DNA of 32,342 bases from Candidatus Peregrinibacteria bacterium CG_4_9_14_0_2_um_filter_53_11 (lineage in GTDB: Bacteria; Patescibacteriota; Gracilibacteria; UBA1369; UM-FILTER-53-11), in contig PFRX01000016.1 in assembly GCA_002788775.1 (NCBI GenBank), forward strand, positions 458 through 32,799. Reading direction: 5' to 3'. Made by a program: the position numbers and the translations under genes. The notes beneath the pieces were generated by a model. It saw nothing but the letters and a program-made list of their open reading frames with translations, had not been told where the DNA came from and did not search any database. Positions 1 to 32,342 of the stretch are shown here, piece after piece (position 1 is the stretch's first letter; each line of letters starts with the position of its first letter).

Positions 1-954
1 ACCTTTTACGGCTGGATATACAAGCAGGGCGGCCTAGATAGCATCAAAGGCCTCGTTGGCAACAGTGCCGAGTACGGCGATCTTGGCGAGCGACTTGCAG
101 CCATGCAGGAGGCGCTGAGTGAACTTGAGGCGAAAACACGCGAACGAACCCTCCCCTACACCCAAAAAGCAGCTGCCCAGAAAGAGTGGATGATGGCACT
201 GAAAAAGCTCAAAGAAGAGTTTGGGCCAGAGGTGAGCGGCCTTCTTAAAAAGGAGGTTATCGGCTCATCACCGGAAGACAAGTACGGCAAGCTCATCTCT
301 AACTTCAAAGTCGTTGAACAGGTCGACGACGTTCTCTATGCTCACTCCGAGATCAGCCCACAGCTCCTGTACCTTGTTGCAGGTGGTGGAATCGACCGCG
401 TCAACAACCTCTGGCGAAAAGCCTTTGAACGCGCAGCGTATCCTAAAGAAGTGATACGACATGACGGCAAAGTCGTAACGCAGGGACCTCAGACCAAGTA
501 CCTCGATCAACTCATCCTTCGTCCCTTTAATGATGCCTTCTGGAGCCGCCTCCTCTCAGAAAAAAAGATCCCCAGTGCGGCGGGCAGAAAAGAAGCCTCG
601 GAAGATCACCTGGAAAAAGTTGCGGTCCTCCTAAAAAAAGCGGGCATCAATACCTTGGTTATTGGCCACACGCCAAGCACACTACTGAGCAAAAAATCAC
701 AGACAGAGGAGGGCAAAAAACACTTCTCACAAGCTGAAGATGGCAAGCAGCACACCGTTGAGATTGGCGGTGTGACCATTATCTTTAACGATCTTGCACT
801 CAGCCCGGGAGTCTCAAAAGAGGAGGAGGCCCGCGCGGGCGGTGTTCTTATTAACGCCGAAACGAGCAGCCGAAACAGTGTCGAGTTCATTAATAACGAA
901 GGGCGCTACGAACAAGAACTCGGAAGCCCCACAGGCCGGAGAGAGGCCGCATAA
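1..954 (+). CDS. Calcineurin-like metallophosphoesterase, 5' end outside window
   Basis: The frame is open from base 1 (first codon Thr) to TAA at 952-954, so the internal ATG at 103 is probably not the start. About 317 residues are visible. The segment around YAHSEISPQLL resembles the metal-binding GDLxxVHGGISP block of the PPP/calcineurin-like phosphatases, and LVIGHTPS near the C-terminal third matches their GHT block. The first metal-binding motifs (DxH and GDxxDRG) would lie upstream of the window. It probably hydrolyses a phosphoester; the substrate is unknown. No membrane segment is seen in the visible part, so it is probably cytoplasmic. The next gene starts 3 nt after its stop, which suggests one operon. 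The family call rests on two motifs, so it is moderately sure. Confidence 0.6.
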   Translation, partial: TFYGWIYKQGGLDSIKGLVGNSAEYGDLGERLAAMQEALSELEAKTRERTLPYTQKAAAQKEWMMALKKLKEEFGPEVSGLLKKEVIGSSPEDKYGKLISNFKVVEQVDDVLYAHSEISPQLLYLVAGGGIDRVNNLWRKAFERAAYPKEVIRHDGKVVTQGPQTKYLDQLILRPFNDAFWSRLLSEKKIPSAAGRKEASEDHLEKVAVLLKKAGINTLVIGHTPSTLLSKKSQTEEGKKHFSQAEDGKQHTVEIGGVTIIFNDLALSPGVSKEEEARAGGVLINAETSSRNSVEFINNEGRYEQELGSPTGRREAA

Positions 955-957
955 TAC

Positions 958-1755
958 TTGATCATGCATCCGGATCTAATCTTTCTTACCGACAGACAGT
1001 CCCCGAGCGCTAAGGCACACTTCCGCGAGCTGGCTCAGCAGATTGCGGAAGGCAGCGGACCGAGCTTGAAGGAACTTTTTGAGGCAGTTGCCGAAAGCAG
1101 AGATTCGATAAAAGTGGCGAGCGATATTCTTTATCTTGTCTCACGCGGACTCAAAGTTCTCCCCGACAACCTCGAGGAAAAAAAACTCAAAAAAACGTAT
1201 GGCATCGATCTTGAGGTGTTGGCCTTCTTCCTCGATTCAAAAGATAACTACTTGGTTTCTATGTCAACATTCTGCCTCGAGCTGCTCTGCGAAAAGGGCA
1301 TCTCAATCGAGCCCTACATACCAAAAATTGAGCACAGCCTCTTCTATTCGGTTGATTCAATAACCTTACACAGCCTCAACGCCCTCTTTACCTACGGCAC
1401 TAAGGCCGACTACGCATACGACGGGATCAATCTCTTCTGCGAGGCTTTACGGTCAAATAATGAGCGCATTCGACTCGCCGGGCTTCGCGGCTTCTGGCAG
1501 CTCATCCGTTGGAGAGAAGACAATGCTGACTTGAAACGATGGCGCTACCTTATGGAATATCTCATCGACTGTCTGGTTGATGAGGTGAAGGAAGTTCGGG
1601 AACTTGCCCATGACGTCGCGCTCAGCTTTCTGGCTCACTATCCTGAAAAGGCAGCGGACGGGCTCAGGCACTTTGAACGCAAAGCTATGGACACGAACGA
1701 ACCACTCTCCCGGGAGGTCTACGAGGCCTGCAAAAAAGCGGCCAAGACTATCTAG
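958..1755 (+). CDS. Helical-repeat (HEAT-like) protein of unknown function
   Basis: This is a 265-residue soluble protein with no signal peptide or membrane segment. It is almost entirely predicted helix, with leucine-rich amphipathic stretches spaced like HEAT/ARM repeats, for example around residues 80-110, 155-170 and 190-225. That is a fold impression, not a motif match. Such proteins are often scaffolds. The start is TTG at 958, with a purine-rich GGAGAGAGG at 938-946, 11 nt upstream; ATG at 964 is an alternative that would place the site 17 nt away. It follows the phosphoesterase by 3 nt and is probably co-transcribed, so it may bind or regulate that enzyme (inference). Confidence 0.6.
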   Translation: MIMHPDLIFLTDRQSPSAKAHFRELAQQIAEGSGPSLKELFEAVAESRDSIKVASDILYLVSRGLKVLPDNLEEKKLKKTYGIDLEVLAFFLDSKDNYLVSMSTFCLELLCEKGISIEPYIPKIEHSLFYSVDSITLHSLNALFTYGTKADYAYDGINLFCEALRSNNERIRLAGLRGFWQLIRWREDNADLKRWRYLMEYLIDCLVDEVKEVRELAHDVALSFLAHYPEKAADGLRHFERKAMDTNEPLSREVYEACKKAAKTI

Positions 1756-1791
1756 TCCCCCCCCCATCGTAAAACTGCGGCCGCCCTCCCA

Positions 1792-1820
1792 TTGCCTTTT
1801 TGCTCAAAAAAACACACAAT
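1792..1820 (+). promoter_or_regulatory. Promoter of the deoxyhypusine-synthase-like gene, leaderless type
   Basis: TTGCCT at 1792-1797, a 17-nt spacer and CACAAT at 1815-1820 are followed by only 6 nt before ATG 1827. Transcription would begin at or next to the start codon. The -10 box matches the sigma-70 consensus at four of six positions. The same geometry recurs at other genes here, which raises confidence. Confidence 0.5.
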
Positions 1821-1826
1821 ACGGCC

Positions 1827-2936
1827 ATGGAAAAGACCAAGTTCAGCTCACTATCACCGGCACTTCAGAAATACATCGTCACCCACCCGGGAGCAGGCCT
1901 CAGCTCAAACGAGGGAACGCTCAGCTCACACGTTAAAAACAGCACCAATCCCGTCTCTAATTTTGCCCAGAGAACGCTTAATCACTGCAACGGAGGCTCA
2001 ACTCTTCAGGCCGCCCTCTGGCTGAAAGATCACCTTGCCCGGGGAGGTAAGTTGGTCGTCACAATCGCGGGAGCGCTCAGCTCATTTGAGGTAGGCGTCA
2101 TGCTCGCCGATCTTATCAGACAAGACAAGGTCCACCTGATCTCCGCGACCGGTGCAAACCACGAAGAGTCCTACTACCGCTATGTCGCCCACTCGCACTA
2201 CGCATACATACCCCGCTACACCGAGCTTACGCCCGAGCAGGAGGCGGAGCTTCGCGACGCCGGACTCCGACGAATCACCGATACCTTTCTACCCGAGGAT
2301 GAGAGCGTACGCATCATGGAGCCACACCTACTAAAAATGTGGCAGGACGCCGAAGCCAAAGGTGAGCGCTACTTCCCCCATGACTACTTCCGCCGTCTCT
2401 TTTCTGAGGGACTGATCGAGCCCGATCCTCAGGCAAATCCCGCCGACTGCTGGGCCTACGCCGCCTATGAGAAGAACATCCCCATCGTCATTCCCGGCTT
2501 TGAGGACTCGACCATGGGAAACATCTTTGCCAGCTACACCTACACAGGCGCCCACCGTGAGAATAAAGACGTCGTACTCAACCCCACAACCATGAAGACG
2601 GGCCTTGAGTACTTCACCTACCTCTACGACTGGTATATGGAGGCCTCAAAAGACTCCCCCATTGCCTTCCTTCAACTGGGAGGAGGAATTGCCGCCGACT
2701 TCCCGATCTGTGTCGTCCCCTCACTCAAACACGATCTCCAGCTCAAGGGAATCCGCGACTGGGCAGGCTTCATCGAGATCGGCTCATCCCCCATGTCCTA
2801 CGGCTCATACTCAGGTGCAGGTGGAAAAGAGAAGATCACCTGGGACAAGCTCTCCACAGAAAGTTACTACCAGATCATCCAGAGTGATGTGACCGTCGCC
2901 TTCCCTTGGATTGCCGCAGTGCTGCTCGATTTGTAA
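1827..2936 (+). CDS. Deoxyhypusine synthase-like protein (DS family), catalytic lysine absent
   Basis: The protein has 369 residues and is recognisably of the deoxyhypusine synthase family: an NAD-binding-like N-terminal half (VVTIAGALSSFEVGVMLADL near residues 77-96, then SATGANHEES) and a C-terminal block LQLGGGIAADFPICVVPS at 282-299, followed by SYGSYSGAGGKEKITW. In eukaryotic DHS the catalytic lysine lies in GGGVxKHH; here that stretch reads GGGIAADF, with no lysine at the site. Bacterial family members of this type are known. Bacteria lack eIF5A, so the substrate is not the eukaryotic one; polyamine chemistry such as aminobutyl transfer from spermidine is a family-based guess. ATG 1827 is preferred over TTG 1800 because a promoter occupies the intervening bases. 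It is followed by a terminator. Confidence 0.85.
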   Translation: MEKTKFSSLSPALQKYIVTHPGAGLSSNEGTLSSHVKNSTNPVSNFAQRTLNHCNGGSTLQAALWLKDHLARGGKLVVTIAGALSSFEVGVMLADLIRQDKVHLISATGANHEESYYRYVAHSHYAYIPRYTELTPEQEAELRDAGLRRITDTFLPEDESVRIMEPHLLKMWQDAEAKGERYFPHDYFRRLFSEGLIEPDPQANPADCWAYAAYEKNIPIVIPGFEDSTMGNIFASYTYTGAHRENKDVVLNPTTMKTGLEYFTYLYDWYMEASKDSPIAFLQLGGGIAADFPICVVPSLKHDLQLKGIRDWAGFIEIGSSPMSYGSYSGAGGKEKITWDKLSTESYYQIIQSDVTVAFPWIAAVLLDL

Positions 2937-2992
2937 GACAGCGAAACATAGCAAATAACGTTCGCCTTGGCCCTCAAGCAAGGTCATAGATG

Positions 2993-3036
2993 AAAAAAGG
3001 GCCCCACTCTTCCTAAGAAGGTGCGGGCCCTTTAAG
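2993..3036. terminator. Bidirectional intrinsic terminator
   Basis: The left arm AAAGGGCCC (2996-3004) pairs with GGGCCCTTT (3025-3033). The stem continues inward with CAC/GTG around one bulged base and with CTTC/GAAG closing a CTAA loop. An A6 run at 2993-2998 gives a T-tract on the minus strand, and TTTAAGTTT follows on the plus strand. It lies between convergent genes and can end both. Confidence 0.85.
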
Positions 3037-3053
3037 TTTGGAACGATAAGGTT

Positions 3054-4772
3054 TTATCCGAAGGTGAAGGCGAAGAGCTCGACATTACCATCAAGAGCCT
3101 CAAGCTGAAGCTCGTGAGGATCCAGGCCGGGCAGATTCAGAAGTGTGTAGAGCCGATCATCTTGAACGGTTACCACTCCATCTTTAACATCATCAGCCGC
3201 AAGGGCCGAATCGAGAGCCTTTCCATCAAGCGTGACTCTGAGCCGACCGGGCTTCCCGTCGCTTGTTCGCATAACGAGGAAGACCTTCCGCGCGGCTACA
3301 TTAAAACGAAGCTTCGCACCAACTGAAGGGTTGGCCCTCTCGGATGAGAGGTTCCACTCGCCAGCATAGCCGAACTGATTCAACTTTAGCATTGCGGGAG
3401 TTGAGAAGGCCATCGCCGCATCCGGGGTAACCTGCTCGGGCGAAGAGAACTGAGTCGGTGAGAGACGACCGTAACCGAGATAGGTTTCCGGCGTGAGTGT
3501 CTCAACTTTATAGTCAGGATTGTTGATCGTCTCAGCCGAGAGGTCGGCCCCGGTCTCTTTAAGCAGCTCCTGAATAAGCTCCTCGGACTCGTTGTACTCA
3601 CCCTCACCAAAGTGAGTTGAGCGAACACGTCCCTCCTTATCAATAAAGTATTTTGCAGGCCAGAAGCGGTTGTTGTAAGCGCGCCACGTCTTGTAATCGT
3701 TATCTTGAACGATCGGGTAGGTTAGGCCAAAATCGGCCACAGCTTTCTGGACGTTGCCCAGATCCTTCTCAAAATCAAACTCAGGTGTGTGAACGCCGAT
3801 AATTACGAGTCCTTTGTCGGCATACTTCTCATGCCATGACTGAAGGTAGGGCAGTGTTCGTATGCAGTTGATGCAGGTGTAGGTCCAGAAGTCGACAAGA
3901 ACGACTTTGCCTTTCAAAGACTCGAGCGTAAGAGGAGCAGAGTTGATCCACTCACCACCGGGGATGAGCTCGGGAGCCTGAGGGAACTGCCCCTCTGGAA
4001 GGGCCTCGGCATCTCCAGACTCAGCCCCACTCAACTTATCGAGCTGCTTGTAAATAATATCCTGATCTTCAAACTTCGTTAGACCGGCGCCATACTGTGG
4101 GAAGGTTTCGATAACATAGGCCTGGAACTTACGGTCGATATTAAAGTAGATGGCAACGGCAGTAAGAATCATCAAGACACCAAAGATCTTCTGGATTTTG
4201 CCGGTATTGCGAAGCAGCCAAGGCACACGGTTAAGCAGCTGACGGCCTCCGTAAATAATGAAGAACATCGGGATGGCCGTACCCATTGCGTAGGCGAGAG
4301 TAATGAAGAAGGCCGCCGAGTTGACCGTGCTCGTTGCGGCAAGAGTAATGACCGAGGCGAGAATCGGGCCGACACAAGGAGTCCAGAGGAGACCAAGACT
4401 CAGACCAAGAAATACACCACTGATAAATCCCTCACCCTTCTTTTTGGCGGAGACTAAGCCGGACATCTTACCAAAAAGGATCTCCATCCAGACCTGCACT
4501 CGGGGAACGAGAAGCGCAATACCAAAGAGAAAGATTACAACGATAGAGACAGTCCGAAGTGCATTACTCGAAAGACCCGTCAGACTGACAATCGTTGAGA
4601 GTGCCAGAGTGAAAAATGTAAAACTCAAGATAAATCCGACGACGATACCAAAGGGACGCCTTTTTCCTCCTCCCACACTACCTGAAAGGACGATGGGAAG
4701 GATGGGCAAGATACAGGGAGACAAGATAGTTACAATACCAGCGAGGAAGGCGAACCCAATGAGTAGCAACAT
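3054..4772 (-). CDS. DipZ-type CcdA/DsbD membrane protein fused to thioredoxin and C-terminal domain
   Basis: This 572-residue protein has three parts. Residues 1-215 form a CcdA-like electron-transfer domain of about six membrane helices, with its two redox cysteines in LSPC (C20) and WTPC (C133). Residues about 265-400 form an extracytoplasmic thioredoxin domain with active site CINC (C300, C303) in VDFWTYTCINC. Residues about 420-572 form a beta-rich domain typical of DipZ-like proteins. It should carry reducing power from cytoplasmic thioredoxin across the membrane to exported thiol proteins. It lies 48 nt behind a thioredoxin lipoprotein, a likely partner. ATG 4772 has no clear Shine-Dalgarno site; a C-rich ACTTTCCC lies just before it. 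Confidence 0.93.
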   Translation of the reverse strand: MLLLIGFAFLAGIVTILSPCILPILPIVLSGSVGGGKRRPFGIVVGFILSFTFFTLALSTIVSLTGLSSNALRTVSIVVIFLFGIALLVPRVQVWMEILFGKMSGLVSAKKKGEGFISGVFLGLSLGLLWTPCVGPILASVITLAATSTVNSAAFFITLAYAMGTAIPMFFIIYGGRQLLNRVPWLLRNTGKIQKIFGVLMILTAVAIYFNIDRKFQAYVIETFPQYGAGLTKFEDQDIIYKQLDKLSGAESGDAEALPEGQFPQAPELIPGGEWINSAPLTLESLKGKVVLVDFWTYTCINCIRTLPYLQSWHEKYADKGLVIIGVHTPEFDFEKDLGNVQKAVADFGLTYPIVQDNDYKTWRAYNNRFWPAKYFIDKEGRVRSTHFGEGEYNESEELIQELLKETGADLSAETINNPDYKVETLTPETYLGYGRLSPTQFSSPEQVTPDAAMAFSTPAMLKLNQFGYAGEWNLSSERANPSVGAKLRFNVAARKVFLVMRTSDGKPGRLRVTLDGKALDSALAADDVKDGVVTVQDDRLYTLLNLPGLDPHELQLEALDGNVELFAFTFG

Positions 4773-4820
4773 AAGTGGGAAAGTAGAAAGTAGAAAAAAT
4801 CGGACCGGAACTGAGGAGAA

Positions 4821-5417
4821 CTAGGTGCGAGACTGAATCTCTTTGAGTCCACCCCCATTCCACTTCTTCACCTCATTACCATTGACGTCAACAAGAACAA
4901 AGGTGTGCTGGTAGGTTACACCATACTTTTTTATAAGAGCCTGCTCCGTGTCGTAGTCGGTCTTAAAAACGACGACATCGGCGGGAATATCCTCAAGGTG
5001 CGCGTTAATATCAGCATTGGCTGTCTGGCAGAGTGGGCACCAGGCGGCGTGAAAAAAGAGGAGGCGTTTTTTGTCTTTGGCGGCCTCGAAGGCTGCAGGA
5101 GAGTAGACGACGTAACTTCCGGGAGTCTTGGGGGCTGGCGCGGCAGTGCTCGGAGCGGCAGGTGGAGTAACACCGGGAGCTGCGGGAGCAGGTTGAGTGG
5201 GAACGGCGGGAACTGAAACAGCAGCCTCACCTGAAACCGAAGCGGAAGACTCCGCGGGCTGAGTAGCGACTGATTCGTCAGTCATAGCATCAGCAGCAGA
5301 AGACTCCTCCATCATCTCGTCATCAGTACCAGTCTCCGGAGTTAAAAAGCTGCAGGCCGAAAGGAGCAGGAGCAATAGAAATGCGGGGAGCACCAGTAAT
5401 GTTTTCTTCATCTTCAT
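4821..5417 (-). CDS. Thioredoxin-fold lipoprotein
   Basis: The protein has 198 residues. A short charged N-terminus and hydrophobic stretch end in the lipobox LLSAC (C22), so it is probably a membrane-anchored lipoprotein. An acidic then Ala/Pro-rich linker follows (about 25-100). A thioredoxin domain begins near residue 105, with redox motif WCPLC at 126-130 after LLFFHAA. It probably exchanges electrons with the DipZ-like protein encoded next. The start is ATG 5417 rather than TTG 5447, because the TTG overlaps the -10 box of the promoter. ATG 5411 is also possible. There is no Shine-Dalgarno site; the leader contains TTTACTCCC. Confidence 0.85.
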   Translation of the reverse strand: MKMKKTLLVLPAFLLLLLLSACSFLTPETGTDDEMMEESSAADAMTDESVATQPAESSASVSGEAAVSVPAVPTQPAPAAPGVTPPAAPSTAAPAPKTPGSYVVYSPAAFEAAKDKKRLLFFHAAWCPLCQTANADINAHLEDIPADVVVFKTDYDTEQALIKKYGVTYQHTFVLVDVNGNEVKKWNGGGLKEIQSRT

Positions 5418-5446
5418 AGCAGTAAAAAGGGAGTAAATGTAGAGCA

Positions 5447-5475
5447 ATTATAAAGAATACGGAGGAGGCAGGCAA
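5447..5475 (-). promoter_or_regulatory. Promoter of the thioredoxin lipoprotein/DipZ operon
   Basis: On the minus strand TTGCCT (5475-5470), a 17-nt spacer and a perfect TATAAT (5452-5447) lie immediately after the stop codon of the upstream FG-GAP gene. The -10 box ends 29 nt before ATG 5417, giving a leader of about 22 nt. Confidence 0.7.
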
Positions 5476-5476
5476 C

Positions 5477-7090
5477 CTACTCCTCACGAAGCATCAGGAC
5501 GGTATTGAGCTGGGGCTCGGCTATCACGGTCTGCTTCCCGCTGGGCCAGAAGACCTCGAGCTTGCTGGCCGTTTCATCTGAACCGAGACCAAAGACTGCC
5601 TGCGCGCTCTGATCGCTGAGAAGTCCCGTTCCCGCTGTAATCCAACGACTCATCGTACTGCCATCATTTTTGTGAAGCACGAGTTTAGCTCCGAGTGAGC
5701 GTACATCATCGGGGAGTCGTACAAAGAGCGTGTTATTAGCCCGTCCGTCACTGAGGTAGATTCGCGTTGGACCATCGATATTTATATAGACGAGGTCGAG
5801 CATGCCGTCGGCATTGAAGTCCGTCACGAGTGGAGTCATCCCATAGTAGGGATTTTCGATACCGAGAGCCTCACCGGCAGGCAGGTAGCGCCCATCTGTA
5901 CCTTGAACCAGAAGTCTCCCCTTGAGCTTCACAAAACGGTGTGCGGGCCACTTTTTGTAATTCTGTGCGACGATCAGATCTTCACGGCCGTCAAGATTTA
6001 GGTCGGCAAACTGAGCCCCCCAGGCAAACTCGAAGTTGGCGATGCCCGCCTCATCATTGGCTCGAGTAAAAGCAAAGTTCCCATCATTGCGCAAAAGAGC
6101 CCACTTAAGATCAATCTCTTGCTCAGAGTTCAGATCACCACGGACAACCGACTCGGGGACCGTGTTGCCGGTATTCGTGAAGAAGAGGTCGGGATCACCA
6201 TCGTTATCGTAATCCCCCACCGCAAGCCCCATCCAAAAACCAAAACCGGTCTGAGGTGGAAGGGCCTTAAACTTCATTCCTCCAAGATTTCGGTAGATCT
6301 TCACCGTATCGGTATTCGGTGCCGATACGAAGTCCTGAAGCCCATCGCCATCGAGATCGACAAAAGTTGAGAGAAAAGTGTTCTGCTTAAAATCGATCCC
6401 CGACTCCTCGGTAATATCGACAAACTCCCCACCTCCCTTATTAAGGAGAAAGCGGTTGATACCAACATGAGTCGGGTCGTTAAAGGTTGCTAAACGAAAG
6501 GCGTCGGGGTGGATAAAAGTACTGATGAAGAGGTCGGGAAGACCGTCGCCGTTACTATCAGTTGCAGTGAGACCAAAAGGCATCGTCGTCGTCTCTACCG
6601 AAACTCCCAGCGGCTTTTTAATAAAAGTTGTACCTGTATTTTCGTAGTAGAAAACATCAGCGGGACGTGCCACAAGAAGATCGACATCACCGTCATTATC
6701 GAAATCGAGAGAAAGTGAGCCGAGCCCCGGACCGTCAGTCTCACCAAGTCCCCAGGCCTCGGCTCTGTTCTCAAAATGGTCTCCTTGAAAAAAGAGCAGT
6801 GCGTCTCCCTTCTGTCCACCGACAAAAACCTCATCAACCCCATCACCATCAACATCAATAAGAGCGGAGCCGGTAAAGTAGAGCTCACTGTCGTAGAGTT
6901 CGTGAGTATAAGGCGAGGGCAGTTCGGTGTAGGAGGGCTGGCCACCCACGGCGCCCATCAACTCCTTAACCTGCTCGGGAGCGAGGTCTGAGCTAACAAC
7001 GGACTGATAAAAAACCGGCTTGAGAAGATAAACAGCGATGATGATGACGATAGCCAGAAGGCTCAGGAAGAGATAGGTGCGTGATTTCAT
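5477..7090 (-). CDS. FG-GAP/VCBS-repeat protein with C-terminal ASPIC/UnbV domain
   Basis: This is a membrane-anchored exported protein of 537 residues. An N-terminal hydrophobic helix (about 5-23) is followed by roughly six FG-GAP/VCBS blades with calcium-binding loops such as DVDGDGVDEV, DFDNDGDVDLL, DSNGDGLPDLF, DYDNDGDPDLF and DLNLDGREDLI. The C-terminus, about residues 460-530, matches the ASPIC/UnbV domain (AVFGLGSDE then VFWPSGKQTV). This is the CRTAC1 family architecture. The function is likely surface recognition or adhesion, with the propeller stabilised by calcium; the ligand is unknown. The start is ATG 7090, with a TAGTAT box 7 nt upstream; ATG 7099 is an alternative. It lies upstream of the thioredoxin lipoprotein, which has its own promoter. 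Confidence 0.9.
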   Translation of the reverse strand: MKSRTYLFLSLLAIVIIIAVYLLKPVFYQSVVSSDLAPEQVKELMGAVGGQPSYTELPSPYTHELYDSELYFTGSALIDVDGDGVDEVFVGGQKGDALLFFQGDHFENRAEAWGLGETDGPGLGSLSLDFDNDGDVDLLVARPADVFYYENTGTTFIKKPLGVSVETTTMPFGLTATDSNGDGLPDLFISTFIHPDAFRLATFNDPTHVGINRFLLNKGGGEFVDITEESGIDFKQNTFLSTFVDLDGDGLQDFVSAPNTDTVKIYRNLGGMKFKALPPQTGFGFWMGLAVGDYDNDGDPDLFFTNTGNTVPESVVRGDLNSEQEIDLKWALLRNDGNFAFTRANDEAGIANFEFAWGAQFADLNLDGREDLIVAQNYKKWPAHRFVKLKGRLLVQGTDGRYLPAGEALGIENPYYGMTPLVTDFNADGMLDLVYINIDGPTRIYLSDGRANNTLFVRLPDDVRSLGAKLVLHKNDGSTMSRWITAGTGLLSDQSAQAVFGLGSDETASKLEVFWPSGKQTVIAEPQLNTVLMLREE

Positions 7091-7178
7091 AAGGCCCATA
7101 CTAGCAAATGGTGGAGGGAAAAACGAGACAGATCAATGAACCTGGAGCAGGGCGGTGAGAGTAGAGGCCGAGCCGAAT

Positions 7179-7207
7179 TTGACAAATACAGAGAAAAACG
7201 CAAAATT
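7179..7207 (+). promoter_or_regulatory. Promoter of alpha/beta hydrolase gene, leaderless type
   Basis: A perfect TTGACA (7179-7184), a 17-nt spacer and AAAATT (7202-7207) are followed by 7 nt and ATG 7215. The -10 box is weak but the -35 is consensus and the spacing matches other leaderless promoters here. Confidence 0.5.
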
Positions 7208-7214
7208 CAGACAT

Positions 7215-7976
7215 ATGACTGGCCCAGAGAATGCCTTGAGCATAATAAATATTTCGGGACTGATGATGAGCGGCAAAGAAGACGGTCTCGATGCTGCTCT
7301 GCGAACTCACCTCAAGGGAGCCGAGATTCACACGGTGGGCCCTACACCACGATCAAGCTTTCGCCGCGATCCTCAGGCTGCTGTGGAGTTGGCGATGGCA
7401 GCCATAAGAGAGCGTTTTTCGCATACATCCGGCCAGCCCCCCCGACAACAGATACTGGTTGGGCGCTCATACGGAGGCGTCATTGCGCTGCAGGCATATA
7501 TGCAGGACCGGGGCGAGCACTCGATTGATCGCGTCTTCTGCATAGAGGCCCCCGTGAACCCGTCGGTAGAGGTAAGGCCGCCAAGGCTCCTTCCCCCACT
7601 CCGCCTTTTTAAGAGGTACTATGATGAGCGGCCGAAGTCGATCGGTGAGGCGCTTGCGAGTGGGAACGGCAGAGTCGCCGGAGTCGTAACAATCGGACAC
7701 GCAACAGATGCCATCGTCCCACCAACCGCGATGAGCCTACCCAAAAGTCATAACATTGAGATAACGAAGAGGGCGGATACCGAAACACTCCGGACCGGTC
7801 TCAATGGTGAGGCGAAGAGGAGCCTACACGTCGAGCTGAGCGGAGAGCTCGACACCCCGAACCATACCGGGCTCATTACAAGCACCCTACCTGAAGCCTA
7901 TAACCGTCATCTTTTCTGGACCCCGGAGAAGTACGAAGCCATCTGTGCGATCATCGCTGAACTGGCCCGGAGATAG
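7215..7976 (+). CDS. Alpha/beta-hydrolase-fold protein
   Basis: The protein has 253 residues. A nucleophile elbow GRSYGG (Ser85) follows a beta strand (QQILV), as in the GxSxG serine hydrolases. GHATDAIVPP supplies a likely acid, Asp165, and DTPNHTGLI a likely base, His217, which completes a plausible Ser-Asp-His triad in the right order. No signal peptide is seen, so it is probably cytoplasmic; the substrate is unknown and could be an ester, lipid or acyl group. The longer frame to GTG 7155 is rejected because a -35/-10 promoter lies inside it and ATG 7215 starts 7 nt after the -10 box. It is divergent from the FG-GAP gene. Confidence 0.7.
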   Translation: MTGPENALSIINISGLMMSGKEDGLDAALRTHLKGAEIHTVGPTPRSSFRRDPQAAVELAMAAIRERFSHTSGQPPRQQILVGRSYGGVIALQAYMQDRGEHSIDRVFCIEAPVNPSVEVRPPRLLPPLRLFKRYYDERPKSIGEALASGNGRVAGVVTIGHATDAIVPPTAMSLPKSHNIEITKRADTETLRTGLNGEAKRSLHVELSGELDTPNHTGLITSTLPEAYNRHLFWTPEKYEAICAIIAELARR

Positions 7977-7981
7977 CTTTA

Positions 7982-8015
7982 TTGACGGTTATATGTTATA
8001 GTTAGGCTATATAAG
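7982..8015 (+). promoter_or_regulatory. Possible promoter of the DEAD-box helicase
   Basis: TTGACG at 7982-7987 and an AT-rich TATATAAG at 8008-8015 lie in the gap after the hydrolase stop. The 20-nt spacing is longer than usual, so this is only a candidate. It would give a leader of about 45 nt before ATG 8068. Confidence 0.3.
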
Positions 8016-8029
8016 TTAGTTACTCTTGC

Positions 8030-8071
8030 ATGAGCGGGGCGACCGACACTAAACCCCCATCCCTTTTATGA
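8030..8071 (+). CDS. Possible 13-codon leader ORF overlapping the helicase start
   Basis: ATG 8030 opens a 13-codon frame (MSGATDTKPPSLL) whose TGA (8069-8071) overlaps the helicase ATG (8068-8070) as ATGA. This layout permits translational coupling or attenuation. There is no Shine-Dalgarno site and it may be chance. Confidence 0.2.
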   Translation: MSGATDTKPPSLL

Positions 8072-9330
8072 CAGACAAAATTATCCAGGAACCTCCGATG
8101 CCACCGATGGCAAACGCAGACGTTACCTTTGAACAACTCGGCATATTACCAGTTATCAGCGACCTTCTTGCGAGACAGGGCATAAAAACCCCGACTCCGA
8201 TTCAGCACCAAGCTATCCCATCGGGAATTGAGGGGAAAGACATCGTGGGAATCGCTCAGACCGGAACGGGAAAGACCTTTGCTTTCGGCCTTCCCCTCCT
8301 CCAACGACTCGTTAGTTTTCCCCATGCACGGGCTCTCGTAGTCGTGCCCACTCGTGAGCTTGCACAGCAGGTTGATGAGTCACTACACGGAGTCGCACAA
8401 GCACTCAAAATTAACACGGCCGTCTTGATAGGTGGTGAGTCGATGAACGGGCAGATGTCCGCTCTTCGCAGAAATCCTCGCTTGGTTATAGCCACACCCG
8501 GCCGCCTCATAGACCATGCCGAACGACGCAGCATCCAGCTTCGTGCGATGACCATGGTGGTTCTTGATGAGGCGGATCGAATGCTCGACATGGGCTTCGC
8601 TCCTCAAATCAGAAAGGTTATGGAGCAGGTGGCACCCAAGCGACAGACGATGCTCTTTTCGGCAACAATGCCCGCCCCAATAATGTCGATGGCACACCGT
8701 TATATGTCTATCCCCATGCGCATCGAAGTTGCCCCCGCCGGAACCGCCGCTCGATTAGTTGAGCAGGAGGTCTTCGTCACAGACAGAAAAGGAAAGTTAC
8801 CACTTTTGGAAAAACTTCTTCACGAACATGGGGGAACGGTCCTTATTTTTACGCGAACTAAGCGTGGAGCGACGGGCCTCTGCGCCACTCTTCGAAAGCT
8901 GGGACTTTCTTCAGCCGAGATACACTCGAACCGCTCACAGCCCCAGCGAAAACGTGCCCTGGAAGATTTCAAGTCGGGACGAATCCGTATACTCGTAGCG
9001 ACAGATATTGCCGCCCGTGGAATCGACGTCGATGACATTGAGCTGGTCGTGAACTATGACCTTCCCGAAAATGCCGAAGACTACGTACACCGCATCGGAC
9101 GAACAGGACGCGCCGGAAAAACCGGTAAGGCCGTCTCATTCGCCTTTCCCGACGAACGAGGAAAGGTCAGTCAGATTGAGCGACTCATCCGCACAACGAT
9201 CAATACAACAAAGCTCGTCGAGTTCGATAGCTCAGCTCCCTCAGGCGGACGCCATTTTGCACCGCGTGGAGGACGAGGACGCAGCCCGGTAAGCCGAGGA
9301 GGCTTCCGCGGAGGAAGACGACGCCCCTAA
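8068..9330 (+). CDS. DEAD-box ATP-dependent RNA helicase, RhlE-like
   Basis: This is a complete 420-residue helicase. Visible motifs are the Q motif TPTPIQHQAIP (41-51), Walker A AQTGTGKT (63-70), PTRELAQQ, TPGRL, DEAD (167-170) followed by RMLDMGF as in RhlE, SAT (198-200), ARGIDV and HRIGRTGR (341-348). A short Arg/Gly-rich tail (about 393-420) resembles RGG RNA-binding tails. It should unwind RNA duplexes in ribosome assembly or RNA turnover. ATG 8068 has no Shine-Dalgarno site; a CTAAACCCCC run lies 9 nt upstream. Internal ATG 8098 is possible but would trim only the extreme N-terminus. Confidence 0.96.
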   Translation: MTDKIIQEPPMPPMANADVTFEQLGILPVISDLLARQGIKTPTPIQHQAIPSGIEGKDIVGIAQTGTGKTFAFGLPLLQRLVSFPHARALVVVPTRELAQQVDESLHGVAQALKINTAVLIGGESMNGQMSALRRNPRLVIATPGRLIDHAERRSIQLRAMTMVVLDEADRMLDMGFAPQIRKVMEQVAPKRQTMLFSATMPAPIMSMAHRYMSIPMRIEVAPAGTAARLVEQEVFVTDRKGKLPLLEKLLHEHGGTVLIFTRTKRGATGLCATLRKLGLSSAEIHSNRSQPQRKRALEDFKSGRIRILVATDIAARGIDVDDIELVVNYDLPENAEDYVHRIGRTGRAGKTGKAVSFAFPDERGKVSQIERLIRTTINTTKLVEFDSSAPSGGRHFAPRGGRGRSPVSRGGFRGGRRRP

Positions 9331-9430
9331 GCTCACTGCATATGAAGATGCGATGAGCCTGTCTTATAGTCTTGATGAATAGCTTGCGCCCTAGGTGGAT
9401 GAAGTACTAGCATGAGCCCAAGGACATTTA

Positions 9431-9838
9431 ATGACTATGCGAAACTCACCGCTTCCTTCAAATCACAGACACTACTGGCAGCGTGTGCCCTACATCGCCG
9501 AGCTGCTCCTAGTCCTGGGATTACTTGGGGGTGGTGCTCTCAGATTAACAATCTTCGCCGCCCCGTGGGGGCAAAATATCGTCAATGGGATTTGGTACTT
9601 CGGCGTTATCTCTTACACTGTTTTTTACGCTGTTAGAATTTCCATAGAAACACACAGACGAGAGGTGTGTGATCAAGGTCTAATAAAGCGCCTCAAAGAA
9701 CATGAACTCAGTTATGATGACATCGAGATACTGAGTGCGATGGTCAAGTCACACTGTAACTCCAAGGTAAAATACAACTATATCGCATGGCTCGCGATCT
9801 CGGTCATCTCGCTCATTAGCGCACTCATACTGACTTAA
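9431..9838 (+). CDS. Small three-helix membrane protein, unknown function
   Basis: The protein has 135 residues. Hydrophobic helices lie at about 22-43, 50-70 and 115-135, with a charged, helical cytoplasmic-type loop between the second and third (about 72-110, rich in Arg, Lys and Glu). I do not recognise the family. The start ATG 9431 is supported by AAGGA at 9420-9424 with a 6-nt spacer, one of the few good Shine-Dalgarno sites in the window. The overlapping ATG at 9412 is in another frame. A TATAGT at 9365-9370 could be a -10 box but lacks a convincing -35. Confidence 0.6.
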   Translation: MTMRNSPLPSNHRHYWQRVPYIAELLLVLGLLGGGALRLTIFAAPWGQNIVNGIWYFGVISYTVFYAVRISIETHRREVCDQGLIKRLKEHELSYDDIEILSAMVKSHCNSKVKYNYIAWLAISVISLISALILT

Positions 9839-9976
9839 TGAGGAGCGCAAAGTTGAGCAGGGGGGTTCAGTTTTTTTTCATCTGAAAATGCTATGAAAGA
9901 TGCAGAGTGATCTTTCGAGGTATCCCATTACTGTCGTGGCACACGCCATGACGAGGCTCTCCCATCGTGGAGATGA

Positions 9977-9984
9977 GAAGGAGG
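9977..9984 (+). promoter_or_regulatory. Strong Shine-Dalgarno site deciding a GTG start
   Basis: GAAGGAGG lies 7 nt before GTG 9992. It is the best ribosome-binding site in the window and contrasts with most genes here, which have none. Confidence 0.85.
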
Positions 9985-9991
9985 TTTGAGC

Positions 9992-10459
9992 GTGAAGATC
10001 TTGATGAGGCTGACTCTGGTCTTGTCCCTGGCCGCGATGAGCTGCGGGGAGTACGAAAACTCCACCGATGGCGTCTTCGTCTGGGATGACTCGGAGCCGA
10101 CGACGAGCGGAAAGCACAGCGATGAGCTGTGCATCATCCGTGATCGCGACTCACTCGTAGAGCTGCGACCGCGCTACGAAGAGCTGCTGCCCCCCTGCGA
10201 AGAGGGCTACCTGCGCGAAGAGCTGGACGTCAACCGCGAGACACCCTTCATGGTCAGTCTCACCGGACTGCCCGGCGTCGAGTACTGCGCTCAGATTCTG
10301 CGGGAGAGCGGCTACCTGACGATCTCGCACCGGACCGGAAGCGTCCGCCGCGAAGGCGACGTCTTCACCTGGTGCGTCACGCCCACCGACTACACCCCCG
10401 AGATGATCCTGCTCCGCTCGCTCACCGAACACGTGCGCTGCACGCTCGTAGTTCCCTGA
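9992..10459 (+). CDS. Putative lipoprotein, GC-rich and probably acquired
   Basis: The protein has 155 residues from GTG 9992. A hydrophobic N-terminus ending in SLAAMSC (Cys18) looks like a lipoprotein signal, although Ala at the -3 position is unusual. The mature part has several cysteines (about six after Cys18) that could form disulfides, and no domain I recognise. Composition differs from its neighbours: by hand count, 10141-10200 has 39 G+C of 60 and 10321-10380 has 41 of 60, whereas 9781-9840 has 30 of 60. Codons end mostly in G or C. With the strong ribosome-binding site and the GC-rich hairpin after it, this suggests a recently transferred gene, or a chimeric join in assembly. Confidence 0.65.
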   Translation: MKILMRLTLVLSLAAMSCGEYENSTDGVFVWDDSEPTTSGKHSDELCIIRDRDSLVELRPRYEELLPPCEEGYLREELDVNRETPFMVSLTGLPGVEYCAQILRESGYLTISHRTGSVRREGDVFTWCVTPTDYTPEMILLRSLTEHVRCTLVVP

Positions 10460-10471
10460 GGAGCTTCAACC

Positions 10472-10504
10472 GGGCAGCGGGCCGGCTACGCCGGCCCGCT
10501 GCCC
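10472..10504. terminator. Perfect 15-bp GC-rich hairpin, likely terminator of the lipoprotein gene
   Basis: Arms 10472-10486 (begins GGGCAGCGGGCC) and 10490-10504 are exact reverse complements around a TAC loop, 12 nt after the stop codon. No T-tract follows, so it is either a terminator of the style seen in high-GC genomes or an mRNA-end stabiliser. Confidence 0.65.
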
Positions 10505-10618
10505 TCCCTCCCGAGATTCCTGTCCCCGAAGACGAGGGAAAAAACGCCCTGCTCCAGCGGATGGAGGGGCTCATTTTCCGTCTTCCGAGGGCACCTTGCC
10601 GAGCTGAAAAATTCATGG

Positions 10619-10645
10619 TTGAACGCACAGATCTTATGGTACAAT
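10619..10645 (+). promoter_or_regulatory. Promoter of the 10680 membrane protein and fusion gene
   Basis: TACAAT (10640-10645) is preceded by TGG, giving an extended -10. TTGAAC at 10619-10624 is a -35 candidate with a short 15-nt spacer. The leader to ATG 10680 would be about 28 nt and ends with TTTAACTCCCCC at 10665-10676. Confidence 0.5.
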
Positions 10646-10679
10646 CCAAAGTAATTATTGATTCTTTAACTCCCCCGTT

Positions 10680-11072
10680 ATGCACACCTCATCTCTTCTC
10701 TGGGCACAGATGCTCAGCGTCCCCTTCCTTCTTGTAGGAATCGGTTTCCTACTCAACTCCGAATACTACCGAAAGATGTACAAAGACTTCATAAAAATGC
10801 CCAGCACGATTTTTACGTGGGGAGTTCTAACGACAGTCCTCGGACTCGCTATGGTAGTTAACCACAACGTTTGGAATGGAGCCTGGTGGACGACACTGAT
10901 CACTGTTCTCGGTATCCTAACACTGGTGAAGGGGCTCTTCCTCTTGGTCTTCCCCAATGTCATGGAAGAGATGGCCAAGCCTTGGCTCAAGTCATCCGGT
11001 CTGATGTATTTCAGCGGCGCCTTCACAGCGGTTCTGGGGCTGATCCTCGGCTACTACGGCTTCATCGCCTAA
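10680..11072 (+). CDS. Small four-helix membrane protein, unknown function
   Basis: The protein has 130 residues with four hydrophobic helices, at about 6-25, 45-62, 70-90 and 105-128, and little else. I do not recognise a family. It starts at ATG 10680 without a Shine-Dalgarno site, with a TTTAACTCCCCC motif 3 nt upstream. The next gene, the DUF1624-dehydrogenase fusion, starts 13 nt after its stop, so the two are probably co-transcribed and may act together at the membrane. Confidence 0.65.
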   Translation: MHTSSLLWAQMLSVPFLLVGIGFLLNSEYYRKMYKDFIKMPSTIFTWGVLTTVLGLAMVVNHNVWNGAWWTTLITVLGILTLVKGLFLLVFPNVMEEMAKPWLKSSGLMYFSGAFTAVLGLILGYYGFIA

Positions 11073-11085
11073 TACAAGAAGTTAT

Positions 11086-12867
11086 ATGAAAAAGAGCAGC
11101 AAGAACCGCCTCGTCCTTATAGACATACTGCGCGGTAGTGCACTCGTGGGCATGGTAGTATTCCATGCCCTTTTCATTTTGGACTTTTATGGAATCCAGA
11201 ACTTCGATTTATTTAGCGGGGGGTGGGATGTTTTCGGTACGATCATACGACTGACCTTTCTTGGTCTGGCCGGAGTGAGTGTCGGACTTTCCTACGAGCG
11301 ACACAACTCACGCGCACGCATTGTTAAACATGGTGAGGTAGTGCTCCTTGCCGGGCTGGCAATCACGCTGGCAACGAGGCTCTCCGTACCCGGTTGGTTT
11401 GTCCGGTTTGGGATTCTACATCTCATCGGAGTCTCTATCCTGATTTTGAGTGTAGTGGGACGACGACCGCGGACAGCCTTTATTATGGGGATTGCAGTTC
11501 TAATCATGACTCCGGTGGTAGCGAGCATACGGGGCAGTGGAATAGTGGGCTACAGCCTTGGAATGGCTCAGAGTGAAGCAATCTCGAGTCTGGACTACTT
11601 TCCCCTCTTCCCCTGGTTCGGCTTCATCGCTTTAGGGATGTGGCTCGGGCACTATCTGATGAGGTACCTTAGCACGACGCCGACCACGGCCCCCCTCCCA
11701 GTCCGCCCTCTCATCTTCATGGGCAGGCACGCACTTATGATCTATATGACTCACGTACCGCTCATCATCGCAGCCTTCATCGTACTCGGCATACTCCCCC
11801 TTGGATCAGTTATTTTCACTCCGGAAAATCAACCGAACGGTCCCACTGAGGAGGTCCCCCGAGAGCTGACGATATCCGCTTCAAACCTCTCAATCCCTTG
11901 GGAAGTAGCGCCCCTTTCGAATGGAGAGCTCCTCGTCACAGAACGAACGGGCTCACTCGTGAAGATTGATCCCACCTCTCAAAAACGAATTACTATTGAG
12001 GGAGTCCATCATAGTGGCGAAGGTGGACTACTGGGCCTCGCGCTCCACCCAAACTTCGAAAACAACCATCGGATCTACCTCTACCTCACAACTCTTACAT
12101 CCGAAGGGACACGTAACCGCGTGGAGAGCTACCTCTTTGATGGAAAAAACCTGAGCGAGCAGCTGACGATTATCGAAGGCATCCCGGGCTCACGCTTCCA
12201 TGATGGAGGAAGAATCGCCTTCGGTCCCGACGGGCTGCTCTATATAACGACGGGGGATGCACAAAATTCGGCAAACGCTCAGGAGATCAACTCTCTTGCG
12301 GGAAAAATCCTACGACTTACCGACACGGGCGAAGTTCCCACGGATAACCCGTTCAACAATGCCGTCTACTCCTATGGCCACCGCAATCCGCAAGGACTCG
12401 CTTGGGACTCAACGGGCCGGCTCTGGGCTACGGAACACGGACGCTCCGGAGTTAGCTCAGGCTTTGATGAACTCAACAAGATAGAAAAAGGGGGCAACTA
12501 TGGCTGGCCCACAATCGAGGGTGGCGCTGAGGCTCAGGGGCTCATCACACCGGCGGCGCACTCGGGAGCTACAACCACATGGGCACCGGCCGATGCACTC
12601 TACTATAAGGGGAGTATATTTTTCACCGGCCTCCGAGGAGAGTCCCTGTACGAGGCAGTTATTAACGAGGCGGAAGGAAGTGTGACTGAGATTAAAACTC
12701 ACCTCGTGGGCCAGTTCGGACGTCTCCGAGGACTTGCCCTCAACCAAGATGAAACATCTCTTTTCATCACCACATCCAATACGGACGGCCGAGGCGTTGC
12801 AGCCGACCAAGATGATCGCCTGATCAAGCTCCCTCTAGCAGCTATTGAAGGAGCAATCGGCAAGTAG
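11086..12867 (+). CDS. Fusion: DUF1624/heparan-glucosaminide acetyltransferase-like membrane domain plus PQQ-type sugar dehydrogenase
   Basis: One open frame of 593 residues. Residues 9-240 form a multi-helix membrane domain of the DUF1624/HGSNAT type, with the N-terminal signature LIDILRGSALVGMVVFHALF and a C-terminal GRHALMIYMTHVPL. Residues about 258-590 match the glucose/sorbosone (aldose sugar) dehydrogenase propeller: PWEVAPLSNGELLVTERTG, GLLGLALHPNF, FHDGGRIAFGPDGLLY (His372 is a likely catalytic base), YGHRNPQGLAW and GGNYGWP. The dehydrogenase should lie outside the membrane and oxidise sugars with PQQ; the membrane half may move acetyl groups to a glycan. These domains are normally separate proteins. 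A weak AGAAG precedes ATG 11086. Confidence 0.9.
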   Translation: MKKSSKNRLVLIDILRGSALVGMVVFHALFILDFYGIQNFDLFSGGWDVFGTIIRLTFLGLAGVSVGLSYERHNSRARIVKHGEVVLLAGLAITLATRLSVPGWFVRFGILHLIGVSILILSVVGRRPRTAFIMGIAVLIMTPVVASIRGSGIVGYSLGMAQSEAISSLDYFPLFPWFGFIALGMWLGHYLMRYLSTTPTTAPLPVRPLIFMGRHALMIYMTHVPLIIAAFIVLGILPLGSVIFTPENQPNGPTEEVPRELTISASNLSIPWEVAPLSNGELLVTERTGSLVKIDPTSQKRITIEGVHHSGEGGLLGLALHPNFENNHRIYLYLTTLTSEGTRNRVESYLFDGKNLSEQLTIIEGIPGSRFHDGGRIAFGPDGLLYITTGDAQNSANAQEINSLAGKILRLTDTGEVPTDNPFNNAVYSYGHRNPQGLAWDSTGRLWATEHGRSGVSSGFDELNKIEKGGNYGWPTIEGGAEAQGLITPAAHSGATTTWAPADALYYKGSIFFTGLRGESLYEAVINEAEGSVTEIKTHLVGQFGRLRGLALNQDETSLFITTSNTDGRGVAADQDDRLIKLPLAAIEGAIGK

Positions 12868-12873
12868 AAATAA

Positions 12874-12902
12874 TTGACCATCAACTCAATATCTCGTAGT
12901 TT
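12874..12902 (+). promoter_or_regulatory. Promoter of secreted protein 12909, leaderless type
   Basis: TTGACC (12874-12879), a 17-nt spacer and TAGTTT (12897-12902) are followed by 6 nt and ATG 12909. The -10 box is weak. The spacing matches the other leaderless promoters. Confidence 0.45.
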
Positions 12903-12908
12903 TTTGGT

Positions 12909-13892
12909 ATGAAGATAAAGCATTTTGAAAACGCAGCGAAGATCGTAGGCATTCTATGCCTGATGGTTATATTGGGCGCACTCGTAAGACTGGGAACAAA
13001 GATAAGTCCACAACACCAGCTCAACGACGTCCTAGCTACGGCACCTGTTTTAGACTCGGTTGCCGTAGCCGTGCTGAGCGGAGGTCAAGACATTAGTGGC
13101 TCAACGGCAGGCAGTGGGGTCAATCCGTTTAGCCTCATTGAAAACACCACAACCACCCTCTATGTCTCAGGCGTAGCACATGACGACAACGGTTGTGATG
13201 ATATCGAGGCCGGCCTCACCAGCTGGACTCTCGACGTCTACCGAACCGATGCAAACGGCGGGGCGAGCTGCTCTCCCGATGGGCGCTCATGCTACGATGG
13301 AACAGCAGACGGCAGCTCTATAACAACAAGCAACTGCACTCCCGGAGGCGCGGATTTTGATCTGGATTTCGAGTGGCGCATTCCCATTAACTACTATGCC
13401 GATGCGACCGACACCGGCGACTATGCCTCAAGCGACTGGAGCGCACGAGTGAGCGTTGCAGATACCTCCCTTTCACTTTCAAACTCCATCACACGTTTTT
13501 TCGAGGTTGCCACACTACGGGCTCTGAATATCTCAAGCGGCATATCCTATCCGGCTGTCTCACTGGGAGAGTATACTTCTGAGCAGCCCCTGGTTATAAT
13601 TAATAGTGGCAACAGCATGATCGACGTGGAGATCTCCGCCGATGGGAATATGATCTGTGATAGCGGCTCAATCGATGTAAGCAACACTCTCTACTCAACA
13701 ACCCAAGGCTCACCGTACGGCGAGAAGGTGGGCCTCTCAACCTCCCCCACAGCAGTAGACCTTAACCTTATCAAGACAACCGACGGAACGCCCTCAACCT
13801 CGACCCTCTATCTCAATCTCCACCTTCCTGAAGTCGGCGCCGGCGGCAACTGTGCCAACACGATACAAGTAAATGCCACCGCAGGAAGCTAA
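12909..13892 (+). CDS. Secreted or membrane-anchored beta-rich protein, unknown function
   Basis: The protein has 327 residues. A hydrophobic segment at about 10-28 is a signal peptide or N-terminal anchor. The rest is rich in Ser, Thr, Asp and Gly and has predicted short beta strands, as in bacterial surface proteins with immunoglobulin-like folds. Cysteines are concentrated in the first mature third (around CDDIEAG, CSPDGRSCYDG and SNCTPGG) and occur twice later, so disulfides are likely. No catalytic motif is seen. It could be a surface-layer or pilus-like component (inference). ATG 12909 sits 6 nt after a -10-like box and has no Shine-Dalgarno site. Confidence 0.65.
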   Translation: MKIKHFENAAKIVGILCLMVILGALVRLGTKISPQHQLNDVLATAPVLDSVAVAVLSGGQDISGSTAGSGVNPFSLIENTTTTLYVSGVAHDDNGCDDIEAGLTSWTLDVYRTDANGGASCSPDGRSCYDGTADGSSITTSNCTPGGADFDLDFEWRIPINYYADATDTGDYASSDWSARVSVADTSLSLSNSITRFFEVATLRALNISSGISYPAVSLGEYTSEQPLVIINSGNSMIDVEISADGNMICDSGSIDVSNTLYSTTQGSPYGEKVGLSTSPTAVDLNLIKTTDGTPSTSTLYLNLHLPEVGAGGNCANTIQVNATAGS

Positions 13893-13950
13893 GACTCAGT
13901 TACTACCCCAACATAAAAACCTTACTTCAAAAACCTTTAACCCCATTATT

Positions 13951-14190
13951 ATGTTGATATTAATTCACCGCGAAGACTGCCACTACTCTGCAAAAGTTCG
14001 GCAGTTCATGTCCGACAACAACGTCAGCTACATCTCCTTGGTGAGTCAGAAGGGCTCTCCCTCACGTGAGATTCTCCGCAAGCTGGGAGGACAAGAACAG
14101 GTCCCCTTCCTCATCGACACAGACACCGGCACGATGATGTACGAGTCTGCGGATATCATAAATTACGTGGGAGAACACTACGTAAGGTAA
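13951..14190 (+). CDS. Glutaredoxin-like protein, monothiol CHYS motif
   Basis: This is a 79-residue thioredoxin-fold protein. Cys10 lies in ECHYS-type context (EDCHYS), so the active site is CxxS rather than CxxC. QVPFL carries the conserved cis-proline, and the ending YESADIINYV resembles glutaredoxins and the N-terminal domain of glutathione S-transferases. It could handle glutathione-type mixed disulfides or bind iron-sulfur clusters; the glutamate-cysteine ligase relative at 24016 would fit a low-molecular-weight thiol here (inference). The frame is open to 13873, but ATG 13951 gives a standard glutaredoxin length. TTTAACCCC lies 6 nt before the start. Confidence 0.8.
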   Translation: MLILIHREDCHYSAKVRQFMSDNNVSYISLVSQKGSPSREILRKLGGQEQVPFLIDTDTGTMMYESADIINYVGEHYVR

Positions 14191-14236
14191 GGCCGTCAAC
14201 TGCCAAAAGCAGGCCACCGCTAAAACACCTCGCGCA

Positions 14237-14569
14237 CTACCAGTGAGCAATAACCCTTCCCACAACATCTGCATCCGGAACTCCACCAAAGACGAGGCTG
14301 TCATCGCCCTCTTTTAGATTATCCGCTCGCACCTGCCAGCGATTGCTCTCGTAAGTTACCGCTCGCTTAACCATAATCAGCCCTTCTTTTCTAAAGACGA
14401 GAATATCCCCCCTCCGCTTTGGAGCCCAGGAAAAAACGAGCAGCCTACTCCCCTCCTTCAGCGTTGGCTCCATACTCTTACCTCCAACGACAAAAAAACG
14501 GAGCGGAGCGAGGCGCTTAACAAAGGAACTAAGCCTGTTTCGTAGCCTTAAATATATCGGCGACTTCAT
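14237..14569 (-). CDS. sodX: Nickel-type superoxide dismutase maturation protease (S24/S26 family)
   Basis: The protein has 110 residues and is a small serine-lysine peptidase of the signal-peptidase type. GKSMEPTLKEG holds the catalytic serine (Ser32), IMVKRAV the general-base lysine (Lys68), and GDDSLVFGGVP corresponds to the GDxxxxSxDSRxFG block. No clear membrane helix is seen, which suits the NiSOD maturation protease rather than a true signal peptidase. It should remove the N-terminal extension of SodN to expose His1. ATG 14569 lies inside the end of sodN, so the genes overlap by 41 nt; TTG 14575 is an alternative. Adjacent sodN makes the specific name secure. Confidence 0.9.
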   Translation of the reverse strand: MKSPIYLRLRNRLSSFVKRLAPLRFFVVGGKSMEPTLKEGSRLLVFSWAPKRRGDILVFRKEGLIMVKRAVTYESNRWQVRADNLKEGDDSLVFGGVPDADVVGRVIAHW

Positions 14570-14975
14570 GGACAAGATCGTGAAGTTTTTTTACCTCGGC
14601 GAGGTCGACCGTCCTCTTCACAACGGAACACTGCTTGGTGGTCTTCCAGACAAGATCGTGAAGGTTGGGCCACTTTTCAAGGTGCTCAGGTTTGAAGTAG
14701 TCGGTCCACAAGATAAGAACCTGCTCTTTGCAAATCTGAGCGTACTCTTCCTTAACCATAACCGCACGCGTGACTGTGTTGTGATACTCAAGTCGGTGCG
14801 CCTGGTCATCATGGGCGGGTTCCTCAAGAGCGGCCAGCTTGTCGACCAGCTTCATACAAGTCTCGACGGCCCAGCTCATAGAATCAACTTCATAAACACC
14901 GCACGGAACATCACAGTGAGCATGTGCGGGAGTGGGTTTGATTGAGTTGTTCAGAAAAGAAAGAAGTGTATTCAT
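14529..14975 (-). CDS. sodN: Nickel superoxide dismutase
   Basis: This is a 148-residue precursor. Residues 20-28, HCDVPCGVY, match the NiSOD hook: His1, Cys2 and Cys6 of the mature enzyme bind nickel and Tyr9 gates the site. A 19-residue leader ending in PTPAHA must be removed just before the histidine, the job of the adjacent SodX. The rest is helical, with SWAVETC, HRLEYHNTVTRAVMVKEEYA and DLVWKTTKQCS as in the four-helix bundle. It disproportionates superoxide in the cytoplasm. The overlap with sodX suggests translational coupling. ATG 14975 lies 6 nt after a TATACT box, so the mRNA should be leaderless. Confidence 0.95.
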   Translation of the reverse strand: MNTLLSFLNNSIKPTPAHAHCDVPCGVYEVDSMSWAVETCMKLVDKLAALEEPAHDDQAHRLEYHNTVTRAVMVKEEYAQICKEQVLILWTDYFKPEHLEKWPNLHDLVWKTTKQCSVVKRTVDLAEVKKLHDLVHEVADIFKATKQA

Positions 14976-14981
14976 ACACTC

Positions 14982-15010
14982 AGTATAGGCCGATCAGCGG
15001 GCATTTTCAA
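14982..15010 (-). promoter_or_regulatory. sodN promoter, leaderless type
   Basis: On the minus strand TTGAAA (15010-15005), exactly 17 nt, and TATACT (14987-14982) are followed by 6 nt and ATG 14975. Both boxes are near consensus. Transcription should start at the A of ATG. No nickel- or redox-responsive operator is recognised. Confidence 0.75.
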
Positions 15011-15113
15011 ACGGGCCTCAGGCCGCGATCATACCGTCCACGTGCTGCTGACTCCCAGTATTTCGCCAGTCCAAGGCATCTCCCGATTTCAAACATACAC
15101 AATCAACAAGGAG

Positions 15114-15122
15114 TGCTATACT
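15114..15122 (+). promoter_or_regulatory. Extended -10 promoter of the SLH protein gene
   Basis: TGCTATACT is an extended -10 element and recurs exactly upstream of ung at 17217-17225. The -35 is poor (CATACA). The leader to ATG 15154 is about 25 nt and contains CTTAACGCCC. Confidence 0.6.
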
Positions 15123-15153
15123 GCTAAAAATAGTACTCTTAACGCCCAAACTC

Positions 15154-15795
15154 ATGAAAAAAATCATCATTGCGCTCAGCACGCTCTCTATCTTGAGCCT
15201 CTCCGTTGCGGCCTATGCGGCTTTTGGCTTTAAGGATCTTCCCGAAAATGAATGGTACAGCGCAGCAGTCATGCATATGAGTAACTCCGGTATCGTCAAC
15301 GGCTATCCCGACGAGACGTTTCGCCCAAATGAGAAGGTAAACCGTGCCGAACTGAGCGTAATGCTCCTCCAGACCCTCAGGCACCTCCGCGATCCCGAGA
15401 CGCTCTGTGTCGTCAATCCGGGAATAACGGCAAGTGGAAGACCGAAACTTCTGGTGAACAACCACTATAGAGAAAGTCAACAGTTCCTTGGGGCCATCTT
15501 CACGGCGGATGACTGCGGACTCGGAAACAGCCTCGACAAGGTCTGGGGGGTCGATCTGAGCGCTAATCCACGGACATACACACTGGGCTCAACAGTAGAA
15601 CTCTCAACCTATCCAACCGCAAAGTTTCGGGCGGCCCTCAAAGAAGCGGGCTTCAAAGCGATCTGCGATGGAGAGCTCGAACAGAGCTGCACCCAGTGGC
15701 AGCTCCTTGGCAAAAACGTGCCCATATCGAAGCTCCTGAAGCTAAAAGATTTCGCCCCCCTCATGGTGCGGGATGACTGCGTCTACTGCGGCTAG
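15154..15795 (+). CDS. Secreted protein with one S-layer homology (SLH) domain
   Basis: The protein has 213 residues. A signal peptide ([16 protein letters not shown] then VAAYAA) leads into a single SLH repeat at about 26-75: [42 protein letters not shown] domains bind cell-wall polymers and usually occur in threes, so a lone copy suggests multimerisation or a divergent anchor. The remainder, about 80-213, has paired cysteines (including CDGELEQSC and the terminal DDCVYCG) and no recognised domain. The ATG is 6 nt after CTTAACGCCC. Its stop shares a CTAG with the convergent msrA. Confidence 0.85.
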
Positions 15796-16271
15796 AAGTG
15801 GCAGGCACCACCTCCCCTCTTGGCAAAGTACTGCTGGTGGTACTCCTCGGCAGGGTAGAAGGTCGTCGCCTCGGCAAGCTCAGTGACTACTTTTTTCTCC
15901 CCGAACTTCCCTGAGTCCTGAAGTTTTTGCTTACTCGCTTCAGCAAGCGTCTTCTGCTCGGGGCTGTGATAGAAAATAGCTGAACGGTACTGCGAGCCAA
16001 CGTCCGGCCCCTGCCGATTAAAGGTTGTGGGGTTGTGGTTGCTCCAGAAAACCTCAAGAAGTTTTTCGTAACCTATCTGCGTAGGATCAAAAGTAACTTC
16101 GAGGGCCTCGGCATGGCCGGTGTTGGAGTAACAGACGTCCTCATAGGTGGGATTTTCGGTATGCCCGCCAGTATAACCGACGCGCGTTGAGATAACCCCG
16201 GGAAGCTGCCTAAAGGTCTCTTCAACACCCCAGAAGCAACCGGCCGCAAATGTAGCGAATTCTTTGTTCAT
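15792..16271 (-). CDS. msrA: Peptide methionine sulfoxide reductase A
   Basis: The protein has 159 residues. The active-site block [10 protein letters not shown] (Cys12) and RVGYTGG are diagnostic, as are [24 protein letters not shown] and [13 protein letters not shown]. The resolving cysteine lies at the C-terminus in GGACHF. It reduces methionine-S-sulfoxide in proteins, using thioredoxin. There is no signal peptide, so it is cytoplasmic. The start is ATG 16271, because the longer frame to 16349 runs through a clear promoter and lacks conserved sequence. It converges on the SLH gene with a shared CTAG stop. Confidence 0.97.
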
Positions 16272-16281
16272 AGTAAGAATA

Positions 16282-16290
16282 ATTATATCA
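16282..16290 (-). promoter_or_regulatory. Extended -10 promoter of msrA
   Basis: TGATATAAT on the minus strand contains a perfect TATAAT, followed by 10 nt and ATG 16271, leaving a leader of about 3 nt. The same nine bases form both arms' core in the inverted repeat at 19184-19213. Confidence 0.65.
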
Positions 16291-16293
16291 GGA

Positions 16294-16896
16294 TTAAGAT
16301 AAAAAACCAGAGTTACCAGCAAAGCTCCCCTCCCCGTGTGAGGTAACACCTAAGGAGGGCCTGAGTGCAATCTTCATAATCCACCAGTAGCGCTCAGGAC
16401 TGAGCCCCTCGGAAAGGTCGGCGGCAAGAGCCTCAAGCAGATCACTCTGCCCCAACTCGGCCCACTCCCAAAGCACGCTATTATAGGCCGCCATATGAGG
16501 AGCTATCAGCTGACGAAGTTCATCAACTTCCTTACGGGGAAATCCCATTTCAATGAGCTGCTCGAGCGTTTGCTCCGCATCGGCCGGCCCACGCTCACCG
16601 TCAAGAAAGGGCTCGCAAATAAGGGTCCACGGATCAGTGAGCTCACTGAGTTTTAGGCGAAAAGACACCGCGATCCGCTCAAGCATGAGGCGGCTCCCCT
16701 CTTCAAAAAAAACGACCTCTCGGCGGGCAACCACACAACTCGGGGGCAGAGTTGAGAGGCGGAGCTCGGTAATATCATCAACGAAAATCTGCCCACCATA
16801 AGCGACAGAGTTTGGTGGAGCACGAAGCTCCGGCGTAAAGCTTAAAACCTCCTGACCGGCAGCCGTTCGTCCGGTTGTGAGACCCGCCAGAATCAT
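16294..16896 (-). CDS. Hypothetical soluble protein
   Basis: The protein has 200 residues from ATG 16896. The ATG overlaps the stop of the upstream membrane-protein gene as ATGA, which selects this start over the longer frame to 17097. It has no signal or membrane segment. The N-terminal half is mixed alpha/beta with [20 protein letters not shown]; the C-terminal half is acidic helix with tryptophans ([26 protein letters not shown]). I do not recognise the family. Translational coupling with the membrane protein suggests the two act as a pair. Confidence 0.6.
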
Positions 16897-17195
16897 CGAC
16901 TCAAAAGTGTTATGAGGATAAGCAGCCCTCCGGCAAAAAGACCGATCGAGGCGATAAAGACGAGGCGATAAAAATAAGCGACAAAGAGAATCGACTTCAT
17001 TCCACCTAACTGGCGATAAAAAATACGAGAATAGAAACCTCCCAGTAGAATCCACCCGACGGCATAACTCCAGTCGCGCCAGGGACCAAGACACCACTCC
17101 TGCCGACAGGAGTAGAGAAGAGGCCCTGCCAAGAGACTCAAGATGGCCAGTGCGGAAAAATGATTAACCGAGCGATGAAAAGCTGGAGTCGGCAC
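16893..17195 (-). CDS. Small membrane protein, first gene of a two-gene operon
   Basis: The protein has about 100 residues and four probable hydrophobic helices: about 13-28, 42-57, 65-80 and 83-98. The family is not recognised. The frame is open from GTG 17201; GTG 17195 is chosen because it lies 6 nt after a TAGTAT box, the leaderless spacing seen repeatedly here. It ends in ATGA overlap with the next gene. A low-identity relationship to other membrane proteins cannot be judged by eye. Confidence 0.5.
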   Translation of the reverse strand: MPTPAFHRSVNHFSALAILSLLAGPLLYSCRQEWCLGPWRDWSYAVGWILLGGFYSRIFYRQLGGMKSILFVAYFYRLVFIASIGLFAGGLLILITLLSR

Positions 17196-17201
17196 AGACA
17201 C

Positions 17202-17230
17202 ATACTAGCGTACTTTTGCTATACTCTCAT
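17202..17230. promoter_or_regulatory. Overlapping divergent promoters of ung and the 17195 gene
   Basis: Plus strand: extended -10 TGCTATACT (17217-17225), then 6 nt and ATG 17232. Minus strand: ATGAGA (17230-17225), 17 nt, TAGTAT (17207-17202), then 6 nt and GTG 17195. The two promoters share the same 30 bp, so polymerase at one should exclude the other. Confidence 0.55.
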
Positions 17231-17231
17231 C

Positions 17232-17897
17232 ATGGATGTACGAATGGAGCCCAGATGGAAAGAACACCTGCACGGAGAGTTTGATAAAGACTACTTCGCG
17301 AAGCTACGAGCCTTTGTTAGAAGCGAATACAGATCAAAAAAAGTTTATCCGGAACCGGCTAACATCTTTCGAGCCCTCGACCACTGCCCATTCGACAAGG
17401 TGAAGGTGATTATCTTGGGCCAAGATCCCTACCACGGGGCGGGCCAGGCAAACGGCCTCTGCTTTGCAGTGAATGAGGGAGTTACACTGCCTCCATCGCT
17501 CAGAAATATCTTTAGTGAGATCGAGAGTGATCTGGGCATGAGACCAACGCCCTCGGGAGATCTGACACGCTGGGCCAACCAAGGTGTCCTCCTTCTTAAT
17601 GCGACGCTCACCGTAGCAGCAAGCCAGCCCGGATCACACCAGAAAAAAGGGTGGGAAGAGTTCACCGACAGCATCATCGAACGGCTTTCAGCTGAACGAG
17701 AGCACCTTGTCTTTATCCTCTGGGGGCGCTACGCACAGGCGAAAGGAGCCATAATTGATCGACAGCGGCACCTTGTTTTGGAGTCCGCACACCCCTCGCC
17801 ATTTTCAGCCCACAGCGGCTTCTTTGGCTGCAAACATTTCAGTAAGGCAAACACCTATCTTGACAAATATGGACAAAATATCATAGATTGGTGCTGA
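17232..17897 (+). CDS. ung: Uracil-DNA glycosylase, family 1
   Basis: The protein has 221 residues, the usual length. GQDPYHGAGQANGLCFAV contains the catalytic Asp65; LLLNATLTVAA matches the LLLN motif; and HPSPFSAHSGFFGC contains His187 of the HPSPLS loop. It removes uracil from DNA to start base-excision repair. The frame is open to 17160 but ATG 17232 is selected by the -10 box ending 6 nt upstream and by family length. A second ATG lies four codons later. The stop is 2 nt before the next start, so a sigma factor is co-transcribed. Confidence 0.97.
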   Translation: MDVRMEPRWKEHLHGEFDKDYFAKLRAFVRSEYRSKKVYPEPANIFRALDHCPFDKVKVIILGQDPYHGAGQANGLCFAVNEGVTLPPSLRNIFSEIESDLGMRPTPSGDLTRWANQGVLLLNATLTVAASQPGSHQKKGWEEFTDSIIERLSAEREHLVFILWGRYAQAKGAIIDRQRHLVLESAHPSPFSAHSGFFGCKHFSKANTYLDKYGQNIIDWC

Positions 17898-17899
17898 TT

Positions 17900-18619
17900 A
17901 TGAGAACAACAGACAACCCCGAAGAGCTGGATACCACCGAAGTAGAAGCAGAGCCGGCGGCCAATAATCCTGAGCTAGAGCTCACCCCCAACAGCGAAGA
18001 TCCACTAGTGGCCAGCGAGCTCTCGCCCGGTGATAGATCAATGCTGGTTGTAAGTGAGCTTAAAGAGAGACGCACCGACCCAGCAAGAGGAACTCCCCAC
18101 TTCGATCGATGGGTGCGCGCTCATCGCTTCGGACTTGAGCGCTTTGCGCAGACCGTAGTGAGGGATCCAACGGCCGCTGAAGACGCGGTATCGACAGCCC
18201 TCTTAAGAGTACTGGAGCGCATCGATCAAGTTAGAGAGCCACGGGCCTTTGGTGCTTGGGTGCGGCAAATTGTCTACAACGAAGCACGATTAGAATTAAG
18301 ACGAGACCGAACCGGAGCGGCTTACGTGGAACGTCTTAAACAAGGAGACTTCTTCAATGAAAATCCTGACCCCGAAAACGTTCCGAGTCCTGAACAACGC
18401 TATTTTCATGCCCAGGTGATGGCACGACTCGACGCAGCTGCGGAAAATGTTGCTCCAAAGATGAGGGCCGGCTATGCCAACTTCATAAACGAAGTTAGCT
18501 ATAAAGAAGGCGCAAGGTCTGGGGGCGTATCAGTCTCAGCGCTCAAATCTCAAATACATCGGGGTGTGCGATCTGTTGCTAAAGAAGCAGGCTTTAAGAT
18601 CGTAGGGCACCTTTACTAG
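17900..18619 (+). CDS. ECF-like sigma-70 family factor with acidic N-terminal extension
   Basis: The protein has 239 residues. An acidic low-complexity N-terminus (about 5-60) precedes a sigma region-2-like segment at about 75-140: RFAQTVVRDPTAAEDAVSTALLRVLERI then FGAWVRQIVYNEARLELRR. A divergent region 4 or helix-turn-helix may lie at about 175-235 (SYKEGARSGGVSVSALKSQIHRGVRS). The family call is good for region 2 and weaker for region 4. It starts at ATG 17900, 2 nt after ung, with no separate promoter seen, so expression should follow ung. Its regulon is unknown; a role in a DNA-damage response is an inference from the neighbour. Confidence 0.7.
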   Translation: MRTTDNPEELDTTEVEAEPAANNPELELTPNSEDPLVASELSPGDRSMLVVSELKERRTDPARGTPHFDRWVRAHRFGLERFAQTVVRDPTAAEDAVSTALLRVLERIDQVREPRAFGAWVRQIVYNEARLELRRDRTGAAYVERLKQGDFFNENPDPENVPSPEQRYFHAQVMARLDAAAENVAPKMRAGYANFINEVSYKEGARSGGVSVSALKSQIHRGVRSVAKEAGFKIVGHLY

Positions 18620-18646
18620 AAAGGGCACGATCCCAGCTATCCGCAC

Positions 18647-18715
18647 AAAAAAGGCCGGCCTCCCCAGGATGAGAAATCTAAAGTGCTAGATTCCTGAACG
18701 GAAGAGAGACCGGCC
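18647..18715 (-). terminator. Branched hairpin terminator of the DoxX gene
   Basis: GGCCGG (18653-18658) pairs with CCGGCC (18710-18715), with CTC/GAG inside. An inner hairpin pairs CAGG with CCTG and AATCTA with TAGATT around AAGTGC. On the minus strand this is followed by T6 (18652-18647). It may also end the convergent sigma gene. Confidence 0.75.
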
Positions 18716-18739
18716 GGTAAGCAGATCGAAAAGATTCGC

Positions 18740-19156
18740 TTATTTTTTCTTACACATCATTCGGTCAAGAGCGATATGACCCGCACCGGTGAACATCAAT
18801 GAGACGAAGGCGGCTAGCAGAACAAGGTCAAACTCCCAGCCGGTTGCATTCTGAGCTGCGAAAGGAACTCCCCAAACACTCATCTTGAAGTAGATAGCAC
18901 CGACCATGATTATTCCCAAGCCAAGCGAAGCCCAACGTGTCAAAAATCCAAGGATGAGTGCGAGACCTCCAAGAGGCTCAACAATCGAAAGAAGGCGGAA
19001 GAGGTTAAGCATTCCTTCTGACATCTGCTCGGACGCGGTCATATCCCAAAGAGACCACTTCTCCAGTCCGTGTAAGATGAAAATGTAACCAAGAACAAGG
19101 CGCAAGACAAGAAGTCCCCAGCCCTCATGGTTCTTAAGACGACTAAGACACATCAT
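18740..19156 (-). CDS. DoxX-family membrane protein
   Basis: The protein has 138 residues and four membrane helices. GWGLLVLRLVLGYIFILHGLEKW is the typical DoxX first helix. EPLGGLALILGFLTRWASLGLGIIMVGAIYF and the ending FTGAGHIALDR also fit the family. DoxX-like proteins are inner-membrane proteins; some are linked to redox and thiol stress, but the biochemical role is not settled. The start is one of two adjacent ATGs (19156 or 19153). Its promoter is the left half of the inverted repeat at 19184, so it is divergent from, and possibly co-regulated with, the CNNM/CorC-like gene. Confidence 0.88.
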   Translation of the reverse strand: MMCLSRLKNHEGWGLLVLRLVLGYIFILHGLEKWSLWDMTASEQMSEGMLNLFRLLSIVEPLGGLALILGFLTRWASLGLGIIMVGAIYFKMSVWGVPFAAQNATGWEFDLVLLAAFVSLMFTGAGHIALDRMMCKKK

Positions 19157-19183
19157 AGGTTGATATGATTAATGAATAATGGT

Positions 19184-19213
19184 GTGATTATATCACAGGC
19201 ATGATATAATCAC
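19184..19213. promoter_or_regulatory. Perfect inverted repeat forming divergent extended -10 boxes
   Basis: GTGATTATATCA (19184-19195), a CAGGCA spacer and TGATATAATCAC (19202-19213) are exact reverse complements. Each arm contains TGATATAAT: on the plus strand TATAAT is 19205-19210, 12 nt before ATG 19223; on the minus strand it is 19192-19187, 30 nt before ATG 19156. The palindrome could also be an operator for a dimeric regulator. Neither side has a good -35. Confidence 0.75.
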
Positions 19214-19222
19214 GCACACTGA

Positions 19223-20230
19223 ATGTTGTCTTTTGCACTTCTTGTTATTGGCGTCCTTTTATTTTCTGGCATAATGTCGGGTGCAGAAGCGTCTCTTTTG
19301 AGTATCACTCCGGCAGAAGTTGAAGATCTTGTTCACAAAAAAAAATTCGGCTCAAAAACGCTCCGCAAACTTCGCAAAAAACAGTCACAGGCAATCACGG
19401 CAATTGTCGTTTTGAACAATGCGATAAATATCGTTGGTTCCATCCTGGTGGGTAGAAGTGCGATGGCGCTCTATGGAGATCAGTTTCTGGCCTTGGTCAC
19501 AACGCTGCTGACATTTAGCGTCATTATTTTTTCTGAGATTATCCCGAAAAGTATCGGCATTAACCACGCACATCTTATGGCGCCGCTTTTCGCGCCGCTC
19601 ATCCTGGCCTTCACCTACATCCTGATGCCGGTTATTGTCATTATGGAGTTTGTCACGAAAGTCTTCAACAAAGGGGAGAGAAAGATTGGAACGGAGAGTC
19701 AGATTCGCTCACTCGTACGTATGGGATGGCGACGCGGACACATCGAAGATGATGAGGGAATTTTGATCCATCGCGTCTTCATGCTCAACGACAAAAAGGC
19801 CGAAGACATAATGGTGCCGTTCGAAAAGATGGTCTCTTTTGAGGAAAATGAGACGGTTGAAAAAATCGCGCCTCTAATGATGGAGTCGAGCTTCAGCCGC
19901 TTCCCCGTCTACGACGATGAAGAGACAAAGATCAAGGGCATGGTCCTTCGAACGGATGTGATAGAGGCACTTGCACGCGACCAGCACTCAAAAAAAATTA
20001 AAGAGCTCATACGCCCCATCCTTATAATTAGACCGACAAGCAGCGCGGACGATCTTCTTTTGCTTTTCAAACAAAAGCGAACTCACATGGCCATAGTAAA
20101 AGACAACCTAAAGACGGTCGGACTCCTAACACTGAGCGACATTTTGGAGGAGCTCGTGGGAGAGATAATTGACGAGAAAGAGGCGGAGACACTCAAGCGA
20201 AAGCAATCCCACCGAAAAAAGCATTTATAG
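19223..20230 (+). CDS. CNNM/CorC-like transporter: DUF21 membrane domain plus CBS pair
   Basis: The protein has 335 residues. The CNNM (DUF21) membrane domain spans about 1-150, with MSGAEASLLSITPAEVE, LNNAINIVGSILVG and FSEIIPKSIG as in magnesium/cobalt efflux proteins. A CBS pair follows at about 185-310 (AEDIMVPFEKMVSF, FSRFPVYDDEE, THMAIVKDNLKTVGLLTLSDILEELVGEI). The C-terminal CorC/HlyC domain found in longer relatives is absent; a basic tail replaces it. It probably exports or senses divalent cations, gated by nucleotide binding to the CBS domains. The leader is only about 5 nt. The 3' end overlaps the convergent PAS-sigma gene by 38 bp. Confidence 0.93.
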   Translation: MLSFALLVIGVLLFSGIMSGAEASLLSITPAEVEDLVHKKKFGSKTLRKLRKKQSQAITAIVVLNNAINIVGSILVGRSAMALYGDQFLALVTTLLTFSVIIFSEIIPKSIGINHAHLMAPLFAPLILAFTYILMPVIVIMEFVTKVFNKGERKIGTESQIRSLVRMGWRRGHIEDDEGILIHRVFMLNDKKAEDIMVPFEKMVSFEENETVEKIAPLMMESSFSRFPVYDDEETKIKGMVLRTDVIEALARDQHSKKIKELIRPILIIRPTSSADDLLLLFKQKRTHMAIVKDNLKTVGLLTLSDILEELVGEIIDEKEAETLKRKQSHRKKHL

Positions 20231-21374
20231 TGCCGAAGCTCAGAACTAACTCATAGAGCTTTCCGACCTTGGCCAGTTTTGCACGTGCTCGCCTCAGCGA
20301 GAGTTTGATCGCATTCTCACTCTTATCAAGAGTTAGAGCTATCTGGCGAAGTGCCAGATCGGAGCCATAGCGCAGCTTCATAGAACGATATTCAGAGGGA
20401 GTCAGTACAGTGCGCACCGAGGCCCACAACAACTCCTCATCAAGATCACGCCCGGGTTCAGTTATGGCCGTCTGGGGCTGACGCTCGGGGGCCTCATCGA
20501 GAGGGAGCTCCTTTTTCTTGCGGTAGTAGTTTACCAACAAGTTATGTGCAATCGTCATTAGATAGCTAAGGTAGGTACAGTCACGCAGCTCGACATTTTT
20601 TACTGAGATAAAGGCATGCACAAAGGTCTCCTGTGTAAGTTCTTCGGCGATCGCCTCACTACGTGAAAGCCGGTAAAGCAGATAGTTAAAAATTCGATGC
20701 CTGTACTTGTCATAAAGGACTGCAAAGTAATGACCATCGGAATGAGCGGCCTCGACAAGCCGCTGATCTTCATGACGAGCAAGCCTGCCGTAGGCAAAAA
20801 GGAGGTGCTCTAAGACAGGCGTAAAGTCATCGTACTGAGCGGCAACACGGTGGATATCTGAAAGAAGAGCGTTAAGAGAGGGATTGTCTTGGGAAAGCCA
20901 GCTGAAGATAGCCGGCATAATGACGGGCGGGCCGCTCCGGGAATCAGCCATTATCTGCTCAAACTCGGTCTCGAAAACCTGCTCTTCTTCCAAAGATGAA
21001 AAATGAGGATCGAGCTCGAGGTAGTACTCAAGATCGCCTTCATGATCAAAAACGGGGGCAATATGAATATGTCTAAGTCGGGAGGGAGCCATAGCTGCTC
21101 CGGTAACCAAAGGGCGCTGCCCCTCGGCAATCTTCTTCCACATACGTTGGCTTCCGGAGACACCAACACGACTCCACAGATCCGATGGAGAGACGTCCCA
21201 CAGAGTGTTAAGAGTGAGGCCGGCCGTATGACGCAATGAGCGATTGGCATACAAAATCTTCCCCTGAGGATCGGTTATGAGAACATAGCCTTGAACGGAG
21301 TCCAAGCTACGTTCCAATCTCTTTGCTAGGCGGTCAGCAAAAGCGCTGCCCGTGTATGGTCCACTTTTTCCCAT
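20193..21374 (-). CDS. PAS domain fused to ECF-type sigma-70 factor
   Basis: The protein has 393 residues. An N-terminal PAS-like sensor at about 22-122 shows VQGYVLITDPQGKILYANRSL, then WKKIAEGQRPL and HIHIAPVFDHEGDLEYYLEL. A helical linker (125-215) leads to sigma region 2 at 218-288 (YDKYRHRIFNYLLYRL, AEELTQETFVHAF, YLMTIAHNLLVNYYR) and region 4 at about 315-372 (LTPSEYRSMKLRYG, LRQIALTLDKSENAIKLSLRRARAKL). The last 20 residues are hydrophobic. It probably senses a ligand or redox state and redirects RNA polymerase. ATG 21374 is preferred over GTG 21425; a CTAACTCCT motif lies 6 nt before it. The 3' end overlaps the CNNM gene by 38 bp. Confidence 0.88.
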   Translation of the reverse strand: MGKSGPYTGSAFADRLAKRLERSLDSVQGYVLITDPQGKILYANRSLRHTAGLTLNTLWDVSPSDLWSRVGVSGSQRMWKKIAEGQRPLVTGAAMAPSRLRHIHIAPVFDHEGDLEYYLELDPHFSSLEEEQVFETEFEQIMADSRSGPPVIMPAIFSWLSQDNPSLNALLSDIHRVAAQYDDFTPVLEHLLFAYGRLARHEDQRLVEAAHSDGHYFAVLYDKYRHRIFNYLLYRLSRSEAIAEELTQETFVHAFISVKNVELRDCTYLSYLMTIAHNLLVNYYRKKKELPLDEAPERQPQTAITEPGRDLDEELLWASVRTVLTPSEYRSMKLRYGSDLALRQIALTLDKSENAIKLSLRRARAKLAKVGKLYELVLSFGTINAFFGGIAFA

Positions 21375-21462
21375 AGTGATAGGAGTTAGAAACCTTTCAA
21401 GCTGCCCGTGTGTTGGTGAGTACACACCACTATATCACCTTATTCCCTAACCCTCCACTACC

Positions 21463-21693
21463 ATGCTCACAAATACTGTTTACAACTTGATGAATCAAAT
21501 TGTAGAAGAGAGTAAGAGTATCTTTAGGATCGAGCAGTGCTACAAAAAAGACTGTCTCGAAGATAAGGAGCTCAAAAGTTTCTGGGATGGACTCCGGATC
21601 TACAAGGAAGAGCAGATCGCACAACTCCTTGAGCATCTCAAGGAAGAGCTCTCAGCTAAGGATCCGGCAAAGAAAGTTCCGGTGGGTCAATGA
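21463..21693 (+). CDS. Small helical conserved-type hypothetical protein
   Basis: The protein has 76 residues and is strongly charged and amphipathic, with no membrane helix. Two long helices are predicted, at about 3-35 and 40-68, like a helical hairpin or ferritin-like fragment. Two cysteines (CYKKDC) lie in the first linker. I do not recognise the family. CTAACCCTCC lies 6 nt before the ATG. It is divergent from the PAS-sigma gene, with starts about 90 bp apart, so the two could be co-regulated. A terminator follows directly. Confidence 0.6.
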   Translation: MLTNTVYNLMNQIVEESKSIFRIEQCYKKDCLEDKELKSFWDGLRIYKEEQIAQLLEHLKEELSAKDPAKKVPVGQ

Positions 21694-21719
21694 AAAAATG
21701 TGGAGGGTGGTAAGGAGCC

Positions 21720-21744
21720 GCCCCGGCCAGCTACTGGCCGGGGC
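21720..21744. terminator. GC-rich hairpin terminator between convergent genes
   Basis: GCCCCGGCCAG (21720-21730) pairs perfectly with CTGGCCGGGGC (21734-21744) around a CTA loop, followed by TATTTATC. It separates the 76-aa gene from the convergent mscS-like gene. Confidence 0.75.
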
Positions 21745-21753
21745 TATTTATCT

Positions 21754-22800
21754 CTAGTGAGCCTGTTTCATATAGACCGTTCGTATTGGGAATGGAATAA
21801 CGATCCCCTCCTTGAGGAAGCGTACGTGCAGTCTCTTGATCAGCTCATGAATAAGCGGGTACTGATCGGTATATTCACGACAGTGAACGACGATACGCAG
21901 CTGGATAGATGAGTCGCTGAACTCGAAAAAGCGAATCAGTGGATCAAAGTCCGCGACTCCACCTTCAAGCTCAAAAACCGTCTCTTTGGCCACCTCGTAA
22001 CAGACCTTTTCGACATGATTAAGATCACTGTCATACGCTACACCGAGAGTGAGGATGACCGAGAGCTCGGCGACCGGTTTGGTGTAGTTGGTTATAACAG
22101 CCGCCGCGAGTTTGGCGTTTGGAATAATGATCTCATTATTTCCAAGGGTAAGGATGGTGGTGTTGCGCCAACTGATATCAACGACCGTCCCATGAAGACC
22201 GGTATCGAGCTCAACAAACTGACCGGGCTGAATATCCCGTGCGGCAATAATGTGAATGCCGGCAAATAAGTTCGACAAGGTTTCTTGCAAAGCCAAGGCC
22301 AGAGCAAGACCTCCAACTCCCAAGGCGGTAAGGATGGGGGCGATAGAGACACCCAGGGTCTCAAGGATGATGAGGAAACCGATGCTGTAAGCTACTAGAA
22401 AGCTGAGGTAACGCAGAATCGAGGTTGAGCCTTGGCCGTTAGGTACATGATTAGAGTAAAGCTTAACGTACCCCAGCAGTATCTTGCTCACGACATGGGT
22501 ACCCGAGACGATGTAGAGGATGAGGACGACCGTGGTGAGATGCCCACGCAACTCATGACTCATTTCCGGGAAGGTCTCAATCGCACCGTAAAGACCACCT
22601 AGCGAGAACCAGAGGAGCAGTACATTATGCAAAGATTCAACAATAATGTCATCCCCTTGCCACTTGGTCCGCTTAGCAAGTGCACTGAGCTTGCTGTAAA
22701 TAACCTGCTGGAAGATGATGCCGCAGAGGATTCCCCCTATGAAGAGAACAGAGGGCAGCACATAAAGAGAGTCTCCAAAAACTAAGCGCAAAGATTCCAT
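21754..22800 (-). CDS. MscS-family small-conductance mechanosensitive channel
   Basis: The protein has 348 residues. About four N-terminal helices precede the pore helix ILTALGVGGLALALALQETLSNLFAG (about 155-180), with the glycine/alanine pattern of MscS TM3. The beta domain follows (DIQPGQFVELDTGLHGTVVDISWRNTTI, NEIIIPNAKLAAAVITNY) and then the cytoplasmic vestibule. The extra N-terminal helices make it closer to the YnaI/YbdG-like size class than to E. coli MscS (286 aa). It should release solutes on osmotic downshock. ATG 22800 lies 6 nt after a -10 box (leaderless). Confidence 0.95.
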   Translation of the reverse strand: MESLRLVFGDSLYVLPSVLFIGGILCGIIFQQVIYSKLSALAKRTKWQGDDIIVESLHNVLLLWFSLGGLYGAIETFPEMSHELRGHLTTVVLILYIVSGTHVVSKILLGYVKLYSNHVPNGQGSTSILRYLSFLVAYSIGFLIILETLGVSIAPILTALGVGGLALALALQETLSNLFAGIHIIAARDIQPGQFVELDTGLHGTVVDISWRNTTILTLGNNEIIIPNAKLAAAVITNYTKPVAELSVILTLGVAYDSDLNHVEKVCYEVAKETVFELEGGVADFDPLIRFFEFSDSSIQLRIVVHCREYTDQYPLIHELIKRLHVRFLKEGIVIPFPIRTVYMKQAH

Positions 22801-22806
22801 ATATAT

Positions 22807-22835
22807 TTTTTACCGTTTAAAGAAATACAAATCAA
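22807..22835 (-). promoter_or_regulatory. Promoter of the MscS gene, leaderless type
   Basis: TTGATT (22835-22830), exactly 17 nt, and TAAAAA (22812-22807) are followed by 6 nt (ATATAT) and ATG 22800. The upstream M20 gene ends at 22846, so this gene has its own promoter. Confidence 0.6.
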
Positions 22836-22845
22836 CCGCCAGGCT

Positions 22846-24006
22846 CTAAGGCCTCTCGGTAAGCCCATCAACAACCGAATGACTACACTTTTCCTCCGCC
22901 TCAACAAAATCCTTGAGAACCGAAAAGTGTTGTATCAGACTCTCGATCTCAACGAACTCATTGGGAGTATGATGATTGAGTCCCACGGGCCCAAGGGCCA
23001 CGGCGGGTATATTGTTCATCATAAAAAGACGAGCATCCGAAGCACCATGATTCTCTCCATATCGAAGCTTTTTGCCCACCACACTCTCAGCCGTCTTCCG
23101 CAGAAGCTGGACGTGAATATCTTTGGGATCCTGAATAAAAACCTCTCCATGCATCTCCTCAAAAAGCTCAATCCCCTGGGGAAGTTGGGCACGAATTTTC
23201 TCAAGGATCTTCTCTCGAGTATGGGTTTTCTTGTCTGTCAGGCGGACATTAATGTACGCCTCCGCCGTACCGGGAATAGTATTGGTCTCCTTACCTCCGT
23301 GCATTATGGTTACCGTTGCCGTTGGAGCCCAGCGATCAGCCGCCTTGGGGAAGAGCTTCTTTAGTTCGAGACAGGTCTTCATTAAGAGCTCAAGAGGGTT
23401 TGCCGCCTTCCAGGGATAGGCGCTGTGAATGTACTCCCCCATCGCAACGAGTTTGAGAATCAAAATTCCTTTTTCTCGGGTGACCAGCTCATAACGAGAG
23501 CGCCCTTCGTTGATTATGGCGAAGTTTGCACGGTAGCCTTCTTTTCCCAGCAAGATCTCTGTACCATTTCGACTTCCAACCTCTTCATCACTGGTAATCA
23601 TCAGAGCGAGAGACGGTGGCGGTGCATCACGATTAACGAAGTACTTCATCAAGGCCATCATGCAGGCGACTCCACCTTTCATATCGAGAGTGCCGGTTCC
23701 AAAAAGCTTTCCGTCTTCTTCAGTGGCTGTGAACTTGGTGGCACTGGTGACAACATCAATATGGCCGGAAAGCAGAACGCGCGTGTGACGCGTCTCTTCA
23801 AAAGTTACAACCATCGAGGGCACACCACCGTGAACAAACGACTGAATATTAAGATGGTCCATCTCGAAGTAACTCTTAATAAACTCCATCAGCTCAAAGG
23901 TCTTGAGCGGCTCTTTTAGATGCGACGGGAAACCAACCAGCTCTTTGGTCAAATTAACGAGATGGTCGCGGAGCTTCTTTCTTTGCGTAAAAGTTGAGAT
24001 ATCCAT
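22846..24006 (-). CDS. M20-family zinc metallopeptidase/deacylase (ArgE/DapE-like)
   Basis: The protein has 386 residues. LLSGHIDVV contains the first metal ligand His82 and Asp84, GTGTLDMKGG the bridging Asp108, SDEEVGS the catalytic Glu141 and metal-ligand Glu142, and GLNHHTPNEF the C-terminal His ligand. A dimerisation domain lies at about 190-300. Members cleave short peptides or N-acyl amino acids; the exact substrate cannot be read from sequence. The start lies 9 nt after the stop of the glutamate-cysteine ligase relative, so it is in that operon, and a gamma-glutamyl or dipeptide substrate is possible (inference). Confidence 0.92.
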   Translation of the reverse strand: MDISTFTQRKKLRDHLVNLTKELVGFPSHLKEPLKTFELMEFIKSYFEMDHLNIQSFVHGGVPSMVVTFEETRHTRVLLSGHIDVVTSATKFTATEEDGKLFGTGTLDMKGGVACMMALMKYFVNRDAPPPSLALMITSDEEVGSRNGTEILLGKEGYRANFAIINEGRSRYELVTREKGILILKLVAMGEYIHSAYPWKAANPLELLMKTCLELKKLFPKAADRWAPTATVTIMHGGKETNTIPGTAEAYINVRLTDKKTHTREKILEKIRAQLPQGIELFEEMHGEVFIQDPKDIHVQLLRKTAESVVGKKLRYGENHGASDARLFMMNNIPAVALGPVGLNHHTPNEFVEIESLIQHFSVLKDFVEAEEKCSHSVVDGLTERP

Positions 24007-24015
24007 GAGACTGTT

Positions 24016-25407
24016 TTATTCAAAGGAACACCACTCGATAAGCCGCTCGGGATTCTGACGCCAGTCACCATCCCACTTGTCCATAACCCAACGACCGGGA
24101 GACTTTTCTTTAACAAAAACGAAATCTTTTATGGGCTGAAGATGCACGGACTCATCCTCGCCTTTCTCGTTCAAAATAGCCTGTTCACGAAGGTACGAAG
24201 AGGCAACCTCGAGAATCTCCTTACAGTAGTCGAGCAGCTTCTTATTTTTCAGCTCAGCCTGCATTCCTCGCTTTGGGATATCGTCAAGGAGAGCCAGAAG
24301 TTCCCGGAAGCCAAGACCCTTGGTGAGCTCCCGGATAAAGCGCTCACCATCCGGATGGTACACAAAAGCTTTGACGATGGCCTGCATCGAGGGGATCAAA
24401 AAAGGAGGGAGACTGTCACATGTTCTGAGCTCGATATACTGCTTTATACGAGCATCGGTATAAACAAAGCTCGAGTGAAGCTCCCAGTCTTCCATCAGTG
24501 GAGCATAGCCTTCATAGCCGGAGCGCAAAAACTGTGCGAAGGTCATATTTTTCACAGGGAGCCACTTGCCCTCACGAGCAATAGCAATCATAGGAATGCG
24601 CATGACGAAGTCGACCCAGTCTTTAAAGCCAAAATCGGCGTCGAAGAAGCGCTTACGGATACCATAACGACGACGATCGAGCTTCCGAAGAATATGCAGA
24701 CGGTAGCTCACATAACCGGTCGTCTTGCCCTCCTTGAGAGGAGAGTGTGCATACATTGCGCAGATGAAGGGCTCAAGTAAAAGGAGGAGCTGAAACTTAC
24801 GACGAGCGTCATCCTCGGAGGTATAGTCGATATTCGCCTGTATCGAGAGGTGACGCGTGCCATGCTCCTTCCACATCTTCGGAGAAGCCCTACGGAGAGC
24901 CTCATCACTAATGCGGAAACGGTCAATATTCAGAAACCGGGTCTGGTCGGCAGTGTGAAAAGGGTGGTAGCCAATGCCCATCCAGACGACATCGTGAAGC
25001 TTCGACATCTCGGCCAGCTCATGTTGATGTATGCGGAGCTCGCGAGCGAGGTCGTGGATCGACGGATGAGTACGACCGGAAAGCTCACTGGCAGACTCAT
25101 TAAACTCAAGGGTAAGAGCCGTTCCGCCGCGGTGCATAGCAGTGATATAGCGATCTTCTTGTCGATGGATCTCCCAGCCCAGCTCATCGATCATATGCTG
25201 CTGAATCTTGCGCATGCCGTTATTTTCGAGATTGGTGATCGGCCCGTAGTTACTCCTGTGCACACCAAATTTTTCAACCTCCATACCGATACGCACCTGA
25301 TCCGGTTTTTTGTAGCCCAGCTTGTACGAAGCAACTATCTCCTCGGGCGTGCTGATTAAGTGAAGCACTGACTTCTGGTCTGTCTCGTCAGTTGGTTGGT
25401 ATCCCAT
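24016..25407 (-). CDS. Glutamate-cysteine ligase family protein (GCS2/EgtA-like)
   Basis: The protein has 463 residues. RIGMEVEKFGVH (39-50) is the N-terminal signature of the ATP-binding GCS2 family; GGTALTLEFNESASELSG, WMGIGYHPF, HLSIQANIDY and YIELRTCDSLPPFL also fit. It should join glutamate to cysteine through the gamma-carboxyl, the first step in glutathione synthesis; related enzymes serve ergothioneine synthesis. No glutathione synthetase or egt partner is in the window. The start is ATG 25407 without a Shine-Dalgarno site. It is followed at 9 nt by the M20 peptidase. The function is probable but not exact. Confidence 0.88.
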   Translation of the reverse strand: MGYQPTDETDQKSVLHLISTPEEIVASYKLGYKKPDQVRIGMEVEKFGVHRSNYGPITNLENNGMRKIQQHMIDELGWEIHRQEDRYITAMHRGGTALTLEFNESASELSGRTHPSIHDLARELRIHQHELAEMSKLHDVVWMGIGYHPFHTADQTRFLNIDRFRISDEALRRASPKMWKEHGTRHLSIQANIDYTSEDDARRKFQLLLLLEPFICAMYAHSPLKEGKTTGYVSYRLHILRKLDRRRYGIRKRFFDADFGFKDWVDFVMRIPMIAIAREGKWLPVKNMTFAQFLRSGYEGYAPLMEDWELHSSFVYTDARIKQYIELRTCDSLPPFLIPSMQAIVKAFVYHPDGERFIRELTKGLGFRELLALLDDIPKRGMQAELKNKKLLDYCKEILEVASSYLREQAILNEKGEDESVHLQPIKDFVFVKEKSPGRWVMDKWDGDWRQNPERLIEWCSFE

Positions 25408-25540
25408 ACAAAAAATAAAATACTAAAATTCGGCAGTAATCACATCTCGCTTATATCTACCTTATAGCCTTTATTTTTTTTGTCAACGGAGGGCCCGGAG
25501 CTCATCAAAAAGCCGCAAAACAAGAGACGTGGCGAACCGG

Positions 25541-26413
25541 CTACAAGACGGGGCGCACGGCAAAAACCATCCCCTTATCACCGCGCTGAAGATCCAAGAG
25601 AGTCGTCGCATCGGCGATCTTAACCTGTGAGACGCTCAGGGGAACAGTTCCGGGAAGATCACAAGGTGGGATTGGAGCCAGCGGACCGGCTGATGGTGAG
25701 GACAAAAGACGGCTGGAGAGACCCATCTGGCCCGAGGCGCGCGCAAAACCATGGAAAGCATGTGGTGAGCGAATGGGCAGAGCTAAGGTGAGACCTTCAG
25801 GAAGAGATATGGTCGCTCCCGGGGTAAGCCTTTCTCGAAGCCGAGCAGCCCCTCCACCATGCTTGAGCGCCCAGATAAAGAGCTCCGGAGTGTCACATAC
25901 GAAGGCCTCATCTCCAAGGGCGTCCAGCTCTTGGTCAAACTGAGGGTGAGCTCCAAAACTTCCAAGACGATAGTCTCGAGTGAGGGGCGCTCCATGAGAA
26001 ACCGCACTTGGAGGAAGGCCAACCATCAGCGTACAAGCACGAGGTCGGACACTTTTCATCGCTGTGAGATGGGGGCGTACCGTAAGACTCACCACTCCGA
26101 CCCCAAGATTATGAGCGCTTTGATCAAGTTCAAGATCAAGCTCAGTAAAAGAAGGGAGGTGTGAACGGTGCATCCCGCGCACATAACGACCAACGGTCTC
26201 GGCTACCCTCTGAGAGACACTGGCCGATAGAACTTCAGCGTAAGGACCTAACTTTCGATCACGAGCAAAGAGAAGTTTAAGGGAGCGCAACCGCGGATCG
26301 AGAAGCGAATCAACTTCAAGGCGATGTTCCTCTACGGGAGGAAGCGCACTCGGGGGGATCGATCCCGGAGCCGGAGGTGAAGAGATACCTTCAAGGCGAG
26401 CACGTCTAAGCAT
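25541..26413 (-). CDS. Protein of unknown function, 290 aa
   Basis: This is a soluble 290-residue protein with a Pro-rich, Arg-rich N-terminus (about 1-30). It has no signal or membrane segment and no motif I recognise. The middle contains DLELDQSAHNLGVGVVSLTVRPHL and DYRLGSFGAHPQFDQELDALGDEAFVCDTPELFIWALKHGGGAARL, which look like mixed alpha/beta sequence. The strand is supported by low-complexity-free coding sequence and by its position between other minus-strand genes; opposite frames are shorter. A TAATAG box ends 6 nt before ATG 26413, the local leaderless spacing, but its -35 is weak. The 133 bp between it and the GCS2-like gene hold no other gene. Confidence 0.6.
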   Translation of the reverse strand: MLRRARLEGISSPPAPGSIPPSALPPVEEHRLEVDSLLDPRLRSLKLLFARDRKLGPYAEVLSASVSQRVAETVGRYVRGMHRSHLPSFTELDLELDQSAHNLGVGVVSLTVRPHLTAMKSVRPRACTLMVGLPPSAVSHGAPLTRDYRLGSFGAHPQFDQELDALGDEAFVCDTPELFIWALKHGGGAARLRERLTPGATISLPEGLTLALPIRSPHAFHGFARASGQMGLSSRLLSSPSAGPLAPIPPCDLPGTVPLSVSQVKIADATTLLDLQRGDKGMVFAVRPVL

Positions 26414-26516
26414 ATACTTCTATTACAAGTAAGGAGACTGAATAATACGACAAAAGCGAAATAGTGCAATCCAAAGGGCTCCACGGAGACACTCCCCTGA
26501 TGACAATAAGATAAGG

Positions 26517-26522
26517 TACAAT
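26517..26522 (+). promoter_or_regulatory. Candidate -10 box of the YibE/F gene
   Basis: TACAAT, preceded by AGG, lies 23 nt before ATG 26546 and gives a leader of about 17 nt containing TTAAAATCTCCC. The -35 is not clear. Confidence 0.4.
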
Positions 26523-26545
26523 GAGCGAAGATTAAAATCTCCCTC

Positions 26546-27676
26546 ATGAAAAAATACTTATCACTGCTCACCAGATTCTTGGCACTTGGCCTCTTAGGAG
26601 TATTCAGCCTTTCGACCCTGGCGATGGCGCAACCCTTAGATGAGGCGGTCGAAGCCACAAGCAACAGCTACTTCAGAGCCACCGTAATAGAAGTACTCGA
26701 AGACTCCACGACAACCTTCACCGGTGAGCCCACGCCCTATCAGGAGCTCAAGATTAGGCTCGACTCCGGCGAGAAAAAGGGACAAGAGCTCATCGTTGAT
26801 TATGGGAAAAGCTACTCAATAACTGAAGAACAAAAAGTGGCGGTGGGCGATCCGATTATCGTAAATGACTTCTTCGATGGAGAATCCAACTTCTACTCTC
26901 TCTATGACCGGGACCGCCTGGGCTCCCTCTTCATAACATTTGCCCTCTTTTTTGCACTGGTTGTAGGGCTGACGCGCATGAGAGGAATCTTCTCAATGAC
27001 CGGACTACTCGTGAGTATCGGAGTCTTAGTGGGCTATATAATTCCCCATATTTTGGCCGGAGATAATCCGCTTGTAATCAGTCTTATCGGCTCACTGGCG
27101 ATTACCGGCGTCTCTCTCTTTCTGGCCCACGGCTTCAACAAAAGAACAGCCCTTGCCTTGGGCAGTACGCTCATTACACTGGGGCTCGCCGCGGGCCTCT
27201 CACTTCTCTTCGTTGATCTCGCCAACCTCTCCGGTGCGGGTGCGGAAGAGGCCTTCCTCCTCCAGCTGGCGAATACCAGAGAGCTCAACCTTAAGGGTCT
27301 CCTGCTCGGTGGAATAATAATAGGTACGTTAGGTGTGCTCGATGATGTTACAACGGCACAAACGGCGGCCGTCTATGAGCTCAAACGGGCAAACAAAAAC
27401 CTTGGCTTTCGCGAGCTGTATACACGCTCACTCAGAATAGGCCGCGAGCATATTGCCTCACTCGTGAACACCCTCGTTCTGGCCTACGCAGGAGCCGCCC
27501 TTCCCCTACTCCTACTCTTCCAGCTCGACCCGACAACGCCATTCTGGGTAACGCTGAACTCAGAGCTGATCGCCGAAGAAGTTGTTAGAACACTGGTGGG
27601 GAGCAGTGCCCTCGTTCTGGGTGTTCCCATCTCATCCTTTCTGGCTGCGCTCTATTACGACAAGCGTAAGATTTAA
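26546..27676 (+). CDS. YibE/F-family membrane protein
   Basis: The protein has 376 residues. A signal peptide (about 1-28, ending AMA) leads into an OB-like exported segment (about 40-120, with QELKIRLDSGEKKGQELIV). Then come seven or eight membrane helices: LFITFALFFALVVGLTRMRG, IGVLVGYIIPHILAG, GSLAITGVSLFLAHGFNKRT, GIIIGTLGVLDDVTTAQTA and later. GVLDDVTTAQ is a YibE/F hallmark. The family's function is unknown; a transport role is often assumed. ATG 26546 has no Shine-Dalgarno site. Confidence 0.93.
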   Translation: MKKYLSLLTRFLALGLLGVFSLSTLAMAQPLDEAVEATSNSYFRATVIEVLEDSTTTFTGEPTPYQELKIRLDSGEKKGQELIVDYGKSYSITEEQKVAVGDPIIVNDFFDGESNFYSLYDRDRLGSLFITFALFFALVVGLTRMRGIFSMTGLLVSIGVLVGYIIPHILAGDNPLVISLIGSLAITGVSLFLAHGFNKRTALALGSTLITLGLAAGLSLLFVDLANLSGAGAEEAFLLQLANTRELNLKGLLLGGIIIGTLGVLDDVTTAQTAAVYELKRANKNLGFRELYTRSLRIGREHIASLVNTLVLAYAGAALPLLLLFQLDPTTPFWVTLNSELIAEEVVRTLVGSSALVLGVPISSFLAALYYDKRKI

Positions 27677-27684
27677 CGACATTC

Positions 27685-27713
27685 TTGCCCTATTTGCAAG
27701 ATAGATTTAAGAT
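27685..27713 (+). promoter_or_regulatory. Promoter of the DUF1761 gene, leaderless type
   Basis: TTGCCC (27685-27690), a 17-nt spacer and TAAGAT (27708-27713) are followed by 7 nt and ATG 27721. The TTG that would open the longer frame is the -35 box itself. Confidence 0.5.
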
Positions 27714-27720
27714 CCAAAGC

Positions 27721-28149
27721 ATGAATACACTCTTCACCATCAACTACTGGACAGTGCTGGCGGCCGCAATAGCCTCGATGATTGTCGGCGCCCTCTGGTA
27801 CTCTCCTCTCATCTTGGGACGCCCCTGGGTTCGCCTTATGGGTTTCACCGGTGAGGCCATGGAAAAAGCCAAAGAGCAGAATATGGCCCTCCCCTACAGC
27901 CTCTCCTTCCTCGGCCTTCTGGTAATGTCCTATGTGATAGCACATATCTTGCAGTATGCAGGAGTGAGAAACGCGGCACAGGCTATTCAGATCGCCTTCT
28001 GGCTGTGGATCGGATTTATTGCACCATCGCTGGCGACCGGCTTCCTCTGGACTATAAAGAAGAAACCTTTCAGCCTCTATTTGATAGACAATGGCCACTG
28101 GCTCGCCGTCCTAATGGTGCAGGGACTGATCCTCACCTTCTGGAGCTAG
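27721..28149 (+). CDS. DUF1761 membrane protein
   Basis: The protein has 142 residues and four helices. The N-terminal [29 protein letters not shown] is typical of DUF1761 (VGALWYSPL...GKxW), and [16 protein letters not shown] with [15 protein letters not shown] completes it. Function unknown. ATG 27721 is chosen over TTG 27685, which lies in the -35 box. The stop shares a CTAG with the convergent clpB. Confidence 0.88.
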
Positions 28150-30734
28150 AACTTTTTGAGCTGAATACCCGTCCCCTCTTTGTAACCGACGCTTACACGG
28201 TCGCCTTCTTTGAGCTTGCCGTCGATAATCCAGGAGGCGATCTCGTCGAGCACCTGCTCCTCGATAACACGTCTCAGCGGCCGAGCCCCATAGACAGGAT
28301 CAAAACCTTCGGAGGCAAGGTGAGCGCGCGCGGCGTCATCAATCTCAATCGTGTAGCCCTGTTCTTCGACATGCTTCAGAAGCTGTGAGAGCTGGATATC
28401 GACGATCGAGCGCATCTGCTTCTCATCAAGACGGTGGAAGAGAATGAGACGGTTAACGCGATTAAGGAACTCGGGGCGAAACTGCCGACGAACAACGTCC
28501 ATCACAGAAGCCTCAAGCTTCTCCTCATCCTTACCGTCCCACTCTTGGATGCGATCGCTTCCCAAGTTTGAAGTCATGATTATAACGGTGTTGCGGAAGT
28601 TGACGGTTCGGCCCTGCCCATCAGTAAGCCGACCATCGTCGAGAACTTGGAGCAGAACGTTGAAGACGTCGGGATGGGCCTTCTCGACCTCATCAAAAAG
28701 CACAACAGCATAAGGACGACGACGGACAGTCTCAGTGAGCTGCCCACCTTCTTCGTAGCCTACATAGCCGGGAGGGGCACCGATGAGACGGGAGACGGCA
28801 TGCGGCTCCATATACTCGCTCATATCGATGCGAACGACGGCGTTTTCATCATTAAAGAGAACCTCGGCGAGCGCCTTGGTGAGCTCGGTCTTTCCAACAC
28901 CGGTGGGGCCCAAAAAGATAAACGAACCTATCGGGCGGTTTGGTGCCGAGAGTCCGGCACGCGAGCGCCGAATGGCGCGAGCGACGGCCTCGACAGCCTC
29001 CTTCTGACCAACGACACGCCTCCCGAGCTCTTCCTCAAGATGAGAGAGCTTCTCACTCTCAGTCTGCAACAGCCGGGTAACGGGAATCCCGGTCCACTTC
29101 GATATGGCCTTGGCGATGTCTTCTTCGGTAACCTCTTCACGGAGGAGGCGGCGCTCGGGGGGAATCGCCGCCAGCTCTTTCTGAAGCTCCGCAAGCTCCT
29201 TTTCCAACTTGGGCATCGTTCCGTATTTAATTTCAGCGGCCTTCTGTAACTCACCGGCTCGCTCGGCCTGCTCCCCCTCCATCTTCAGCTTCTCCAGATT
29301 TTTCGAGAGCTCGCGAGACTTTCCGAGCAGCTCCTTTTCGTGCTGCCACTCAACCTCGAGGGCCGTATCACGCTCCTGCATATCGGCGATCTCCCTTTCA
29401 ATCTCATCAAGGCGCCTCTTTCCCGACTCACTCTTTTCATTTTTCAGAGCCTCACGCTCAACCTCCAGCTGACGCATTCTGCGTTTGAGGATATCGAGCT
29501 CAACGGGCATACTCTCGATCTCCATCTTGAGTGCAGAGGTCGCCTCGTCGATAAGGTCGACCGCCTTGTCGGGCAGAAAGCGGTCGGCGATGTAACGAGA
29601 TGAGAGGTTCACGGCACCTACGAGAGCACCATCGGTAATACGAACTCCGTGGTGCACCTCATATTTTTCTTTAATTCCGCGAAGAATCGCAAGCGTGTCT
29701 TCCAGAGAGGGCTCGCCCACATAAACGGGCTGAAAGCGTCGCTCGAAGGCGGCATCTTTTTCGATGTGCCGGCGGTACTCCTCCAAGGTCGTCGCTCCGA
29801 TCATATGGAGCTTTCCACGAGCCAGCATGGGTTTGAGCATATTCGCGGCATCAATCGCCCCCTCGGCCTTACCGGCTCCCATAATGGTATGGATCTCATC
29901 AACAAATAGAATGACACGCCCTTCCGCCTTCTCAACTTCTTTTAGAACCATACGCAGGCGCTCCTCAAACTCTCCACGAAACTTGGCACCCGCCAAAAGC
30001 GAGGCGATCTCGAGCACGACGACATCCTTATTCTTGAGCGTCTCGGGAACGTCTCCCATGACGATACGCTGTGCAAGCCCCTCGACAATTGCCGTCTTTC
30101 CAACACCCGGCTCACCGATGAGAACGGGATTATTCTTGGTACGACGAGCAAGGATCTGCATCACACGACGGATCTCTTCGTCACGTCCAATAACGGGATC
30201 GAGCTTTCCCTCTCGCGCAAACTGCGTGAGATTCTGACCATACTTTTCGAGAACCTTGTACTTCGACTCCGGATTTTGATCGGTAACGTTCATATCGCCA
30301 CGGATAGAGGTTAAAGATGTGAAGACATCGTCGTGACTAAGCCCCAGAGGGTCCAGAAGTTTGCGAGCCGGCCCCTCACTCGCCAGCATGGAGAGCAAAA
30401 GGTGCTCGGTGCTTATGTAGGTGTCGCCAAGCTTCTCGGCCTCACGCTGTGCCTGGGCAAAAATCGTACGAAGGTCGGTTGAGACGCCCAACGTCTCGGC
30501 GGTTACTGAGCTGAGCTTTCCAAAACGCTCGCACTCCCGGTCGATCTCCTGACGCAGCCTGTCGACATCGACGTTAGACTTCTCAAGAACAAGTATGACG
30601 GCCGTCTCGGGCTGGTCGAGCAGAGCGCGCAAAAGATGCTGAGGAGTGAGCTCGGAATGACGAGCCTCAACGGCTGCCCCAATGGCTGCCTGGAGCGCCT
30701 CAACAGATCGCTGTGTGTACTCATTCAGATTCAT
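28146..30734 (-). CDS. clpB: Chaperone ClpB, ATP-dependent disaggregase
   Basis: The protein has 862 residues, full length. The N domain (1-150) is followed by the first AAA+ module, with Walker A GEPGVGKT (207-214) and Walker B ILFVDEIH (275-282). A coiled-coil middle domain (about 400-525) separates it from the second module, with Walker A GPTGVGKT (609-616) and a C-terminal D2 small domain. The middle domain marks it as ClpB rather than ClpA or ClpC. Together with DnaK it threads aggregated proteins apart. No HrcA (CIRCE) site is seen upstream. The promoter has a leader of about 3 nt. Confidence 0.98.
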
Positions 30735-30744
30735 AGCACCTTAA

Positions 30745-30773
30745 AGAATAGCACTCAGTAAAGACGAGTGCAA
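30745..30773 (-). promoter_or_regulatory. clpB promoter, extended -10, very short leader
   Basis: TTGCAC (30773-30768), 17 nt, and extended -10 TGCTATTCT (30753-30745) are followed by 10 nt and ATG 30734. It begins just ahead of the end of the upstream gene at 30777. The TGCTATNCT pattern is shared with the ung and SLH promoters. Confidence 0.6.
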
Positions 30774-30776
30774 ATA

Positions 30777-31490
30777 CTAAAAAGCGAGCTTATCTCCAAT
30801 CGAGACCATATCATCCAAAACCGCTCGGACCTTCTCCACATCAGCAGCCGGATGCTTAAGACTAATTCCCCAGACGGGGTGCACCGCCCTCAGCTGACGC
30901 GCCGCACCAAAGCCCTTAAACTGAGCCTGTGAATAAAAATCATCGCGCATCGTCAGCGTCTCACCTTTCAAAGTGAGATGCATCCAGCCGAGCTGTCCAA
31001 AGTGCTCAAGAATTGAGGAGGGAACAATGCGCTCCCCAACGATCACAAGTGCCTTGTCGAAGCTGGCAACACCCGTGGGCGCAGCCTCAATAGACTCGGT
31101 GCGGGGCATGATCTCAAATGAGTGATTGCTAGGATTTTTAACGGTCATGCTAATCGAACGAACGTCGCTGTAGGTATACGAGTAGCGGTAGAGACCGGGC
31201 CGATCGCTCTCACGGGCCGTAGAACGCATAACGAGCTGAACGGGCCAGGTACGGTAGGTGCCGTGAGCCTCTCCGCCAAGGGTATAAAGGTGTTTTTTGT
31301 CGCTCGCCGCATCGGCCGGCTGAGGATCGGGTTTGTAGGAGAGTTCGAGGGCTTTAGAGAGCTCGGGAAGCGGGTCTTGCTGACGACTCTTTTCCACATT
31401 AAGCTTCATCCGCCCACGCGTCAGTTTAGAGACGATCGAGACGATAGCTATAAAGACGAGAAGCATGGGAAAGGCCGAAGAGAAGTCCAT
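30777..31490 (-). CDS. Membrane-anchored hypothetical protein
   Basis: The protein has 237 residues: one N-terminal membrane helix (about 6-22), then a soluble domain of about 200 residues. GEAHGTYRTWPVQLVMRS and SISMTVKNPSNHSFEI loosely recall DUF3137-like proteins, but this is only a resemblance. No catalytic residues are recognised. Its ATG lies 13 nt after the stop of the upstream membrane gene, with no promoter between, so the two form an operon. The soluble part probably faces the cytoplasm, given the basic residues after the helix (inference). Confidence 0.65.
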   Translation of the reverse strand: MDFSSAFPMLLVFIAIVSIVSKLTRGRMKLNVEKSRQQDPLPELSKALELSYKPDPQPADAASDKKHLYTLGGEAHGTYRTWPVQLVMRSTARESDRPGLYRYSYTYSDVRSISMTVKNPSNHSFEIMPRTESIEAAPTGVASFDKALVIVGERIVPSSILEHFGQLGWMHLTLKGETLTMRDDFYSQAQFKGFGAARQLRAVHPVWGISLKHPAADVEKVRAVLDDMVSIGDKLAF

Positions 31491-31503
31491 AGAAAGAGTT
31501 TAG

Positions 31504-32049
31504 TTATGCAGTGGGAAGTCGAGACTTTAGTGCGTTGAAGATATCTGAGGCATGGCCGAAGAGACGGCCCGAGGTGAGCTTAAGAGAACGACCGGTTGTT
31601 TTATCAGTAAAACGGATCGAGTAGTCGGCGGGAAGGACGAAGTAGCCGGTCACAGTCAGGAGTGAGGCATCAGCCAGCTGCTCGTAGGTGAAAAAGTCCA
31701 GGCGGCCGCGATAGGCACGGAGAACTCCCTCATCGGTCAGAACAAGCATCTGCTGATCCGGCTTGAGATAGGCACGCAGATCAAGAATCAAGTAGTAGGC
31801 GATAAAAGCGCCAACCACAAAACTCCCAAAGGCCAGGAAGCTCGCCTGCCCCTGGCGGAACGAGACCGCCTCACCGCCAAACCCGGCCGGCCCGAGGATG
31901 ATAAGCGCCGCACCGACAAGAAGTACAAGAACGATAAACCGAAGAATTAGGTTAAAACCGGCCCACTTCCTGTTATAGCGAAAGACGAGCCAGCTGCTGC
32001 GCGAAGCTCCCTGCTGAACGGCCATAAAAATATCTTGAGGACTCATCAT
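31504..32049 (-). CDS. Two-helix membrane protein, PH-like C-terminus
   Basis: The protein has 181 residues from ATG 32049 (the adjacent ATG 32046 is possible; the longer GTG start at 32070 runs through the promoter). Two membrane helices lie at about 35-55 and 70-90, following a basic segment. The rest (about 100-181) is beta-rich, with QMLVLTDEGVLRAYRG, FFTYEQLADASLL and YSIRFTDKTTGRSLKL, resembling the PH-like domain of bacterial YdbS/YcxB-type proteins. Function unknown. It heads an operon with the 30777 gene and is divergent from a peroxiredoxin. Confidence 0.7.
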   Translation of the reverse strand: MMSPQDIFMAVQQGASRSSWLVFRYNRKWAGFNLILRFIVLVLLVGAALIILGPAGFGGEAVSFRQGQASFLAFGSFVVGAFIAYYLILDLRAYLKPDQQMLVLTDEGVLRAYRGRLDFFTYEQLADASLLTVTGYFVLPADYSIRFTDKTTGRSLKLTSGRLFGHASDIFNALKSRLPTA

Positions 32050-32057
32050 CAAGCCTA

Positions 32058-32063
32058 AGTATA
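32058..32063 (-). promoter_or_regulatory. -10 box of the 32049 gene
   Basis: TATACT on the minus strand ends 8 nt before ATG 32049, leaving a leader of at most 1-2 nt. No clear -35. Confidence 0.5.
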
Positions 32064-32105
32064 TACTCACTACGAAGCCAAGGCGACTTAACCCACAAAA
32101 TGAGG

Positions 32106-32111
32106 TATAAT
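32106..32111 (+). promoter_or_regulatory. -10 box of the peroxiredoxin gene
   Basis: A perfect TATAAT lies 10 nt before ATG 32122, leaving a leader of about 3 nt. No Shine-Dalgarno site and no clear -35 are seen. Confidence 0.6.
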
Positions 32112-32121
32112 GTCAGTTACT

Positions 32122-32342
32122 ATGAGCCAAACATCTCTCCAAATCGGCGCCCCCGCCCCGGAACTCAACATTCCCGACCAGACCGGAACGGAACGCACGC
32201 TCGCCGAATACCGAGGTCGCTGGGTTCTACTCTATTTTTACCCTAAAGATGACACGCCGGGCTGCACCACCGAGGCTTGCACGTTGCGTGACAACCTTCC
32301 GAAACTACAGGGTCTCAACGCCGTAGTTTTGGGTGTGAGCAA
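32122..32342 (+). CDS. bcp: BCP/PrxQ-type peroxiredoxin, 3' end outside window
   Basis: The first 73 residues are visible. LQIGAPAPELNIPDQTG is the usual AhpC/TSA N-terminus, VLLYFYPKDDTPGCTTEAC holds the peroxidatic Cys48, and Cys53 five residues on is the PrxQ-type resolving cysteine. It should reduce hydrogen peroxide and organic peroxides with thioredoxin. The gene runs off the right edge, about half complete. It is divergent from the PH-like membrane protein, the two starts being 72 bp apart. No OxyR or PerR site is recognised. Confidence 0.95.
   Translation, partial: MSQTSLQIGAPAPELNIPDQTGTERTLAEYRGRWVLLYFYPKDDTPGCTTEACTLRDNLPKLQGLNAVVLGVS

Follow-up and report, generated by a model that had tools for sequence, protein, structure and literature searches.

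The window (the whole 32,342-nucleotide stretch of DNA analysed here) contains one gene that joins an HGSNAT_cat/DUF1624 membrane domain to a PQQ aldose sugar dehydrogenase propeller. The fusion is real and, so far, a one-off: the domain combination itself is new, and both component families are already known. We see about an even chance that this is a lineage-private fusion yielding an active bifunctional protein, in which the membrane half provides the anchor for export and may have kept acyl transfer; this reading assumes no coupling between the two activities. Here, we describe the two halves, their distribution, and their genomic context, and then weigh the alternative explanations.

Architecture of the fusion protein

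The gene runs from ATG to TAG as a single frame of 593 codons without interruption (Table 1). In Pfam searches, residues 8-225 match the whole HGSNAT_cat profile (PF07786, 1-222/222, E 8e-51; 173 bits vs a curated cut-off of 22), and residues 268-569 match nearly the whole GSDH profile (PF07995, 1-329/332, E 4e-73, far above the curated cut-off), with a spacer of ~16-20 residues between HGSNAT_cat and propeller. The first-pass annotation had described one frame joining a DUF1624/HGSNAT-like membrane half to an extracytoplasmic PQQ-type propeller. That description holds, as both Pfam domains are complete and the expected folds were modelled. A full-length model built from a mixed alignment rendered the membrane half poorly.

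Table 1. Coordinates of the fusion gene, its domains and key residues, and the upstream gene (positions in the window)
Feature	Position	Strand	Basis
Fusion gene, 593 aa	11086..12867	+	One open frame
HGSNAT_cat/DUF1624 domain, residues 8-225, seven helices, predicted N-in/C-out	11107..11760	+	PF07786; AlphaFold; positive-inside count
DxxRx10H motif, helix 1: D13, R16, H27	11122..11166	+	29 sequences: D13 and H27 invariant, R16 ≥90%; motif as in PMC12423673
FxxxxG motif, helix 2: F58-G63	11257..11274	+	Invariant in 29 sequences; aligned with human HGSNAT F313-G318
His82 in the TMH3 Arg column	11329..11331	+	Arg in 24/28 relatives; human R345 (AWR345S alignment)
Y220 + H223, last helix, TMH9-Tyr equivalent	11743..11754	+	At least 90% conserved; structural range match to HGSNAT
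Flexible linker, residues 241-256	11806..11853	+	pLDDT <50 at 241-251, full-length model
PQQ aldose sugar dehydrogenase beta-propeller, residues 257-586	11854..12843	+	PF07995; structure matches
His372, equivalent of sGDH catalytic His144	12199..12201	+	34/36 relatives; sGDH alignment
Arg433-Asn434, equivalents of sGDH Arg228-Asn229	12382..12387	+	36/36 and 34/36; GHRNPQGLA aligned
Arg546 + Arg548 (GRLR), putative PQQ-carboxylate ligands	12721..12729	+	36/36 each; aligned with GRLR of 3a9g and 3das
130-aa membrane protein	10680..11072	+	Weak DUF2065 similarity only

The membrane half is a compact relative of HGSNAT

The AlphaFold model of the membrane half has a mean pLDDT of 92.2 and seven membrane helices. 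Inner segments contain 4, 3, 3, and 3 Lys/Arg residues vs 0, 2, 1, and 1 in the outer segments; these positive-inside counts put the N-terminus on the inner side and the C-terminus, and with it the propeller, outside the cell. Thus, the positive-inside rule and the model together predict that the propeller is extracytoplasmic.

Foldseek alone gave a best E of 0.08 for the membrane half and nothing under E 0.001, and a sequence profile reaches HGSNAT at E 0.004. In the structural comparison, the top matches were nine human HGSNAT entries (Z 10.5-13.5, up to 222 residues), the best superposing residues 6..235 on HGSNAT 265..627 (Z 13.5 over 213 residues, rmsd 3.9). After HGSNAT, the second structural aligner, which compared Foldseek's top 1000 chains only, returned GWT1 at Z 9.6 and all others at Z ≤5.3. 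Instead of the ten-helix superfamily core, the fusion and the whole compact subfamily have seven helices; we therefore place the membrane half near the TmAT superfamily, as a compact relative, without counting it as a full member. Standalone membrane relatives terminate where the linker of the fusion starts.

The acyl-CoA-site signature of TmAT proteins comprises DxxR and, farther down TMH1, an Asn (in HGSNAT) or a His (in AT3), plus FxxxxG, an Arg in TMH3, and a Tyr in TMH9; the TMH3 Arg is present in most members and is important in HGSNAT and AT3 proteins (PMC12423673). We compared the fusion with 28 relatives (29 sequences in all), and it keeps 13 of the 13 invariant columns, including polar D13, H27, H112, and D170, residues that a mere anchor would not need. 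His27 lies eleven residues past R16, which is the AT3 spacing. The TMH3 Arg column is occupied by His82 (human R345, a number obtained by counting along the aligned human chain), and His is also found there in two standalone relatives, L017 and L109. The TMH9 Ser position is Ala216. Across the 29 sequences, no His is conserved in the stretch linking helix 1 to helix 2; the human luminal catalytic His (H269/H297) may be specific to HGSNAT. Altogether, the acyltransferase-like character that the first-pass annotation gave the membrane half is supported by the HGSNAT fold match and by the retention of D13, R16, H27, F58, G63, and Y220, with the TMH3 Arg lost.

Two groups of known acyltransferases resemble the fusion. 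The fusion shares with HGSNAT and other HGSNAT_cat proteins of the TmAT superfamily the profile, the fold, DxxR with a His/Asn eleven positions after its Arg, FxxxxG, and the Tyr of the last helix. However, HGSNAT has ten core helices, while the fusion has seven, without the TMH3 Arg and with no conserved counterpart in its subfamily to the luminal catalytic His, and its C-terminus is predicted to face outward with the fused enzyme. AT3-SGNH acyltransferases (OafB, OatA) likewise pair an acyl-CoA-pore membrane domain with an enzyme domain that comes after it and lies outside, and they have DxxRx10H with His; their outside partner is an SGNH hydrolase, whereas that of the fusion is an unrelated dehydrogenase propeller, and AT3 is a different Pfam family.

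The propeller retains catalytic and PQQ-ligand positions

The second half is a six-bladed propeller like those of PQQ aldose sugar dehydrogenases from Pyrobaculum (3a9g), Streptomyces (3das), and Thermus (2ism), with 41-46% identity and Z 46-49. The match to 3a9g reaches Z 49.0 (rmsd 1.5, 46% identity), and that to PQQ-bound 3das reaches Z 46.6. The columns of the catalytic His and the PQQ ligands in these enzymes are also found in the fusion. A check of the PQQ-ligand residues had been proposed in the first-pass annotation, and H372, R433, N434, R546, and R548 are all present, as judged by alignment and not by ligand modelling; the sGDH residue roles (His144, Arg228, Asn229) draw on PMC6881789 and general background on sGDH.

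What differs is the attachment. The known enzymes are soluble or borne by one helix or a lipid, and a single N-terminal helix or lipobox is the rule among standalone propeller relatives, whereas the propeller of the fusion hangs from a seven-helix domain. CcPDH of Coprinopsis is another case of a six-bladed PQQ dehydrogenase inside a multidomain protein, but its partner is a haem b cytochrome domain for electron transfer, and it has no acyltransferase-like domain (PMC6881789).

Distribution and origin

No match spanning both halves was found in 89 genomes of the order, 353 of the class, 380 sampled from the phylum, 400 from Chloroflexota, seven further genomes, viral contigs, or the 80 top-ranked hits from a scan across GTDB, which was seeded with exact short peptides only and is therefore not exhaustive. 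The architecture search for DUF1624 plus GSDH that the first-pass annotation had called for thus yielded no second example in roughly 1,100 genomes, and in the literature searched we found no report of the domain pair or of a function for short DUF1624 proteins. Because the genus and family of the host are thinly sampled, the "private" status of the fusion may shrink with more genomes. Long open frames in class genomes hinted at other HGSNAT_cat fusions, but we rejected these: the additional length precedes the domain, and the C-terminal tails are short.

Standalone HGSNAT_cat copies are common in the order, and nine class genomes (including G613, G609, G626, G649, G441, and G701) hold both genes apart. 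In these, the two genes are non-adjacent: they are 16 kb apart in G609 and on different contigs in G613. In class genomes such as G550, G555, G473, G557, and G494, TGA codons, many in frame, interrupt the propeller and HGSNAT_cat matches, as expected for Gracilibacteria-type TGA recoding.

In the propeller tree, the fusion half falls in a mainly candidate-phylum clade beside a Peribacteria lipoprotein, L022 (support 90/85), while the other propellers of the order (L002/L003) stand apart from it and group with an Ignavibacteria sequence. The membrane-half tree is weakly resolved and places the fusion among copies from its own order and class. The fusion is on long branches in both trees: 1.04 vs a median of 0.65 for the membrane half, and 0.68 vs 0.42 for the propeller. 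On these phylogenies, the simplest history would be the fusion of an order-type membrane gene to a candidate-phylum propeller.

Host genome and gene neighborhood

The host belongs to the candidate phyla radiation (CPR) and is of Gracilibacteria/Peribacteria type; its genome has 1,198,749 bases (99% complete, draft in 49 contigs). The fusion is the only whole-protein match and the only HGSNAT_cat domain in this genome. Host metabolism was probed family by family, and one single-family test each found no pqqE, cytochrome c, or haem-copper oxidase in the host genome. Reliance on external PQQ is also seen in E. coli (PMC6881789).

Immediately upstream lies the gene for a 130-aa membrane protein; its end, at 11072, is separated from the fusion ATG by 13 nt, and the two genes are possibly on the same transcript. 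The first-pass annotation had suggested this small protein as a partner; only the 13-nt gap speaks in favor, and its family is unlinked to either half, so we do not retain the suggestion. The family occurs in 45 of the 89 order genomes, frequently with two or three copies each, and its members almost always sit on a different contig from the HGSNAT or propeller genes or at a long distance from them. The sole exception is G004, in which a family member is ~4 kb from a distant propeller homologue. No family members were found in the flanks of the relatives examined.

Elsewhere in the window, 3054-4772 (-) encodes DsbD_TM fused to a redoxin plus a Thioredoxin_10 C-terminal domain, and the adjoining 4821-5447 (-) encodes a thioredoxin-domain lipoprotein, together forming an outside-facing thiol redox pair. 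A nickel superoxide dismutase at 14529-14975 (-) (Sod_Ni E 1e-38) overlaps a small S24/S26-type signal peptidase at 14237-14575 (-). Pairing of NiSOD with a maturation protease is a known arrangement, which the 14237-14975 pair resembles. The window also encodes a deoxyhypusine synthase-like protein, here bacterial, at 1800-2936 (+) (DS, E 1e-28), and an FG-GAP/UnbV_ASPIC secreted repeat protein at 5477-7099 (-).

Possible functions of the fusion

In the reading we favor, a compact seven-helix HGSNAT/DUF1624 domain would have been fused, within one reading frame, to a PQQ aldose dehydrogenase of candidate-phylum type, taking the place of the signal anchor usual in standalone propellers. The propeller would use PQQ drawn from the environment to oxidize aldoses at the cell surface. 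The membrane half would bind cytoplasmic acyl-CoA, could pass an acyl group to an outside acceptor, and would double as the anchor. Oxidation and acyl transfer need not have a common substrate. Against this reading stand His82 at the TMH3 Arg position, Ala216 at the TMH9 Ser position, the lack in this subfamily of a conserved counterpart to the human catalytic His of the first luminal loop, the seven-helix fold, and the negative host-genome tests for pqqE, cytochrome c, and haem-copper oxidase.

The first-pass annotation had offered two uses for the fusion, coupling of the two activities or simple anchoring, and the evidence treats them differently. Anchoring alone, with acyl transfer lost and the membrane half merely exporting and tethering the propeller, stays tenable because His82 replaces the TMH3 Arg and the family is the compact seven-helix version. 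The long branches in both trees and the position of the HGSNAT_cat domain where a simple signal anchor would be also fit this explanation. However, every invariant polar family residue is retained, the His82-type residue also occurs in the standalone L017 and L109, and seven helices are a costly anchor for a 1.2-Mb genome, so we regard anchoring alone as possible but somewhat unlikely. Coupling fared worse. An enzyme that oxidizes and acylates the same surface or extracellular sugar in turn, through an acyl-CoA-fed pore and a PQQ dehydrogenase, would be consistent with the placement of the propeller on the same side as the extracytoplasmic end of the acyl-CoA pore and with the occurrence of both genes, apart, in the nine class genomes. 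Moreover, fusion to an outside partner that participates in the transfer, such as SGNH, is frequent among TmAT proteins (PMC12423673). Yet the two genes are not adjacent where both are present (G609, G613), no glycan genes were recognized nearby in the parts of the window scanned, and aldose oxidation gives a lactone, itself not an evident acceptor; we consider a coupled enzyme improbable. To our knowledge, no such sequential chemistry on one sugar has been described for either family.

We also considered two further explanations. The first-pass annotation had raised an assembly merge near codon 245, and the architecture, without a second copy in any search, does come from one draft genome in 49 contigs, as might be the case if an assembly or sequencing artefact had joined two genes. 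Had such an error occurred, we would expect to see a broken domain, a shift of frame, or a leftover signal anchor, and the sequence around the joint has none of these. Rather, both domains are whole and in frame, base composition is even across the joint (GC ~0.51-0.56 on either side; GC3 0.60 and 0.56), and the linker is too short to have held the one-helix signal anchor typical of standalone propellers, all of which makes an artefact very unlikely. We give equally little credence to two products, in which an internal start would also yield a propeller with a one-helix anchor. In-frame ATGs at 11719 and 11737 do precede the last helix and would generate an N-terminus like that of standalone propellers, but neither has a clear ribosome-binding site upstream, and both belong to the conserved last helix.

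If both halves are active, the fusion would add a redox enzyme to the outside partners found with transmembrane acyltransferases, and it would provide a convenient system in which to test compact seven-helix DUF1624 proteins for acyl transfer. Should activity be confined to the propeller, the fusion would neatly illustrate how an enzyme domain can be given a new role as an export anchor.
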